The translations under genes and the position numbers were made by a program. Positions 1-64,000 of a DNA stretch of 64,000 bases are shown piece after piece; within the stretch, counting starts at the first letter, position 1; every line of letters begins with the position of its first letter. Source of the stretch: Pseudomonadota bacterium (GTDB lineage: Bacteria; Pseudomonadota; Gammaproteobacteria; Burkholderiales; Sulfuriferulaceae); assembly GCA_021845925.1 (NCBI GenBank), contig JAJZUW010000002.1, forward strand, positions 83,529 to 147,528, read 5' to 3'. The notes below the pieces were generated by a model that worked only from the letters and a program-made list of their open reading frames with translations, did no database searches and was not told the DNA's origin.

Positions 1-495
1 CCAGTCACCAATGTTGGCTGCCTGGGTACCATCCAGGATGTAAAATCCCATGCCATCGGCACCAAGCTTTGCGGATCCGCCATTGTTGCCGCCATAGACA
101 TATGTGGTAAAGGTGGCCTGCAGTCCATTGTTGGAAGGAAAAGTCTGGTTGAGAAAAATGGCACCGTTCTGTGTAAACCAGTTGGTCAGGCGCAAGGCTC
201 CTGCGCCGATAGGGTCCGCGTTGTTGTTCAGGCCGAGCATGATTTGGCTATTGTAATAACTCAGGCCGTTGCAGGCAGGAATCTGGGTGGCCGGGCTACC
301 GGTTGATGTCTGTGTACCGGCTGTCAGGCAGGCGCCGTTCAGGGCAGTCCAGCTGTTGATGGCTGTGCCTTTGGTAAAATCTTCGGTAATGGTGACCACG
401 CTGCTGGTGGCCGCCAGTGCGGTGATGCAGTGGCCTGTGAGCAATAGACACAATAGTCCGTTTTGCCAGAGAGTCAGGTTCAGCTTCAGCTTCAT
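1..495 (-). CDS. PilY1/PilC-like type IV pilus adhesin, N-terminal part (runs off the window)
   Basis: This is the 5' part of a gene continuing beyond base 1. The product starts with a signal peptide (MKLKLNLTLWQNGLLC, a hydrophobic core, then an ALAA-type cleavage site). The visible ~165 residues look like an L-type lectin-like beta-sandwich: an FTKG...W start, ...GALRLTNW..., and ...GADGMGFYILDG near the edge. Many PilY1/PilC family proteins carry such a variable N-terminal module before a C-terminal calcium-binding propeller; that propeller would lie outside the window. I chose the ATG at 495 because GGAG at 505-508 lies nine bases ahead; ATGs at 501 and 510 are in frame. It is the last visible gene of the minor pilin operon, just after pilX, the usual place for PilY1. 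The role as tip adhesin or retraction control factor is inferred from context. Confidence 0.7.
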   Translation of the reverse strand, partial: MKLKLNLTLWQNGLLCLLLTGHCITALAATSSVVTITEDFTKGTAINSWTALNGACLTAGTQTSTGSPATQIPACNGLSYYNSQIMLGLNNNADPIGAGALRLTNWFTQNGAIFLNQTFPSNNGLQATFTTYVYGGNNGGSAKLGADGMGFYILDGTQAANIGDW

Positions 496-529
496 GATCA
501 TGTGCTCCATGCCAAAGGTTTTCGTACGA

Positions 530-1240
530 TCAGTTCCCGGTGTCAGTACTTGTGCTCGTGCTCGTACTTGTACTTGTACTTGTACTTGTACTTGTACTTG
601 TACTTGTACTTGTACTTGTACTTGTACTTGTAGAGGTTGAAGGTGTATAGGTTCCGCTGCCACCACCGGTTCCGCCAGAGCAGGCAGTGTTGGTCGGGGA
701 CATGCCGATCACGTAGATGGTTTGTACCACTGACATGGTGTCGGCATTGCCGCCGGGCGAAACCGCCGTGATCTGGTAATACACCTGCTGGTTGCTGCAA
801 CTGACGCTGCCGGTCATGCCCAGGTATTGCACATAATATTCTGGATAGGTGACATCACCGCTGGCAGACTGTTGAAACAGATTCCAGTTGGTCGTCGGGG
901 TTGCGCTGGTTCCGGATCCCCACGAAGCCGACGTCGGAATGGTGGGTGCCGATGGACAGATGGTCATGCTGGGAGCGCCGGTGACCGTCAGCAGAGAGCT
1001 GCTGCAGGAGCTGCCAACCAGAATTGCCGGGGTTCCGCTTGTCTGCTGGGCATTGGCCAGCAGCCAGTACTCGGCATAATCGACGGCTGCCTGGGCTGAA
1101 TCGCGCGCATGGCTTTTTTCGCGCAGATTGCCCGCAATGTAGGCATTGGAAGTGAGTCCGCCAAACATGGCAAGGCCAAGCCAGGTCATGAGAACAAGGA
1201 AGATCAGGCTGATGATGAGAACAAAACCGTGCTGTTTCAT
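530..1240 (-). CDS. pilX: type IV pilus minor pilin PilX-like, with Thr-Ser repeat tail
   Basis: This 236-residue minor pilin is of the PilX_N type. A short basic leader MKQHG is followed directly by the hydrophobic helix FVLIISLIFLVLMTWLGLAM, so prepilin peptidase should cut between G5 and F6. As usual in PilX proteins the Glu at mature position 5 is absent. After the helix comes the conserved region containing NAYIAGNLREKSHARDSAQ. The body ends in a low-complexity tail of about 16 Thr-Ser pairs followed by TDTGN, encoded by a hexanucleotide repeat. Minor pilins prime assembly of the pilus and sit at its tip. The gene starts 3 bases after the pilW stop, consistent with translational coupling. 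The repeat tail is unusual for the family and may vary in length. Confidence 0.85.
   Translation of the reverse strand: MKQHGFVLIISLIFLVLMTWLGLAMFGGLTSNAYIAGNLREKSHARDSAQAAVDYAEYWLLANAQQTSGTPAILVGSSCSSSLLTVTGAPSMTICPSAPTIPTSASWGSGTSATPTTNWNLFQQSASGDVTYPEYYVQYLGMTGSVSCSNQQVYYQITAVSPGGNADTMSVVQTIYVIGMSPTNTACSGGTGGGSGTYTPSTSTSTSTSTSTSTSTSTSTSTSTSTSTSTSTDTGN
549..632. repeat. hexanucleotide microsatellite (CTTGTA/TACAAG)n
   Basis: Fourteen contiguous hexamers occupy 549-632. The eleven from 567 to 632 are perfect CTTGTA units; the three at 549-566 are degenerate (CTTGTG, CTCGTG, CTCGTA). On the coding (minus) strand each perfect unit reads ACAAGT or a rotation, giving Thr-Ser. Since the unit is six bases, gain or loss of copies keeps the reading frame and would only lengthen or shorten the pilin tail. 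Confidence 0.95.
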
Positions 1241-1243
1241 GAT

Positions 1244-1987
1244 CTAGATCCCATTCATGACAGGAAAGATGCCGGCGAATGACACGGTGGACGGTTGGCC
1301 GGGCTGGTTTGCCAGTGGATTGGTGAATGTCAGCGTCACCTGTACGGTCTTGACTAGATTCCAGTTGGTGACGTTGTTGGCCGCGACATACTGGTTGACT
1401 GAAGACAGTCCAGACTGGGTTCCAGTGCTAGGCGCATTGGCAGTGGTTCCCAGGCCATACAGGACAGTCATGCCACTGACGCCACTGACCAGGTTGTATG
1501 TGCTGCCGTTTTCTGTGCAGGTCAGCATGTTGTTGGTGATCTGGAAGGTATCGCTGTACAGCGTGCCGTTGGTGACCGATCCGCTGCAGCCGCCAATGGT
1601 TGAGCCATTGCCGTAATAGCGCAGGGAAAGTGTGTCGGTACCTGTTGTGGTACCTGCCGTGCCATAGACCCCTTGACCGGAACCGAAATTGCCCGATGCG
1701 GGCAGCATGCCGGCGCGTACCATCAGCGGTGGATTCAGGCTGCTGGCCGGGTAATTGTAGAAGCCTGCGCTTTCAACCGCATTGCCGATAAAAATCATGG
1801 CCATGCGTTCGCTGTTCTGCAGGCCGGACAGTCCCTGGTTGGTGCCGGGTAATCCCTGAACGTTCTTGGCAGTCTGGCTCATGTTGTAAAAAAATGTGGC
1901 CAGGCCGAGGGTCAGAAACATGGCGATGGCCAGTGCCACCATCATTTCCACGAGTCCCATGCCGGTTTGTTGTCGGATTGGTTTCAT
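1244..1987 (-). CDS. pilW: type IV pilus minor pilin PilW-like
   Basis: This 247-residue PilW-type minor pilin has the leader MKPIRQQTG, then mature M-G-L-V-E followed by MMVALAIAMFLTLGL. This is a class III signal peptide with the prepilin peptidase glycine and the Glu at mature position 5. The globular part is Gly/Ser/Thr-rich, as in other PilW proteins. The reading frame stays open upstream, but the start at 1987 gives a canonical short leader, and its ATGA overlaps the pilV stop by four bases. PilW works with FimT, PilV and PilX as the minor pilin priming complex in the inner membrane. Confidence 0.87.
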   Translation of the reverse strand: MKPIRQQTGMGLVEMMVALAIAMFLTLGLATFFYNMSQTAKNVQGLPGTNQGLSGLQNSERMAMIFIGNAVESAGFYNYPASSLNPPLMVRAGMLPASGNFGSGQGVYGTAGTTTGTDTLSLRYYGNGSTIGGCSGSVTNGTLYSDTFQITNNMLTCTENGSTYNLVSGVSGMTVLYGLGTTANAPSTGTQSGLSSVNQYVAANNVTNWNLVKTVQVTLTFTNPLANQPGQPSTVSFAGIFPVMNGI

Positions 1988-2478
1988 TGCAGGCCTACCA
2001 GTGTTGAATAGCTGAGCGTGGTGGAATTGCCCTTGGCATAGACACCGGTGCTGGAGGCATTCCAGGTGATGGTCAGGGTGCAGGTCACCGGTGTATTGGT
2101 GTTTGGACAATCAACGGTTGCCGTTCCGGAGGGCAGGGCCTTGGCAACGGCGCTGCCCCAGTTGCTCAGATCATAGCCGGCCTGTTCCGATGGACTGCAG
2201 ACTCCGCTGCCACAGGTGCCTGCGGCAATCGTCGGCGAGATCGAGGTGCCATTGATGGTAATGGTGCTGGATGGTGCCGTGACTGCCCAGTAGGCCGTGT
2301 TTTGCCGCATCGCTGCACCCATGCTGGAAGCCAGCAAAGCCGCCTGGCTCTGGTATTGTGCCCAGCCGGTACTTTGCACCGCCAGCATTTGTATGCCTGC
2401 AGTGCCCAGGATGCCGATCAGGATGATCAGCATGGCGATCAGCACTTCCAGCATCGAGAATCCCTGTTCGTGTTTCAT
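1984..2478 (-). CDS. pilV: type IV pilus modification/minor pilin PilV-like
   Basis: This 164-residue pseudopilin starts MKHEQG|FSMLEVLIAMLIILIGILG. Cleavage after G6 leaves F1 and E5 as expected for a type IVa minor pilin, followed by the PilV hallmark helix and the segment QMLAVQSTGWAQYQSQ. I set the start at 2478 from this prepilin motif; a longer upstream reading has no pilin character and lies in the fimT coding region. Start and stop overlap fimT and pilW by four bases on each side, so the genes are probably translationally coupled. Confidence 0.87.
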   Translation of the reverse strand: MKHEQGFSMLEVLIAMLIILIGILGTAGIQMLAVQSTGWAQYQSQAALLASSMGAAMRQNTAYWAVTAPSSTITINGTSISPTIAAGTCGSGVCSPSEQAGYDLSNWGSAVAKALPSGTATVDCPNTNTPVTCTLTITWNASSTGVYAKGNSTTLSYSTLVGLQ

Positions 2479-3032
2479 GGGCAGGCGGCTCCGGTAGCGG
2501 TGGTGGGCAGTCCGCTGGACATGCTGAAGCAGACATGGTTGCCGGTATCGGCTGCCGCATCCACGATGGTTGCAGTGCCGGTCATGAAGGCGTATCCGGT
2601 GGGCAAGACCTGGATTGCCGAGCCGCCTTTGAACGTGTCGCCATGGCTCAGCGCTGGCGAGATGCGCAGAATATTGGCTGTGGCGGGCGAAGCGGTGGGC
2701 GCGGAGGCGGCCGTGGGATCGACGTAGATCAGTCGGCCTTTGGTCCAGACGGAAGATGTACCGGTAGTGTCGTTGCAGGATGCTCCGTCCGAGGAAGAAC
2801 AGATCCACACCGGTTGTCCGCGTTTGATGGCTTCGCTGCGGGCGAAGTTGACGTCGGCCACAAAAGCGAACATTTCGCCGTTCATGCGGATGTGGTTGCC
2901 CACGTTCTGAAACAGCGGGATACCGACAGCCAGTAGAATGGCCATCACCAGCATGGTGATCAGCAGTTCGATGATGGTCATGCCTGTCTGGTCGGGGTGT
3001 CCGTTCAGGACTGAAAGTCTGAGGATTGACAT
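2475..3032 (-). CDS. fimT: FimT/GspH-family minor pseudopilin
   Basis: This 185-residue protein is of the GspH/FimT family. A leader of about 17 residues ends in TG, then mature MTIIELLITMLVMAILLAVGIP has Glu at position 5. After the helix comes the FimT signature region (FAFVADVNFARSEAIKRGQPVWICSS) and a Cys near the C-terminus that may pair with an internal one. It is the first gene of the fimT-pilV-pilW-pilX-pilY1 order on the minus strand. No clear Shine-Dalgarno precedes the ATG at 3032. A promoter candidate lies about 35-60 bases upstream. FimT is an initiating minor pilin; in some species it also binds DNA during transformation, which cannot be judged here. Confidence 0.85.
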   Translation of the reverse strand: MSILRLSVLNGHPDQTGMTIIELLITMLVMAILLAVGIPLFQNVGNHIRMNGEMFAFVADVNFARSEAIKRGQPVWICSSSDGASCNDTTGTSSVWTKGRLIYVDPTAASAPTASPATANILRISPALSHGDTFKGGSAIQVLPTGYAFMTGTATIVDAAADTGNHVCFSMSSGLPTTATGAACP

Positions 3033-3065
3033 GTCGGGGTGTCGGGGTAGTCTGCCATAGGGCTC

Positions 3066-3093
3066 ATTATCGTCGAAGCGTTACAAATGGAAA
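3066..3093 (-). promoter_or_regulatory. sigma-70-like promoter candidate for the minor pilin operon
   Basis: Read on the minus strand there is TTTCCA at 3093-3088, a 16-base spacer and GATAAT at 3071-3066, ending 33 bases before the fimT ATG. The -10 is good and the -35 matches four of six. Assigned by eye. Confidence 0.4.
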
Positions 3094-3098
3094 GCGCC

Positions 3099-3126
3099 AT
3101 CCGACAAACGTTGCCGTTTGGCGGAT
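3099..3126 (-). terminator. inverted repeat, possible terminator after the Lrp/AsnC gene
   Basis: ATCCGACAAACG at 3099-3110 pairs with CGTTTGGCGGAT at 3115-3126 across a four-base loop, with one mismatch. It lies about 130 bases beyond the regulator's stop and just upstream of the pilin promoter candidate. The following minus-strand bases contain only a short T run, so termination is plausible but not strong. Confidence 0.45.
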
Positions 3127-3253
3127 GAGTGGTAGCTGCCTCACAACCTGGCATTGCAGTCCGCTACGAGCTGCGTTGTGTTTCGCCTGATCATCCATCG
3201 CCAATGGTTCTGCTGCCAGATGCACGCAGGAGCGGAGCGGAAGTTCCCTGTGG

Positions 3254-3724
3254 TCATGTCGCCTCCACCGGCAGTTGCAGGGATCCGCCAGATTGTTTCA
3301 GAACAAAACTGGTGTGTACGCCAGATACGCCGGGAATACGCGTGATGCGGTCGAGCAGCAATTCGCGGTAGGCGTCCATGTCCCGCACAACCGCTTTCAG
3401 CTGGTAATCCGCGGCTTGACCGGTGATCAGCAGACATTCGACAATTTGTGGTATCTCACCGATCTGGCGTTCGAATTCACTGAATCGTTCTTCGGTGTGC
3501 TGGTCCATGGAAATGTGGATCAGGGCGGTCAGATTGAATCCCAGCATGCGTGGATCCAGACTGGCGTGATATCCGGTGATGACGCCGGATTCTTCCAGCT
3601 GGCGTAGCCGGCGCAGGCAGGGCGAAGCCGAAAGGCCGATGCTTTCCGCTAGTTCCTGGTTGGTCAGCCGGCCATTGGCCTGCAACAAGGCGAGAATTTT
3701 TCTGTCGTAGCGGTCAATATTCAT
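3254..3724 (-). CDS. Lrp/AsnC family transcriptional regulator
   Basis: This 156-residue protein has the standard two-domain Lrp/AsnC layout. The N-terminal winged helix-turn-helix (residues ~3-60) includes DRKILALLQANGRLTNQELA, GLSASPCLRRLRQLEESGVI and GYHASLD. The C-terminal ~75-residue RAM effector-binding domain contains GQAADYQLKAVVRDMDAYREL and GVSGVHTSFVLK. Family members bind amino acids and control nearby metabolic genes. It is divergent from the 2-isopropylmalate synthase gene across a very A/T-rich 174-base region, so autoregulation and control of that gene are likely inferences. The ATG at 3724 has no good Shine-Dalgarno, but the sequence from it matches the family N-terminus. Confidence 0.9.
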   Translation of the reverse strand: MNIDRYDRKILALLQANGRLTNQELAESIGLSASPCLRRLRQLEESGVITGYHASLDPRMLGFNLTALIHISMDQHTEERFSEFERQIGEIPQIVECLLITGQAADYQLKAVVRDMDAYRELLLDRITRIPGVSGVHTSFVLKQSGGSLQLPVEAT

Positions 3725-3738
3725 TTTTTGATAAAAAA

Positions 3739-3767
3739 TTGCTTTTTTATAAATTAATTGAAATTAT
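3739..3767 (+). promoter_or_regulatory. promoter candidate for the 2-isopropylmalate synthase gene
   Basis: TTGCTT at 3739-3744, a 17-base spacer and AATTAT at 3762-3767. It lies in an A/T-rich divergent region that also resembles typical Lrp-family target DNA. By eye only. Confidence 0.3.
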
Positions 3768-3773
3768 CATCAA
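3746..3773 (-). promoter_or_regulatory. promoter candidate for the Lrp/AsnC gene
   Basis: On the minus strand there is TTGATG at 3773-3768, a 16-base spacer and TATAAA at 3751-3746, about 22 bases before the ATG. It overlaps the divergent promoter candidate, which would suit joint regulation. Confidence 0.35.
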
Positions 3774-3898
3774 TGTTTCTGGCCAAAGTCAACAAAATTC
3801 GCAAGCACTTGCCGGCTGGCTTCCGGTAGCATGGCAGTTCGTATTGTGTGGATATCAACCCGGCAGGTTTGCTTTTTCGGGTTACCAGGAGAACTGAC

Positions 3899-5275
3899 AT
3901 GATGAACAGCCAGCCAGAACAGAAATATTGTCGCCAGCCGGTCATGGTGCTGAACGACCGCCGTTGGCCATCCCGGACCATCACCCGACCGCCGGTCTGG
4001 TTGAGCAGTGATTTGCGCGATGGCAATCAGGCGCTGTTCGAGCCGATGGATATTGCCCGCAAACTGAAACTGTTCCAGGAATTGTGCCGCATCGGGTTCA
4101 AGGAAATTGAAGTGGCTTTTCCGGCCGCTTCGCAGGTGGACTACGATTTTGTCCGTTTGCTGATCGAGGGTGGGCATATTCCGCCAGATGTCACGATCGC
4201 CGTGCTGACCCAGGCGCGCGAACCGTTGATCCAGCGTACCATGGCTGCCTTGCGGGGCGCTCGACGGGCGATTGTCCATGTCTACAACGCCACCTCGCCG
4301 GTGTTCCGTGATGTGGTGTTCGGGCTTGACCGGCAAGGCGTGATCGACCTGGCGGTCGATGCGGTGCGCATGATCCGTTCATTGACAGACCAGACAACAG
4401 AATGGGTGCTGGAATACAGTCCGGAAACATTCACAGCTACCGAACCAGAGTTCGCGCTTGCTATCTGCAACGCGGTTACGCAGGCCTGGCCGGCCACGCC
4501 TGACAGTCCGGTCATCCTCAACCTGCCAGCGACTGTCGAATGCACGACGCCGAATGTGTATGCCGACCGGATCGAATGGATGGATCGTCACCTGGAGCGA
4601 CGCGACAGCGTGATTCTCAGTGTGCATCCGCACAATGACAGGGGGACGGCGGTGGCTGCCGCCGAACTGGCCCTGATGGCAGGTGCTCAGCGGGTAGAAG
4701 GCTGTCTGTTTGGCAATGGCGAACGGACCGGCAATGTCGATCTGGTGACACTGGCGCTGAACATGTATTCACAGGGCATCCACCCTGGCCTTGATTTCAG
4801 CGACATTGACCGGACGATTGGTGTTTGCGAAGAAGTGACTGCCTTGCCGGTCGGCCCGCGGCACCCATATGCCGGCGAACTGGTGTTTACGGCCTTTTCC
4901 GGTTCGCACCAGGATGCCATCCGCAAGGGAATGCTGCAGCGACAGAAAGACCTGGATGCCGCCGCCGGCAGTGGCAGGGCTGCCGACAGCGTGCCCTGGC
5001 AGGTTCCCTATCTGCCGGTCGATCCGGCTGACCTGGGGCGCAGCCATGCCTCCCTGATCCGGGTCAACAGCCAGTCCGGCAAGGCTGGCATGGCGTGGGT
5101 GCTTGAATCATCGCACGGTGTGGTTCTGTCACGCAGCCAGCAGGTGCGTTTTGCCGCCGAAGTCCAGAAGGATCTGGATACGCTGGAACGCGAGCTGACC
5201 GGCGATGCCTTGTGGCATATCTATCGCCGGACGGCCGGTGGTGTTGATGCACCAGCCGGCACTGTGCCGGAATGA
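3899..5275 (+). CDS. leuA: 2-isopropylmalate synthase, LeuA type 2, lacking the C-terminal regulatory domain
   Basis: The enzyme condenses 2-oxoisovalerate with acetyl-CoA, the first committed step of leucine synthesis. The 458-residue product follows the type 2 LeuA pattern: an N-terminal [14 protein letters not shown] segment, the metal/substrate motif [11 protein letters not shown] (residues ~35-45), the metal-binding HxH in SVHPHNDRG (~225) and [11 protein letters not shown] (~260). Type 2 enzymes are usually about 550-570 residues, with a C-terminal leucine-binding LeuA_dimer domain. This one stops soon after the linker subdomain ([17 protein letters not shown]), so the allosteric domain is missing. 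The start at 3899 is supported by AGGAG at 3887-3891; a second ATG follows at once. Control by the divergent Lrp/AsnC protein is likely. A related acyl-CoA condensing activity cannot be excluded. Confidence 0.85.
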
Positions 5276-5333
5276 TTCTCGTCTGCGGAGTGCTGAGGTA
5301 GAATGGCCGGATATTAGCGGAGGAAAACCTGCC

Positions 5334-5657
5334 ATGGCCTATGTTGTTACCGAGAACTGCATTCTGTGCAAATACACCGACTGCGTGGAAGTCTGTCCCG
5401 TGGACTGTTTTCGCGAGGGTGAAAATTTTCTGGTCATCGATCCGGACGAGTGCATCGACTGCACGCTGTGTGTGGCCGAATGCCCGGCCGAGGCCATTTT
5501 TGCGGAAGACGAAGTGCCGGAAGACCAGCAGCATTGCATTGCGCTGAATGCCGAACTGGCCAGAAGCTGGCAGCCGATCATTGCCCGGCGCGATCCGCTG
5601 CCGGATGCAGATGAATGGAATGGCAAAGCTGACAAACTGACCCATCTCAAGCGTTGA
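5334..5657 (+). CDS. fdxA: 7Fe ferredoxin FdxA (3Fe-4S/4Fe-4S)
   Basis: This 107-residue bacterial ferredoxin carries the seven-iron pattern: [18 protein letters not shown] at residues ~9-25 (the cysteine spacing typical of the 3Fe-4S site plus one ligand of the second cluster) and [12 protein letters not shown] at ~40-50 for the 4Fe-4S site. A ~45-residue tail follows (ending DKLTHLKR), as is usual for proteobacterial FdxA. It is a soluble electron carrier. GGAGG at 5319-5323 precedes the ATG at 5334. The stop TGA shares its last base with the ATG of the following AddB-like nuclease gene, so the two are probably co-translated. Confidence 0.92.
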
Positions 5658-8341
5658 TGGCTGACGACACCATCTATCTGCCGACAGCACGCCAGCTGTT
5701 GCAGGAGGTGGCTTCGCGCGGACTGCATCTCGTCGATTGCGTGGTACTGCTGCCCAATCTGCAGGTGGCGGCTCCGCTGACCCGCGCACTGGTTGCCGCC
5801 AGTGGCCAACCTTGGCTGTTGCCGCCGCGCTGGCTGACATTGCCAGCCTGGGCTGAAACGGCGGGAACCGGACAGCCCCTCATGCCGGAAAGTCGCCGCC
5901 TGGCGCTGCTGTACCAGCATCTGCGTGGACGTCAATGGTTTGATGATGACAGTTTGTGGCCGGTTTGCCGCGAGCTGGCGCAACTGTTTGACGATCTGAC
6001 ACTACAGCTGGTCGGTTTGCCGGAAGATCCCGAGCACTTCGAAGAGCAGGTCACGCGGGCCTATCAGTCACGCCGCCAGCAGGGTATTGCCCTGGAAGCA
6101 GCGCTGGTTCACGACATGTGGTACGCCGTCATGCGGCCGTCGCCAGGCGATGCACAACCAGCGGCACTGCGTTACGTCATGCAGCTGGCCAGACTGACGC
6201 AGACCACAGACAGTCCGGTATTTACTTTCGGTTTGGGACAATTGAACCGGGCCGAGCAAGAGTGTCTTGACCGGATTGCCCGACACAGCGGAGTGGTGCG
6301 GCTGGTTGTGCCAGAGATGCGCCCAGGTCTCGATCTGGTCTGGCCGGCGTCAGAGGAGATGGGCCTGGCTGAGCGCGCAGAGGCCTGGCGGGCACTGGCC
6401 GGGCCGTGGGCCAAGCGCATGCATTTTACGGCTGCGCGCAATCTGGAGCATGAGGCGCGCTGTGCGGCCTGGCAGATTCGTGACTGGCTGGCCAGTGGTT
6501 TGGGGCAGATTGCAGTGATTGTGCAGGACCGGCAGACTGCACGCCGCTTGCGGGCCATGCTGGAGCGGGAGCAAGTGCTGGTACGCGACGAAACCGGCTG
6601 GACTCTGGATACCACGGTGGCTGCGGCTCTGGTGATGCGTTGGCTGGATGCCATTGCACAGGATTTTTCTGCCGACGATCTGCGCAATTTGCTGGGTGGC
6701 TTGCCGGTGGAACCGGAAACCGGCAAGGTGGCGCATCAGTTTGAGCGGTTGCGCGCGCGCCATCCGGCCACCCAGGGTTTGTCCGACTGGCTGGCGCTGG
6801 CTGCCAGTGATGCGCGTTGTGCCGGATTGCATGGCTGGCTGGAACGGCTGCAGCGGGCACAGGCCCGTCTGGCCGGCACCAGTCGCAGTCAGTCTGCCTG
6901 GTTGCAGTTGCTGCTGGACAGTCTGGCAAGCCTTGGCCTGACCGACTGGCTGACCGTGGATGAAGCCGGTTATCAGCTGTGGACTCTGTTGTTGCGTCTG
7001 ATGCATGAGCTGGACGGGCATGCCATGCGCCTGACGCTCGCGGAATTCCACCACTGGCTGGCAGACGAGCTGTCGGCGCAGTCGTTTGTGGATGACCGGG
7101 TGGACAGTCCGGTGCTGTTTACTCATCTGACGGCTACCCGGATGCGCAGATTCGATGGCGTGCTGTTTCTCGGTGCCGATCAAACCACCTTGCGCCCGGT
7201 TAGCGCTGGCGGAGTGTTTTTCAACCAGCGGGTGCGCAGCAGTCTTGGATTGCCCGGTCCGGAAATCGCTGTCGACCAGTTGCGTGCCGACCTCATCAGT
7301 CTACTGGGGCTGGCCGAACAGGTGCGGGTGCTGTGGACCAGCGAACAACGGGGCGAGGTTCGGCAGGTGGCAAGCTGGTTTGTCCGCTATAACCTGGTCA
7401 ACCGGCTGGCTGGCGATGCATCATGCTTTGATGAACAGTTGGCTTACCGGGCGGACAGCGTTTCATCGGCAGAGCCGGATGGTTTGCCTGTCGCTCCCCG
7501 GCCACCGGTGCTGAACGACTTGTTGCCTGAACGTATCAGCGTGAGCAATCTCGGACGGCTGGTGAGTTGTCCTTACCGTTATTTTGCAGCGGCCATACTG
7601 GGACTGCAGGGTAACGAACCGGATGATCCGGGCGTGCGCAAACAGGATTATGGCCAGTTGCTGCACCAGATATTGCACCGTTTCCATGCCGGTCACCCGT
7701 CGATCACGGCGCTGGGTCGGGGTGCAGCACGCGAGGCGCTGATCGCGCAGAGCGAGGATGTCTTTGCGCCGCTGATTGAACGGGATCGCCAGGCGTCGGG
7801 CTGGTTGCAGCGCTGGCTGGATCGGGTTGACAGCTATCTGGACTGGCAGCGGGAGCGGGAAGCAGCTGGCTGGAGCTGGCAGGCAGGCGAGCAGGACGTG
7901 CAACGGCAGTTCGTGCTGGCGGATGGTGGTCTGATCGAGCTGCACGGCCGCATCGACCGGATCGACGTGCAGGGGGACGGTCTGGCTTTGCTGGACTACA
8001 AGACTTCTGCGCTGGATGGGTTGCGTCAGGCAGCCGAGCAGCCGGATGAGGATGTGCAACTGGCAGCCTATGCTGTTTTGCTGGATGGGCAGCCAGTCAC
8101 CGAATCGGCGTTTCTGGCGCTGGATGTCGAAACTGGCGTGCGATCGGTGCCGGTGCAGAATGGTTTGCCGGCCGCGGTGGATTGCCTGGAAAACCGCATG
8201 GTATCGATATTTGCGCGCCTGCGGGCCGGTGATGGACTGCCTGCCAACGGTGCTTCCAGCACATGCGATCGCTGCGAATTTTCCGGCTTGTGCCGCAGGC
8301 CGGCCTGGCAGCCAGACTGCAGCGATTTCAGTTCGGCGTGA
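5657..8341 (+). CDS. AddB-like PD-(D/E)XK nuclease/inactive helicase subunit with Fe-S motif
   Basis: This 894-residue protein resembles the AddB/RexB side of the AddAB recombinational repair helicase-nuclease. I see no Walker A motif in the N-terminal part, so ATP-driven translocation is unlikely. The C-terminal third holds the RecB-type nuclease: SCPYRYFAAAILGLQ, GQLLHQILHRFH, LHGRIDRID, then LLDYKTS and QLAAYAVLL. The end has CDRCEFSGLC, the CxxCx5C spacing that with the earlier Cys of SCPYRYF matches the AddB iron-sulfur staple. Start: ATG at 5657 overlapping the ferredoxin stop; a TTG codon just upstream is less likely. No UvrD-like AddA partner is nearby; phoU follows convergently, overlapping by 14 bases. 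Resection or repair is inferred. Confidence 0.75.
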   Translation: MADDTIYLPTARQLLQEVASRGLHLVDCVVLLPNLQVAAPLTRALVAASGQPWLLPPRWLTLPAWAETAGTGQPLMPESRRLALLYQHLRGRQWFDDDSLWPVCRELAQLFDDLTLQLVGLPEDPEHFEEQVTRAYQSRRQQGIALEAALVHDMWYAVMRPSPGDAQPAALRYVMQLARLTQTTDSPVFTFGLGQLNRAEQECLDRIARHSGVVRLVVPEMRPGLDLVWPASEEMGLAERAEAWRALAGPWAKRMHFTAARNLEHEARCAAWQIRDWLASGLGQIAVIVQDRQTARRLRAMLEREQVLVRDETGWTLDTTVAAALVMRWLDAIAQDFSADDLRNLLGGLPVEPETGKVAHQFERLRARHPATQGLSDWLALAASDARCAGLHGWLERLQRAQARLAGTSRSQSAWLQLLLDSLASLGLTDWLTVDEAGYQLWTLLLRLMHELDGHAMRLTLAEFHHWLADELSAQSFVDDRVDSPVLFTHLTATRMRRFDGVLFLGADQTTLRPVSAGGVFFNQRVRSSLGLPGPEIAVDQLRADLISLLGLAEQVRVLWTSEQRGEVRQVASWFVRYNLVNRLAGDASCFDEQLAYRADSVSSAEPDGLPVAPRPPVLNDLLPERISVSNLGRLVSCPYRYFAAAILGLQGNEPDDPGVRKQDYGQLLHQILHRFHAGHPSITALGRGAAREALIAQSEDVFAPLIERDRQASGWLQRWLDRVDSYLDWQREREAAGWSWQAGEQDVQRQFVLADGGLIELHGRIDRIDVQGDGLALLDYKTSALDGLRQAAEQPDEDVQLAAYAVLLDGQPVTESAFLALDVETGVRSVPVQNGLPAAVDCLENRMVSIFARLRAGDGLPANGASSTCDRCEFSGLCRRPAWQPDCSDFSSA

Positions 8342-9035
8342 CGTGCTGTTCGATTTCGTCAATGGTGGTGTGACGGATATCCTTGCCTTTGACCATGTAG
8401 ACGATGTATTCCGAGATGTTGCGCGAGTGATCGCCAATGCGTTCGATGGATTTGGCGACGAACATGATGTCGATGAAATTCTTGATCGTGCGCGGATCTT
8501 CCATCATGTAGGTGATCAGGTTGCGCAGGACCAGGTGGTATTCTTCATCGACTTCCCTATCCTTGCGGGCAATCAGCACCGTGTCGCTGACATCCAGACG
8601 GGCAAATCCGTCAAGGGCCCGGTGCAGCATTTCGAGCACGATTTCGTTCATGAAACTGATCTGGTTCAGGCGAACCGGAACAATGCGGCCGGATTCGTGA
8701 ATTTCGCGCGACATGCGGGCGATTTTGGCGGCCTCGTCACCAATGCGTTCCAGATCCGTGATGGTCTTGATGGCCGCAATGATCATGCGCAGGTCGGAAG
8801 CAGTCGGCTGACGGCGAGCGATGATCTGGGCGCAGTCTTCATCGATGCCGACTTCCATGCCGTTGATGATGTGATCATTGGCAACCACCCGGTCAGCCAG
8901 ATCAAAGTCGGCATTCAGCAGGGCGTCCATGGCCTGGCTGATCTGCTGTTCGACCAAGCCGCCCATCTGTAGCACGCGCGCGCGCATGTTTTCCAGATCG
9001 GTATCGAACTGCTTGAAAGTGTGTTCCTGTGGCAT
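8328..9035 (-). CDS. phoU: phosphate transport/signalling regulator PhoU
   Basis: This 235-residue protein has two repeated three-helix PhoU domains, each with an E/DxxxD-type metal signature: ITDLERIGDEAAKIARMS (~residues 92-109) and AKSIERIGDHSRNISEYI (~193-210). PhoU binds metal clusters, associates with the Pst transporter and the PhoR kinase, and damps the phosphate-starvation response. No pst, phoB or phoR genes are in this window, so it is separated from its usual partners here. GGAG precedes the ATG at 9035. Its 3' end overlaps the convergent AddB-like gene by 14 bases. Confidence 0.93.
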   Translation of the reverse strand: MPQEHTFKQFDTDLENMRARVLQMGGLVEQQISQAMDALLNADFDLADRVVANDHIINGMEVGIDEDCAQIIARRQPTASDLRMIIAAIKTITDLERIGDEAAKIARMSREIHESGRIVPVRLNQISFMNEIVLEMLHRALDGFARLDVSDTVLIARKDREVDEEYHLVLRNLITYMMEDPRTIKNFIDIMFVAKSIERIGDHSRNISEYIVYMVKGKDIRHTTIDEIEQHVTPN

Positions 9036-9110
9036 TCGGTGGCTCCTCGTTGTTTCGTGATTATAGTCGTCAGAATCGCTTGCGGTGTGACAGATTTGTG
9101 ATGAACTGGT

Positions 9111-9536
9111 TCAGCCTGTGCTGGCAAACGGGATAAGAACCTGTTTGCCGTCAATATCGAGCAGCATCAGCCAGTCCTGTCGTCCGGTCACGCAGACCGG
9201 CAGGGTAATGCGGCCTTGCCAGCGGTTTTGTCCGGCTGGTTGCAGCACATAGCGGATGGTGCCCATGTCCATGCCCTGCATGCTGAAACTGGCAGCCACC
9301 TGCTTTGCCGGAGCGGTGATCTGGAGGACAAATGGGGTCAGGCCAGTTGGCTGGCTGGCAAAACGTACCTGAACATGCTGGTTGGCGAGCGCGAACGAGC
9401 AGTCCTGTTGCAGGCTGGCGCAATGAACAGTCAGTGGTTTTCGAGGGACTTGCGGATGCCAGACCGACCACAGGCTGCCTGACACCGCCAGCAAGGCAAT
9501 GCCGGCCGGAATGAGATAACGCAGCGCGGATTTCAT
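9111..9536 (-). CDS. small membrane-anchored protein of unknown function
   Basis: This is a 141-residue protein. One hydrophobic N-terminal segment (MKSALRYLIPAGIALLAVSGSLWSV) should anchor or export it; the rest is likely periplasmic. Visible features are two cysteines (CASLQQDC, ~residues 37-44), a Met-rich FSMQGMDMG stretch, and a LPVCVTGRQDW motif before the end. The MxGMxM...W...LP pattern loosely recalls FixH/YtkA-like periplasmic domains, but I do not assign a function. I place the start at 9536, four bases into the preceding Nudix-ThiE gene (ATGA overlap); a longer frame upstream lacks coding character. It is 75 bases upstream of phoU. Confidence 0.7.
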   Translation of the reverse strand: MKSALRYLIPAGIALLAVSGSLWSVWHPQVPRKPLTVHCASLQQDCSFALANQHVQVRFASQPTGLTPFVLQITAPAKQVAASFSMQGMDMGTIRYVLQPAGQNRWQGRITLPVCVTGRQDWLMLLDIDGKQVLIPFASTG

Positions 9537-10474
9537 GGCCAGGCGGCTCCCAGCATCGCGATGCCGTGAGCGCCGTGCTGGCGGGCGGTGGCCAGCAGGG
9601 AAGGCTGCATGCCGCCCAGTGCATATACTGGCATGGGCAAGCCGTTCGCCAGTCGGGTGAATGCATCCCATCCGAGTGGCTGGCGGTCCGGATGGCTGCG
9701 GGTGGCCAGCACCGGTGATAGCAGGACATAATCGCATCCCAGCCGATCGGCCAGCGCCAGCTCTTCGGCATTGTGGCAGGATGCGCCAACCAGTCCGATA
9801 TCCGGCCGGGTGGCCAGTTCGCGCAACTGGCTGGCTTTCAGGTGCACGCCATCGGCTCCACAGCTCTGCGCCAGCTCGATATCGCTATTGATCAGGATGC
9901 GGGCGCCATGCTGGTGCGCCAGCGGTGTCAGCTGTGTGGCCAGACTGGTCAGATCATGCGGATGATCGCGGCGCAGCTGGATCAGACGCAATCCGCCAGC
10001 CAGGGCTTGTCCGGCGCGCTGTACAAATGTGGCGATGTCGCCGGTAGCCGGACTGATACCCATCATGGCTGGCAGATTGAACGCATCCAGCAGACGGCGG
10101 TTGGCCGGTAACAGCGGTTCGACCTGCACTTCGTGCGGTATCTGCCAGCGCAAGGTTTGTCCTTCACGCGGGATGGGAGTACCTTCCCAGCCTTCAACGA
10201 CAAAACAGTGCAGATGAATGCAGGCGGTCTGATACTGGTGGCGCAAGGTAATCCAGGGCCGTGCGCGGGTGACCTGGATGCCCAGTTCTTCGTGCAGTTC
10301 ACGGCTGAGCGCGGCTGCGGCCGATTCACCAGGTTCGATTTTGCCACCGGGAAATTCCCAGTAGCCGGGCCAGGGTTTGTCCGCCGGACGGCTGGCGAGC
10401 AGGATCTGGCCATCGTCCAGTTGCAGGATGCCGGCAGCAACGGCAACGACAGGCTGCGATTGAGAGTGACTCAT
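9533..10474 (-). CDS. Nudix hydrolase (MutT-like) fused to a ThiE/TenI-like domain
   Basis: This 313-residue fusion has a MutT-type Nudix domain at residues ~8-135. Its Nudix box runs from GGKIEPGESAAAALSREL through HEELGI, matching Gx5Ex7REUxEExGU; such enzymes hydrolyse oxidised dNTPs. Residues ~140-313 form a TIM-barrel like thiamine-phosphate synthase: ATFVQRAGQALAGGLRLIQLR, ARILINSDIELAQSCGADGVHL, LVGASCHNAEEL, GCDYVLLSPV, VYALGGM. The fusion is known in beta- and gammaproteobacteria, where the ThiE-like half is usually not the main thiamine enzyme. I chose the ATG at 10474 because homology starts there; in-frame ATGs lie upstream and no strong Shine-Dalgarno decides. Confidence 0.87.
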   Translation of the reverse strand: MSHSQSQPVVAVAAGILQLDDGQILLASRPADKPWPGYWEFPGGKIEPGESAAAALSRELHEELGIQVTRARPWITLRHQYQTACIHLHCFVVEGWEGTPIPREGQTLRWQIPHEVQVEPLLPANRRLLDAFNLPAMMGISPATGDIATFVQRAGQALAGGLRLIQLRRDHPHDLTSLATQLTPLAHQHGARILINSDIELAQSCGADGVHLKASQLRELATRPDIGLVGASCHNAEELALADRLGCDYVLLSPVLATRSHPDRQPLGWDAFTRLANGLPMPVYALGGMQPSLLATARQHGAHGIAMLGAAWP

Positions 10475-10587
10475 GACTGTGGTGTATGACATGGATGTCT
10501 TCAACATTAGCAAGAGAACATCGCGGTGTCGATAAAAATGATGACGCTGTTGCCTGACAAGGCTGGTGCTTGCCGTGGCCAGCGCTG

Positions 10588-13500
10588 TCATTCCGTGCCG
10601 GAAACGTGAGCGGCACTCTGCATCCGGTCAACCAGCCAGTTCATCAGCTGTCTGGCAGCGGTTCCGGCCGATTCCTGATCCGGGCCAAAGATCTGGTCAT
10701 GCCAGGCCAGGATCTGTGCGTCGTGACCGGCATGCTGTTGCAGAAACGGGCGCAGCAGGCATTCGTCTGGCGTAGTCCGGTGAAGAATGTCGGGACGGTG
10801 GCTGTAGAGCCAGCATTGGGCCAGTGCGCCCTGCCAGGTCGCAACCCGCTGGTTGCCAGGTTCCCGGCAGACAGACTGGTTTCCCCATGCGGTCAGCTCG
10901 GCTGCCGGCATGGGCCTGGCAATGCCATAGCCCTGGCCATAGCGACCACCCAGCAGGCAGATGGCTTCGATCAGGCCGGAGTTTTCGAGGCCTTCGATAA
11001 TGACCTTGCGGTTGAAGTCGCGACCAAGCTGCAGGATGGAATGAACCAGGCTCAGTGTCTTGACCGGATCTTCGACAATATTGCACAGAATGCCCTGATC
11101 CACCTTGATAATGTCGAATGGCAGGCTGGCTAGCCGGTTCAGGCTGCTGTAGCCGGCTCCCAGATCATCCAGGCCGATCTGGACGCCGGTTTCCTTGAGC
11201 CGGTCAATCGCCAGGTTGTGTGTGGTGTCGTCAAAGGCTTCGGTTTCCAGAAGTTCCAGGGTCAGCCGGTTGGCAGGAATGCCGTGTTGGTGCAGTGCAT
11301 CGGTGATCCAGAGCGGGCAATCCGGTTCGATCAGTGTCGAGGGCGCCAGATTGAGCGCAAGATCAATTTCCAGACCTTGCTGCAGCCAGCCGGACAACGC
11401 CCTGAGCGACTGGTCGAGGCCTGAACGGAACAACGATTCCAGTTCGGCCTTGCCGAATGATGGCAGGAACCGTGCCGGTGCAACCAGCTGACCATCTTTA
11501 CCCATCAGGCGGGCCAGGGCTTCGACCTTGACCAGCCGGCCGGTTTCCAGGTCGATGATCGGCTGCATGACCATGGTCAGTCCGCCAGACTGGAGCAGTT
11601 TCCGGTGCTGCGTAGCCAGTGCCTCGTCGATCGGTTCCTGTTCAGGTTGCGGATTGCGGGTCAGACAGCTCAGACGCAGCCGCAGGGATTCCAGAAAGGT
11701 TTGCATCCACGAGGCGGAAAACTGGTGCGGGAATGCGCCGAACAGAACCAGAATGACCAGCTGACCGCCAGTTATCTGTACCGGAATGCTCGCCAGGCTG
11801 CGAATGCCATTTGTGGCCAGGCTGGCGTGCCAGTTGCGCGTCCGCATGTCCATGGCGTTGGCTTCTGTCCATTGGGTCCGGCGGGTGCGCCAGGCGATGG
11901 TGACCGGGTTATCACCTGCTGGATCATCATGCTTCAGACGGGCTGCCATGCCAGGTTGGCGCAACAGCGCCGCTACGGGGTGGGCCGCCTTGCCGGCTGC
12001 AAATTCCGGCACAAAAACGCCATCCTGGCCAGGACGCAGGATCATGCAGGCCTGCATGGCGGGCAGTCTGCCCAGGGCATCCAGTTCCTGCTGGATCTGG
12101 TCGCCCCAGGTCAGTGTGTTGTCGATCGGATGTGCCAGATGCGCATTGTGAATTTCAAACACCACCTGCATCGTATCCAGTTGGGTGTGTACATCCAGCT
12201 GGATGCGGGCACTGACTGTGCGCAGCAGCAGATAACGGTGACTGGTGGTGATGCTCAGGCGGGCCAGGTGGTGGTGGAGCAGATCGAAATACACCTGCTG
12301 GGACTGGTTCATCGATGCGCTGCTAACGCCTGTCATGGCATGGGCCAGACCCGGATGGCGTGCGGCATCGACAATCTGGCTGGCTGTGGTTTCCGGACGA
12401 ACCAGAAAACGCAGCTGTTCGGTCTGCCGATGCTTGAGCGTTTCATATTCGCTGCGGGTCAGGGTGGAGAGAATGGCTGCCCAGTCGGCATGCTGGGACA
12501 AGCTGTCATAGAATTCGCGCATGAAATCATTGGCGATAGTGTTGAGCTCGGGTTGCAGGCGCGCCAGAAGATGACGGGCTTCTTCGCCAAACGGGTCGTA
12601 AGAAGGCTCCGGGACCGGTGCGGCATTGCCCGCGCTTAGCCGCCACCAGTGAACCCGGGCCGCCTTTTGCATCTTGGCCTGATACATGGCTGCATCGGCA
12701 AGCCGGAGCAGTTGTCCGGGTGCTTCGGCATCGGTCGGATAGAATGCCAGACCAGCGCTGATGTTGATTTCGGCGCTGCGGTTTCTGGACAGCACAAAGG
12801 GTTGTTCCACTGCCTGGTGCATACGACTCAGGGCAAGGCTGGTTTGCTGGATGATCTGCAGTGCGTCCAGATCTTCCAGCACCACGATGAATTCGTCGCC
12901 TCCGAGTCTGGCAATGAAATCGCTGTCGCGCAGCAGGGCATTGATGCGCGCACCAAACTGCTTGAGCAGTTCATCACCGGCTTCATGGCCATAGGTGTCG
13001 TTGACGGGTTTGAAATCATCCAGATCCAGCATGCAGACGGCAAAAGAGCTTTTGTTGCGTCGGGATCTGGCAATGGCTTGCTGCAGGTGTTCTTCCAGGC
13101 CAAACCGGTTGGCCAGTCCTGTCAATGTATCGTGACGGGCTCGCCAGGCATCTTCCGATTGCAGGTCAAGCAATACCTTCCGCTGGTCGATTTCGTCCAG
13201 ACCTCGTCCAAGCAGCCCCGCAATGCGTTCGCACAGTTCGATGCTGGCAGCATGGAAGACATCCTCCATCGGGGCGACAAACACCAGCACGGCCCACGGC
13301 TGGTCGTTGCGCCGGATCAGGGCCGCCAGCGAAGCAGCCCAGCGGTGTTGCCGGAACACATGGGCCCATGGATGGGCCTGGTTGAAAGTCTCGCGGTGGC
13401 GGTTGCGGAATACGGTTTTCTGACTGCGCCAGGCTTGCGCGATGGCGGCATCCGGATGGTCGAGCGGAATGCTGATGTCGTCCAGGATGGTGGAACCTTC

Positions 13501-14610
13501 GCCGGCTCTGGCCAGGACTGAAAACCGGCTGTCCGGACCTGGCTTGCCGATCCAGGTGGCGTGAAACATGGTACTGGTGGCCAGTCTGACGCAGGTTTCA
13601 TGCAGCATGTCTGCTTCGTTCCGGCTTTGCAGCAGGATGTCGGCAGCTCCGGCCAATGCACTGTACAGTTGCTGCAATTGCAGGAAAGCGGCTTTCTGCT
13701 GTTCCCGTTCGCTGACGTCGACCACAGTCCAGATGGCTTCGTGCTCATTGGTGCGAATGCCGACAATGTCGGCTAGCAGTGAAGATCCGTCCCGTCGCAC
13801 CAGCGCGGTGGCGGAAATTCTGGCAAGACCTCCGACAAGCAATTGGTGGAGGTGATGGCTGAACCGGCAGTCCGACGTGCCGGGTGGACAGAAAATATCA
13901 GTGATCTGTTCTGGCAGTTGGCCCGGATCGGCAAAACCGAGCATCTGGGCCATGCGGTTGTTGGCATGCAGCAGCTGATTGTTGCGGGTGAGCATGATGC
14001 CAGCATCGGCGTGATCCAGTAATGCCGTTTGCCAGCTTCGTAGTTCGATGATTTCCAGCCCGTGCGAAATGTCTTGCGCCAGGTCGTTGAGGATGTCTTG
14101 CCGATCGCTATCGAAAAATTCATCGGTTGCCGCGTAAAGGGCGAATTGCGCCCACATCTGGCCATGACGCCAGATCGGCAGGACAGCCAGTGCACCGAGT
14201 CCATGGCTGGTGGCCCGTTGTGCCCAGGGCAGCAGTTCCGGATTGTTGCGAAAGGAATTGTTGAAACGAGCCTTGCCCTCCTGCCAGACCAGGCCACAGC
14301 TGCCGCGTCCCTCGGCTACCGACGGATTGACTGAAATCACCAGATCATCCAGATAGTGGATTGCTGGTCCGGCTTTGGCGAGAAAGCGGATCTGTCCGGT
14401 GTCATCCGGCTGGCCGATCCAGGCTAGACGCAAGCCGGAGACACGCATGGCCAGATCGCAGATGGTCTGAAGCAGGCCGCTCTCATTGTCGGCGCGGGCG
14501 ATGATCTGGTTGACTTCCCGCAACAGGTGGTTATATGCAACCAGATGCGCATTCTGCTGGAGAAGGTCTGTCAGGGTTGTTTGAGATGCCGGGCCGTTGT
14601 CAGCTTCCAT
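10588..14610 (-). CDS. multidomain c-di-GMP protein: GAF-PAS-GAF-GGDEF-globin-GAF-EAL
   Basis: This protein of about 1340 residues has no transmembrane segment. Domains in order: GAF (~35-190), PAS (~195-305), GAF (~315-480), GGDEF (~490-650), a globin-like helical sensor (~675-830, with DFMREFYDSLSQHADWA and LLHHHLARLSITT), a third GAF-like region (~840-990) and EAL (~1005-1255), then ~85 more helical residues. The cyclase site is intact (ARLGGDEF), with an inhibitory RxxD site five residues before it (RDSD). The EAL half keeps KVEALARL, DD in LDDLGAGYSSL, K in IKVDQ and E in IIEGLE, so both activities are possible. The ATG at 14610 has AGGA eight bases ahead; one at 14619 is the alternative. 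It lies 24 bases after the DUF815 ATPase gene. Confidence 0.85.
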   Translation of the reverse strand: MEADNGPASQTTLTDLLQQNAHLVAYNHLLREVNQIIARADNESGLLQTICDLAMRVSGLRLAWIGQPDDTGQIRFLAKAGPAIHYLDDLVISVNPSVAEGRGSCGLVWQEGKARFNNSFRNNPELLPWAQRATSHGLGALAVLPIWRHGQMWAQFALYAATDEFFDSDRQDILNDLAQDISHGLEIIELRSWQTALLDHADAGIMLTRNNQLLHANNRMAQMLGFADPGQLPEQITDIFCPPGTSDCRFSHHLHQLLVGGLARISATALVRRDGSSLLADIVGIRTNEHEAIWTVVDVSEREQQKAAFLQLQQLYSALAGAADILLQSRNEADMLHETCVRLATSTMFHATWIGKPGPDSRFSVLARAGEGSTILDDISIPLDHPDAAIAQAWRSQKTVFRNRHRETFNQAHPWAHVFRQHRWAASLAALIRRNDQPWAVLVFVAPMEDVFHAASIELCERIAGLLGRGLDEIDQRKVLLDLQSEDAWRARHDTLTGLANRFGLEEHLQQAIARSRRNKSSFAVCMLDLDDFKPVNDTYGHEAGDELLKQFGARINALLRDSDFIARLGGDEFIVVLEDLDALQIIQQTSLALSRMHQAVEQPFVLSRNRSAEINISAGLAFYPTDAEAPGQLLRLADAAMYQAKMQKAARVHWWRLSAGNAAPVPEPSYDPFGEEARHLLARLQPELNTIANDFMREFYDSLSQHADWAAILSTLTRSEYETLKHRQTEQLRFLVRPETTASQIVDAARHPGLAHAMTGVSSASMNQSQQVYFDLLHHHLARLSITTSHRYLLLRTVSARIQLDVHTQLDTMQVVFEIHNAHLAHPIDNTLTWGDQIQQELDALGRLPAMQACMILRPGQDGVFVPEFAAGKAAHPVAALLRQPGMAARLKHDDPAGDNPVTIAWRTRRTQWTEANAMDMRTRNWHASLATNGIRSLASIPVQITGGQLVILVLFGAFPHQFSASWMQTFLESLRLRLSCLTRNPQPEQEPIDEALATQHRKLLQSGGLTMVMQPIIDLETGRLVKVEALARLMGKDGQLVAPARFLPSFGKAELESLFRSGLDQSLRALSGWLQQGLEIDLALNLAPSTLIEPDCPLWITDALHQHGIPANRLTLELLETEAFDDTTHNLAIDRLKETGVQIGLDDLGAGYSSLNRLASLPFDIIKVDQGILCNIVEDPVKTLSLVHSILQLGRDFNRKVIIEGLENSGLIEAICLLGGRYGQGYGIARPMPAAELTAWGNQSVCREPGNQRVATWQGALAQCWLYSHRPDILHRTTPDECLLRPFLQQHAGHDAQILAWHDQIFGPDQESAGTAARQLMNWLVDRMQSAAHVSGTE

Positions 14611-14634
14611 ATCACCCATCCTGCTGAATTAATG

Positions 14635-15522
14635 CTATCGGCTTCCAAAGTCCTGAGCAAACTGGCGCGCACTGCGACCAGAGCGGTTGCCGCGTGCCAG
14701 CGCCCACAACAGGGCCTCCCGGCGCACGAGCAGGTCACTGGTGTCCGGCAGTCCGGCCTGTCGCAACCAGGTGTCGACGCAGGCCAGATAGGTGTCCTGA
14801 TCGAATGCATAGAACGATAGCCAAAGCCCGAAACGGTCCGACAGCGATATTTTTTCATCGACCGTTTCGCCCGGATGCAGGTCTGCAGGCTGGTCGGGCA
14901 GGTTGTCGCGCTGGTTTTCCGGTATCAGGTGGCGCCGGTTGGATGTGGCATAGATGAGCAGATTGTCGGGTGGTGCGGCAAGACTGCCGTCGAGTGCAGT
15001 CTTCAGGGCCATGTAGCCGCTGTCGTTGGCGTCAAAACCCAGGTCGTCACAGAATACGATGAATCGTTCCGGACGGGAGGCGATCAGTTCGGTGATGTCT
15101 GGCAGATCCACCAGGTTCTGTTTGTCCACTTCGATCATGCGCAGGCCGGCGCTTGCGTAACGGGTCAGCATGGCTTTGATCAAGGATGATTTGCCGGTAC
15201 CGCGCGCCCCGGTCAGCAGGACATTGTTGGCCGGGTGGCCAGACACAAACCTCGCCGTGTTGCGTTCGATGGCTGCACGCTGGGTTTCCACCCCGCGCAG
15301 CACGTCGACATCGACCTGCTGTGGCCGGTGGATGGGTTCCAGCCAGCCATGCCGGTTGTCGTGCCGCCAGCGGAAGGCATGTGCCGTGTTCCAGTCCGGT
15401 TCTGCCGGCCTGGCAGCTGGCAGCATGGCTTCCAGCCGGTCCAGCACCGCTTCGGCCCGATCAAGAAAGCTGGCTGCCTGGCTGGCGAGATCAGCTGCGG
15501 TATTCGGCGTTGATCTTGACAT
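14635..15522 (-). CDS. DUF815 family AAA-type ATPase
   Basis: This ~295-residue soluble P-loop protein has Walker [16 protein letters not shown] (~residue 110), Walker [13 protein letters not shown] (~150), the sensor-like [15 protein letters not shown] (~185) and the DUF815 C-terminal pattern [21 protein letters not shown]. Family members are found widely in proteobacteria, often beside argJ, but their substrate is not established to my knowledge. The start at 15522 lies inside the end of argJ (32-base overlap) and gives the family-like N-terminus; a start 36 bases further upstream is possible. Confidence 0.82.
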
Positions 15523-16720
15523 AGTCGTAGGAAAAATCGCAGGTCCAGACGGTGGCATGCGCCTCGCCCCGGTTCAGTTGCACCCGGATGGTGATTTCGG
15601 CCTCGCGCATGACACGCTGGCCGTCGGCTTCCTGGTAGCTGACAGCGCGTCCGCCATGTTCGGCGACCAGGACATCGCCCAGCCACAGGCGGATATTTGT
15701 CACGTCAAGATCGGTGATGCCGGCATAACCAATGGCGGCCAGGATGCGGCCGAGATTGGGATCGGATGCAAAAAAGGCGGTTTTGACGAGCGGAGAATGC
15801 GCGATGGCATAACCCACCTGGCGGCATTCTTCGCGCGAGCGTCCTTGTTCGATTTCGATCCGGATGAACTTGGTGGCGCCTTCGCCATCCCGCACGATGG
15901 CCTGAGCCAGTTCGCTGGCAACCCGGTTGATGGTTTCCTGCAATGCCGGCCGGGCCGGGTGATCCCAATGGTCGATGTGGCTGGCGCCGGATTGTCCGGT
16001 GGCGATCAGGATGAACGAATCATTGGTGGAAGTGTCGCCGTCCACGGTAATGCAGTTGAAGCTGATATCGGCTGCTTCGCGGACCATCCGCTGCAGGATG
16101 TCCGTGCTCACGGCGGCATCAGTGGCAACGAATCCGAGCAAGGTTGCCATGTTGGGGTGAATCATGCCCGAACCTTTGGCAATGCCGGTCACGTGCACGG
16201 CCACGCCTTCGATTTCCAGGCTGTGCGAGCTACCCTTGGCGACGATGTCCGTGGTCATGATGGCTTCGGCCGCTGCCAGCCAGCTGTTTTCATCGGCGCT
16301 GGCAATCGCTTCGGGCAGCACCCGCACGATCTTGTCGGCCGGAAGCGGCTCCATGATCACGCCGGTGGAAAACGGCAGGATCTGTTCGCGACGACAGCCA
16401 AGCCGGCTTGCCATGGCATCGCAGACCTCGGTGGCGCGTTGCAGGCCTTCGTCGCCGGTGCCGGCATTGGCGTTGCCGGTATTGATGACCAGAGCAAGCG
16501 GAGACAGGTCGGTTGCCAGGTGCGTGCGGCACAGCACAACCGGTGCTGCACAGAAACGGTTGCTGGTAAACACGCCGGCAATCGTGCTGCCGGGTGCGGG
16601 CAGGATCACGGTGACATCTTTGCGGCCGGGTTTCTTGATGCCGGCGCTGGCAATGCCGAATTTCAGGCCGGCCACGGGATGAAGCTGGCCGGCAGCCGGA
16701 GGGGCAAGATTGACAGGCAT
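15491..16720 (-). CDS. argJ: bifunctional glutamate N-acetyltransferase/ornithine acetyltransferase ArgJ
   Basis: ArgJ moves the acetyl group from N-acetylornithine to glutamate and can also acetylate glutamate from acetyl-CoA, closing the cyclic arginine pathway. The 409-residue product has the autoproteolysis site in [16 protein letters not shown]: cleavage between Ala and Thr gives alpha and beta chains, with Thr as nucleophile. Other family blocks include [25 protein letters not shown] and [16 protein letters not shown]. The ATG at 16720 is preceded by AAAGGA five bases ahead. It lies 10 bases after a small unknown gene and overlaps the DUF815 ATPase gene. Confidence 0.95.
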
Positions 16721-16730
16721 GAAGGTCCTT

Positions 16731-17057
16731 TCAGCGGTTGCGTAGTGCTTCGTCGTTGTAGGCGCCATCAATCTTGTGGACGATGTCCTCCACCAGGCGG
16801 AAGCCTTCCACCGGCGCATCGTCTTTCATGTAAAACAGCCGAACCGGACCGAGTGCATTCACCGCCTGGGTTCGTTCGAGCGTGCCGTCGACGTTGTCCA
16901 GCTTGCTGTTGCTGAACAGTTGGTCGATGACATGGCCGGCAATGGCGTTCTTGTGGCTGCCATTGCGCGCAGCGGCAAAAGTCTGACTGACATCGCCATC
17001 GGCAATGTCATATTTGCAGTGGCCAATCAGATAGCCGAGCAGTTCGTTGAATGTCAT
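16731..17057 (-). CDS. conserved-looking small protein of unknown function
   Basis: This 108-residue soluble, acidic protein has no transmembrane segment, signal peptide or motif I recognise. It begins [22 protein letters not shown] and has a helical look throughout ([19 protein letters not shown] at the end). It sits between the EVE-domain gene (19 bases upstream) and argJ (10 bases downstream), so it is probably cotranscribed with both. The start at 17057 is the first ATG that does not run into the EVE gene. Confidence 0.65.
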
Positions 17058-17076
17058 GCGGGTACTCCGGTCAGTA

Positions 17077-17553
17077 TCAGGCTTGCACCGACGTGCGGTC
17101 AAGCAGGGTTTCAATGAAAGCATATTCCTGCGGATCAACCGGCGTGATGGACAGCCGGTTGCCGCGTTGCAGAATCCGCATGCCGGACAGTTCGTCATGC
17201 TGGCGCAGTTCCGCCAGAGACAGCAGGCGGGTCTTGCGTTCCAGCTGGACATCGACATTGAACCAGCGCGGGTTGGCTGCGCTGGCTTTCGGGTCGAAAT
17301 ACTTGCTGGCCGGATCAAACTGGGTGGCATCCGGATAGGCCAGACTGCTGACCCGTGCAATGCCGGCGATGCCGGGTTCGCTACAGCTGGAATGATAAAA
17401 CAGAACCTTGTCGCCAGGGTGCATCTGGTCACGCATGAAATTGCGTGCCTGGTAGTTGCGCACGCCATACCAGGCGACAGTCTGGTTGGGGAAGGCGGCG
17501 AGATCGTCTATACTCACGTCCGATGGTTCGGATTTCATCAGCCAGTAGCGCAC
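17077..17553 (-). CDS. EVE domain-containing protein
   Basis: This 158-residue protein is an EVE domain throughout: MRYWLMKSEPSDVSIDDL at the start, WYGVRNYQARNFMRDQMHPGDKVLFYHSSC in the first half, GIAGIARV and the PRWFNVDVQ block in the middle. EVE is a PUA/YTH-like fold that recognises modified bases in nucleic acids; bacterial single-domain forms are common, with unclear cellular role. It is first in the minus-strand run EVE-unknown-argJ-DUF815 and is divergent from the cupin gene at 17660. Confidence 0.88.
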   Translation of the reverse strand: MRYWLMKSEPSDVSIDDLAAFPNQTVAWYGVRNYQARNFMRDQMHPGDKVLFYHSSCSEPGIAGIARVSSLAYPDATQFDPASKYFDPKASAANPRWFNVDVQLERKTRLLSLAELRQHDELSGMRILQRGNRLSITPVDPQEYAFIETLLDRTSVQA

Positions 17554-17659
17554 CGGTACACGTCCTCGGTAATGGGTCCGGTCTTATTGTACTGGAATTT
17601 TGTCAGCCTGCATGCGGTCGGTACGGGTCGGCGGGCAGGGATGACGCAAAGGGGAACAA

Positions 17660-18133
17660 TTGAAGCAGCTAGACCAGCACCGGCTCGATGAGCTGGCCAG
17701 CGCAGCACGCCAGTCGCCGCGCCTGCGCATGAATGCCAATCTGCACGATGCACTCGATGAACCAGTTCAGCGTCTTGCCATTGCCATGCAGCCGGACACC
17801 ATCATTCGCCCGCATCGTCACCAGCAGACCTGGGAGTTGCTGTTGCCGTTGCGCGGCCGTTTTGTCGTACTGCATTTTGCCGAGGATGGCCGGGTGGTGG
17901 ATCGCGTGGTGCTTGGTGAAGACAGCCAGGTGCAGGAAACGCCAGCCGGATGCTATCACGCGGTGCTGTCGCTGGATGATGGTGGGGTGATTTTCGAGGT
18001 GAAACATGGCCCTTACCGGCCGTTTGTGCCGGAGGATTTTGCGCCGGGATATCGGGATGACAATCCGGCGCGTGACGCCAGGCTGAACGCTTGGTACGCC
18101 ACTGCGCAGATCGGCGACCGGTTGTGGTCGTGA
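17660..18133 (+). CDS. WbuC-family cupin fold metalloprotein
   Basis: This 157-residue cupin has likely metal ligands in RPHRHQQTWELL (HxH plus a following Glu) and in GCYHAVLSL. The pattern PRLRMNANLHDALDEPVQRL near the start and VIFEVKHGPYRPF later fit the WbuC family, which is often found in polysaccharide loci but occurs alone here. The start appears to be TTG at 17660, supported by AGGGGAA just upstream at 17650-17656; no earlier ATG fits. Biochemical activity is unknown. Confidence 0.75.
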   Translation: MKQLDQHRLDELASAARQSPRLRMNANLHDALDEPVQRLAIAMQPDTIIRPHRHQQTWELLLPLRGRFVVLHFAEDGRVVDRVVLGEDSQVQETPAGCYHAVLSLDDGGVIFEVKHGPYRPFVPEDFAPGYRDDNPARDARLNAWYATAQIGDRLWS

Positions 18134-18233
18134 CCCGCCGCTGACTGTCGGCCGGTATTGCGGCAGTTGCCGCCAGCCGGTTCAGACAGCGTCGGATTGG
18201 CGGGTACGTCTGTTTCTCAAGCGTTGATCAGAC

Positions 18234-18256
18234 ACGACTGCGCGCTGCGCAGTCGT
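18234..18256. terminator. perfect 10-bp stem-loop between the cupin and desaturase genes
   Basis: ACGACTGCGC at 18234-18243 pairs perfectly with GCGCAGTCGT at 18247-18256 around a three-base loop. It lies directly after the desaturase stop codon and about 100 bases after the convergent cupin gene. Neither side has a long T run, so it may act as a weak bidirectional terminator or an mRNA 3'-end stabiliser. Confidence 0.4.
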
Positions 18257-19446
18257 TAGACATAGCTCCGCAACGTGCGGGAAAATGCCTGCAAGCTTTC
18301 AATTCCACTCGCCTCGGCGCGCTGGCACCATTCCTGCAGTTGCTTGACCAGCTGTTCCTTGGATGCATTTGAACGGGCCCATACTGCTGCCAGTTCCTGA
18401 CGCATTGAATAAATGATCTGCAGGTTGGAATTGTGCTCGAGAATGGTACCCAGGGTCGCGCGGTCGGTTTCTGGCAGGACTTCGGCATCCAGGTGCAGCC
18501 AGCGGCGAAAATCAGTTGCAGTTGCCTGCGGGTCGATGTGCGGCAAGCCGTTGCGCAGTTTGTCGAACTCCTGCGAACAGGCGGATTTCATCATGCTGGC
18601 GTAACGGGTCATCACATCGTAGCGATGGGTGATGATGGCCTGCAACAGTTCCAGATCGCATACCGGCTTGGCCGCTTTCAGGCGGGCGCGCGGTGCAATC
18701 TTTTTCACCTTGGCCAGGCCAGCCATTTCCATGAGGCGGATGTACAGCCAGCCAATGTCGAACTCGTACCACTTGTTGGACAGCTTGGCCGAACTGCCGT
18801 AGGCATGGTGGTTGTTGTGCAGTTCTTCGCCGCCGATCAGGATACCCAGCGGAAACACATTGGTGCTGGCATCTTCGCAGGCGAAATTGCGATAGCCCAT
18901 GTAGTGGCCAAGACCATTGATGATTCCGGCAGCGGTGACTGGAATCCAGGCCATCTGCACGGCCCAGATGGTCAGACCGATCGGTCCGAACAGCAGCAGG
19001 TCGATTGCCATCATGATGAAGATGCCCTGCTTGTTGTAGCGCTGGTAGATGTTGTGTTCGATCCAGTCGTCCGGTGCGCCTGCACCGAATTTGTCGATGG
19101 TGGCCTGGTCGCGCGTGGCGGCACGGTAGAGTTCGGCGCCTTCGAGCAGAACCTTGCGGATGCCAAGAACCTGCGGACTGTGCGGATCGTCCGGCGTTTC
19201 ACAGCGAGCGTGGTGCTTGCGATGAACGGCCGACCATTGCACGGTAACCATGCCGGTGGTCAGCCAGAGCCAGAAACGGAAAAAATGGCTGGGAATGGCA
19301 TGCAGTTCCAGGGCGCGGTGCGCCATGTGACGGTGCAGGTAGATGGTGACGGCAGCAATGGTAATATGGGTCAGTACCAGGGTGACAACAACATATTGCC
19401 ACCAGTGCAGCGGTCCGAGCAGACCGTGGGAAAACAGTTGCATCAT
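18256..19446 (-). CDS. membrane fatty acid (delta-9 type) desaturase with ISL3-transposase-like C-terminal tail
   Basis: This 396-residue integral membrane diiron desaturase has three His boxes: HRHMAHR (~residue 38), HRKHH (~75) and HNNHH (~210). They are set between hydrophobic segments, as in acyl-CoA/acyl-lipid delta-9 desaturases, which introduce a double bond into saturated acyl chains. Residues ~285-396 are different: a soluble helical region containing YSMRQELAAVWARSNASKEQLV and a W..RAE.SGIESLQAF.RTLR pattern. That resembles the C-terminal end of ISL3-family transposases; the resemblance is by eye. Two adjacent ATGs open the gene. It is 65 bases downstream of the MscS channel gene on the same strand. 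Confidence 0.85.
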   Translation of the reverse strand: MMQLFSHGLLGPLHWWQYVVVTLVLTHITIAAVTIYLHRHMAHRALELHAIPSHFFRFWLWLTTGMVTVQWSAVHRKHHARCETPDDPHSPQVLGIRKVLLEGAELYRAATRDQATIDKFGAGAPDDWIEHNIYQRYNKQGIFIMMAIDLLLFGPIGLTIWAVQMAWIPVTAAGIINGLGHYMGYRNFACEDASTNVFPLGILIGGEELHNNHHAYGSSAKLSNKWYEFDIGWLYIRLMEMAGLAKVKKIAPRARLKAAKPVCDLELLQAIITHRYDVMTRYASMMKSACSQEFDKLRNGLPHIDPQATATDFRRWLHLDAEVLPETDRATLGTILEHNSNLQIIYSMRQELAAVWARSNASKEQLVKQLQEWCQRAEASGIESLQAFSRTLRSYV

Positions 19447-19511
19447 GGGGTGTTTTTGACCTCGGGAGTGTAGGTTGGAATTCCAGAATCCACCTCACAG
19501 TATAACACAGG

Positions 19512-20795
19512 TCAAGAATCTGTCACATTCATGTTGAACACCCGCACATCGCGATGCGGATAGGGCAGGCCAATGCCATGGACATTGAACTGGCGATAGA
19601 CCGCCAGGTAGATATCCGATTTCAGACCCATGGTGCCAAGATCCGGATCGGCAATCCAGACCAGCAGGGTGAGATTGATGCCGTTGTCGGCAAATTCGCT
19701 GACGAAAGTCTGTACCGGAAATTTGTCGTCGCGAATGACGCGCGGGTGCGCCCGGCCGGCTTCGGTCATCAGTTGCATGGCCAGTTCGAGATCGCTTTCA
19801 TAGCTGATCTGGACCGGAATCTGGACCGTGACTTCCGGCTGGGTAAACGAATGGTTGACGACTGTCGAGGTCATCAGCGTTTCGTTGGGCAGGATGATTT
19901 CGGTGCCATCGAGCGCACGCAATACCGTGTAACGGGTTTTGAGCTGGCGAACTTCGCCATAATGGCTGTCAACGGTAATCATGTCGCCCGGTCTGACTGA
20001 ACGGTCAAGCAGAATGATGAAGCCGGAAACATAATTGCTGGCGATTTTCTGCAGGCCAAGTCCGAGTCCTACGCCAAGTGCGCCGCCAAAAACCGACAGA
20101 ATGGTAATGTCGATGCCTACGGCAGGCAGCGCCACCATGACTGCCAGGATCAGCAGCAACGTGCGTAGTGTTTTGGCCAGGGCAAGCCGCAGGCTGGGAT
20201 CGAGTCCTTCGGCCTGCATGATGCCGGTTTCGGCCAGCTGCGATAGCCAGAGCGCAAACAGGATCGCGAAGGTGAGTACAAAGATGGCTTCCAGCAGCAA
20301 CAGCAGGGAAAAGCGGTGATCGCCGGCGTTGAACGCTATGCTGTCGAGCAGGTTGGCCAGCTGGGGCAGCAGACCGGTGATGTGCAAGGCGAAACCGATC
20401 CAGATGATCCACGCCAGCATTCGTTCCCAGTGGCGTGTTGCCGGACGGTCGCCGGTGAAACGGCGCAGCACCAGAATGCCCAGACGGAGCAGTATGGTTG
20501 CCCCCAGCAGGGGAACTGCGATATTGAGCAAATGGATTTCGTGCTGTCCTTTGAGAGCACCGCGCGCCAGATCGGTAAACAGCAGCCAGAGCAGGGGCAG
20601 TCCTATTGCCTTGACTCTGCGTTTACCGGAATCGAACTGCAGATGGAGGCGGGGCAGCCAGCCGGCAACCAGTTTGCTGATCGCCCAACTGGCCAGTCCG
20701 CAAATCAGCAGGATCGCGACCTGCAGCAACAGTTCGGGCTGGTGCGAATCGTGCAGCAGGTGGGCAATCAGGTTTTCCAGCGGCGGATTTTTCAT
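19512..20795 (-). CDS. MscS-family mechanosensitive ion channel
   Basis: This 427-residue membrane protein has about six hydrophobic segments, more than the three of E. coli MscS, making it a medium-length family member. The pore helix and beta domain are clear: ITILSVFGGALGVGLGLGLQKIASNYVSGFIILLDRSVRPGDMITV, with the Gly/Ala-rich TM3, then GEVRQLKTRYTVLRALDGTEIILPNETLM and a C-terminal alpha/beta vestibule. It should release solutes on hypo-osmotic shock. Its ATG overlaps the rsmB stop by four bases. With opgH/opgD elsewhere in the window it is one of two osmotic-adaptation functions here. Confidence 0.92.
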   Translation of the reverse strand: MKNPPLENLIAHLLHDSHQPELLLQVAILLICGLASWAISKLVAGWLPRLHLQFDSGKRRVKAIGLPLLWLLFTDLARGALKGQHEIHLLNIAVPLLGATILLRLGILVLRRFTGDRPATRHWERMLAWIIWIGFALHITGLLPQLANLLDSIAFNAGDHRFSLLLLLEAIFVLTFAILFALWLSQLAETGIMQAEGLDPSLRLALAKTLRTLLLILAVMVALPAVGIDITILSVFGGALGVGLGLGLQKIASNYVSGFIILLDRSVRPGDMITVDSHYGEVRQLKTRYTVLRALDGTEIILPNETLMTSTVVNHSFTQPEVTVQIPVQISYESDLELAMQLMTEAGRAHPRVIRDDKFPVQTFVSEFADNGINLTLLVWIADPDLGTMGLKSDIYLAVYRQFNVHGIGLPYPHRDVRVFNMNVTDS

Positions 20796-22051
20796 GCGCT
20801 GGTCCGCTCCAGGGCGGCGGCAAAGAATCCGTCTGTCTGATGGTGAACTGGATCAAGGCGCAGCCAGTCGCCTGTATCAATGCCGATTTGCTGTTGTGCC
20901 AGAATGGCGTTGGCCGGTTGCAGGTTAAATTCGGGGTGGGCGGTCAGAAATGCTTCGACGATGCGTTCATTTTCTTCCGGTAACAGGCTGCAGGTGGCAT
21001 ATACCAGTCGCCCACCCGGCTTGACCAATCGTGCTGCCGACTCCAGAATCGCAGCCTGTTTGTGCGTCAGTTCGGCCACCGATTCGGGAGACTGGCGCAG
21101 TTTCAGGTCCGGATTGCGCCTCAGCGTGCCCAGCCCGCTGCAGGGCGCATCGACCAGCACCCGGTCGATCTTGCGTGCCAGACGTTTGATGCGGCTGTCG
21201 TTTTCATGGGCAATCAGTTGCGGCGTGACATTGGACAGGCTGGAACGTTTCAGTCTGGGTTTGAGCCGGTTGAGGCGTTTTTCGCCTACGTCAAATGCAT
21301 ATACCCGCCCGGTTGATTGCATCATGGCGCCAATGGCCAGTGTCTTGCCACCCGCTCCAGCACAGAAATCAACCACCATTTCACCACGGCGCGGCGCCAG
21401 CAGCGCCACCAGCAACTGGCTGCCTTCATCCTGGACTTCGATTTTGCCGGCTTCAAATAACGGATGCCGGTTGATGGCCGGCCGTCCCTGGATGCGGATG
21501 CCGACTGGTGACCAGGGCGTGGCTTCGGCGGCAAACCCTTCGGCGCGCAGTTGCGCAAGCACTTCGTCGCGTCCGGCCAGCCAGGTGTTGACGCGCAGGT
21601 CGAGCGGCGCCGGTTGGGTCAGGGCTCGGGCCAACTGGCCGGCTTCTGCTTCGCCATAACTGTCAATGAGCCGGCTGGCCAGCCATTCCGGCAGGTCCCA
21701 TTGCACGGCCAGAGGCTGATCTGCCAGGCGCATGGCCTTGATTGCAGGCAGCAGGTCGGATTCCGGCCCGGTCATGTAGGGCGCCAGCTGACGGCTGTTG
21801 TTGCCTTCGATGCGCGCCAGCCATGCGATGGCCAGCAGCCGTGGGGTGGCCTTGCCGCAGGCGGCCTCCAGGGAAGGCAGGTGACGCAGCACGCCAAACA
21901 CGAGTTCGGCGATGAATGCCCGGTCACGCTGACCGAGCAGGGGGTTTTCGCGGAAGTAACGGCTCAGCAGCACATCGGCGGGAGCATCGAGCGGCAGAAC
22001 ACTGCGCAAGGCGATGATGGCAGCATCAAATACAAGTGGGTCAGGCAGCAT
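20792..22051 (-). CDS. rsmB: 16S rRNA m5C967 methyltransferase RsmB-like (NOL1/NOP2/Sun family)
   Basis: This 419-residue SAM-dependent RNA cytosine-5 methyltransferase has a NusB-like helical N-terminal region (ADVLLSRYFRENPLLGQRDRAFIAELVFGVLRH) as in RsmB. The catalytic domain has VVDFCAGAGGKTLAIGAMM (SAM binding), DAPCSGLGTLRRNPD (the PC motif cysteine) and LVYATCSLLPEENE (the TC catalytic cysteine). I use the ATG at 22051; an in-frame TTG six bases upstream is not needed. It is translationally coupled with the mscS gene (4-base overlap). No fmt or def gene accompanies it. Confidence 0.9.
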   Translation of the reverse strand: MLPDPLVFDAAIIALRSVLPLDAPADVLLSRYFRENPLLGQRDRAFIAELVFGVLRHLPSLEAACGKATPRLLAIAWLARIEGNNSRQLAPYMTGPESDLLPAIKAMRLADQPLAVQWDLPEWLASRLIDSYGEAEAGQLARALTQPAPLDLRVNTWLAGRDEVLAQLRAEGFAAEATPWSPVGIRIQGRPAINRHPLFEAGKIEVQDEGSQLLVALLAPRRGEMVVDFCAGAGGKTLAIGAMMQSTGRVYAFDVGEKRLNRLKPRLKRSSLSNVTPQLIAHENDSRIKRLARKIDRVLVDAPCSGLGTLRRNPDLKLRQSPESVAELTHKQAAILESAARLVKPGGRLVYATCSLLPEENERIVEAFLTAHPEFNLQPANAILAQQQIGIDTGDWLRLDPVHHQTDGFFAAALERTSA

Positions 22052-22129
22052 GGGCAATGGCCCGACGGTCAGGCGTCGCCGGGCAACAGTACAGAATATT
22101 CAAGTTTATCATGCACAGGGAATGTACGG

Positions 22130-22216
22130 TCAGTCGGTTCGACCTGCTGCCGCTGCGGCCAGCAGAATCAGGGCCATCACTCCGGTCAGTAGCAGGGAAA
22201 GCGGTGTTTTGCGCAT
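22130..22216 (-). CDS. candidate 28-residue small hydrophobic protein
   Basis: A short ORF reads MRKTPLSLLLTGVMALILLA, then an alanine run and GRTD, and ends at TGA. It has a basic N-terminus, one transmembrane-length hydrophobic stretch and a short polar tail. TTTGGAG ends seven bases before its ATG, a near-ideal ribosome binding site. It lies between the efflux czcC-like gene and rsmB on the same strand, 129 bases from the first and 78 from the second. I do not recognise it. A small membrane protein is the likeliest reading; conservation would be needed to confirm it. Confidence 0.5.
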   Translation of the reverse strand: MRKTPLSLLLTGVMALILLAAAAAGRTD

Positions 22217-22345
22217 GTCAGTCTCCAAACGGTGTTCAGTCGTCGCGCCTGGGTGTTCTCAGGCGTGACGGACTGATGGTAGAACGGACGGATGCGGGCA
22301 GGGGTATCGTGCTGTTACGTCCAGGTAACAAAATGTGGCCGTCTG

Positions 22346-23617
22346 TTACAGGCGGGGCGATGGTTGCATGACCGCTGTCGGCTCGATTGCCCACAGGTGG
22401 TGGGTGTCCAGCATCAGGCGGTAACGCGCCAGCGCAGCGTCGACAGCGGCCCTGTTTTCGGTCAGGGCGGCATCCAGCGACTGCCGGCGGGCTAACAGCG
22501 CGTCGTTGAGACTGGCCTCGCCCAGCTGGTAGGCCCGGGCTGATTTTTCCGCATTCCGGTCCGCGAGCTGTCTGGCCTGTTGCGCCATTTGCCAGGTCTG
22601 CCAGTTGCTGGTGGCGGTGTTCCATTCGACCTGCCATGTCTCCTGCAAACGCTGGCGGACCCCCAGCTCCTGCTGTTGCGCCATGCTGGCCAGCGCGTGT
22701 TGCTCATCACTGGCCTTTCGCCGCATTTCGCCGGTAATCGGCACGGAAACAGTCACACCAACGAAGGACGTCAACCCACTTTGTTCCGACATGTACTGCA
22801 AGCTGACGGTTGGGTCTGGCGTGCGTTCCGCATCTGCAAGCCTGGCTCTGAGTCTGGCCATCTGACTCGCATGCTGCGCCAGCTGCAATTCATGATTGTC
22901 AGCCATTCCACTGTCGACCCACCATTGCACTGGCTGTTCGATCGACTGAGGATGTATGGCCGGTGGATGATCTGGCAACGGCAGTGAAGGGTAGCGTTGA
23001 CGCAGGCGCAAGCGGGCATTCTGCTCCGCCATGCGGGCCTGTTGCAACGCCATGCTGGTTTGCAGCATGGCGGATCGGGCCAGGTCGCCATCCAGTTGTG
23101 CAGCATCGCCGGCCCGGATGCGTTTTTCGACAGTGGCTAACTGTTGCGTCGCCAGGTCTGACTGGTGTTGCCAGATATCGACTTCGTGGACTGCCGCTTG
23201 CCAGTCAAACCAGGCGGCCAGCAGAATGCGTCCGGCTTCATGGATTGCATCGCCCAGCGACAGTTTGCCCTGTTGAGCAGTCTGTCGGCCGATTTCTTCA
23301 TCCAGAGCGCTTTTGCCGGGCAGACGAACCGTCGTGGTCAGGCCGGCGTACCAGTCGCTCTGATTGGCTCCGATATCGTGCAGATGACGTTGGTAGCCGG
23401 ATGCCTGTACTGACCATTCGTACGGCCCCGCCGCAATGCGCTCACCAGCATAAGCGCTGGCTTGCTGGTTATTCAGGGCCGCCTGTACGGATGGCGCTTC
23501 GCGCAGGGCGGTCTGTGCGGCTTCGCTGGTCGGCAGGTCTGGCCAGTTTTCGGCCTGTGCCGGCAGGGTCTGGCACAGGCCATAAACCAGCCACAGGGCA
23601 AAATGGAGTTTCTTCAT
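22346..23617 (-). CDS. outer membrane efflux protein of a heavy-metal RND system (CzcC/TolC-like)
   Basis: This 423-residue exported protein has signal peptide MKKLHFALWLVYGLCQTLPAQA, no lipobox, and two repeats of long alpha-helical OEP sequence rich in Gln and Ala (HQSDLATQQLATVEKRIRAGDAAQLDGDLARS and ARAYQLGEASLNDALLARRQ). As an outer membrane channel it would complete a tripartite pump with the CzcB- and CzcA-like proteins encoded upstream. Its ATG overlaps the DUF3240 stop by four bases. I set the start at 23617 because it gives a normal signal peptide. Confidence 0.88.
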   Translation of the reverse strand: MKKLHFALWLVYGLCQTLPAQAENWPDLPTSEAAQTALREAPSVQAALNNQQASAYAGERIAAGPYEWSVQASGYQRHLHDIGANQSDWYAGLTTTVRLPGKSALDEEIGRQTAQQGKLSLGDAIHEAGRILLAAWFDWQAAVHEVDIWQHQSDLATQQLATVEKRIRAGDAAQLDGDLARSAMLQTSMALQQARMAEQNARLRLRQRYPSLPLPDHPPAIHPQSIEQPVQWWVDSGMADNHELQLAQHASQMARLRARLADAERTPDPTVSLQYMSEQSGLTSFVGVTVSVPITGEMRRKASDEQHALASMAQQQELGVRQRLQETWQVEWNTATSNWQTWQMAQQARQLADRNAEKSARAYQLGEASLNDALLARRQSLDAALTENRAAVDAALARYRLMLDTHHLWAIEPTAVMQPSPRL

Positions 23618-23919
23618 GACATGTCTCCCGAAGCAAGTATCGGTGTTGTCCACCAGCGAATGTCCGGATTCGGAATATCTGTCTGGATGCGGGTCAGCAA
23701 TGGTTGCACCATGTCCTGATCCATCAGGATTTGCAGGCCGATGTGAGCAGTCCGGCCACGCACCTGTTCCAGCGGATCCATGCTGGAATGGGGACCGTGA
23801 CTGTCCAGTCTCTGGGACAGAAATCCCTGCAGACGGGAAGATTCATCCAGCAGGATATCGATGATGGCTTCTTCCAGGCTCACTGGAACGACCAGGTTGA
23901 GTTGGCAGCGCGTGTTCAT
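23614..23919 (-). CDS. DUF3240 family protein in the metal efflux operon
   Basis: This 101-residue soluble protein has the DUF3240 pattern: LVVPVSLEEAIIDILLDE at the start, GFLSQRLDSHG, EQVRGRTAHIGLQILMDQDMVQPLL and IPNPDIRWWTTPILASG. The fold is expected to be ferredoxin-like/PII-like, and family members are typically encoded inside CzcCBA-type operons; their role is not settled (metal sensing or pump regulation are suggestions). It overlaps both neighbours by four bases, so its production is tied to that of the pump. Confidence 0.8.
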   Translation of the reverse strand: MNTRCQLNLVVPVSLEEAIIDILLDESSRLQGFLSQRLDSHGPHSSMDPLEQVRGRTAHIGLQILMDQDMVQPLLTRIQTDIPNPDIRWWTTPILASGDMS

Positions 23920-26900
23920 GGTTTGGCTCCTTGCTCATGCCGGTGCAGCCAGCGATACAGGATGGGTAACATGATCAGTGTCAGCGGGGTTGAGCTGAAC
24001 AGTCCACCGATGACGACGATGGCAAGCGGCTTCTGGATTTCCGAACCGGGGCCGGTGGCGAACAGCAGTGGAATCAGCCCGAAGGCCGTGATCATGGCTG
24101 TCATCAGCACCGGGCGCAAACGTCGGCGGGCGCCTTCGGTGACGGCCAGGTCGAGTGGCATGCCCTGATTGCGCAGCATGTTGAAATAACTCACCATGAC
24201 CACGCCATTGAGTACGGCGATACCGAGCAACGCAATGAATCCGACTGATGCGGGTACAGACATGTAGTTTTGCGACAGCCACAGCGCAAAAATGCCACCA
24301 ATCAGTGCAAACGGGATGTTGGCAAAAACCAGCAATGCCTGCGCAATCGAACCAAAGGACGAAAACAGCAGGAAAAAAATCAGCAGCAGGCTGATGGGGA
24401 CGACAACCGCCAGTCTCGCCGCCGCACGCTGCTGATTTTCAAACTGACCACCCCAGGTGATGCTGTAACCGGCAGGCAGATGGACATCGCGAGCCACCGC
24501 TGCTTTGGCGTCCTGCACGAAGCCAACCAGATCGCGGTCCTTGACGTTGGTCTGCACCACCGTAAAGCGGCTGGCATTTTCCCGTTTGATCATCACCGGA
24601 CCCGGTGTTCTGGTCAGGCTGGCAATGGCGCTGACCGGTACGGACTGCCCATTGGACAATGTGATGCGCAGTCCTGCAAAACTGGCCGGCGAGTCATGCA
24701 GCGCATCGGGGCCACGCAGCAGCAGGGGTGTGCGACGGCTGCCTTCCAGAATGGTGCCGATGTTGAGCCCTTCCAGTTCGGCATGCAGGGTTTGTTCAAC
24801 TTCGTCAGCGTTCAGACCCAGGCGTCCGCAAGCGGCACGATCGATATGCACCTGCAGGTATTCCACGCCATCAGCAGCAGCCAGAAATACATCCTGACTG
24901 CCCGGCACTGTTTTAAGCGTCGTCTCCACTTGTGTGGCCAGTCGATTCAGCGTTGCCAGATCGGGGCCGAACAGCTTGATTGCCACTGCGCCGCGAACGC
25001 CGACCACCATTTCCGATACACGCATTTCGATGGGCTGGGTAAAGTTGTACGACAGCCCCGGAAAATCGTGCAGAACGTCGCGTAACTGGCCGATCAGCCA
25101 CTCCTTGTCGGCTTTGCGCCACTGTTCGCGCGGTTTCAGCACCAGAAAGGTATCGGTTTCATTCAGCCCCATCGGATCCAGCCCCAGTTCATCGGAACCC
25201 ATGCGGGCGACGATGCTGGTGATTTCCGGAATCCGGCGCATCAGTTCCCTTTGCAGGCGCATGTCCATATCCGCGGACGCACGGAGTCCGATCGAGGGCA
25301 GTTTTTCGATGCCGATGATGATGTCGCCTTCATCCATGGTTGGCATGAATGTCTTGCCGATTTTCGGATAGATGGCGACAGCCAGAATGGCGAGCAGCCC
25401 GGCGACGGCCAGTACCCGGCCGGGATGGCGCAGTGCTGCCTGCAAGGCGGGTGTGTACAGGGCCAGTGATTTTCTGACGATCCAGGGATCGTCATGCGAG
25501 CCCGGTTTGAGCAGCAGGGACGCCAGAACGGGCACGATCGTCAGCGAAACCACCAGCGAGCTGGCCAGCGCGTAGACGATGGTCAGTGCTACCGGAATGA
25601 ACAGCTTGCCTTCCAGTCCCTGCAAGGTCAGCAGCGGCAGGAACACCACGATGATGATGATGACGCCAGTCAGCACCGGTGCGGATACCTCGCGCACGGC
25701 ACGGAATATGCGGTGTGCCGTTGGCAATGGCGAAGCATGGCCCAGGTGATTGACAATGTTTTCAACCACCACCACTGCGCCATCGACCAGCATGCCGATG
25801 GCAATCGCCAATCCACCGAGGCTCATCAGGTTGGCGGACATGCCGGTCTGATGCATCAGGATGAAAGTGGCCAGTGCCGCCAATGGCAATGCAGCAGCAA
25901 CGACGATCGCAGCACGCAAGTGCCCGAGAAACAGTAACAGCAGGATGCCGACCAGCGCAATGGCTTCTCCCAGTGCATGCGCGACGGTATTGACAGCGCG
26001 CCCAACCAGCTTGCCACGGTCATAAAACACGGCGGTTTTGACGCCTGGCGGTAATTGTGGCGCAAGCTCTGCCAGACGTGCGTGGACGTCCTTGATCAGC
26101 TGGCTGGCGTTGGCTCCCCTGAGTCCGAGAACCAGGCCTTCTACCGCTTCACCTTGTCCATTGCGGGTGACAGCGCCGTACCGTGTCAGGGCGCCGATGC
26201 GGATGGTGGCGATATCGCCGGCGCGAACAACCTGGCCATCGCGTGAAACGACAACTGTATTGCGGACATCGTCGAGGGTTTTCATGTCACCCTCGACACG
26301 TACCAGCAGGGTTTCTTCCCCGTTATTCAGCCGTCCGGCCCCATCATTGCGATTGTTTGCACCCAGTGCCGTCTGCAGCTGGGCCATGCTGATGTGTGCT
26401 GCCTGCATGGCGGTATTGTCGGGCACGACTTCAAAGCTGCGCACCAGTCCACCCAGTGAATTGACATCGGCGACGCCAGGCACAGTACGCAGAGCGGGAC
26501 GAATCACCCAGTCGAGCAGCGAACGTCGCTGTTCCAGCGTCAGATTGCCGCCTTCGATGGTAAACATCAGCATTTCGCCCAGTGGCGTGGTGATGGGAGC
26601 TAGGCCGCCAAAACTGCCCGGAGGCAAGTCCTTCATGACACTGTTGAGCCGTTCCGAAACCTGGTTGCGCGCCCAGTAGATATCGGTACCATCCGCGAAG
26701 TCCAGCGTGATGTCGGCCAGTGCGTATTTGGACACCGACCGGACGATTGTCTTGTGCGGAATGCCGAGCATTTCCACCTCGATCGGGGCGGTGATGCGGG
26801 TTTCCACTTCGGCCGGCGTCATGCCAGGTGCTTTCATGATGATTTTCACCTGGGTGTTCGAGACATCCGGAAACGCGTCGATCGGCAGATGAAACCAGGC

Positions 26901-26987
26901 GTAGCTGCCTGCCCCGGTCAGCAGCAGGGCAAACAGCAGAATGATCAGTCGCTGACTGAGCGAAAACTGGATAATGCGCGCCAGCAT
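23916..26987 (-). CDS. heavy-metal efflux RND transporter (CzcA/CusA family)
   Basis: This 1023-residue inner membrane pump has the RND layout: one N-terminal TM, a large periplasmic loop, six TMs, a second loop and five TMs. The TM4 signature reads LGGLAIAIGMLVDGAVVVVENIVNH (~residues 388-412). It keeps the DGA Asp and the VEN Glu, but where zinc/cobalt/cadmium pumps of the CzcA type have DFG this protein has AIG, so the first proton-relay Asp is absent. Substrate therefore cannot be read off; Cu/Ag, Ni/Co or Zn remain open. It is preceded by the CzcB-like gene (one-base gap) and overlaps the DUF3240 gene by four bases. GGAGAA precedes its ATG. Confidence 0.92.
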   Translation of the reverse strand: MLARIIQFSLSQRLIILLFALLLTGAGSYAWFHLPIDAFPDVSNTQVKIIMKAPGMTPAEVETRITAPIEVEMLGIPHKTIVRSVSKYALADITLDFADGTDIYWARNQVSERLNSVMKDLPPGSFGGLAPITTPLGEMLMFTIEGGNLTLEQRRSLLDWVIRPALRTVPGVADVNSLGGLVRSFEVVPDNTAMQAAHISMAQLQTALGANNRNDGAGRLNNGEETLLVRVEGDMKTLDDVRNTVVVSRDGQVVRAGDIATIRIGALTRYGAVTRNGQGEAVEGLVLGLRGANASQLIKDVHARLAELAPQLPPGVKTAVFYDRGKLVGRAVNTVAHALGEAIALVGILLLLFLGHLRAAIVVAAALPLAALATFILMHQTGMSANLMSLGGLAIAIGMLVDGAVVVVENIVNHLGHASPLPTAHRIFRAVREVSAPVLTGVIIIIVVFLPLLTLQGLEGKLFIPVALTIVYALASSLVVSLTIVPVLASLLLKPGSHDDPWIVRKSLALYTPALQAALRHPGRVLAVAGLLAILAVAIYPKIGKTFMPTMDEGDIIIGIEKLPSIGLRASADMDMRLQRELMRRIPEITSIVARMGSDELGLDPMGLNETDTFLVLKPREQWRKADKEWLIGQLRDVLHDFPGLSYNFTQPIEMRVSEMVVGVRGAVAIKLFGPDLATLNRLATQVETTLKTVPGSQDVFLAAADGVEYLQVHIDRAACGRLGLNADEVEQTLHAELEGLNIGTILEGSRRTPLLLRGPDALHDSPASFAGLRITLSNGQSVPVSAIASLTRTPGPVMIKRENASRFTVVQTNVKDRDLVGFVQDAKAAVARDVHLPAGYSITWGGQFENQQRAAARLAVVVPISLLLIFFLLFSSFGSIAQALLVFANIPFALIGGIFALWLSQNYMSVPASVGFIALLGIAVLNGVVMVSYFNMLRNQGMPLDLAVTEGARRRLRPVLMTAMITAFGLIPLLFATGPGSEIQKPLAIVVIGGLFSSTPLTLIMLPILYRWLHRHEQGAKP

Positions 26988-26988
26988 G

Positions 26989-28086
26989 TCATTCTCCTTT
27001 GTCGCTGCTGCCGGTCAGCACAGCCTTGATGGCAATCGTGCCGCGCACTGCAATCTCGTCGGTGGCCGTCAGTTTTCCGGTAACCCGAGTCTGCTGGTCA
27101 TTGGTTTCCATGACCGTGACCGGCACGGTACGGAATCCATTGGCCGAGCGGACAAAAACCAGCGTCTGGCCATTCTGGTTGACAACCGCTGAAGCAGCCA
27201 CCAGCCAACCGCCGGCTTGCGTCAGCGGATGGACGTTGACATAGCTGCCTGGAATGGGATTGGCGGCTGGTTTGAGGATCCGGGCGCGAACGGTCATGGT
27301 CTGGTTGTTCGGATTGGCTGCCTGGACTACGGCAGTGACCTCCGCCTGCCACTGACCTGTGTCATCCACCAGTCGGGTGCCAGGGGGCAGGCTGCCAGCC
27401 TGACTGACCGGCAGCTGGATTTCCAGCCAGAGGTTGTTTGTGGCGGCGAGTTTCATCAGTGGCGTATTCATGTCGCGACGTTCGCCCGGCTTGGCGGACG
27501 TTTCCAGCACGGTTGCGTTGACTGGCGCACGCACCATGAGTTGGTTGTCCAGTCGATGGCTGCGGGCTAGCGTACGGATGTCAGCGGGAGCCATGCCGGC
27601 CAGGCGCAGGATCTGTTGTCGTTCCTGCACGGCGGCACGCTGGATGGCGGCCTGATTAGTGCTCTGTTGCTGCCGACTGGTGGCAATGATGCCTTCACGC
27701 AGGAGTTGGTCATCCCGGTTTTTCTGGTTGGTGGCAAGCTGGGCCTGCAGGAGTGCTTGCAGGTAGTCGCGCTGCAGACTGACCAGTTCCGCACTGCGGA
27801 TCACCAGCAGAGGCTCGCCAGCTTTCACGTGATCACCCGCATTGACCAGAACCTGTTCGATCATTCCGTTGACCGAAGGGCTGATGATGTGAATATCTTT
27901 GTTGGGAATGACCACTTGCGCCGGCAGGCTGACGCCACTGGCCTGGCTGGAGACCAGCGGCCGCGCCGTCTGGATGCCCAGAGCGTGGATTTGTTTCGGA
28001 TCGAGAGAAATGTCAGCTGCCTGACTGAAACCGGCGATAGCCAACAGCACGGCCAGGGACGTAAAAGTGATGAAGATGCGTGACAT
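26989..28086 (-). CDS. periplasmic adaptor (membrane fusion) protein of the metal efflux RND pump
   Basis: This 365-residue protein has a signal peptide (MSRIFITFTSLAVLLAIAGFSQA). The lipoyl/barrel-sandwich half is IISPSVNGMIEQVLVNAGDHVKAGEPLLVI, a helical hairpin spans ~100-165, the second lipoyl half is NQLMVRAPVNATVLETSAKPGE, and a beta-barrel domain contains VSQAGSLPPG. These are hallmarks of CzcB/CusB-type adaptors. It links the CzcA-like pump to the CzcC-like channel. I see no N-terminal His-rich or CusB Met-rich metal-binding extension, so the metal is unknown. It is the first gene of the four-gene coupled block. Confidence 0.9.
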   Translation of the reverse strand: MSRIFITFTSLAVLLAIAGFSQAADISLDPKQIHALGIQTARPLVSSQASGVSLPAQVVIPNKDIHIISPSVNGMIEQVLVNAGDHVKAGEPLLVIRSAELVSLQRDYLQALLQAQLATNQKNRDDQLLREGIIATSRQQQSTNQAAIQRAAVQERQQILRLAGMAPADIRTLARSHRLDNQLMVRAPVNATVLETSAKPGERRDMNTPLMKLAATNNLWLEIQLPVSQAGSLPPGTRLVDDTGQWQAEVTAVVQAANPNNQTMTVRARILKPAANPIPGSYVNVHPLTQAGGWLVAASAVVNQNGQTLVFVRSANGFRTVPVTVMETNDQQTRVTGKLTATDEIAVRGTIAIKAVLTGSSDKGE

Positions 28087-28236
28087 GGGACCTCCTGCAA
28101 GGGATGGGCATTCTGATTCAGTCTGTTCGAGAATACGTCCGCTGGTTGATGCACAGTCGCACCCGGCGAAGCGGATTTGCGGTAACGAATCCGGCGACCG
28201 AAACCGGTCGTCGGGTTCAGGTGCATGCGAAGCGGG

Positions 28237-28644
28237 TTAGCAGAATGCCGGAGGAGCCTGTGCCTGCAGTGAGGAGAGGAAGCCTGACGCGATCAGGGAT
28301 GGCCGTTGCAACGTGTGCGCAAGCGGTTGTGAGAACGGAACAGCATGGTCTGCGGCCAGTGCGGCCAGCATGTGTTCCGCCGGTGTGATGGGGGGCAGAC
28401 CAAACTGGCTTTTTTCGAGACGACAACCCTGTTCAACAGTGATCAGCTGTTCGTCGCTGCCAATGCGCGTCATTCGTCCCTGTGGGTCAACGGATGTTGC
28501 ATCATCGCCCAGAACGTCCAGCGCATGCCAGTGCATGCCTTTGGATGCGGGCACTTCGTGGGTGTGCGCATGCAGCAGCGGAGCAAAGCTCTGCAGCCAG
28601 AACAGCAAAAACAGCACGAAGTGGTTGAGTGGGGTCGATTTCAT
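28237..28644 (-). CDS. exported His-containing small protein ahead of the metal efflux operon
   Basis: This 135-residue protein has a signal peptide (MKSTPLNHFVLFLLFWLQSFAPLLHA) followed at once by HTHEV...GMHWHALD, a cluster of His residues that could bind metal. The rest is unremarkable; it ends in PPAFC. By position (150 bases upstream of the CzcB-like gene, same strand) it recalls small periplasmic CzcI-like proteins that precede czc operons, but similarity cannot be established by eye. No Shine-Dalgarno is visible, and a -10-like TACAAT (28656-28651) lies only six bases before the ATG, so the mRNA may be leaderless or the start may be elsewhere. Confidence 0.6.
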   Translation of the reverse strand: MKSTPLNHFVLFLLFWLQSFAPLLHAHTHEVPASKGMHWHALDVLGDDATSVDPQGRMTRIGSDEQLITVEQGCRLEKSQFGLPPITPAEHMLAALAADHAVPFSQPLAHTLQRPSLIASGFLSSLQAQAPPAFC

Positions 28645-28749
28645 ACTGGTATTGTAAGCAGAAAATCAGAAAATTGCCAGTTTTTTGTTATTTTGCTGAC
28701 AACCTGATGCTGGACAGGTTATCGATAGCGGGGGCAGCCACTACGCTGC

Positions 28750-29337
28750 TCAGCAGGGATCCATTTCATGAACCTGGCCGTGATGGTCATGCCGGAACCA
28801 GACCGGCGTGCAATGCGGCAAGGGGAAGTCGCGAGGTTCCTGCAAGGGTTTGTGCCGGGAAAACCGGTACAGATTATCCAGAATGCCAGCGTGTGCGACC
28901 AGTGCAATGCGGCTTCCGGCGTGGCGCTGATGCAGTTCGGCCAGCAGGTGGCGAATGCGGTCCGCGAACGCGAGCAGGCTTTCTCCTGTCTCGAAGGCAT
29001 AGTCTGGCGTTCTGGACTGATGATGAGCGTATGCCACCGGAAACAGGCTTGCCGCTTCGTGGTTGGTGATGCCTTCCAGCACGCCGAAGCTGCGCTCGCG
29101 CAAAGCGGGCAACGGTTGCACTGGCAAGCCAAGCTGTTGACCAATGGCGTGGGCTGTGTCGAGCGCGCGTTGCAGATCGCTGCTGTAGATGGCGTCCAGT
29201 GCCAGGTTTCCGGCTGTGCTGGCCAGTTGGCGTGCCTGTTCTTGCCCCCTGGCGTTGAGAGGAATGTCGGTTTGCCCCTGGATGCGGCGTTCCAGGTTCC
29301 AGTCGGTTTCGCCGTGGCGGATAAAACAGACGAGCAT
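28750..29337 (-). CDS. histidine phosphatase family protein (phosphoglycerate mutase-like)
   Basis: This 195-residue cytosolic enzyme of the branch-1 histidine phosphatases has the phospho-histidine motif RHGETDWN at residues 7-14, the second catalytic His in VAHAGIL (~150), and an acidic residue in LRERSFGVLEG. Substrates in this family include phosphoglycerate, alpha-ribazole phosphate and sugar phosphates; nothing here decides among them, and no cobalamin gene is nearby. It appears monocistronic, divergent from opgH. Confidence 0.85.
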   Translation of the reverse strand: MLVCFIRHGETDWNLERRIQGQTDIPLNARGQEQARQLASTAGNLALDAIYSSDLQRALDTAHAIGQQLGLPVQPLPALRERSFGVLEGITNHEAASLFPVAYAHHQSRTPDYAFETGESLLAFADRIRHLLAELHQRHAGSRIALVAHAGILDNLYRFSRHKPLQEPRDFPLPHCTPVWFRHDHHGQVHEMDPC

Positions 29338-29540
29338 GGCAATGGGCCTGTCAGGAACAGTGTCTGATGTGCAAATGATTGGTGATTATACCGAAGTGCC
29401 GGGACAGATGCTGGTCCATGCGGACATGCGGGATGTGATTGGTTGACTGGGGGCAATGTCAGGCTGTCTCCAGATGGCGACAGTTAAATTATATTTATTT
29501 TTCATTGTGTTGCATCTGTATTGGCAACTGTCTCGAGAAC
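29338..29540. other. non-coding stretch upstream of opgH, first part
   Basis: No gene is seen between the histidine phosphatase start and opgH (362 bases in all). It contains an A/T-rich block at 29484-29512 that could hold a promoter, and a copy of GGCGACAGTT at 29476-29485 that recurs in the palindrome just downstream. A plus-strand open frame from 29456 runs into opgH out of frame and is a shadow. Confidence 0.5.
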
Positions 29541-29564
29541 AACTGTCGCCTGCAGGCGACAGTT
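29541..29564. promoter_or_regulatory. 24-bp perfect palindrome, possible operator or hairpin upstream of opgH
   Basis: AACTGTCGCC at 29541-29550, TGCA, then GGCGACAGTT at 29555-29564 form a perfect palindrome. The same 10-mer GGCGACAGTT occurs again at 29476-29485 and a partial AACTGTCTCG lies at 29526-29535. The arrangement suggests a repeated protein-binding site in the opgH control region. An RNA hairpin is the alternative. Confidence 0.45.
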
Positions 29565-29699
29565 TCAGGTTCTGCGAGCAACGGATTGACGGTACATGGG
29601 TGTCAGTAATTCTTTTGAAATCAGTCAGCTGGATTACTGTTCAGTGCTGCTGGCCTGGTATTTGCATAAACCTGCGCGTTCATCACAAGGTGGCAGGAC

Positions 29700-31556
29700 A
29701 TGAAAAACCAGGCAACATTAACTCCCCCGATAAACCGTGGCAGCATGGCGCCACGCCCATGGACCGGCTTCTGGAAAGGGCTCCGCCTGATGCTGACCCG
29801 GCGGGCAACTCCCACGATACCTTCTTCCTGGATGCTGGCAGCATCAAGAAGACGCATGTTCCTGTTGGCGCTGGTGATCGGCAGCGCTGCAATTGCAGGC
29901 AGGATGCTGGTGTCCACCCAGCCGGAATCAGGCGATCATCTGGTGTTGCATACCATTCAGCTGGCCATGATCGTGTTGCTGTTTGGCTGGGTGGCGGCAG
30001 GATTCGTGACTGCCCTGATGGGGTTCTGGATGCAGTGGCGACCGGACCCGCATGCATTGTCGCTGTCTGCCGCGCGTCGCCAGAAACTCGGACAGGATGC
30101 CAGAACAGCGATCATCATGCCCATTTGCAACGAGCCGGTGGGGCCGGTGTTTGCCGGTTTGCGCGCTACCTGTGAGTCGGTGCTGGCCAGCGAGGCTGCC
30201 GGATTGTTTGATCTGTTTGTGTTGTCTGATTCCGACAACACATCGAAGCAGGAACAGGAACGTGCCGCGGTTCAGGCCTTGCGCCTGCAACTGGGCGATC
30301 GCGCGCGTATCTATTACCGGTTGCGCAAGCGCCGGGTGCACCGCAAGGCTGGCAACGTGGCCGACTTCTGTCGCCGCTGGGGACGCAACTATCGCTATAT
30401 GGTGGTGCTGGATGCCGACAGCGTGATGACTGGCGACAGCATGACCACGATGGTCCGTCTGATGGAAGCGCATCCCAAGGCCGGCATCATCCAGACAGCC
30501 CCGCGCGCCTGTGGCGTGGAAACCCTGCATGCACGGATCCAGCAGTTTGCAGGACGGGTCACCGGCCGCCTGTTTACCGCCGGCATGCAGTACTGGCAGC
30601 TGGGCGAATCGCATTACTGGGGGCATAACGCAATCATTCGCATCGAACCGTTCATGCAGTATTGCGCGCTGGCCAGACTGCCGGGCACTGGTGGATTGTC
30701 GGGTGAAATCCTGTCGCATGATTTCGTGGAAGCTGCCCTGATGCGCCGCGCAGGTTATGAGACCTGGCTGGTGCCGGATCTGGCTGGCAGCTACGAGCAA
30801 CAACCTTCCAACCTGATGGAAGAATTGCAGCGCGATCGTCGCTGGTGCCAGGGTAACCTGATGAATTTCCGCCTGATTACCGAACCCGGCATTCAGCCAG
30901 TGCATCGTGCGATGCTCTTTACCGGCGCGATGGCCTACGTTTCGGCACCTCTCTGGCTGGCATTCCTGCTGGTCAGCCTGAGTCTCGGCCTGCTGGAGCC
31001 GCACGGCGCCGGTTCGGAACTGTTCCCCTGGCTTGGCATGTCGGACAAGCTGAAAGGCTTGTGGACGTTCACGCTGACCTTGCTGTTCCTGCCACGCGTT
31101 CTGGCTGTTGTTGCGATCATCGGACGTGGCGAACAGGCAGCCTATGGCGGCAGTGGGGCGTTGGTTAAAAGTGCTGTGATGGAAGCCTGCCTGTCGGCTT
31201 TGCAGGCACCCATCCGCATGGTTGCCCATACCCTGTTTGTGGTCACTGCGCTGACCGGAATTGGTCTGGAATGGAAATCGCCCAGCCGGGAAGCGACTTC
31301 GGTGCTGTGGCGCGACGCCCTGCAGCGATTCATGCCGGTGATGGCGGTGGTTTCGTTTGTCATGCTGGCAGTTTTTCATGTGCAACATGCTGCCTTGTTG
31401 TGGTTGTTGCCGGTTGGCTTGCCATTGCTTCTTGCAGCTCCGCTGATTGTGCTGACCAGCGAATCCCGTTGGGGTCTGATGCTGAAATATCGTCTCTGGC
31501 TTCTGACACCCGAGGAGCATGTTCCGCCTGCTGTTCTGGTCAGGGCGTGGGCATAA
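29700..31556 (+). CDS. opgH: osmoregulated periplasmic glucan glucosyltransferase OpgH/MdoH (short form)
   Basis: OpgH is the inner membrane glycosyltransferase that polymerises UDP-glucose into the beta-1,2 glucan backbone. The 618-residue product has TM segments around residues 50-105 and a GT2 cytosolic domain: IIMPICNEPV, FVLSDSDNTSK, VVLDADSVM, LSHDFVEAALMRRAG, and the processive QxxRW motif in QRDRRWCQGN. Several C-terminal TM helices (~395-600) follow. E. coli MdoH is 847 residues; the shorter length reflects a reduced N-terminal cytoplasmic extension, the part that contacts FtsZ in E. coli. AAGGTGG precedes the ATG. The next gene starts immediately after the stop. Gene order opgH-opgD is reversed relative to E. 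coli mdoGH. Confidence 0.92.
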   Translation: MKNQATLTPPINRGSMAPRPWTGFWKGLRLMLTRRATPTIPSSWMLAASRRRMFLLALVIGSAAIAGRMLVSTQPESGDHLVLHTIQLAMIVLLFGWVAAGFVTALMGFWMQWRPDPHALSLSAARRQKLGQDARTAIIMPICNEPVGPVFAGLRATCESVLASEAAGLFDLFVLSDSDNTSKQEQERAAVQALRLQLGDRARIYYRLRKRRVHRKAGNVADFCRRWGRNYRYMVVLDADSVMTGDSMTTMVRLMEAHPKAGIIQTAPRACGVETLHARIQQFAGRVTGRLFTAGMQYWQLGESHYWGHNAIIRIEPFMQYCALARLPGTGGLSGEILSHDFVEAALMRRAGYETWLVPDLAGSYEQQPSNLMEELQRDRRWCQGNLMNFRLITEPGIQPVHRAMLFTGAMAYVSAPLWLAFLLVSLSLGLLEPHGAGSELFPWLGMSDKLKGLWTFTLTLLFLPRVLAVVAIIGRGEQAAYGGSGALVKSAVMEACLSALQAPIRMVAHTLFVVTALTGIGLEWKSPSREATSVLWRDALQRFMPVMAVVSFVMLAVFHVQHAALLWLLPVGLPLLLAAPLIVLTSESRWGLMLKYRLWLLTPEEHVPPAVLVRAWA

Positions 31557-33113
31557 ATGGACCGTCGTCAGTTTTTGAGTTTTCTGGCGGCTGCCGCCTG
31601 CGCCAGCACCAGCAGCAGTACCTGGGCTTCGGCTGCCGGTTTGTCCATGGGTCAGGCCGGGCAATTCAGCTGGGATGGCCTGATCGACCAGGCGCGCGAA
31701 CTGGCTGCACGTGCCTGGCAGCCGGTGCCGCGCCCGGATGCCAGTGTGCTGGATCAGATTGACTGGGCAGCACATGGAAAGATCCGGTTCAGACCGGAAG
31801 ATGCCCTGTTTGCCAATGGGCCTGGTCAATATCCAGTCGAGTTTTTCCATCTGGGCAAGTTTTTCCAGAAACCAGTCCGGATGTACCGGCTGGAGTCGAT
31901 CGGTTCTGGTCTTGCCGCACGCGAAATCCTGTACAACAAACAGCAGTTCGACATGCCAGCTGACAGTCCGGCGCAGCAGCTCGGACCGGATACCGGTTAT
32001 GCCGGTTTCCGCATCCAGGAAAGCCGCAACGGCGACCAGTCCCGGCTTGACTGGCGCACCAATGACTGGGCGGCATTTCTGGGTGCTTCGTATTTCCGGG
32101 CCATTGGTGACGAGTACCAGTATGGGCTGTCGGCTCGCGGCGTGGCGATCAATACGGTGGTCAGCGACGCCAAGGAAGAGTTTCCCGATTTCACCCGGTT
32201 TTATTTCGAACCATCGGACAATGACCAGATGACGGTATATGCCCTGCTGGACGGACCGTCTGTGGCAGGCGCCTACCGGTTTTTGCTAACGCGGCAAAAG
32301 GGCGTGCTGATGGATGTCGACGCCATGCTGTTTTTGCGTCAGGATGTTCGGCGCTTTGGCATTGCGCCGATGACGTCCATGTACTGGTTTTCCGGCAAGG
32401 ACAAGCTGTTTCAGGAAGACTGGCGACCGGAGGTGCATGATTCGGATGGCCTGGCGCTGTGGACCGGCAAGAATGAGCACATCTGGCGTCCACTGATCAA
32501 CCCGGCCGGGATCAATGTATCGCATTTCGAGGACAACAATCCGAAAGGGTTTGGCCTGATGCAGCGTGAGCGCCGTTTCTCGGAATATCTGGACGCGGTG
32601 CACTACGAACGTCGTCCGAGTCTCTGGGTAGAACCGCTGGATGACTGGGGCGAAGGATCCGTCGAACTGGTCGAACTGCACACCAGCGAAGAAATCTATG
32701 ACAACATCGTGGCCATGTGGGTGCCGCGGCAACCGGCGCGTGCAAAGGACAGTTATCAATTGCGCTACCGGCTGCACTGGCGCGCCGACGAACCGTTCAC
32801 AACCAGTCTGGCGCGTTGTGTCGCCACCCGGATCGGGCGCGGTGGCGAGTCGGCACACCGTCCGCCAGGTGTGCGCAAGTTTGAGGTTGAGTTCCGGGGA
32901 GTGGTGTCAGCTGGCAGCCCGGAGGCGGTTGTTTCCAGTACGGGCGGCAAGATCACCAGTGTGATGACCGAAGCGGTACCGGATGGCGAACCAGGTTACT
33001 GGCGCGTGTTTTTTGACGTCGAAGCGCAGGACACCATTGAAATACGACTGTATCTCAAATCCGGCAGCGACACCCTGAGCGAGACCTGGCTGTATCAGCT
33101 GCATCCCGTGTGA
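31557..33113 (+). CDS. opgD: periplasmic glucan biosynthesis protein OpgD/OpgG family
   Basis: This 518-residue exported protein of the MdoG family starts MDRRQFLSFLAAAACASTSSSTWASA, a twin-arginine-type signal (RRxFL), which favours OpgD over OpgG. Family blocks are present: HGKIRFRPEDALF, YPVEFFHLGKFFQKPV, DTGYAGFRIQ, FLGASYFRAIGDEYQYGLSARGVAINT, FPDFTRFYFE and GIAPMTSMYWF. The family shapes the linkage and branching of osmoregulated periplasmic glucans. The ATG directly follows the opgH stop, so the two are coupled. It converges on the glrR gene, with only four bases between stops. Confidence 0.9.
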   Translation: MDRRQFLSFLAAAACASTSSSTWASAAGLSMGQAGQFSWDGLIDQARELAARAWQPVPRPDASVLDQIDWAAHGKIRFRPEDALFANGPGQYPVEFFHLGKFFQKPVRMYRLESIGSGLAAREILYNKQQFDMPADSPAQQLGPDTGYAGFRIQESRNGDQSRLDWRTNDWAAFLGASYFRAIGDEYQYGLSARGVAINTVVSDAKEEFPDFTRFYFEPSDNDQMTVYALLDGPSVAGAYRFLLTRQKGVLMDVDAMLFLRQDVRRFGIAPMTSMYWFSGKDKLFQEDWRPEVHDSDGLALWTGKNEHIWRPLINPAGINVSHFEDNNPKGFGLMQRERRFSEYLDAVHYERRPSLWVEPLDDWGEGSVELVELHTSEEIYDNIVAMWVPRQPARAKDSYQLRYRLHWRADEPFTTSLARCVATRIGRGGESAHRPPGVRKFEVEFRGVVSAGSPEAVVSSTGGKITSVMTEAVPDGEPGYWRVFFDVEAQDTIEIRLYLKSGSDTLSETWLYQLHPV

Positions 33114-33117
33114 TGGA

Positions 33118-34452
33118 TCAGGACCGGATGGATGCCGGGTCGAGCTGGTGTTTTTGCAGCAGTTTGTAGAATTCGGTCCGGTTCCGTTTTGAAAGCCGGG
33201 CTGCCTGACTGACATTGCCTTCGGTGAGCTTGAGGATGCGGATCAGGTATTCGCGTTCGAAACGGGTCTTGCTTTCTTCCAGGGACAGCAGCATCTCTTC
33301 TTCGTGGTGCATGGTTTGCTGGACCAGTACGGATGAAATCAGCGGCGCGGTTGACAGCACAACGCTTTGCTCTACGACATTCAGCAGCTGTCTGACATTG
33401 CCAGGCCAGGGCGCTCTGACCAGTTCTTCCATGGCTTCCCGGGAAAATCCGTTGATGTTCCGGTTGTACTTTTGCGCCAGTGCCGACAGGAAGTGCATTG
33501 CCAGTAGCGGAATATCCTCACGCCGTTCGGCGAGGCTGGGCAGAACAAGTTCAACCACATTGAGACGGTAGTAGATATCCTCGCGGAATTCTCCCGCGCG
33601 GATCTTGGCTTTCAGGTCGCGGTGCGTAGCCGAGATAATGCGCACATCCAGCGGAATGGCAACCGAAGCGCCAAGTGGCGTCACCTGCCTTTCCTGCAGC
33701 ACGCGCAACAGCTTGCTTTGCAGGGCAAGCGGCATGTCGCCGATTTCATCCAGAAAAATCGTCCCGCCATCGGCCGACTGGAACAGCCCTTTGTGATCGC
33801 GCACGGCGCCGGTGAAGGCGCCTCTGGTGTGGCCGAACAGTTCCGATTCGAGCAGCTGCTCGGGGATTGCCGCGCAGTTGATGGCAACAAACTGTTTGTT
33901 TGCGCGCGGGCTGGCGTTGTGAATGGCGTGCGCCAGCAGTTCCTTACCGGTACCGCTGGCTCCCCGTATCAGTACGCTGGCGTTTCCTTCCGCCACCAGC
34001 CGGGCCTTGAGCAGGACATCTTCCATGATGCTGCTTTGGGTGACGATTCCGGCGCGCCATTGCTCGTTTGCGGCAGTGCCGGTGCGCGCGGATGAAAACG
34101 TGAGCGCCCTGGCAATCTGTTCCAGCAGCGCGGCGCTGTCAAACGGCTTGGTCAGATAGCTGAAAATGCCTCGCTGGGTGGCAGCAACCGCATCGGGGAT
34201 GCTGCCATGCGCAGTCAGCATGATCACCGGCAGGGCGGGCATGTTTTTGTGAATGTATTCGAAAAGTGCCATGCCATCCATGCCTTGCATGCGCATGTCG
34301 GTGATGACGAGCTGCGGCCTGGTGACGGCCAGTGTTTTGAGTGCAGCCTCCGCACTGTCGGCGGTCACCGTTTCATAGCCGGCGGCGGCGAGACGCATGG
34401 ACAGGAGTTGCAGCAAGTCCGCGTCGTCATCAACGAGAAGGATTCTGCTCAT
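33118..34452 (-). CDS. glrR: sigma-54-dependent response regulator GlrR/QseF-like
   Basis: This 444-residue NtrC-class activator has a receiver domain (~1-120) with DDD near the start, phospho-acceptor Asp in VITDMRMQGMDG and Lys in LTKPFD. The AAA+ domain (~140-370) has Walker A GASGTGKELLA, the sigma-54 contact loop GAFTGA, Walker B GGTIFLDEIGDM and the R-finger region. The C-terminal Fis-type HTH contains GNVSQAARLSKRNRTEFYKLL. In E. coli GlrR with GlrK drives glmY small RNA transcription and envelope responses. It is last in a three-gene minus-strand operon with the lipoprotein and kinase, overlapping by four bases. Confidence 0.88.
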   Translation of the reverse strand: MSRILLVDDDADLLQLLSMRLAAAGYETVTADSAEAALKTLAVTRPQLVITDMRMQGMDGMALFEYIHKNMPALPVIMLTAHGSIPDAVAATQRGIFSYLTKPFDSAALLEQIARALTFSSARTGTAANEQWRAGIVTQSSIMEDVLLKARLVAEGNASVLIRGASGTGKELLAHAIHNASPRANKQFVAINCAAIPEQLLESELFGHTRGAFTGAVRDHKGLFQSADGGTIFLDEIGDMPLALQSKLLRVLQERQVTPLGASVAIPLDVRIISATHRDLKAKIRAGEFREDIYYRLNVVELVLPSLAERREDIPLLAMHFLSALAQKYNRNINGFSREAMEELVRAPWPGNVRQLLNVVEQSVVLSTAPLISSVLVQQTMHHEEEMLLSLEESKTRFEREYLIRILKLTEGNVSQAARLSKRNRTEFYKLLQKHQLDPASIRS

Positions 34453-34991
34453 GGCTGGTTCCTGCGACTGGTTTCGTAAGCCTTGATGGCGTCAATTTTG
34501 CCCTGCAGGGATTTGGAGTGCATTTTTTCGCTGGCAAGCGCCTTGCTCAGGTCTTTGGCTGTGTTGTCTGCCTGCACTTGCTGGGACAGCAACGAAACCA
34601 GCAGCGTGGCGAGATCGTGCAGACCGGTTGCATCCTGGTCTGCTGTCTGCCCGGTCCAGGCCAGCAGCAAGTCGCGCGCGGCAGTTGTGTTGTGGAACGG
34701 GGTGTCCGGCAAAGACAGCAGCATCGCCAGTTTTGTGCGCAGGATATTGTCGGGTTTGGCCAGGAAACTGGCATTGACGGCGTTGTATTCGGCGACGGCA
34801 TCCGAGGCGGAGAGGGCGTTGATGCGGGAATAGTAAGCGAGAATTCCGGTCGGTTGCGGGTTTTCGCGGGGCGGCGGACAGACGGCCTGAATCTGGACCG
34901 GTTGCGGTGCGGGGGGGACCGGTATTGGTGTGGCGGTTGTGCAGGCGCTCAATACGACCGCCAGCAGCAATGGGAAAGTTGTCCTGATCAT
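34449..34991 (-). CDS. lipoprotein in the glrK-glrR operon (QseG-like by position)
   Basis: This 180-residue protein has a lipoprotein signal peptide ending in the lipobox LSAC (residues ~14-17), followed by a Pro-rich linker and a helical, partly coiled-coil C-terminal half (DNTAKDLSKALASEKMHSKSLQGKIDAIKAYE). It lies between the kinase and regulator genes with four-base overlaps on both sides, exactly where QseG sits in the enterobacterial qseE-qseG-qseF operon. QseG is an outer membrane lipoprotein that activates the kinase. Sequence similarity to QseG is weak by eye, so the name is by context. Confidence 0.75.
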   Translation of the reverse strand: MIRTTFPLLLAVVLSACTTATPIPVPPAPQPVQIQAVCPPPRENPQPTGILAYYSRINALSASDAVAEYNAVNASFLAKPDNILRTKLAMLLSLPDTPFHNTTAARDLLLAWTGQTADQDATGLHDLATLLVSLLSQQVQADNTAKDLSKALASEKMHSKSLQGKIDAIKAYETSRRNQP

Positions 34992-36481
34992 GGGGTTTCG
35001 GTGGAATCCAGCGGTAATGTCAGTCGAAAGCAGGTGCCTTCTGCGTCATTGTCTGTCAATTCCAGCGTTCCTCCATGGACAAGTGCATATTCGCGAGCAA
35101 TGGACAGACCAAGCCCGGTTCCGCGGATGTGTGATTGTGGTGCCTTGCGCCCCTGATAGAAGGCTTCAAAAATTTTCTCCTTGTCCAGACCATCGATGCC
35201 AGGGCCGGAATCGATCACATCGAGTTCCAGCCTGCCATCCGATTCAGTTGCCCGGATCCTGATGGTGCCACCCGCCGGAGAATATTTGATCGCATTGGAC
35301 AGCAGGTTATCCACGATGGTTCTGAATTTCTGTTCATCGCAACGGATTGATATGTCGGGACAAGTCAGCTCTATGTGCAGGGACTTTGCGGCAATCGCCA
35401 AGTATTGTTCGTGCACGACCCGTTCGAGCAGGGAAGTCAGCGCGACTTTTTGTCTGACCAGTACCACCTTGCCGGACTGCAGGGCGCTAAAGTTTAACAG
35501 GTCTTCGATGCGTTTTTGCAACTGCATGCTGTTGCTGGCCAGAATCCGGACGATTTCGGTCTGCTTTGCGTTCAGTTCGCCGGCAATTCCTTCGGACAGC
35601 AGGTTGGTGCCTTCACGGATCGACGTGAGGGGGGTTTTCAGCTCGTGGGAAACATGCTGGAGGAAAGTGGATTTCTGTTCTTCGATTTCCTGCAGACGCA
35701 AACGCATCCAGTCCAGCCTGTCACCCAGTTGCTGCAGATCCCGAGGTCCTTCGATGCTGACCGGGCTGGAGAAATTGCCGTTTCCCATGGCGCGGATTAC
35801 CTTGTCGATCTGTCGCATCGGCCTTGCTATCAGAATGGAGAAGCCGAAAACAATCAGCAGTACCAGAGGAATCAGGCCGATCAGCAGCCCGAGAATCACT
35901 CTGCTTGCCTGGTCTGCCATGTCCTGCATCGCACTGACTTCGCGTTCGATCGGTACATCGCCATGATTCATGAAGTTTTGCGTCGCGTCCATCAGCGGCG
36001 AAAAATCCACGTACCAATGCGCTGGATGATTCTGGCTGATGGTCTGGACATTCTGGAAAATGGTGATATCGGCCGCATCGATTGTCTGCAGCAGACGGAC
36101 TTGCTCCGGAGTGAGCGGGAGAGCGCCCAGATCGGTGAGGGTGTTGCGGAACCGGTTGTGGTTGTGAAAATAATTTTTCAGCAGTGAATCATCCGCCAGG
36201 ATGGAAGCGAGTTTGACGTTGTGTTCCATGCTGGCTGCGCCATCCACCAGCAGGCGGCTGAAATGGGCAATCTGTTCGGCCTTGTACACCACCTGACGGT
36301 TTTGCTGGGCCAGCTTGTTGATCGATGCCGCGCTGTACATCAGCGAAAGCATCAGCGGTAGCGACACGAGCAGGAATCCGGCCAGAATCAGTCCGGAAAA
36401 CGACTGTGGCAGCCATGCCGACAGTTTTCTGACCAGGATGGATGTCAGGCGGTTTCCCGAGCGGGTCTGAGGATGATCCAT
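34988..36481 (-). CDS. glrK: sensor histidine kinase GlrK/QseE-like
   Basis: This ~497-residue membrane kinase has TM1 around residues 30-55, a periplasmic region, TM2 around 190-215 (VILGLLIGLIPLVLLIVFGFSI), then HAMP. The HisKA domain has H-box FLQHVSHELKTPLTSI and the HATPase domain has N box DNLLSNAIKYSP, G1 DSGPGI, F box EKIFEAFYQG and G2 GTGLGLSIARE. It should phosphorylate GlrR. I chose the ATG at 36481; one at 36535 is in frame, and neither has a clear Shine-Dalgarno. First gene of the operon; the DUF302 gene is divergent. Confidence 0.87.
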   Translation of the reverse strand: MDHPQTRSGNRLTSILVRKLSAWLPQSFSGLILAGFLLVSLPLMLSLMYSAASINKLAQQNRQVVYKAEQIAHFSRLLVDGAASMEHNVKLASILADDSLLKNYFHNHNRFRNTLTDLGALPLTPEQVRLLQTIDAADITIFQNVQTISQNHPAHWYVDFSPLMDATQNFMNHGDVPIEREVSAMQDMADQASRVILGLLIGLIPLVLLIVFGFSILIARPMRQIDKVIRAMGNGNFSSPVSIEGPRDLQQLGDRLDWMRLRLQEIEEQKSTFLQHVSHELKTPLTSIREGTNLLSEGIAGELNAKQTEIVRILASNSMQLQKRIEDLLNFSALQSGKVVLVRQKVALTSLLERVVHEQYLAIAAKSLHIELTCPDISIRCDEQKFRTIVDNLLSNAIKYSPAGGTIRIRATESDGRLELDVIDSGPGIDGLDKEKIFEAFYQGRKAPQSHIRGTGLGLSIAREYALVHGGTLELTDNDAEGTCFRLTLPLDSTETP

Positions 36482-36632
36482 GTGTTTGGGAGCGCAATCT
36501 GTCCGGATCCTGATTCTACCATTGCACTGTTGCATTCTGTTACGCCTTGTGCAACGTCATCCTGTTGCGCCAGATGGTGGACAAGTGAAAAACCTGCTAT
36601 TTTTGGGCCCTGTCAATTCAAGGAGTGTCGAC

Positions 36633-37025
36633 ATGAATATCAGATATGGTTTCGGCAAGACTGTCGAGCTGGATTTCGATCAAGCGATCGAGCGTGTCAT
36701 GCAGGTTTTGCAGGGCGAAGGTTTTGGTGTGCTGGCGGATATCGATATCGCCGGCGCCATGAAGAAAAAACTGGATCAGGACATGCCGCCTTACCGGATT
36801 CTTGGTGCCTGCAATCCGCCACTGGCGCACCGAGCGCTGACCGCAGAGCCATCGATCGGCCTGCTTTTGCCTTGCAACGTGGTGGTGCGCCAGGATACCG
36901 CCGGCCAGGTGCATGTCGAGTTCATGGACCCGGATGCCGTTTTGCAACTGGTTGACAAGCCTGATATCGCTGAACTTGCCGCCGAGGTGAAACAGCGTCT
37001 GGAACGGGTCATGCAGGCGCTGTAA
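36633..37025 (+). CDS. DUF302 domain-containing protein
   Basis: This 130-residue soluble protein is entirely a DUF302 domain. It has the opening YGFGKTVELDFDQAIERVMQ, GEGFGVLADIDIAGAMKKKL, PYRILGACNPPLAHRAL, IGLLLPCNVVVRQ and a C-terminal helix. The family is widespread and of unknown biochemical function; the CNPP and PCNVV cysteines are conserved features. AAGGAG at 36620-36625 precedes the ATG at 36633. It stands alone between the divergent glrK and the convergent tRNA-Phe gene. Confidence 0.85.
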   Translation: MNIRYGFGKTVELDFDQAIERVMQVLQGEGFGVLADIDIAGAMKKKLDQDMPPYRILGACNPPLAHRALTAEPSIGLLLPCNVVVRQDTAGQVHVEFMDPDAVLQLVDKPDIAELAAEVKQRLERVMQAL

Positions 37026-37167
37026 TTCACTGTTGTGTATCGGTGGGATTACTTACTTGCCGATTTCGAGAGACAATGGGGCGGGGATGTTCCTGCCAGG
37101 CCATGGATCCCCGGTCGCATACGCAGAATGTGCGGGAACCCCGCGTGTCATGCGGGAAGCACAAATG

Positions 37168-37195
37168 AAAACGCCCAACTGAGAACAGTTGAGCG
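37168..37195 (-). terminator. Rho-independent terminator after tRNA-Phe
   Basis: On the minus strand CGCTCAACTG pairs with CAGTTGGGCG (positions 37195-37172, four-base loop, one G-U pair) and is followed by TTTT at 37171-37168. It begins nine bases past the tRNA 3' end, so it ends the tRNA transcript. Confidence 0.8.
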
Positions 37196-37203
37196 CTGAA
37201 TTT

Positions 37204-37279
<76 letters not shown>

Positions 37280-37291
37280 ACGAAGCCCGCT

Positions 37292-37321
37292 ATTTAACCG
37301 CAAAACAGGTTGCTCCGTCAA
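37292..37321 (-). promoter_or_regulatory. sigma-70 promoter of tRNA-Phe
   Basis: TTGACG at 37321-37316, an 18-base spacer and TTAAAT at 37297-37292 on the minus strand. A G/C-rich discriminator (GCGGGC) follows, typical of stringently controlled stable RNA genes, 12 bases before the mature tRNA 5' end. Confidence 0.65.
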
Positions 37322-37377
37322 GTGCTGGATCGGGCGGGGGACGAATCAGGCTGGGCTGGCGTGTGATCCGGAGCTGG

Positions 37378-38070
37378 TCAACGTGGTGCACTGACCAGGG
37401 ACATGCGCGCTTCGATGGTGGCAGCGTGGCGCAGCATGCCGCGAGCATTGCGGTGACGATCAAAATAGCGCGGGTCGGGAATCATGGCGGCCAGGCGCGC
37501 GGCCTGGGTCGGACTCAGCCGGCTTGCGCTGATGCGAAAGTAGTGCTGCGCGGCGGCTTCGGCACCAAAAATGCCATTGCCCCATTCGATCATATTGAGG
37601 TAAAGCTCCAGAATCCGTCGCTTGCTCATCATGTGTTCCAGCATGATGGTGATGATGGCTTCTTCCAGCTTGCGACCAGGGGTGCGGCGGTCGGACAGGA
37701 ACAGGTTTTTGGCCAGTTGCTGGGTGATGGTGGAGCCGCCGGCGACAATGCGGCCTTTGCTCAAGTCTTTTCTGGCGGCGTACTGGATGCCTTGCCAGTC
37801 AAAACCATTGTTCCGCACAAAGGTGCTGTCTTCCGAAGCGATGACTGCGCGTTTCAGCCAGGGGGATATCTGACTGTAGGGAATCCAGCGATGCTGTAGG
37901 CGGGCATCGGGGCTGGTTTGCTGCAATTGTGCCAGCCGTTCGTCCATCAGCGCGCTGGAAGAGGGGTTGTGGCTGGCATACCACCAGACTTCGGCAAAGA
38001 TCCAGCCCTGGTACAGGATCAGAATGCCAAATGCTGCCAGCAACAGACGGAACAGCAGTCTGCGGATCAT
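37378..38070 (-). CDS. mtgA: monofunctional peptidoglycan glycosyltransferase MtgA
   Basis: This 230-residue GT51 enzyme has one N-terminal TM anchor (~residues 5-27). The catalytic domain in the periplasm has IASEDSTFVRNNGFDWQGI (the catalytic Glu is in the EDSxF motif), GGSTITQQLAKNLFLS, RKLEEAIITIMLEHMMSKRRILELYLNMIEWGNGIFGAEAAA. It polymerises lipid II into glycan strands. No transpeptidase domain follows, which identifies it as MtgA rather than a class A PBP. The ATG overlaps the aroE stop by four bases; aroE-mtgA adjacency is common in betaproteobacteria. Confidence 0.95.
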   Translation of the reverse strand: MIRRLLFRLLLAAFGILILYQGWIFAEVWWYASHNPSSSALMDERLAQLQQTSPDARLQHRWIPYSQISPWLKRAVIASEDSTFVRNNGFDWQGIQYAARKDLSKGRIVAGGSTITQQLAKNLFLSDRRTPGRKLEEAIITIMLEHMMSKRRILELYLNMIEWGNGIFGAEAAAQHYFRISASRLSPTQAARLAAMIPDPRYFDRHRNARGMLRHAATIEARMSLVSAPR

Positions 38071-38948
38071 GCCGGAGAATTCTGCAGGCTGGCGCGCAAT
38101 TCAGCAAGCACCGGAGCCGTGTCCGGATGGATGCCGCGCCACAGCTCAAACGCACTGGCAGCCTGTTCCACCAGCATGCCAAGGCCATCCTGAACCCGGC
38201 TTGCGCCATGCTGGCGAGCATATTGCATGAACGGGGTATCGTGTGAGCCGTACATCATGTCGTAGGCCAGACTACCTTCCTTGAACAGGTCCTCCGGCAA
38301 CGGCGGCAACTCGCCGTGCAGGCTGGCCGAGGTGGCGTTGATGACGCAGTCGAAGCTATGTGTCCGAAGTTCGTGGTAGGTGAGTCCTTCAAGCATCAGT
38401 CCAGGGACGTCTGGATGAATGTTGGATGGAATGGAGGCTAATGTGACAGCCTTTGCGTGGGTTCGGTTGGCGATATAAAGCAAGCGTGGTTGTTGGGCGA
38501 TCAGTTGCCCAAGAACCCCCCTGGCCGCACCGCCAGCACCCATCAGCAGAATGGATTTATCTTTCAGAGAGAATCCGAGATTGCGCTGGATGTCGGTGAT
38601 CAGCCCGATGCCGTCGGTGTTGTCGGCGTATATTTCGTTGCCGTCAAAACGAAGGGTATTTGCTGCGCCGGCCAGTGTGGCGCGCTCCGATGCGCTATCG
38701 GCCACGCGCAGGGCTTCTTCCTTGAACGGAACGGTAACGTTGACGCCTTTGCCGCCGGCAGCGCGAAAATCAGACAGCGTTCTGGCAAAACCGTCCAGCG
38801 GCGCCAGCAGTTTTTCATAGACAATGTCCTGATGGGTCTGGCGGGCAAAGGCGGCATGAATGTCTGGTGATCTGGAATGGTGAATCGGATTGCCGATCAC
38901 AGCGTAACGTTCGCTCAAGAAACGCTCCGGATGATGAAATGACGGCAT
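38067..38948 (-). CDS. aroE: shikimate dehydrogenase
   Basis: This 293-residue NADPH-dependent enzyme reduces 3-dehydroshikimate to shikimate in aromatic amino acid synthesis. Substrate-site motifs are YAVIGNPIHHSRSPDIH (residues ~15-31), VNVTVPFKEEA with the catalytic Lys (~69-80) and GAANTL...ADNTDGIGL. The nucleotide-binding loop is LMGAGGAARGVLGQL (~133), followed by IANRTHAKA, NATSASLHGELPP and GLGMLVEQAASAFELW near the end. The 48 bases upstream of its ATG reach the first NtrC-type box of the glnA control region. Confidence 0.95.
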   Translation of the reverse strand: MPSFHHPERFLSERYAVIGNPIHHSRSPDIHAAFARQTHQDIVYEKLLAPLDGFARTLSDFRAAGGKGVNVTVPFKEEALRVADSASERATLAGAANTLRFDGNEIYADNTDGIGLITDIQRNLGFSLKDKSILLMGAGGAARGVLGQLIAQQPRLLYIANRTHAKAVTLASIPSNIHPDVPGLMLEGLTYHELRTHSFDCVINATSASLHGELPPLPEDLFKEGSLAYDMMYGSHDTPFMQYARQHGASRVQDGLGMLVEQAASAFELWRGIHPDTAPVLAELRASLQNSPA

Positions 38949-38995
38949 TTTAGCAGGTCGCGACTGGCTTGCGCAGGTGCGTGGCGGTGGTGGTT

Positions 38996-39012
38996 TGCAC
39001 CTGTTTGGTGCG
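38996..39012. promoter_or_regulatory. NtrC-type binding box 1 upstream of glnA
   Basis: TGCACCTGTTTGGTGCG fits the NtrC consensus TGCAC-N7-GTGCA with one mismatch at the last base. Its centre is 31 bases from box 2, close to three helical turns, so two dimers could bind the same face. It is also only 48 bases from the divergent aroE start. Confidence 0.65.
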
Positions 39013-39026
39013 CATCGATTCCCATC

Positions 39027-39043
39027 TGCACTATTTGAGTGCG
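39027..39043. promoter_or_regulatory. NtrC-type binding box 2 upstream of glnA
   Basis: TGCACTATTTGAGTGCG fits TGCAC-N7-GTGCA with one mismatch at the last base. With box 1 it would form an enhancer about 230-260 bases upstream of the sigma-54 promoter and about 50-100 bases upstream of the sigma-70-like promoter. Confidence 0.6.
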
Positions 39044-39092
39044 ATTGGTTGTTGCGCTGGTGCGATCAGGCAAGCTGAAAAACAAATATATT

Positions 39093-39121
39093 TTGCATAC
39101 CGCGCCGTAAAGCAGCATAAT
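39093..39121 (+). promoter_or_regulatory. sigma-70-like promoter candidate for glnA
   Basis: TTGCAT at 39093-39098, a 17-base spacer and CATAAT at 39116-39121, preceded by an A/T-rich stretch at about 39077-39094 that could act as an UP element. It would give glnA a nitrogen-replete promoter with a leader of about 240 bases. Confidence 0.45.
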
Positions 39122-39253
39122 CCGGAGGCTGTAACGGCTGATCTGTCCGGTCTGGTATGCATCCTGCTTGTGGGGATGGCCGTTCTGGTTCAGGGGGGTC
39201 CTGCGGGTCCTGGTAGCCATGCTGTTTTGACGGTCTGGCGCCGGCAGGTGGCG

Positions 39254-39268
39254 TGGGTACCTTGTTGC
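39254..39268 (+). promoter_or_regulatory. glnAp2: sigma-54 (-24/-12) promoter of glnA
   Basis: TGGGTACCTTGTTGC has the required GG, exactly ten bases, then GC, with TTGC at the -12 element. The expected start is near 39280, about 90 bases before the ATG. Two NtrC boxes upstream support nitrogen control. Confidence 0.65.
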
Positions 39269-39368
39269 ACTCACGCGGACCATGCGTTTCACGCATCTTG
39301 GCGTGCTACAGCATGAAGACCCGGATTCCCCCAAACGTTTTTTGTTGTTTTCGCGCGAGGAGATTTCA

Positions 39369-40778
39369 ATGGCAGTCGCCAAAGTGATGCAGATGATCAA
39401 GGACGAACAGGTTCGGTTCGTTGATTTCCGGTTTACCGATACCCGTGGCAAGGAACAGCACGTCAGCGTTCCTGTTTCGCAGTTTTCGGAAGACAAGTTT
39501 ACCGATGGTCATGCATTTGATGGTTCTTCCATCGCCGGCTGGAAGGGTATCCAGGCTTCCGACATGATTCTGATGCCGGATGCGGACAGCGCCCGTCTGG
39601 ATCCGTTCCGTGATGAATCCACCATGATCCTGACCTGCGACGTGATCGAGCCGTCGGACATGAAGGGTTATGACCGTGATCCACGTTCTCTGGCCAAGCG
39701 TGCCGAAGCTTATCTCAAGTCCACCGGCATCGGCGATACCGCTTATTTCGGCCCGGAACCCGAGTTCTTCATTTTTGATTCCGTTGTCTGGAAAACCGAC
39801 ATGTCCGGCAGCATGGTGAAGATCAGCTCCGAAGAAGCATCCTGGGAATCCGGTGATGCCTACGAAGGTGGCAACATGGGCCACCGTCCTGGCGTCAAGG
39901 GCGGATATTTCCCGGTGCCTCCGGTGGACAGCCTGCAGGATATCCGTTCTGCCATGTGCCTGGCACTGGAAGAAATGGGTGTGGAAGTCGAAGTGCATCA
40001 CCACGAAGTCGCCAACGCTGGTCAGTGCGAAATCGGTACCAAGTTCAGCACGCTGACCAAGCGCGCCGACTGGACCCAGATTCTGAAATATGTCGTGCAC
40101 AATGTGGCGCACAGCTATGGCAAGACGGCAACGTTCATGCCCAAGCCGATCGTGGGTGACAATGGTTCCGGCATGCACGTCCACCAGTCGATCTGGAAAG
40201 ACGGCAAGAACCTGTTTGCCGGCAACGGTTATGCCGGTCTGTCCGAACTGGCGTTGTACTACATCGGCGGCATCATCAAACACGCCCGTGCCCTGAATGC
40301 CATCACCAATCCTGGCACCAATTCGTACAAGCGTCTGGTTCCAGGTTTTGAGGCGCCGGTCATGCTGGCTTATTCGGCACGCAACCGTTCGGCTTCCATC
40401 CGCATTCCGTATGTGTCGAGCGACAAGGCCCGCCGGATCGAAGTGCGTTTCCCTGATCCGACCGCCAACCCTTACCTGGCGTTTGCGGCCATGATGATGG
40501 CTGGTCTGGATGGTATCCAGAACAAGATCCATCCGGGCGATGCTGCCGACAAGAACCTGTACGACCTGCCTCCGGAAGAAGAAGCCAATATTCCGAAGGT
40601 TTGTCATTCGCTTGACCAGGCGCTGGAAGCCCTGGACAAGGATCGCGAGTTCCTGACCCGTGGCGGCGTGTTTACCAACGATATGCTGGATGCCTATATC
40701 GATCTGAAGATGGAGGAAGTCACTCTCTTCCGCATGACCACTCATCCGGTCGAGTTCGACATGTACTACTCGCTGTAA
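39369..40778 (+). CDS. glnA: glutamine synthetase type I
   Basis: This 469-residue GSI enzyme condenses ammonia and glutamate to glutamine. It is a cytosolic dodecamer. Visible motifs: [11 protein letters not shown] near residue 50, [10 protein letters not shown] (~130), metal/ATP-site segments [11 protein letters not shown] and [14 protein letters not shown] (~260-275), the [10 protein letters not shown] loop with the catalytic region, and RxxxxRIP in [10 protein letters not shown]. The adenylylation tyrosine lies in [10 protein letters not shown] near residue 397, so GlnE-type covalent control is expected. The ATG at 39369 is preceded by GAGGAGAT, supporting this start over an upstream in-frame ATG. 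A sigma-54 promoter with NtrC boxes lies upstream and ntrBC lie downstream. Confidence 0.97.
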
Positions 40779-40803
40779 TCTGTCGCTGTTTCCGGCAGAC
40801 AGC

Positions 40804-40831
40804 AAAAGGGGCGGAGCATTCCGCCCCTTTT
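40804..40831. terminator. strong bidirectional Rho-independent terminator after glnA
   Basis: AAAAGGGGCGGA pairs perfectly with TCCGCCCCTTTT (12 base pairs, loop GCAT), giving a T run on the plus strand and one on the minus strand. It lies 26 bases after the glnA stop, so it separates glnA from the DUF4124 gene and ntrBC. Confidence 0.92.
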
Positions 40832-40877
40832 GTATTGCATGGGCCGGGATGCTGACCTACACTTCAGGGCAAATCCC

Positions 40878-41363
40878 ATGCTGAAAGTGATGCAAATGCG
40901 ATTTTTGCTGGTTTTGTTGGGCGCTGGCTGGCTGGCGGTTGCGCAGGCCGAAATCTACAAACATGTCGATGCCAGCGGCACGGTTACCTATACCGACTAC
41001 CCGGTGTCGGGCGCAACCCGGCTGCATATCGGTTCGAGTGGCGCGCACTGGAGCACGCATGCCTCGGCAAAACAGGTCAGTGTTCACCATGGCGAAGACG
41101 ACATTGCCATCGGGCATGTCGATGCCAAAACCCAGAAAAAACGGGATGAATTGCGCCGCCGGGTACTGATCGACGAACTGGATGCTGAACGGCAGGCACT
41201 GGCCAAAGCCCGTGCTGCAGAAAAATCGGCAGTGGCGCCGTTTGCCGGCGAAACCCCGACCAGTCGTACGTATCTGGATCGGCAGTCCCATCTGACGGAT
41301 GCCGTCAAACTTCACACCGACAATATTGCTGCACTGAAACGCGAACTTGCCCGGTTGCGCTGA
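40878..41363 (+). CDS. exported DUF4124 domain protein
   Basis: This protein of about 161 residues has a signal peptide (MQMRFLLVLLGAGWLAVAQA), then the DUF4124 motif EIYKHVDASGTVTYTDYP, a family of unknown role in the proteobacterial periplasm. The C-terminal part is charged and helical, probably coiled coil (KTQKKRDELRRRVLIDELDAERQALAKARAAE and a final AALKRELARLR). Starts at 40878, 40890 and 40896 are all possible. Genes of this family often sit between glnA and ntrB in betaproteobacteria and gammaproteobacteria, but a link to nitrogen control is not known. Confidence 0.8.
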   Translation: MLKVMQMRFLLVLLGAGWLAVAQAEIYKHVDASGTVTYTDYPVSGATRLHIGSSGAHWSTHASAKQVSVHHGEDDIAIGHVDAKTQKKRDELRRRVLIDELDAERQALAKARAAEKSAVAPFAGETPTSRTYLDRQSHLTDAVKLHTDNIAALKRELARLR

Positions 41364-41413
41364 GTCCGTAAAGGTGCTGATGCCGGTTTTCTGCTGTCAG
41401 CAATGGCAAGACT

Positions 41414-41430
41414 TGCGCTGTCGTGGTGCT
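41414..41430. promoter_or_regulatory. weak NtrC-type box upstream of ntrB
   Basis: TGCGCTGTCGTGGTGCT fits TGCAC-N7-GTGCA with two mismatches. It lies 23 bases before the -24 element of the ntrB sigma-54 promoter candidate, so it may serve autoregulation, but the match is marginal. Confidence 0.3.
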
Positions 41431-41453
41431 GGCATGCCCAGCATTGGATAATC

Positions 41454-41468
41454 TGGCTTGTAATTTGC
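41454..41468 (+). promoter_or_regulatory. sigma-54 promoter candidate for ntrBC
   Basis: TGGCTTGTAATTTGC has TGGC at -24, ten bases between GG and GC, and TTGC followed by T at -12, an excellent fit to TGGCACGNNNNTTGCW. The expected start near 41480 lies about 64 bases before the ntrB ATG. It would place ntrBC under sigma-54 control separately from glnA. Confidence 0.6.
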
Positions 41469-41543
41469 TTTACTGTTACCTGTATGGGTCGGGCGGCTGG
41501 CAGAATGCCCGGTTCTGGTGCAAACAGACAATCGGAAGGTGGC

Positions 41544-42587
41544 ATGGAGTCAGTCAACGCGCAATTTGCCGGGCTGGAATGGTTGGCAACTGCTGTGCTT
41601 GCGCTCGATCAGGAGCGGCGAGTGCGTTATATCAATCCGGCAGGTGAAAACCTGCTGGCAACCAGTTCGGGTCTGGTGGTCGGCTTGCCGCTGGATGCCT
41701 TGTTTCCGCAATCGTCCCAGTTGCATGCCGCGCTGGATTATGCACTTGGACAGAACGCCAGCTTTACCGAGCATGAACTGGTGCTGCACATGGGCGCCAG
41801 TCAGTTGCAGTTGAGTGCGACGTTTTCTGCGGTGGAAATGGCGGCCGGATTTGCATATGTGATCGAGTTCCAGCCCATGAACCAGCAACTGAAGGTGGTG
41901 CGCGACGAACATCGCCTGCTGCAACAGCAGGCCAATCGGGAGCTGGTGCGCAATCTGGCCCATGAAATCAAGAATCCGCTGGGCGGCATTCGTGGCGCTG
42001 CTCAATTGCTGGAACACGAACTGTCTTTTGATACGCGCGAATACACCCGGGTGATCATCCAGGAAGCAGATCGTCTGCAATCGCTGATGGATCGTTTGCT
42101 GACGCCACATCGTCTGCCCAAGATCGGGCCGCTCAACATTCATGAAGTGCTGGAACGGGTGCGCAGCGTGACGCTGGCAGAAACGCCACGCGGATTGCAG
42201 ATCCGGCGCGATTACGATATCAGCATTCCAGACGTGGTCGGCGATCGGGAACAGCTGATACAGGTATTCCTCAATATCGTGCGCAATGCGGTTCAGGCCC
42301 TTAAGGGAAGAGGCAATGTTGTCCTTCGCACCAGAGTGGTGCGGCAGGTGACGCTGGCCATGAAGCGATATCCACTGGCAGTCCAGGTGCAGGTGATTGA
42401 CGACGGCCCCGGCATTCCGGAGTCGATACGGGAACGCATCTTTTTTCCGCTGGTGTCGGGACGAGAGGGCGGTAGCGGTCTCGGATTGACGCTCGCGCAG
42501 ACCTTCGTGCAGCAGCATCACGGCACGATCGATGTGGAAAGCCGTCCCGGTCGTACGGTATTCGTGATCTCGCTGCCATTGGGGTAG
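41544..42587 (+). CDS. ntrB: nitrogen regulation sensor kinase/phosphatase NtrB
   Basis: This 347-residue soluble kinase has a PAS domain (~residues 5-115), the HisKA H-box NLAHEIKNPLGGIRGAAQLLE with phospho-accepting His (~140), then HATPase motifs: QVFLNIVRNAVQAL (N), DDGPGIPE (G1), IFFPLVSGREGGSGLGLTLAQ (F and G2). It phosphorylates or dephosphorylates NtrC under control of PII, which is not encoded in this window. The ATG at 41544 has GGAAGGTGG just upstream, so I reject the longer in-frame upstream reading. ntrC follows after 31 bases. Confidence 0.95.
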   Translation: MESVNAQFAGLEWLATAVLALDQERRVRYINPAGENLLATSSGLVVGLPLDALFPQSSQLHAALDYALGQNASFTEHELVLHMGASQLQLSATFSAVEMAAGFAYVIEFQPMNQQLKVVRDEHRLLQQQANRELVRNLAHEIKNPLGGIRGAAQLLEHELSFDTREYTRVIIQEADRLQSLMDRLLTPHRLPKIGPLNIHEVLERVRSVTLAETPRGLQIRRDYDISIPDVVGDREQLIQVFLNIVRNAVQALKGRGNVVLRTRVVRQVTLAMKRYPLAVQVQVIDDGPGIPESIRERIFFPLVSGREGGSGLGLTLAQTFVQQHHGTIDVESRPGRTVFVISLPLG

Positions 42588-42618
42588 CTGGGCCATCCAA
42601 TAAAATCAAGGTGATGTT

Positions 42619-44040
42619 ATGTTAAAACCTGTCTGGATCATTGATGATGATCGTTCCATCCGCTGGGTCTTCGAAAAGGCATTGCAGCGGGAAGGCATTG
42701 CCTTTGACAGTTTTTCTTCGGTGTCCGAAGTGGAGGCTGCGCTGATCCACAGTCAGCCACAGGTGGTGGTGAGTGACATCCACATGCCCGGTGGTTCCGG
42801 ACTGGACCTGTTGCAACAACTGGTCAGCCGTTATCCGCGCGTGCCGGTGATCATCATGACGGCTTATTCTGACCTGGAATCTGCTGTGGCGGCATTCCAG
42901 GGTGGCGCGTTCGAATATCTGCCGAAGCCGTTCGATGTCGATCAGGCGGTTGAGCTGATCCGGCGCGCAATTGATGAAAGTCTGCGGGTGGAAGATGCCT
43001 CCGATGCGGCAACGCTGGATGCCGTGCCGGAAATGCTGGGCCAGGCACCGGCAATGCAGGATGTGTTCCGGGCGATCGGGCGGCTGTCGCAATCGCATGC
43101 CACTGTGCTGATTACCGGCGAATCGGGCACTGGCAAAGAGCTGGTGGCGGCGGCATTGCACCGGCACAGCCTGCGTGCTGGGCGCCCGTTCATTGCGCTG
43201 AATACGGCAGCCATCCCACGCGATCTGCTTGAATCCGAACTGTTCGGGCATGAACGCGGTGCCTTTACTGGTGCCGCCGCACAACGGCGAGGGCGTTTCG
43301 AGCAGGCAGATGGAGGCACGCTGTTTCTGGATGAAATTGGCGACATGCCGGCCGAATTGCAGACTCGCTTGCTGCGCGTGCTGGCGGATGGTCAGTTTTA
43401 TCGCGTTGGTGGGCACCAGCCGGTCAAGGTGAATGTGCGCGTCATCGCTGCTACCCACCAGGACCTCGAATCACGCGTCAAGGCGGGACTGTTTCGTGAA
43501 GATCTGTATCACCGCTTGAATGTGATCCGTCTGCGTTTGCCTCCCCTGCGCGAGCGTAGCGAAGACATACCGCTGCTGGCACGGCATTTTCTGCAAAAAA
43601 GCGCCCGTGAACAGGGGGTGGAACCCAAACGGCTGACAGAAGCTGCGCTGCGTTACCTGAGCCAGTTTTCCTGGAGCGGCAATGTGCGCCAGCTGGAAAA
43701 CGTTTGCCACTGGTTAACCATCATGGCACCGGGAAACAGTGTAGATGTGTCTGATTTGCCGGCCGAAATTCTGAATTCGGCACCCATTTCCTCCGCGCAG
43801 ACGGAGTGGCATGTGGCGCTGGCCGAAACCGCTGCAGCTGCGCTGAAGCGTGGCGAAACCGGCATTATGGACGGATTGACGCGAACGTTTGAAAAAACCC
43901 TGCTCGGCGTGGCCCTTCACCATACCGGTGGACGCCGGATCGAAGCTGCAGGATTGCTGGGGCTTGGACGAAATACCCTGACCCGCAAGATACAGGAGCT
44001 GGGTATGGAAGATACGCTGGCCGGTGGAAAACCGACCTGA
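42619..44040 (+). CDS. ntrC: nitrogen regulation response regulator NtrC
   Basis: This 473-residue sigma-54 activator has a receiver domain with IIDDDRSIR at the start, phospho-Asp in VVSDIHMPGGSG and Lys in YLPKPFD. The AAA+ domain has Walker A GESGTGKELVA, GAFTGA, Walker B GGTLFLDEIGDM and RLNVIRLRLPPLRERSEDI. The C-terminal Fis-type HTH contains GGRRIEAAGLLGLGRNTLTRKI. It activates glnA and other nitrogen-scavenging promoters when phosphorylated by NtrB. The DNA boxes upstream of glnA are its likely local targets. Convergent with purC, with ten bases between the stops. Confidence 0.95.
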   Translation: MLKPVWIIDDDRSIRWVFEKALQREGIAFDSFSSVSEVEAALIHSQPQVVVSDIHMPGGSGLDLLQQLVSRYPRVPVIIMTAYSDLESAVAAFQGGAFEYLPKPFDVDQAVELIRRAIDESLRVEDASDAATLDAVPEMLGQAPAMQDVFRAIGRLSQSHATVLITGESGTGKELVAAALHRHSLRAGRPFIALNTAAIPRDLLESELFGHERGAFTGAAAQRRGRFEQADGGTLFLDEIGDMPAELQTRLLRVLADGQFYRVGGHQPVKVNVRVIAATHQDLESRVKAGLFREDLYHRLNVIRLRLPPLRERSEDIPLLARHFLQKSAREQGVEPKRLTEAALRYLSQFSWSGNVRQLENVCHWLTIMAPGNSVDVSDLPAEILNSAPISSAQTEWHVALAETAAAALKRGETGIMDGLTRTFEKTLLGVALHHTGGRRIEAAGLLGLGRNTLTRKIQELGMEDTLAGGKPT

Positions 44041-44056
44041 CTGTTTCCGGTCAGGT
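44035..44056. terminator. short stem-loop across the ntrC/purC stop codons
   Basis: ACCTGAC at 44035-44041 pairs with GTCAGGT at 44050-44056 across an eight-base loop. Both convergent genes end inside it. It has no T run, so any termination activity would be modest. Confidence 0.3.
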
Positions 44057-44938
44057 GGCGCTAGTCAGAATGCGTACGGCTTCCCGGTATTTGGCCGAGG
44101 TTCTGGCAATGATGTCGTCCGGAAGAGTGGGTGCCGGTGGCTGTTTGTTCCAGCCGGAGGCTTCCAGCCAGTCACGGACGAACTGTTTGTCAAAACTGGG
44201 CGGGTTTTCGCCAGGCACATATTGCGCCAGAGGCCAGAAGCGTGATGAATCCGGAGTGAGTACTTCATCAATCAGGTGCAGCTGGTTCTGGTCATCCAGG
44301 CCGAATTCGAATTTGGTATCGGCGATGATGATGCCGCGGGCGAGAGCAAGTTCCGCCGCAGTCTGGTACAGTTTCAGGCTGGCATCGCGCACCCGGGCTG
44401 CCATGTCGTTGCCAAGCAGGCGGCAGGTTTGCGCGAAATCGATATTTTCGTCATGTTCACCCACCGCAGCTTTGGTGGATGGGGTAAAGATAGGCTCTGG
44501 CAGCCGGTCGGCCAGTTTCAGTCCGTCCGGCAGGTCGATGCCGCAGATGCTCCGGCTGGTCCGGTATTCTTTCCAGCCCGAACCGACCAGATAACCGCGC
44601 ACCACCGCCTCGACCGGCAAGGGACGCAGACGTTTGACCACCAGGGCGCGTCCGCTGACCTGACTGATTTCATCTGGCCTGACGACACTTTCCGGCGCAT
44701 CGCCTGTCAGATGGTTGGGGATCAGGTGCGCCAGTTGCGCAAACCAGAACAGGGAGATTTCGGTCAGCATCTTGCCCTTGTCGGGAATCGGCGTGGGCAG
44801 GATGACATCGAAGGCCGATAGCCGGTCTGTCGCAACCATCAGCAGGCGTTTGTCATCGATGGCGTACAGATCGCGTACTTTGCCACGTGAAAGCAGTTGC
44901 AGGGACGGAATGCGGGATTCGGCGAGCGCGTCGGTCAT
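44051..44938 (-). CDS. purC: phosphoribosylaminoimidazole-succinocarboxamide synthase (SAICAR synthetase)
   Basis: This 295-residue enzyme joins CAIR and aspartate with ATP in purine synthesis. Motifs: [31 protein letters not shown] at the start, [27 protein letters not shown]...GEHDENI (the SAICAR synthetase signature), ADTKFEFG, and [15 protein letters not shown]. It is the long eukaryote/betaproteobacterial form. The start ATG at 44938 gives the family N-terminus; a TTG nine codons upstream is less likely. A TATAAT lies at 44976-44971 on the minus strand. Confidence 0.95.
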
Positions 44939-44970
44939 CTGGAAAATCCGGTGGAGTCTGTGCAAACCGC

Positions 44971-44976
44971 ATTATA
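44971..44976 (-). promoter_or_regulatory. -10 element candidate of purC
   Basis: A perfect TATAAT on the minus strand ends 32 bases before the purC ATG. No good -35 hexamer is visible at the right distance, so activation or an extended -10 may be involved. Confidence 0.35.
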
Positions 44977-45093
44977 TAGGAGCCCGCGCCTGATCCGCCA
45001 TGCAATGCACCATGTCCCTGTCGGCTGGCTGCTCAATGCAACACTGTTTTGCGGTAGAATGATGGTTGTTGTAATTCTGGTGACGGCTGTCTG

Positions 45094-46140
45094 ATGGTTG
45101 CGGATTCGGAAAAAATTTCATTGTCTTATCGTGACGCTGGCGTGGATATCGATGCCGGCGACAGCCTGGTCGAACGTATCAAGCCCTGGGCCCGGCGTAC
45201 GCTGCGTCCGGAAGTGCTGGGTGGTATCGGCGGTTTTGGTGCGCTGACGCGCATTCCGGCGGGCTATCGCGAACCGGTGCTGGTGTCCGGTACTGATGGT
45301 GTGGGCACCAAGCTCAAGCTGGCATTCGAATTGCAGAAGCATGATACGGTTGGGATCGACCTGGTGGCCATGAGTGTGAATGACATTCTGGTTCAGGGCG
45401 CAGAGCCGCTGTTTTTTCTGGATTATTTTGCCTGCGGAAAGCTGGATGTCGATGTGGCCGAACAGGTCATTCGCGGCATTGCCGCTGGTTGCGAACAGGC
45501 TGGCTGTGCATTGACCGGTGGCGAGACCGCCGAAATGCCGGGCATGTATCCTGCCGGAGAATATGACCTGGCCGGCTTTGCTGTCGGTGTGGTCGAACAG
45601 AAAGACATCCTTGACGGGTCGCAGATCGGGGCGGGCGATGTGCTGCTGGGGCTGGCATCCAGTGGTGCACATTCCAATGGGTATTCGCTGATTCGCAAGA
45701 TCGTCGCGCGCGAGCAGGTGGATTTCGCTGCCGATTTTCATGGCCGCTCATTTGGCGACGTGCTGATGACGCCGACGCGGATTTATGTCAAACCGTTGCT
45801 GCAACTCATCCGCAGCGGCTTGGTGCGTGGGCTTGCCCATATCACGGGTGGCGGATTGATTGGGAATGTGCCGCGTGTATTGCCGGCAGGCACGGCTGCA
45901 CGTATTGATGCCCGCAGCTGGACGTTGCCACCGCTTTTTGCCTGGTTGCAGGACAAGGGTGGTGTCAGTCACGAAGAAATGCACCGCACGTTCAATTGCG
46001 GTATTGGCATGGTGGTGGTCGTGGCAGCGGCGGATGCCGAAGCAGCCATGACACAGTTGCAGGCGGCCGGAGAAACCGTCTACCGGATCGGCGAGATTGT
46101 GGCGCATCCGGGTGAGCCGGTTGTGCTGATGGATTTTTGA
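45094..46140 (+). CDS. purM: phosphoribosylformylglycinamidine cyclo-ligase (AIR synthetase)
   Basis: This 348-residue enzyme closes the imidazole ring of AIR with ATP. It has the opening [22 protein letters not shown], the P-loop-like [50 protein letters not shown], the [11 protein letters not shown] block, and the [16 protein letters not shown] segment. Length and order are standard. It is divergent from purC, separated by 155 bases. An iron-trafficking gene follows 12 bases later. Confidence 0.96.
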
Positions 46141-46152
46141 GAAAGGCTTGAG

Positions 46153-46428
46153 ATGGCAAGAATGGTCAATTGCATCAAACTGGGTCGTGAGGCAGAAGGG
46201 CTGGATTTCCCACCTCTGCCTGGTGAAATGGGACAACGTCTGTACGCCAGCGTGTCGAAAGAGGCGTGGGCTGGCTGGCTGCGCCAGCAGACCATGCTGG
46301 TTAACGAACACCGGTTGAACCTTGCGGATGCGCACGCCCGCAAGTACCTGATGGAACAGGTGGAACGCTACTTTTTTGGTGATGGTGGTGACCATGTGGC
46401 CGGCTACGTTCCGGTCGGGGACAAGTGA
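46153..46428 (+). CDS. yggX: Fe(II)-trafficking/oxidative damage protection protein YggX family
   Basis: This 91-residue cytosolic protein reads [28 protein letters not shown], then [42 protein letters not shown], the full YggX pattern with the conserved Cys near the N-terminus. The family protects iron-sulfur enzymes against oxidative damage and helps move iron. It follows purM closely, so it is probably cotranscribed, and leads into a PCuAC copper protein gene. Confidence 0.93.
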
Positions 46429-46436
46429 GTTCCGCC

Positions 46437-46943
46437 ATGACCATGCCGTTACGCGTGCTGGTTTTTCTCGCTGGCCTGGGAGCAGGCCAGTTTGCCCTGG
46501 CTGCCGGGGTGACGGTGGACAATGCCTGGGTTCGTTTGCCGGTGCCCGGCCAGTCTGTGGCGGGTGCCTACATGACCCTGCAAAGTCCGGTGGATGCCGC
46601 GCTGGTGGGTGTATCGAGTCCGGTGGCGGCTCAGGCGGAGTTGCACCTGATGGGCATCGACAGCAGCGGGGTGATGCACATGCAGCCAGTGGCCCGTCTG
46701 GCCCTGCCTGCGGGCAAAGCGGTCAGGCTGGCGCCAGGAGGCTACCATATCATGCTGGAACAGCTGCGGCAGCCGTTGCACGCTGGCCAGAAGGTTCCAC
46801 TGGAATTGCTGGTGGAAACTGCCGATCACCAGACCGAGCATGTGACGGTGATGGCCGATGTGCTCGGTTTTGGCAGTCAGCCGGCAGGTCCGGTGCATCC
46901 CGGCATGCCCGGCGGTTTCGGTGGCATGAGCAATCTGCACTGA
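46437..46943 (+). CDS. periplasmic copper chaperone PCu(A)C family
   Basis: This protein of about 168 residues has a signal peptide ([24 protein letters not shown]) and a single DUF461/PCuAC cupredoxin-like domain: [22 protein letters not shown], the ligand region [19 protein letters not shown] and [13 protein letters not shown]. This matches the family's H-x-M and M...H-x-M copper(I) ligands. The family delivers copper to cytochrome oxidase. A Met/Gly/Pro/His tail follows ([15 protein letters not shown]). The ATG at 46437 is my choice; an in-frame GTG at 46425 overlapping the yggX stop is the alternative. Confidence 0.87.
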
Positions 46944-46995
46944 AGCCTGTGATGATGCGGGATCTGTGTCCGGCACATGTCTGGCGGATGAAATC

Positions 46996-48318
46996 GTGAA
47001 AAAAGTCTATATCAAAACCTTTGGTTGCCAGATGAACGAGTACGATTCGGCCAAAATGGCCGACGTGCTGCGTGAAGCAGAAGGCACTGAACCCACTGAT
47101 GATCCTGCCGAGGCGGACGTCATTCTGTTCAATACCTGTTCCGTGCGCGAAAAGGCGCAGGAAAAGGTGTTTTCCGATCTGGGGCGGGTGCGTGCGCTGA
47201 AGCAGGCCAAACCGGATCTCATTATCGGAGTCGGTGGTTGTGTCGCCAGCCAGGAAGGTGCCCATATCGTTGACCGTGCACCTTACGTCGATGTGGTGTT
47301 CGGACCGCAGACGTTGCACCGTCTGCCCGACCTGATCCGGCAGCGGCGCCAGAGTGGGCGTCCACAGCTTGACTTGAGTTTCCCGGAAATCGAAAAATTC
47401 GACCATCTGCCGCCACCAAGACGTGAAGGTGTTTCGGCGTTTGTTTCGGTCATGGAAGGCTGTTCCAAGTACTGTACGTTCTGTGTGGTGCCATATACCC
47501 GCGGTGAAGAAGTGTCCCGCCCGCTGGAAGATGTGTTGACCGAAGTGGCGACGCTGGCCATGCAGGGGGTGCGCGAGATCACGTTGCTGGGCCAGAATGT
47601 CAATGCCTGGCGTGGTGTCATGGCTGACGGCGAGCAGGCTGATTTTGCCTTGCTGTTGTCCTGTGTGCACGATATTCCCGGCGTTGAACGCATTCGCTAT
47701 ACCACCAGTCATCCGCGCGAATGCAGCGACCGGCTGATCGAGGCGCATGGCAGTCTGCCCCGGCTTGCCGCGCATCTGCACTTGCCGGTGCAATGCGGAT
47801 CGGATCGTGTGTTGTCGGCCATGAAACGTGGTTATACCGTGCTGGAGTACAAGTCGGTAATCCGGCGTTTGCGCAAGGCGCGTCCGGATATCAGCATTTC
47901 TTCCGATTTCATTGTTGGTTTTCCGGGTGAGACCGAAGCGGATTTTCAGGCGACGCTAGATCTGGTGGACAGCATCGGTTTCGATATTTCGTACAGTTTT
48001 GTTTACAGCCGGCGTCCTGGCACACCGGCAGCCGACCTGCCGGATGATGTGCCGGCAGCCGAAAAGCAGCAGCGTCTGTTCCGCCTGCAGGAGGCGCTGG
48101 AACGGGGAGTGGCTGCGGTTGGCCAGCAGATGCTGGGTACCGTGCAGCGGGTACTGGTGGAAGGCGTGGCGCGGCGTGATGCGGGCGAACTGCTCGGACG
48201 CAGCGCAAACAACCGGATTGTCAATTTTGCCGGTGATCCGGCGCTGATTGGCCAGTTTGTGGATGTCCGGGTACAGGAAGCCGGACCGCATCTGTTGCGT
48301 GGCGAGTTGCTGACATGA
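46996..48318 (+). CDS. miaB: tRNA-2-methylthio-N6-dimethylallyladenosine synthase MiaB
   Basis: This 440-residue radical SAM methylthiotransferase acts on A37 of tRNAs reading UNN codons. It has the N-terminal UPF0004 domain with three cluster cysteines ([25 protein letters not shown]), then the radical SAM motif CSKYCTFC and [12 protein letters not shown], and a C-terminal TRAM domain. The start is GTG at 46996, giving the family N-terminus [14 protein letters not shown]; another in-frame GTG lies 10 codons earlier and no ATG fits. The stop overlaps the phoH ATG by four bases, heading the conserved miaB-phoH-ybeY-corC run. Confidence 0.94.
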
Positions 48319-49250
48319 ACCGGCTGAGTTTTACACCGGTTGACAACCACCGGCTCGCCAATCTGTGTGGCGCGCTTGAAGAAAATCTGCGCCAGCTGGA
48401 AACGGCCCTGGACGTCACCATTGCCAGGCGTGGCGAGCAGTTTTCGATCCAGGGGAGCCCGGAGGGCGAACGCAGGGCCGCCGAACTGCTCGAACGGTTC
48501 TACAGGATGGCTGACCAGCCGGTTGATATTGAACAGGTTCAGCTGGCGCTGGTTGAGGTTGGCCAGGCGGCCACGGTGGATGTGCCTCTCAACCTGCTGA
48601 CGCGACGCAGTGACCTGCGTGGAAGAACGCCCCGGCAGAACGATTATCTGGCCCAGATCCAGGGTCATGACATCAGTTTTGGCATTGGCCCCGCTGGTAC
48701 CGGAAAGACCTTTCTGGCAGTTGCAAGCGCTGTGGACGCGCTTGAACGTGATCAGGTGCGCCGGCTGATTCTGACCCGTCCGGCGGTGGAAGCCGGTGAG
48801 CGGCTGGGTTTTCTGCCCGGTGATCTGGCTCAGAAAATTGATCCTTATCTGCGCCCGCTTTACGATGCGCTGCATGATCTGATGGGCGCAGACAAGATGT
48901 ACCGGTTGCTCGACCGGGGGGTGATCGAACTGGCACCGTTGGCGTACATGCGCGGACGCACGCTCAACCACGCGTTTGTCATTCTCGACGAGGCGCAGAA
49001 TACCACGCCGGAACAGATGAAAATGTTCCTCACCCGCATCGGTTTCGGTTCGCGCGCAGTGATTACCGGCGACATGACTCAGGTGGATCTGGCGCGTCAC
49101 CAGAAAAGTGGTTTGCAGGATGCCGCAGAAGTGCTGCGCGATGTGCGTGGTATCGGATTTACCTGGTTCCAGGCGGAAGACGTTGTGCGGCATCCCCTGG
49201 TTGCGCGGATTGTGAGTGCCTATGAACGACGCGACAGCCAGCAGGGCTGA
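48315..49250 (+). CDS. ybeZ: PhoH-like ATPase (YbeZ)
   Basis: This 311-residue P-loop ATPase has the PhoH domain with Walker [13 protein letters not shown] (~residue 125), [22 protein letters not shown], Walker [17 protein letters not shown] (~215) and TGDMTQVDL. The N-terminal ~90 residues form a KH-like RNA-binding region typical of YbeZ. It probably works with YbeY in RNA metabolism, whose gene overlaps its 3' end by 29 bases. Confidence 0.93.
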
Positions 49251-49713
49251 AGAACCTGTCCGGTTGCGTCCGCAACTGCGGCTTACCGTGCAGCGAGCCG
49301 TTCGCGCACCGGGTTCACCGTTACGCCCCGCGATTGTGCGTATCATGCGTGCGGCCCTGCAACGCGATGCCGAGGTGACTTTGCGCTTTGTCGGCGAGGC
49401 GGAAGGATTGTCGCTGAATCATGCCTACCGTCATCAAGATCATGCGACGAATGTGTTATCTTTTCCCTATGAAACAGAACCTGTCGTGCTCGGGGATCTG
49501 GTGATCTGTGCACCCGTGGTGGAACGGGAAGCACAGGAGCAGGGCAAGCCTTTGCTGGCCCATTATGTGCATCTGATCGTGCATGGTGTGTTGCATCTGC
49601 AGGGCCATGATCACCTGACGGACACAGATGCGGCGCAGATGGAGCAACTGGAGACAAGAATTTTGGCTGGATTGGGACTTCCCGATCCATATCGGGACAG
49701 GGAGAATTCCTGA
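49222..49713 (+). CDS. ybeY: endoribonuclease/rRNA maturation factor YbeY
   Basis: This 163-residue metalloprotein has the zinc motif HxxxHxxxxxHxDH as [15 protein letters not shown] (~residues 115-130), preceded by [16 protein letters not shown] and [12 protein letters not shown], the family core. It takes part in 16S rRNA 3'-end maturation and ribosome quality control. The ATG at 49222 lies within the end of the phoH-like gene; a GTG six bases earlier is possible. The N-terminal ~25 residues are longer than in E. coli and Arg-rich. Confidence 0.94.
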
Positions 49714-49715
49714 AC

Positions 49716-50543
49716 ATGGATGAAGCATCCAAACCGGGCTGGATTGAACGACTGGGTGCCTGGCTGACGCATGATGAGCCGGAAACCCGTGACGAGCTGC
49801 GGGCTGTATTGCAGGAAGCGCTGGCACACGGTCTGATGGATCGCGATGCCCTCGACATGATCTATGGCGTTCTGGATGTTTCGGAGGAGCAGGTGCGCAG
49901 GATCATGATCCCGCGTGCGCAGATGGATGTGATCGACATCAATGAACCGGTGGAAAAAATCATTCCTGTGGTCATCGAGACTGCGCACTCGCGTTTTCCG
50001 GTTATCGATCGTAACAAGGATGATGTCATCGGCATCCTGCTGGCCAAGGATCTGTTGCAATATTACGGCAACAGCAGCTTTCACCTGCGCGAAATGCTGC
50101 GTCCCGCCGTGTTTATTCCCGAATCCAAACGGTTGAATGTCCTGTTGCGCGAGTTTCGCGCCAGTCGTAACCACATGGCGATTGTCGTGGATGAATACGG
50201 TGGCGTTGCCGGCCTGGTGACCATTGAGGATGTGCTGGAACAGATCGTTGGCGAGATCGAAGATGAATACGATTTCGACGATGAAAAAGACCACATCCTG
50301 CAGGATCGTGGCGGACGTTTTCGTGTCAAGGCGCTGACTCCGCTGGAAGATTTCAACCAGGCATTTGGTACCGAATTCGAAGACGATGAGTTCGGCACTA
50401 TTGGCGGACTGGTGCTGGCGCGCTTCGGCCACATGCCAAAACGGGGCGAAACCATCCATATCGGCGACTGGCAGTTTGAAGTCATGCGGGCGGACAGCCG
50501 TCGCGTGCATACCCTGATGGTGGAAAAGAAACCAGCGGGTTGA
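49716..50543 (+). CDS. corC: HlyC/CorC family transporter-associated protein with CBS domains
   Basis: This 275-residue cytosolic protein has two CBS motifs (~residues 65-190: IMIPRAQMDVIDINEPV, FPVIDRNKDDVIGILLAKDLL, MAIVVDEYGGVAGLVTIEDVLEQIVGEIEDEYD) and a C-terminal CorC_HlyC domain with TIGGLVLARFGHMPKRGE. The family is linked to magnesium and cobalt efflux. It starts two bases after ybeY. In many proteobacteria lnt follows; here it does not, and the next genes are convergent. Confidence 0.92.
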   Translation: MDEASKPGWIERLGAWLTHDEPETRDELRAVLQEALAHGLMDRDALDMIYGVLDVSEEQVRRIMIPRAQMDVIDINEPVEKIIPVVIETAHSRFPVIDRNKDDVIGILLAKDLLQYYGNSSFHLREMLRPAVFIPESKRLNVLLREFRASRNHMAIVVDEYGGVAGLVTIEDVLEQIVGEIEDEYDFDDEKDHILQDRGGRFRVKALTPLEDFNQAFGTEFEDDEFGTIGGLVLARFGHMPKRGETIHIGDWQFEVMRADSRRVHTLMVEKKPAG

Positions 50544-50582
50544 ATGCGGGATGGGAGCGGAGCTTGCTGCACAGACCAGTCG

Positions 50583-50858
50583 TCAGGCTTCTTCGTCGTA
50601 ATACCGTTCACCGGTACCCGCGTCATAACGCACGTGCACGGTTTTGCCGGTGGCAGGATCGGTGAACACTTCTCCGGTATCTTCCAGCGGCCGATCGGGT
50701 GGTGGTTTGCGACTGTAGAACACTCTTTCGTAGACAATCGCCAGGATCAGCAGCCCGGGAATCAGGATCAGATGGATGGCCGGTACCTTGCCCAGTGCCG
50801 CCAGAACCGCGCCCAGCAGGGTGAGAATGGCCAGCAGAACCAGCGCAGCGGTTTTCAT
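50583..50858 (-). CDS. small two-TM membrane protein of unknown function
   Basis: This 91-residue protein has two hydrophobic segments (MKTAALVLLAILTLLGAVLAALG and AIHLILIPGLLILAIVYERVFY), then a polar cytoplasmic tail with PATGKTVHVRYDAGTGERYY. The start ATG overlaps the YbjQ-like gene stop by four bases, so the two are coupled. I do not recognise the family. Confidence 0.75.
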   Translation of the reverse strand: MKTAALVLLAILTLLGAVLAALGKVPAIHLILIPGLLILAIVYERVFYSRKPPPDRPLEDTGEVFTDPATGKTVHVRYDAGTGERYYDEEA

Positions 50859-51178
50859 GACAACGGCTCGGCGATCACTGCTGTGCCGTAAGCCACAATC
50901 TCGCTCATCATCTGGCCGATTTCGCTGCTGTCAAAACGCGACATGATGACCGCATTTGCCCCCATCATGCTGGCGTTTTTCACCATCCGGTCGATGGCGT
51001 GACGGCGGGCCTCTTCCAGCATCACTGTGTACTCGGTGATTTCACCGCCCAGGATTGTGCGCAACGAAGCCATGAAATTGCCGCCGATACCGCGGGATCT
51101 GACCGTCACACCATAAACCTGGCCTTTGACCTGGGTGATCCGGTAACCCGGAATGTTTTCTGTGGTCACCACTAGCAT
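50855..51178 (-). CDS. YbjQ/UPF0145 family heavy-metal-binding-type protein
   Basis: This 107-residue soluble protein reads MLVVTTENIPGYRITQVKGQVYGVTVRSRGIGGNF, then GGEITEYTVMLEEARRHAIDRMVKNASMMGANAVIMSRFDSS, the full UPF0145 pattern. The fold is a pentameric beta-alpha barrel; function is not established, although the family carries a heavy-metal-binding label. Translationally coupled with the small membrane protein downstream. Confidence 0.92.
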   Translation of the reverse strand: MLVVTTENIPGYRITQVKGQVYGVTVRSRGIGGNFMASLRTILGGEITEYTVMLEEARRHAIDRMVKNASMMGANAVIMSRFDSSEIGQMMSEIVAYGTAVIAEPLS

Positions 51179-51254
51179 GTCGTTCTCCGTTGGCAGGATG
51201 ACACCATGTTACGCCAGGTGGCGTGATTGCGGAACAGGGTATGCGCGATACAGG

Positions 51255-52175
51255 TCAGTGGTAAATATCTGCGGTCAGTTCGGTTGGTGACATGCCGAAT
51301 ACCGTGGCAAGCACATTGGCTTGTCCGTCGGTCAGCGTGCTGCTGGTCTGCATTGAACGGAGGTTATCCCGCGACAGCAAGGTCGGACCAGGGCTATGTT
51401 CCATCAACCATGCCTGCGCCCAGGCAAGCGGTCCGGGCAATGGCAGGATCCGGCGCGGATGGCCGGCCAGTTGCCCGGCAAAAGTGACCAGTTCGGCCAG
51501 CGTGCTGACCTTGGGGCCAGCCAGGTCAAATGCATGCCGGATGGTTTGCGGCATGCGGATACTGCTGACAAAGGCCTGGGCGACATCCTGTACGGCAACT
51601 GGCTGGAATTTGACCTGCGCGCCAGCCAGCGGAACCAGTGGCAGCACTTTTTGCATCGCCATGAACATGTTGATGAAATGGTCATGGCGGCCAAAGATCA
51701 CGGAAGGACGGAAGATGGTCCAGTCCAGGTCGCTGTCCCGCACGCGGTTCTCACCTTCACCCTTGCTGCGCAGGTACATGGAATGAGCGGCAGGATGGGC
51801 ACCCAGCGCACTCATGTGCAGTAATCTTCGCATGCCACGGCGCTTCATGGCGGCAATCAGCCGTGTCGGCAGTTCAACGTGCGCCCTGGCGAAACCTGGG
51901 CCGTATGGTTTGGCTTCCCGGTCGTGCAGGATGCCGACCAGATTGATCACCACGGCGTTGTCGGCCATGGCAAGCAGGGTGTCCAGATCGTCGTCCCGGT
52001 GAATGTCCAGTCTGATCAGCTCTGCATTGGGCAAGACACGCAGAGGCGAAGTGTCCGGCCGGCGGGAAGGAATCAGCACCGGCACCTGTTGTCTGGCCAG
52101 CTGGCTGGCGATGGTCGAGCCGACAAATCCGCTGCCACCCAGCAGAATGACAGGCGTGTTGCTTGCTGTGTTCAT
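51255..52175 (-). CDS. NAD(P)H-binding short-chain protein, complex I NDUFA9-like
   Basis: This 306-residue atypical SDR/NmrA-type protein has a Rossmann fold with ILLGGSGFVGSTIASQLARQ (residues ~10-29), NAVVINLVGIL (~80), HMSALGAHP (~120) and a YxxxK pair in MYLRSKGEGE. Later blocks (DWTIFRPSVIFGRHDHFINMFM and FQPVAVQDVA) match the NDUFA9-like group, which in bacteria is commonly called complex I NAD(P)H-binding protein although its role is unclear. The start at 52175 is supported by GGAG six bases ahead. It lies 108 bases downstream of the GGDEF-EAL gene on the same strand. Confidence 0.85.
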   Translation of the reverse strand: MNTASNTPVILLGGSGFVGSTIASQLARQQVPVLIPSRRPDTSPLRVLPNAELIRLDIHRDDDLDTLLAMADNAVVINLVGILHDREAKPYGPGFARAHVELPTRLIAAMKRRGMRRLLHMSALGAHPAAHSMYLRSKGEGENRVRDSDLDWTIFRPSVIFGRHDHFINMFMAMQKVLPLVPLAGAQVKFQPVAVQDVAQAFVSSIRMPQTIRHAFDLAGPKVSTLAELVTFAGQLAGHPRRILPLPGPLAWAQAWLMEHSPGPTLLSRDNLRSMQTSSTLTDGQANVLATVFGMSPTELTADIYH

Positions 52176-52283
52176 GGTGTCTCCGGTGGAAGGGTCGCAG
52201 GAATCGACGGTTTGATTGTCGCACAGGTTCTGTTGTTCCGGCCAGCGTTCCGGCACAGGACCGGGCAGCGCCAGCAAAGGGCA

Positions 52284-55229
52284 TCATGCCTGCAGATAAC
52301 GCTGGCTGAAGACCTCTGCAGTAACGGGCTGTGAAAACAGATAGCCCTGTACATAATCACAATCACGCGCCAGCAGGAGATCGCGCTGGACGGTGGTTTC
52401 CACGCCTTCCGCAATGACTTTGATGCCAAGCTTGTGTGCCATGGCGATGATGGCCTCGCACAGGGACAGATCAGTTGCATCGGAGGCCAGATTCTTGATA
52501 TAGGACTGATCAATCTTGATGTAATCGATATCGAAGCGTTTGATGTATGACAGGGAAGAATAGCCGGTACCAAAATCGTCGATGGCCAGCTGGATGCCGG
52601 CCTGATGCAGTCTGATCAGTTTTTCGTTGACTTCGGTATCCGGGTTGAGCAGCAATCCTTCGGTGATTTCGATGGCGATTCCTGCCGGATCAAGCCCTTG
52701 CTGCTGCAGGTAATCTGTCCATGACAACAGTTCTTCCTGGTGCAGCTGGGCCGGTGACTTGTTGATGCTGATCTGGAAGTCCGCAACCTGTTGACGCCAG
52801 ATACCGGCCTGGCTGACCGCCTGTTTGAAAACCCAGTCGCCAATGGCGCCGATCAGGCCGGTTTCTTCTGCCAGCACGATGAAACCGGAGGGATCGATCA
52901 TGCCGCGTTCGGGGTGTAGCCAGCGTAACAAGGCCTCGGCCTTGTGGACCTGACCTGATTTCAGGTCCACGACGGGCTGGTAGAACACCCGGAACTGGTT
53001 TTGCGCAAGCGCGCTGCGAAGGTCGCTGGTCAGGCGCAGGCGCATCTGGGCCGCATCCTGCATGTCCTGCGTGAAATAGCTGAACCGGTTACGGCCAGAA
53101 TTTTTGGCAGCATACATGGCCTGATCGGCATTTTTGAACAGCACTTCCAGCTCGCCGGCATCGTCAGGATAGAAGGAAATGCCAATACTGGCCGAGATGT
53201 AGGTTTTTTCCGCACCCAGCATGAAAGGACTTGCCAGTTTGTCGATGACATTCTGGGCAATGCGACTGGCAATGGCAGCATCTTCCAGTTCGGCAAGAAT
53301 GATGGTGAATTCGTCGCCACCCAGCCGGGCTACGGTGTCGGTGGCCCGAACACTGTGGCTGATGCGTTTTGCCGCCTCGACCAGCAGCAGATCGCCCATG
53401 TCATGGCCGAGGGTGTCGTTGACTTCCTTGAAATGGTCCAGATCAACCAGCAGCAGGGCGATCGATTTGCCCGAGCGCTTTACCAGTCTGGACTCCTGTT
53501 GCAGGCGGTTGTAAAACATCTGCCGATTGGGAAGCCGGGTCAGCATGTCAAAGTTGGCCTGTTCCCAGATCGTTTTTTCAAATTCCAGCCGTTCGGTGAT
53601 ATCCCGGCCAACCCCCAGCACCGTGACGACCTTGCCAGCCAGGTCGAATTCCGGTGTCAGCCGGATGTGGCTGCAGATTTCCCTGCCAATCCGGTCCTGC
53701 CAGCGCAGTTCAAACTGGTCATTCTGGCCGGTGGCAAACACATTGCGGATTTTTTGCTCATACAGCTCCGAGTTGGGCCCGCCCGGACATTCGGAGGGAC
53801 GTTTGCCCAGCAGGGCGCTGGCGCCACCTTCGGTCATGGTGCACAGGGCAGGGTTGGCATAAATCCGTCGGCAATCACGGTTATAACGCGAGATCGAATC
53901 CGGTGAATTTTCAATCACGGTGCGGGCTTCCTGTTCGCGGGCAACCAGCGCGGTGGTGCGCTCGGTCACCTTGCGCTCCAGCGAAGCATTCAGCTCGTTG
54001 ATCTGGCTTATTTTCTGGTTGACTGCATCGTTCATGGACATGAAGCTGCGGGTGAGATCGCCCAGTTCATCCTGACGCAACCGGTTTTTGTCGATCTGTT
54101 CCAGTTCTTCGCTGGTCAGTGCATTGCCTTTGGCCAGATCGTGGAAAATGGCGGTCAACAGCGTGATCGGACGCGCCAGCGATGACGCAAAAAACCAGAC
54201 CAGCGGAAAGATGAAGACCAGGCTTGCGCCGGTAATCAGCCACATCATGCCGATCATCTGCCAGTTGTTCCTGCTGATTCTGGCCGTGGACTGCAGCAAG
54301 GCAATGGCGCCTGTCAGACCGTACTGGCCTTTCAGCGGAATCAGCAGCTGATAGTAACCTGAGCCATGGACGCGGATTTCATTGATGGTCTGTTTGCCAT
54401 GCACATTGCCCGACTGGGGGACGAGATAGTCTGGCACCGTGCCGGTGACCAGTTTGTTGCCGGAAAACAGGTTCACTGCTGTATTGGATATGCTGGCCAG
54501 CTGCTGGACAAACTGGTGATCCAGCGGCGCGACCAGAACGACAAATCCCAGTTGCCTGAAGACGGGTTTGCCGGTGCTGGAATCAAATGCCTCGCCAGTG
54601 ACCGGCACTCTGGCTTCCAGTCCCGGAAATCCGTCGATTGTGGTAAAAATCAGGGTTTGCCGCGAGGGGATTCTGGCTGTGTACCGGCTGAGACCAGGGT
54701 CCTGCACTCCGGGATCGGTCTTCCTGTCAGCTGGATACGGCCTGCTCGGTCCGGCTGATGGACGGCTGGACTGAATGACGGGCTGGTCTGCACTGGCATA
54801 AAAACCTGTTATCCATTGATCCTTCCACTGACGGGCGAATGCAATCAGATGTCCATTCGCATCATACACCCCAACCCGGCTTGCTCCGGCGACGATGCCG
54901 GTTCTGGCGGCATCATTGGCAATCTGATGGTATGTGTTGGTCAGCGTGTCGTGATCCAGTCCAGATTGTGCGTACTGATTGAGATACCAGATGGTTGACC
55001 CGAGATCGCGTAGCGTGGCCAGTTCCCTGGCCGCAGCAAGCAGTCCGCGTTCGCGGGCGGTGATCGCATCGTTGACGACCCTGGCGGCATGTTGCAGTTC
55101 GTCTGTCGAACGCGCCTTGTTCTGGTGATTGATGACAAAGGACGCAACAGTGGTGTAGGCCAGCGCCAGCATCACGCTGGTGAGCGCTGCCAGAAACAGG
55201 AATTTGTGTTTCAGCCGCAATGTTTTCAT
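52284..55229 (-). CDS. transmembrane sensor diguanylate cyclase/phosphodiesterase (periplasmic sensor-HAMP-PAS-GGDEF-EAL)
   Basis: This is a 981-residue inner membrane protein. TM1 spans ~10-30, a large periplasmic region ~32-320 is of the Cache/CHASE kind, and TM2 spans ~325-350. HAMP and a coiled coil (~350-440), PAS (~445-560), GGDEF (~570-720) and EAL (~735-975) follow. The GGDEF site is intact (ARLGGDEF), with an I-site RATD five residues before it. The EAL domain keeps KAEALLRW, the N of INKSP, EITEG, DDFGTGYSSL, KIDQSYI and IAEGVET, so it should hydrolyse c-di-GMP. The gene starts 23 bases after the TorT-like binding protein gene, implying the binding protein feeds signal to its periplasmic domain. 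Confidence 0.88.
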   Translation of the reverse strand: MKTLRLKHKFLFLAALTSVMLALAYTTVASFVINHQNKARSTDELQHAARVVNDAITARERGLLAAARELATLRDLGSTIWYLNQYAQSGLDHDTLTNTYHQIANDAARTGIVAGASRVGVYDANGHLIAFARQWKDQWITGFYASADQPVIQSSRPSAGPSRPYPADRKTDPGVQDPGLSRYTARIPSRQTLIFTTIDGFPGLEARVPVTGEAFDSSTGKPVFRQLGFVVLVAPLDHQFVQQLASISNTAVNLFSGNKLVTGTVPDYLVPQSGNVHGKQTINEIRVHGSGYYQLLIPLKGQYGLTGAIALLQSTARISRNNWQMIGMMWLITGASLVFIFPLVWFFASSLARPITLLTAIFHDLAKGNALTSEELEQIDKNRLRQDELGDLTRSFMSMNDAVNQKISQINELNASLERKVTERTTALVAREQEARTVIENSPDSISRYNRDCRRIYANPALCTMTEGGASALLGKRPSECPGGPNSELYEQKIRNVFATGQNDQFELRWQDRIGREICSHIRLTPEFDLAGKVVTVLGVGRDITERLEFEKTIWEQANFDMLTRLPNRQMFYNRLQQESRLVKRSGKSIALLLVDLDHFKEVNDTLGHDMGDLLLVEAAKRISHSVRATDTVARLGGDEFTIILAELEDAAIASRIAQNVIDKLASPFMLGAEKTYISASIGISFYPDDAGELEVLFKNADQAMYAAKNSGRNRFSYFTQDMQDAAQMRLRLTSDLRSALAQNQFRVFYQPVVDLKSGQVHKAEALLRWLHPERGMIDPSGFIVLAEETGLIGAIGDWVFKQAVSQAGIWRQQVADFQISINKSPAQLHQEELLSWTDYLQQQGLDPAGIAIEITEGLLLNPDTEVNEKLIRLHQAGIQLAIDDFGTGYSSLSYIKRFDIDYIKIDQSYIKNLASDATDLSLCEAIIAMAHKLGIKVIAEGVETTVQRDLLLARDCDYVQGYLFSQPVTAEVFSQRYLQA

Positions 55230-55252
55230 GGTTGCTGTTGCATGGTGCCTGA

Positions 55253-56389
55253 TCAGGGTCGCCAGGATAACCTGGGCTGGAACGACAACGGCGCGATCGA
55301 GGTGTCAAACGGGTAATTCGCCTGATTGTCATGATCCACCATGCCCAGTCTGATCAGAATGACCTTCGCCGTTGGCTGGTCACGGTGTTCAAGAAAGCGA
55401 ACCACGGCATCGGTGACCACCCTGGCCTGGCTGACTGCCTTGGTATCGGCGGCTGCGGAAATGTCGCCACGCCGGATCAGGCCAGCGATTTCATTGGTCA
55501 GGTCATAAGCGACAATTTTGATCTGGCCAGTCAGTCCGGCCTCGCTGACTGGCAGACGCGCTGCCGGCGCGCAACCGGTACAACCGAGAATGTAATCGAT
55601 CCTGCGGCCATACAGCGCCAGCTGTTCGGCGGCAAGACGAGTCTGGATGATTCTGTCGCTGTCACCATAACGGATGTCCAGGATATGAACCGGTATGGCC
55701 GCCGAGCGGGCTGCCTGGCGGGTGCCTTCGACTTCGCCTTTGACCCATCCCGCGTCTGCCGGTCCTGGCAGCAGGACAAGATTGACCGATTTGAGGCCGC
55801 GTTTTCGCGCATCGTTGACAATCCACCGGGTGGTGCTGATACCCATATCCTTGAGCGAAGTCGTGACCTTGAGCACCAGATGGGCGCTGGTGCTGTCGTT
55901 GGCCAGCTCGAATACCGGAATGCCGTGCGCGCGGGCCCTCGCAATGGAAGGGTTGTTGGCAGTCAGGCTGACCGGTGAAATGACAATGGCGTCGTAATGC
56001 GCTGCAATTGCTTCATCCATCAGGCGCATCTGGCCAATCAGATCATCATAGCCGGCGGCGGGAAAAATATCGGCCTGAATGCCAAGACGCTTTGCCTCGC
56101 TGATCACGCCGTAATCGCAACCGGTCCAGTAAGGGTCTTTCATGTGCGGAAATAGCCAGGCAATACGCCAGGGTTTGCTGGCCCGTCTGGTGGCAGTATA
56201 GGTCGTGTGCAGGACTGGTCCGATGGACAGCTGTTCATCGACCGGTGCCGGTTTGACCGGTCCAGCTATCACGTCAACCGGCACCGGCGCAAAACCGTCG
56301 GCGAGGCAATTTCCGTTGGCCAGCCAGCCAGCCAGCAGTACGAGAGCCCCGTATGCATGAAAAGCCAGTTTTTGCCAGACGGATGTCAT
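55253..56389 (-). CDS. TorT-like periplasmic substrate-binding protein
   Basis: This 378-residue exported protein has signal peptide MTSVWQKLAFHAYGALVLLAGWLANGNCLA, then a type I periplasmic-binding (LacI/ribose type) fold: WRIAWLFPHMKDPYWTGCDYGVISEAKRLGIQ, AIVISPVSLTANNPSIARARAHGIPVFELAND, AGWVKGEVEGTRQAARSAAIPVHILD, YILGCTGCAPAARLPVSEAG. Blocks such as HMKDPYW and the GCTGCA segment recall TorT, which binds trimethylamine N-oxide and controls the TorS kinase. No TorS or tor reductase genes are here; instead it precedes a transmembrane GGDEF-EAL protein. Ligand unknown. The start at 56389 gives a normal signal peptide. Confidence 0.78.
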   Translation of the reverse strand: MTSVWQKLAFHAYGALVLLAGWLANGNCLADGFAPVPVDVIAGPVKPAPVDEQLSIGPVLHTTYTATRRASKPWRIAWLFPHMKDPYWTGCDYGVISEAKRLGIQADIFPAAGYDDLIGQMRLMDEAIAAHYDAIVISPVSLTANNPSIARARAHGIPVFELANDSTSAHLVLKVTTSLKDMGISTTRWIVNDARKRGLKSVNLVLLPGPADAGWVKGEVEGTRQAARSAAIPVHILDIRYGDSDRIIQTRLAAEQLALYGRRIDYILGCTGCAPAARLPVSEAGLTGQIKIVAYDLTNEIAGLIRRGDISAAADTKAVSQARVVTDAVVRFLEHRDQPTAKVILIRLGMVDHDNQANYPFDTSIAPLSFQPRLSWRP

Positions 56390-56600
56390 GCGCCGTCGTC
56401 TGTTTGGCGGGTTCGTTGCGCTTGACATCCAGGGTCCTTGCCGGGTTGAAATTGTTCCTGACCGCCTGGTTGCCGGCAATGCATGCGCGGGCGCGCAATG
56501 CCGGTCCGGACGAAGCCATACTCCATTGTACTGGTTTTGCGTGGCCAGCACGATGCCCGCCGGATGGCGAAAAACAGTGCGCTGGCAGAATCGCGTATGT
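56390..56600. other. non-coding stretch upstream of the TorT-like gene
   Basis: No gene is seen between the TorT-like start and the repeat element at 56601. Frames open here on both strands have no recognisable domain or ribosome binding site. It probably holds the promoter of the TorT-like gene, but I cannot point to a convincing one. Confidence 0.4.
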
Positions 56601-56743
56601 GGGCACCTCGCAAAACTGTCACGAGCCGGACAAAGCCAAGGCGCACCGCGCGCAGGATGCGAGACATATCAGATAGATAGGCGAGTGGCCGAGCACGGAG
56701 CAACGCTGGAATTGGACGGCGCAGCAGGTTTTTCGAGGTACCC
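56601..56743. repeat. MITE-like element with terminal inverted repeats
   Basis: GGGCACCTCGCAAAACTG at 56601-56618 is the near inverted copy of CAGGTTTTTCGAGGTACCC at 56725-56743 (about 16 pairs with one mismatch and small indels). The 143-base element between the TorT-like gene and fba carries no ORF of its own, as in miniature inverted-repeat elements or dispersed intergenic repeats. No transposase is nearby and I find no second copy in the window. Confidence 0.5.
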
Positions 56744-56756
56744 CTGTGTCAAAGCA

Positions 56757-56780
56757 AACAGGCAGCCGTAGCTGCCTGTT
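56757..56780 (-). terminator. Rho-independent-type terminator after fba
   Basis: AACAGGCAGC at 56757-56766 pairs perfectly with GCTGCCTGTT at 56771-56780 around CGTA. On the minus strand it is followed by TTGCTTTG, a broken T run. It lies 45 bases past the fba stop and would end the glycolytic operon. Confidence 0.7.
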
Positions 56781-56825
56781 GCATGCCGTGGCCGGTATCA
56801 TCCGGCCAGGGAATCGCCAGAAGGA

Positions 56826-57890
56826 TTACTTGATCACGGCGTTCAGTTCGCCCTTGGCATATTTGCCCGCCATTTTTTCCAGATCGACGGGCTTGATCTT
56901 GGCAGCCTGGCCAGCGGAGCCGAACGCTTCGTAACGCAGACGGCAGATTTCCTGCATGGCTTTGGTGGAAGCCACGAGGAATTTGCGCGGGTCGAATTCC
57001 GACCGGTGTTCAGCCAGGAACTTGCGGACAGCACCGGTGGAAGCCATGCGCAGGTCGGTATCGATGTTAACCTTGCGCACACCGTGCTTGATACCTTCAA
57101 CGATTTCTTCGACCGGAACACCATAGGTTTCGCCCATGTCGCCGCCGAATTCGTTGATGATTTTCAGCCATTCCTGGGGCACCGAGGAAGAGCCGTGCAT
57201 GACCAGGTGGGTGTTGGGGATGCGGGCGTGAATTTCCTTGATCCGGCTGATGGCCAGGATTTCACCTGTGGGCGGACGGGTGAACTTGTAGGCGCCATGC
57301 GAAGTGCCGATGGCGATGGCCAGGGCATCCACGCCAGTCTTCTTGACAAAGTCGGCAGCTTCTTCCGGATCGGTCAGCAACTGGCTGTGGTCCAGCGTAC
57401 CTTCGGCGCCAACGCCGTCTTCTTCACCAGCCTGTCCGGTTTCCAGCGAGCCCAGGCAGCCCAGTTCGCCTTCGACCGACACGCCGACTGCGTGGGCAAT
57501 GTCCACAACGCGGCGGGTAATTTCGACGTTGTATTCATAGGAAGAAGGGGTCTTGGCATCTTCCATCAGCGAACCGTCCATCATCACCGACGAGAAACCG
57601 TCAGCAATTGAACGCACGCAAACCGGCATGCTGGCACCGTGGTCCTGGTGCATGACGATGGGAATATGCGGATAGGCTTCCACAGCCGCGGTGATCAGGT
57701 GACGCAGGAAGCTGGCGCCGGCATATTTGCGGGCACCTGCCGATGCCTGCATGATGACCGGGCTGTTGCAGGCGTCGGCTGCCTGCATGATGGCATGCAC
57801 CTGTTCCAGATTGTTCACGTTGAAGGCTGGCAGGCCATAGCCGTTTTCGGCGGCATGGTCGAGCAGTTGACGCAGTGACACAAGAGCCAT
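56826..57890 (-). CDS. fba: fructose-bisphosphate aldolase class II
   Basis: This 354-residue zinc aldolase interconverts fructose 1,6-bisphosphate with DHAP and glyceraldehyde 3-phosphate. It has [20 protein letters not shown] with zinc ligand His and catalytic Asp (~residues 80-90), the [12 protein letters not shown] region, [11 protein letters not shown] with a zinc-site His, VMHGSSSVP with the second zinc His, and [11 protein letters not shown]. It is the long class IIB-type form common in betaproteobacteria. Last gene of tkt-gap-pgk-pyk-fba, 33 bases after pyk. Confidence 0.96.
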
Positions 57891-57923
57891 GTGTTTCTCC
57901 TTGTTGAGATAGTGAGGACTTGG

Positions 57924-59366
57924 TTAATGGGTTGTTTGCTTGTAAGCGCCGACCTTGACGATTTTCATGGTGTTCGTGCCTCCCGACTGACCGATAGGCT
58001 CGCCGATGGTCAGCACGATCAGATCGCCTTCGCGGACGGCACCGCGTCTGCGCAGTTCTTCTTCTGCGGCAATCAGCAGTGTCTCACGGTCATGAGTGTC
58101 CTGCTGGAAGTTGATTGGGTACACCCCGCGGTACAAGGTGACCTTGCGGCGTGTCGCCGTTTCAGGCGTCAACGCATAAATGGGAACAGCGGTGCTGATG
58201 CGCGACATCCACAGGCAGGTGGATCCGGATTGGGTCAATGCTGCGATGGCACGCACGTTTTCCAGATGGGTCGCGGTAAAGATGGCAGTTGTGGCAATCG
58301 ATTCATCGACTTTGCTCACCACAGCCGACAGTCGGTTGCCATTGAATTCGAGGTCGCGTTCCTTTTCGGCTTCCAGACAGACGCGGTGCATCGCGCTGAT
58401 GGCTTCCACCGGATACTGGCCGGCCGCGGTTTCGGCAGACAGCATCACGGCATCGGTGCCATCCAGAACGGCATTGGCGACGTCGGACACTTCGGCACGC
58501 GTTGGAATCGGACTCTGGATCATCGATTCCAGCATCTGGGTGGCGGTGATGACTGGACGATTGTATTTGTGCGCCATGCGGATGATTTTTTTCTGCAAAG
58601 CCGGCACGGCTGCATCACCCACTTCGACACCAAGGTCGCCTCTCGCCACCATGACCGCATCCGATGCAATGACGATTTCTTCCAGGGCATCAATGGCTTC
58701 AGCGCGTTCGATCTTCGCGACAAGCATGCCGTAACCACCGGCTTCGCGCAGCAGCTTGCGGGCATAGTGCATGTCATCCGCACAACGGGGAAAGGACACG
58801 GCGACATAATCAGCCTGGAATGATGCTGCCGTACGGATGTCTTCCTTGTCCTTTTCGGTCAGCGCTGCGGCGGACAGGCCGCCGCCCTTGCGGTTGATAC
58901 CCTTGTTGTTGGACAGGGGACCACCCTGGATCACACGGCAGTGAATCTCGCTGCCACGGACTTCTTCCACCCACATTTCGATCCGGCCGTCGTCCAGCAG
59001 CAGTGTGGCACCACGTTCGAGATCATTCGGCAGTTCCTTGTAGTCGAGACCAACGCGTTCCTGGTTGCCCAGGGTGCAGTTGGCGTCGAGCACAAATTTG
59101 TCGCCTGTGGCCAGCATGATCTTGCCTTCGGCGAATTTTCCGATGCGGATCTTGGGACCCTGCAGGTCGGCCAGCACGCCAATGGCCCGGCCACGCGCGC
59201 GAGCCAGCGAACGCACCATTTCAGCCCGGTCAATGTGATCCTGCGCGGTTCCGTGCGAAAAGTTCAGCCGGACGACATCCAGTCCGGCTTCCATCATGCT
59301 GTCAAGGACTTTGGCATCATTGGATGCGGGTCCGAGCGTGGCGACAATCTTGGTTCTGCGTATCAT
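57924..59366 (-). CDS. pyk: pyruvate kinase
   Basis: This 480-residue enzyme converts phosphoenolpyruvate and ADP to pyruvate and ATP. The start MIRRTKIVATLGPASND is the family N-terminus. Next are VRLNFSHGTAQDH, LADLQGPKIRIG, the catalytic VAKIERAEAIDALEEI and MVARGDLGVEVG (~residue 235), the K-site region with PVITATQMLESMI, SDVANAVLDGTDAVMLSAETA, and the C-terminal regulatory domain to the end. An ATG 13 codons upstream is in frame, but the family start is at 59366. It lies 60 bases after pgk. Confidence 0.95.
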   Translation of the reverse strand: MIRRTKIVATLGPASNDAKVLDSMMEAGLDVVRLNFSHGTAQDHIDRAEMVRSLARARGRAIGVLADLQGPKIRIGKFAEGKIMLATGDKFVLDANCTLGNQERVGLDYKELPNDLERGATLLLDDGRIEMWVEEVRGSEIHCRVIQGGPLSNNKGINRKGGGLSAAALTEKDKEDIRTAASFQADYVAVSFPRCADDMHYARKLLREAGGYGMLVAKIERAEAIDALEEIVIASDAVMVARGDLGVEVGDAAVPALQKKIIRMAHKYNRPVITATQMLESMIQSPIPTRAEVSDVANAVLDGTDAVMLSAETAAGQYPVEAISAMHRVCLEAEKERDLEFNGNRLSAVVSKVDESIATTAIFTATHLENVRAIAALTQSGSTCLWMSRISTAVPIYALTPETATRRKVTLYRGVYPINFQQDTHDRETLLIAAEEELRRRGAVREGDLIVLTIGEPIGQSGGTNTMKIVKVGAYKQTTH

Positions 59367-59426
59367 GTGCTGGTTTCCGATGCTGACACAAAAGTGCCGG
59401 GGCATTGCCCCGGCGAGATGGCGGGC

Positions 59427-60611
59427 TTATTTGCCTGCGCGTTGTTCCAGAATTTCGACAGCCGGCAGCACCTTGCCTTCCAGGTATTCCAGGAAGGCGC
59501 CACCAGCGGTTGAAATATACGAGATTTTGTCATAGATATCGTACTTCTGGATAGCGGCAATCGTGTCACCACCGCCAGCCAGGGTGAATGCTTTGGTATT
59601 GGCAATGGCCATGGCAATGGTTTTGGTGCCTTCGCCAAACTGGTCGAATTCGAATACGCCCACCGGGCCATTCCAGACCACCGTTCCGGCCTTCATGATG
59701 ATATCGGCCAGCACGCGGGCAGAGTCGGGACCAATGTCGAAGATCATGTCGTCGGCTTCGACCTGGTCAACCGTTTTCAGCACTGCCGGCTCGCTGGCAT
59801 CAAATTTCTTGCCACAAACCACATCCGTGGCGACCGGAATGCTGGCACCGCGTGCGCTCATTTTGGCCATCAGCGACTGGGCGGTTGGAACCAGGTCATC
59901 TTCGCACAACGATTTGCCGACATTCTTGCCGGTGGCGCGGATAAAGGTATTGGCAATGCCGCCGCCTACCACCATCTGGTCAACTTTTTCCGAAAGCGAT
60001 TCCAGCACGGTCAGTTTGGTCGATACTTTCGAGCCGCCAACGATGGCTACCATCGGGCGTGCCGGGTTGGCCAGGGCGCGATCCAGTGCATCCAGTTCTT
60101 CGGTGAGCAGAATACCCGCAGCAGCCACCGGGGCGAATTTGGCAATGCCATGCGTGGAAGCTTCGGCACGGTGCGCAGTGCCAAATGCGTCCATGACGAA
60201 AATGTCGCACAATGCGGCGTATTTCTTCGCCGTTTCATCGAGATTTTTCTTTTCGCCCACGTTGACGCGCACGTTTTCCAGCAGAACCAGTTCGCCTTCC
60301 GCCACGTCGAATCCACCATCCACCCAGTTGGCAATCAGCCGCACCGGTTTGCCCAGCTTGGCGGTCAGCACATCGGCCACCGGTTGCAGGGAATCTTCTG
60401 CCTTGAATTCGCCTTCGGTGGGTCGGCCGAGGTGACTCGTCACCATCACGCGGGCGCCTGACTTAAGGCAGTGTTCGATGGTGCGCATGGAAGCAGTGAT
60501 GCGGGCATCGGAGGTCACCTTGCCATTGGCAACTGGGACGTTCATGTCGGCGCGGATGAAGACACGCTTGCCTTTGAGATCAAGATCAGTGATGCGGATG
60601 AAGTTAGCCAT
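59427..60611 (-). CDS. pgk: phosphoglycerate kinase
   Basis: This 394-residue monomeric kinase makes ATP from 1,3-bisphosphoglycerate. It has [24 protein letters not shown] (residues ~15-38), HLGRPTEG, the hinge region, [13 protein letters not shown] (nucleotide-binding side), [27 protein letters not shown] and GGGDTIAAI near the C-terminus. The ATG at 60611 is preceded by GAAGGGAAAC; the frame stays open upstream through a repeat element, but I do not believe that part is translated. Since gap ends with a strong terminator, pgk needs its own promoter in the 60612-60788 interval. Confidence 0.96.
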
Positions 60612-60631
60612 TTTGTTTCCCTTCAAGGTTA

Positions 60632-60778
60632 AATATTCAGGCTTGAATCTGCTGCGGTGGTCATCTGCGTCGTTGCGCGGTGCCCTGCGGTGTCCAGCCG
60701 TCGTAGCGCGGTGCCCTGCAGTGTCCAGCCGTCGTAGCGCGGTGCCCTGCAGTGTGCAGCATTGCAAGCCTGAATATT
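60632..60778. repeat. structured repeat element upstream of pgk: inverted repeats flanking 3 x 31-bp tandem repeats
   Basis: Three head-to-tail 31-base units occupy 60668-60698, 60699-60729 and 60730-60760; units 2 and 3 differ at one position and unit 1 at two or three. They are bracketed by an inverted repeat: the left arm 60632-60655 and right arm 60756-60778 share complementary GCAGCA and CAAGCCTGAATATT blocks. The element fills most of the gap-pgk interval in the pgk control region. Its RNA could fold into a long stem with the repeats in the loop. Confidence 0.85.
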
Positions 60779-60788
60779 CAGTCTCCCG

Positions 60789-60820
60789 AAAAAACCGGCC
60801 GGTCTGCAAAGACCGGCCGG
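60789..60820 (-). terminator. strong Rho-independent terminator after gap
   Basis: CCGGCCGGTCT at 60795-60805 pairs perfectly (11 base pairs) with AGACCGGCCGG at 60810-60820. On the minus strand the stem is followed by TTTTTT (60794-60789). It lies 11 bases past the gap stop and should separate gap from pgk. Confidence 0.93.
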
Positions 60821-60831
60821 GTGTGACAGCA

Positions 60832-61845
<1,014 letters not shown>

Positions 61846-61868
61846 TCAAGTTGGGAAAGGAATAGCCG

Positions 61869-61903
61869 GCCTCCTCCTACCGCGATGGCGGTGGCGAGGA
61901 GGC
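61869..61903 (-). terminator. G/C-rich stem-loop between tkt and gap
   Basis: GCCTCCTC at 61869-61876 pairs with GAGGAGGC at 61896-61903, and inner G/C-rich bases extend the stem with mismatches. There is no T run on the minus strand, so it may attenuate read-through or stabilise the tkt mRNA rather than stop transcription. Confidence 0.4.
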
Positions 61904-61915
61904 GGCGAATATGGG

Positions 61916-63901
61916 TTACAGCACGCTTTTGACTGTCTTGACGACGTTGTCAACGGTGAAGCCGAAGTGCTTGAACAGATCGCCGGCGGGAGCGGATTCG
62001 CCAAAGGTGTCCATGCCGACAACGGCGCCTTCCAGACCGACGTACTTGTACCAGAAGCCGGTGACACCAGCTTCGATGGCCACGCGCACGACACCGGCAG
62101 GCAGTACGGAGGACTTGTAAGCCGCATCCTGGCGATCGAACACGTTGGTGGACGGCATGGATACCACGCGGGTGGCAATGCCTTCGGCAGCGAGTGCTTC
62201 ATGTGCCTTGACAGCCAGTTCGACCTCGGATCCGGTAGCAATCAGCACGGCGCGCGGGTTTGCCATGTCCTTGAGCACGTAGCCGCCACGCGAGATGTTG
62301 CTGATGGTGGCATCGGTACGCGCCATGAATGGCAGGTTCTGCCGGCTCAGTATCAGGCTGGTCGGGCCGGTTTGCCGGCTGACGCCGGAACCCCAGGCCA
62401 CGATGGTTTCCACGGTGTCGCACGGACGCCAGATGTCCATGTTGGGGATCATGCGCAGGGTGGCGGTTTGTTCCACAGGCTGGTGGGTCGGGCCGTCTTC
62501 GCCCAGGCCGATCGAGTCGTGGGTAAACACGTAGATCACGCGCTGGTGCATCAGGGCTGCCATACGCAGGGCATTGCGTGCGTATTCGGAGAACATCAGG
62601 AAGGTGCCGCCAAACGGCAGAACGCCACCGTGCAGCGCCATGCCGTTCATGATGGCAGACATGCCGAATTCACGCACGCCATAGGAAATGTAGTTGCCGG
62701 TGCTCTTGCCGTGTACATGGTGGCAACCAGTCCAATTGGTCAGGTTCGAGCCGGTCAGGTCGGCCGAACCGCCGATGAATTCGGGCAGCGCCGGTGCCAG
62801 AGCATTGATGGCAATCTGGGATGCCTTGCGGGTGGCCACGGTTTCGCCCTTGGCATTGACGGCTGCAATGGCCTGCTGCAGGAAGTGTTCCCAGTTGGCT
62901 GGCAGGTCGCCTGCCATGCGGCGGGTGAATTCGGCTGCTTCGGCTGGATAGGCTTCTGCATAGGCAGAAAACTTGTTGTTCCACAGTTCTTCCAGGCCTT
63001 CGCCCTTGATGCGGGCATCCCAGCCTTCGTAGACGTCGGCGGGGATTTCGAATGCCGGGTGATTCCAGCCGATATGCGCACGGGTGGCTGCGATTTCGGA
63101 GGCGCCCAGTGCTGCGCCATGCACATCGTGCGTGCCTTCCTTGTTGGGCGAACCCTTGCCGATGATGGTCTTGCAGCAGATCAGGCTGGGTTTGTCGGTG
63201 ACCGCCTTGGCGGCTTCCAGGGCGGCGTCGACTGCGACTGCATCGTGACCGTCAACATCGGCAATCACGTGCCAGCCGTAAGCTTCAAAACGGGCAGGGG
63301 TGTTGTCGGTGAACCAGCCATCGACGTGGCCGTCGATCGAGATGCCGTTGTCATCCCAGAAAGCGATCAGCTTGCCCAGACCCCAGGTGCCGGCCAATGC
63401 ACAGGCTTCATGGGAAATGCCTTCCATCATGCAACCATCGCCGAGGAAAACGTAGGTGTGGTGGTTGACGATTTCATGACCGGGCTTGTTGAACTGGGCA
63501 GCCAGCAGTTTTTCTGCCATGGCCATGCCGACAGCGTTGGTAATTCCCTGTCCGAGAGGGCCGGTGGTGGTTTCCACGCCGGGGGTGTAACCGTATTCCG
63601 GGTGTCCAGGCGTCTTGGAATGCAGTTGGCGGAACCGCTTGAGTTCTTCAATGGGCAGGTCGTAGCCGGTCAGATGCAGCAATGCATAGATCAGCATCGA
63701 GCCATGGCCGTTGGACAGCACGAAACGGTCGCGATCCGCCCATTTCGGGTTCGCCGGATTGTGACGCAGGTGGTGATTCCACAGGACTTCGGCAATTTCG
63801 GCCATGCCCATTGGAGCACCCGGATGGCCGGATTTGGCCTGTTCGACAGCATCCATCGCCAGCGCGCGAATCGCGTTTGCGAGATCGTTACGTGTTGCCA
63901 T
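61916..63901 (-). CDS. tkt: transketolase
   Basis: This 661-residue thiamine-diphosphate enzyme exchanges two-carbon units in the pentose phosphate pathway. It has [30 protein letters not shown] at the start, [17 protein letters not shown], the ThDP-binding [35 protein letters not shown] (~residue 155), [20 protein letters not shown] (~470) and the C-terminal domain. Full length. CAAGGAA precedes the ATG at 63901, and a good sigma-70 promoter lies 57-85 bases upstream. First gene of the glycolytic run on the minus strand. Confidence 0.97.
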
Positions 63902-63957
63902 TTGATTTCCTTGAAGGTTTGAAAAACGGGTTGTCGCAACGGCGACGGAATTGTGTG

Positions 63958-63986
63958 ATTATCGCCGAGAGAGTGCGATTCGGCAA
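63958..63986 (-). promoter_or_regulatory. sigma-70 promoter of tkt
   Basis: TTGCCG at 63986-63981, a 17-base spacer and GATAAT at 63963-63958 on the minus strand, giving a leader of about 50 bases before the tkt ATG. Both boxes match the consensus well. Confidence 0.65.
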
Positions 63987-64000
63987 GCGCTCGCGCAGGT

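Follow-up and report, generated by a model that had tools for sequence, protein, structure and literature searches.

The gap-pgk spacer of the 64,000-nt stretch of DNA analysed here (the window) is, on balance, best read as carrying a conserved leader hairpin of pgk whose loop has taken up part of a scattered repeat, the hairpin most likely serving as a processing or stability barrier in the mRNA. The initial annotation had described the inverted arms and the tandem units between them as a single compact element. This unity was not borne out, because the arms and the repeats differ in origin: the hairpin occurs in same-genus relatives without the units, and the loop sequence comes from a dispersed repeat.

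On the minus strand, the gene order is gap (glyceraldehyde-3-phosphate dehydrogenase; 60832-61839), an intrinsic-terminator-like site (60795-60820; 11-bp stem, TTTTTT tail), the hairpin and repeat element, pgk (phosphoglycerate kinase, 394 aa; 59427-60611), a pyk-like ORF and a fba-like ORF, the last two being named from inspection of their translations without a family search. The ATG of pgk is at 60611-60609 and is preceded by GAAGGG at 60619-60624. A scan of 60560-60900, which covers sigma-70-like promoters and no other promoter type, found none on either strand. Thus, the proposal that the element overlaps the pgk promoter or 5' leader held for the leader and found no support for the promoter. 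Given that a terminator-like site lies between gap and the hairpin, part of the pgk transcript may begin at an unrecognised promoter.

Tandem Repeats Finder reported a 31-bp unit in 3.0 copies at 60668-60760 on the plus strand (score 165, 95% matches), which is one of two tandem arrays in the window. Around it lies a perfect 14-bp inverted repeat (60632-60645 and 60765-60778); the 64 kb hold no second one that is perfect over 14 bp or more with arms no more than 200 bp apart. The three 31-bp tandem units inside inverted arms in the gap-pgk spacer are therefore real. An arm length of about 23 bases had also been a fair estimate, as the predicted stem consists of 16 bp, a small internal loop and six further pairs. 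The count of three stands for the 31-bp units, and the array can also be read as a longer, earlier unit 1 between the left arm and unit 2 (60650-60683), units 2 (60684-60714) and 3 (60715-60745), and an incomplete unit 4 (60746-60764). In the sense of the RNA, the 5' arm of the hairpin is CTGAATATTCAGGCTTG (60765-60781, minus strand) and pairs with the 3' arm, CAAGCCTGAATATTTAA (60629-60645, minus strand). The two arms together span 153 nt and enclose a repeat-derived loop of 119 nt (60646-60764, minus strand), with a G+C content of 67% versus 58.5% in the window. Folding of the pgk-strand RNA of 60612-60785 gave -61.3 kcal/mol (z = -3.9), a value equalled by none of 200 shuffles. An intrinsic terminator was rejected as an identity for the hairpin, since no T-run follows the stem (CCTTGAAGGG) and a terminator scan, limited to loops of 3-8, reported just 60795-60820. 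Elsewhere in the window, a GTACTT hexamer repeat at 546-632 (14.5 copies, 95% matches) is a possible contingency locus.

The spacer was compared with pgk loci and their upstream DNA from relatives, sampled at one genome per species (30 loci, including the window's own, L021, and a further 80). Directly ahead of the pgk Shine-Dalgarno sequence, many of these relatives have a hairpin composed of GTGAGCTTTAAGG, a variable apical stem and CCTTAAACCTTAC. In a seed alignment of 21 loci, which were chosen for showing the hairpin, changes on both sides were found in 12 of the 18 pairs, 89.6% of the cells were paired, and none of 500 shuffles reached any of five measures. In a second alignment, of 33 non-seed loci, both sides had changed in 11 of 18 pairs, 89.2% of the cells were paired, and the five measures were reached by 0, 1, 0, 5 and 0 of 500 shuffles; as these loci were found with the covariance model described below, the set leans towards structure, and one member (L298) is identical in its letters to one seed. 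When one arm of the 33-locus set was slid by 1-3 columns, pairing was at most 49.6%; such slides retain the relatedness among loci, which the shuffle tests ignore. A genus alignment of 16 rows including the window, ten of them shared with the seed set, had both-side changes in nine of 17 pairs. The upper stem letters varied by genome, with UCAGG for UAAGG in five genomes (G000, G002, G004, G005 and G009) and UGAGG in two (G006 and G015), and pairing was kept. Past the pairing itself, the stem base had invariant letters, namely UGA/UUA, which include a G-U wobble. This G-U, the third pair from the base, was present in every row of the three alignments (21/21, 33/33 and 16/16), which favours an RNA structure over a DNA palindrome.

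The position of the hairpin varied little as well. In all 41 loci measured, its base lay 15-22 nt (median 17) ahead of the pgk start codon, despite gap-pgk spacers ranging from 96 to 236 nt, and the hairpin spanned 42-67 nt in these relatives. The spacing set comprises 41 of the 45 loci that matched the covariance model, and L065, L070, L123 and L130 were left out owing to differing coordinates. The covarying stem and the near-fixed distance to the start codon suggest that the folding is probably functional. The hairpin is not indispensable at pgk, given that in nine of the 110 loci gap and pgk are < 25 nt apart, too little to hold it. In favour of a structural role, among 51 further loci without a match to the model, the spacer fold reached z <= -2 in 38 and z <= -3 in 32, scores to which gap terminators contribute; 13 others were left out of this set (nine with spacers of < 25 nt and four in which no gap was found). 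At the position of the hairpin, L071 has another long palindrome, of the GGGTGGGTTA...TAACCCACCC type, which ends 16 nt ahead of the pgk start codon. A strong hairpin with another sequence is similarly placed before pgk in L039 and in the Rhodocyclaceae-like loci L057, L058, L069, L073, L075 and L087, its core being around AAGCRTTGC..GCAAYGCTT with extra pairs outside.

A covariance model (R1) was built from the 21 seed loci. In a search of 61 genomes, 14 of the 17 same-genus genomes matched, and in each the best match was between gap and pgk. G005 matched in a search of the loci (26.6 bits, E = 0.003), and pgk was not found in the incomplete assemblies of G010 and G016. The R1 hairpin was present at pgk in 15 of the 15 same-genus genomes having pgk, ten of which are seeds. 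Across 300 genomes of the order, 43 matched at E <= 0.01 and 257 did not. The best match was between gap and pgk in 37 of the 43 (32.1-62.1 bits) and without an adjoining gap or pgk in six (G052, G084, G137, G165, G201 and G231; 29.8-37.3 bits), indicating that the specificity of R1 is incomplete. A search of 100 of the 110 pgk loci (all except L112, L113, L120, L122 and L124-L129) yielded 45 matches at E <= 0.01 in the leader on the sense strand, 21 of them from seeds; lower-scoring antisense matches are explained by the nearly palindromic motif. Five loci (L037, L056, L063, L067 and L070) had an additional match elsewhere at the same cut-off. Second matches also occurred in G218, G247 and G159; those inspected away from pgk were in L289-L291, L293, L295 and L320. 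By eye, the off-pgk matches are GTGAGGxGTGAGG-like repeats, and they were not counted as pgk hairpins; those at L321 and L323 stand ahead of a purD-like ORF, likewise judged by eye. Inverted repeats like GTGAGGxGTGAGG / CTCACxCCTCAC are scattered in related families (L037, L289-L295, L320, L321, L323 and L328-L332). Some of them precede other genes and resemble the arms of the pgk hairpin, with which they may share a common origin.

In the window itself, an R1 search reported no matches, and with filters off it gave a partial placement of 7.1 bits that used other pairing, presumably because of the 119-nt loop. The window was assigned to the family from an arm score and an alignment. Arm pairs were scored with a model made from the 21 seeds of R1 that ignored loop length and admitted spans of 36-220 nt on both strands of the 64 kb. 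The window arms were the top pair at 38.6 bits, with all other placements > 6 bits lower; G005 scored 35.5 bits and the seeds 42-58 bits. In a MAFFT alignment, both arms aligned without gaps to the 15 same-genus hairpins, and the stem arms could be aligned to GTGAGNNNTAAGG / CCTTANNNCTTAC, with pairing kept through compensatory changes. The distance from the hairpin base to the pgk start codon was 17 nt, the median of the relatives. On these comparisons, the window arms are almost certainly a local variant of the hairpin found directly before pgk in many betaproteobacteria. Rfam 15 at gathering score returned no family in seven pgk loci; the best scores were 20.3 bits in the window region (gathering score 46.6) and 14.9 bits in the leader of L051 (gathering score 49). 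Neither the pgk hairpin nor the dispersed repeat family was found described in the open-access literature, searched mostly at listing level, which agrees with the initial view that no element of such form had been described. A plasmid collection matched the leader in short pieces only (17 records, best E 0.02).

The loop has a different source. Its first part, 60646-60683 on the plus strand, corresponds to one half, the left, of a palindromic element with dispersed copies and holds unit 1 of the alternative reading. Among 13 candidates scored in each genome, this segment had at least 11 matches in G037 at E <= 0.0051 (best E = 5.6e-9, 92%) and at least 13 in G059 at E = 9.6e-6, with weaker ones in G041 and G001. 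Read whole, the copies in G037, G041 and G059 are about 146-150 bp long with a nearly palindromic interior, and their ends are close to AACAGGCYGTTGAAAA...TTTTCAACRRCCTG. The 31-bp units align with the half-element, represented by unit 1, as [CTGCGGTG..][CGTCGTTGCGCGGTGC], and for units 2 and 3 each, none of 2000 shuffles aligned with unit 1 as well. The similarity of the loop to multi-copy elements was significant in G037 and in G059, and the element has relatives in the own genome. Only the left half could be recognised in the loop, where neither the second half nor the second end of the dispersed element was found. These comparisons suggest that the repeats are very probably the remains of a dispersed palindromic element, tandemly copied inside the hairpin loop, with the three units at 60668-60760 as shortened copies of the half-element.

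Relatives of the dispersed element occur elsewhere in the own genome. A search with the G059 copy found two tandem arrays, isolated copies on C6 and on C9, and a copy in the window. The arrays hold 3.9 copies of 122 bp at C5:139300-140700 (L263) and 5.1 copies of 142 bp at C5:33200-34900 (L264), the latter with an N run inside one copy. A degenerate copy lies 3' of the fba-like ORF at 56637-56706 on the minus strand (G000:C7:140165-140234; E = 2.3e-12 and 82%, aligned to positions 43-113 of the G059 query of 153 bp), so that the gap-pgk-pyk-fba cluster carries two traces of the family. The complete element of arms and units was found once in the own genome, and the next best match there covered 33 bp of the loop at 85%. 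Elsewhere in the own genome, the arms were matched by 14- to 19-nt stretches at E > 1 only. In the sister species, the hairpin stands at the identical place without the repeats. Similarity between the G005 loop and the window repeats was not detectable, and the G005 loop was rejected as an earlier state of the repeat before its expansion, as 299 of 1000 shuffles aligned to the window loop equally well. Methylobacillus flagellatus strain L1B (L102) has a member of the dispersed family in its gap-pgk spacer, apparently from an independent insertion, and R1 found no hairpin in that spacer. A second small family in the own genome, of about 150 bp, has the ends CAGGCTGTTGAAAAACG / CGTTTTTCAACGGCCTG in common with the dispersed element around a different interior, and was read in four copies (L267, L268, L269 and L270 on C3, C12, C9 and C6), some of which look TA-flanked.

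REP/BIME, ERIC and Correia sequences are types of dispersed palindrome. The loop sequence is like them in deriving from a dispersed intergenic palindrome, here of ~145-150 bp, that is also found in tandem arrays. The window copy differs from them in being a half-element, internally duplicated and placed within a hairpin loop. In the simplest history, part of the dispersed element would have been inserted into or captured in the loop, its right half would have been lost, and the remaining left half would have been duplicated in tandem as a shortened 31-bp unit. Selection would meanwhile have retained the stem, which closes 17 nt ahead of the pgk start codon. The repeats lie in the loop, where added length may be tolerated, and they are probably passengers there.

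Among the possible roles of the hairpin, we tentatively regard that of an mRNA processing or stability barrier, uncoupling pgk from gap expression, as the most likely. The Zymomonas gap-pgk and Rhodobacter puf hairpins are intercistronic determinants of processing and stability. The window hairpin resembles determinants of the gap-pgk type in lying between two genes of a glycolytic/Calvin-cycle operon, for which it would set differing RNA levels. In the gap-pgk transcript, the stem could form a structural barrier 5' of the pgk ribosome-binding site; once the spacer had been cut endonucleolytically or trimmed 3', the stem would shield the RNA next to pgk and set its boundary. As an outcome, the level of pgk, with pyk and fba, would be partly uncoupled from that of gap. 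In Escherichia coli, RNase E is reported to cut the epd-pgk RNA near the 3' end of the coding sequence, within epd (PMC2948425). This cut is an instance of processing near this junction in another bacterium and is not evidence for the pgk hairpin here. The two also differ in that the mapped E. coli site is in the coding end of epd, whereas the hairpin here has conserved letters of its own and a near-fixed spacing (PMC2948425).

A possible but less likely role, ranked next, is that the hairpin is the site of a specific trans-acting RNA-binding factor or serves translational control of pgk. The strong conservation of the stem letters would fit a specific binding factor rather than a generic barrier, in particular the invariant UGA/UUA with the G-U wobble at the base and the distance of 15-22 nt to the start codon. 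Moreover, the gap operon of Legionella is under CsrA/Rho control, with a reported Rho-dependent event downstream of tkt (PMC5338858), and this switch is an example of such an operon being controlled by RNA-binding proteins. RNA structure decides the expression of genes of the gap operon in Legionella, as is predicted for the window; the Rho event there is downstream of tkt, whereas the hairpin here stands before pgk (PMC5338858). On the other hand, the upper letters vary in one clade while pairing persists. Strong folds of unrelated sequence in other lineages (z <= -2 in 38 of 51 loci, a count that may include some gap terminators) also speak against a letter-specific factor. A bolder extension is speculative and unlikely: the hairpin could be a regulatory RNA dedicated to the Calvin-cycle/glycolysis operons of betaproteobacteria, which a specific factor reads through the invariant stem base with its wobble, and in this species a repeat element would have captured the loop and made it an expandable array adjusting pgk versus gap.

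The initial annotation had suggested that copy number and folding of the element could set pgk expression independently of gap. The folding part fits the covarying stem and the near-fixed start-codon distance described above; the copy-number part was not supported. It appears improbable that the number of repeats tunes or phase-varies pgk expression, since same-genus relatives have the hairpin without any units, with hairpin spans of 42-67 nt in 41 relatives, and since the units of the window differ among themselves at 1-3 of 31 bases, so that a very recent expansion of the array is not evident. Tandem units are nevertheless able to change in number, the loop would be transcribed if read-through from gap reaches pgk, and the dispersed-element family forms other tandem arrays in the own genome.

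It is highly unlikely that the whole structure is one mobile element, a minisatellite within a MITE whose terminal repeats are the arms and whose interior is the 31-mers. Such an arrangement exists in BrickBuilt, a MITE that bears a minisatellite and is reported 19 times in one Porphyromonas gingivalis genome (PMC4596501). BrickBuilt is likewise intergenic and has spacer-less tandem units within inverted ends (PMC4596501). The relationship of the loop to a dispersed element also fits this reading, and, by eye, the arm letters CAGGCTTGAA are faintly like the CAGGCYGTTGAAAA ends of the dispersed-element family. However, the ends here belong to the leader of the host gene, and the complete element was found once in the genome, which sets it apart from BrickBuilt (PMC4596501). 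The arms are furthermore orthologous to, and covary with, the same-genus hairpin that lacks repeats, and their matches elsewhere are the 14- to 19-nt stretches at E > 1. The whole-element reading was dropped once the sister spacers had been read, as the inverted ends are not part of a mobile element. It is equally doubtful that the arms serve a transcription factor of the gap-pgk operon as its DNA operator, as a conserved palindrome adjoining the gene start might suggest, because the invariant G-U would be a mismatch in a DNA palindrome, the arms covary even in the variable apical stems, the arm span is 153 nt in the window versus 42-67 nt in 41 relatives, and the sigma-70 scan found no promoter-like site.

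The window can be regarded as a natural experiment, in which the loop holds 119 nt, yet both the stem and the spacing between it and the start codon are intact. This is as expected if the base of the stem, and not the loop, does the work. The analysis separates two things that resemble one element: a repeat-derived loop, and a covarying hairpin at a near-fixed distance before pgk, for which Rfam 15 gave no family at gathering score in any of the loci tested. This hairpin, if functional, could account for unequal amounts of the enzymes encoded by the co-located genes gap, pgk, pyk and fba.
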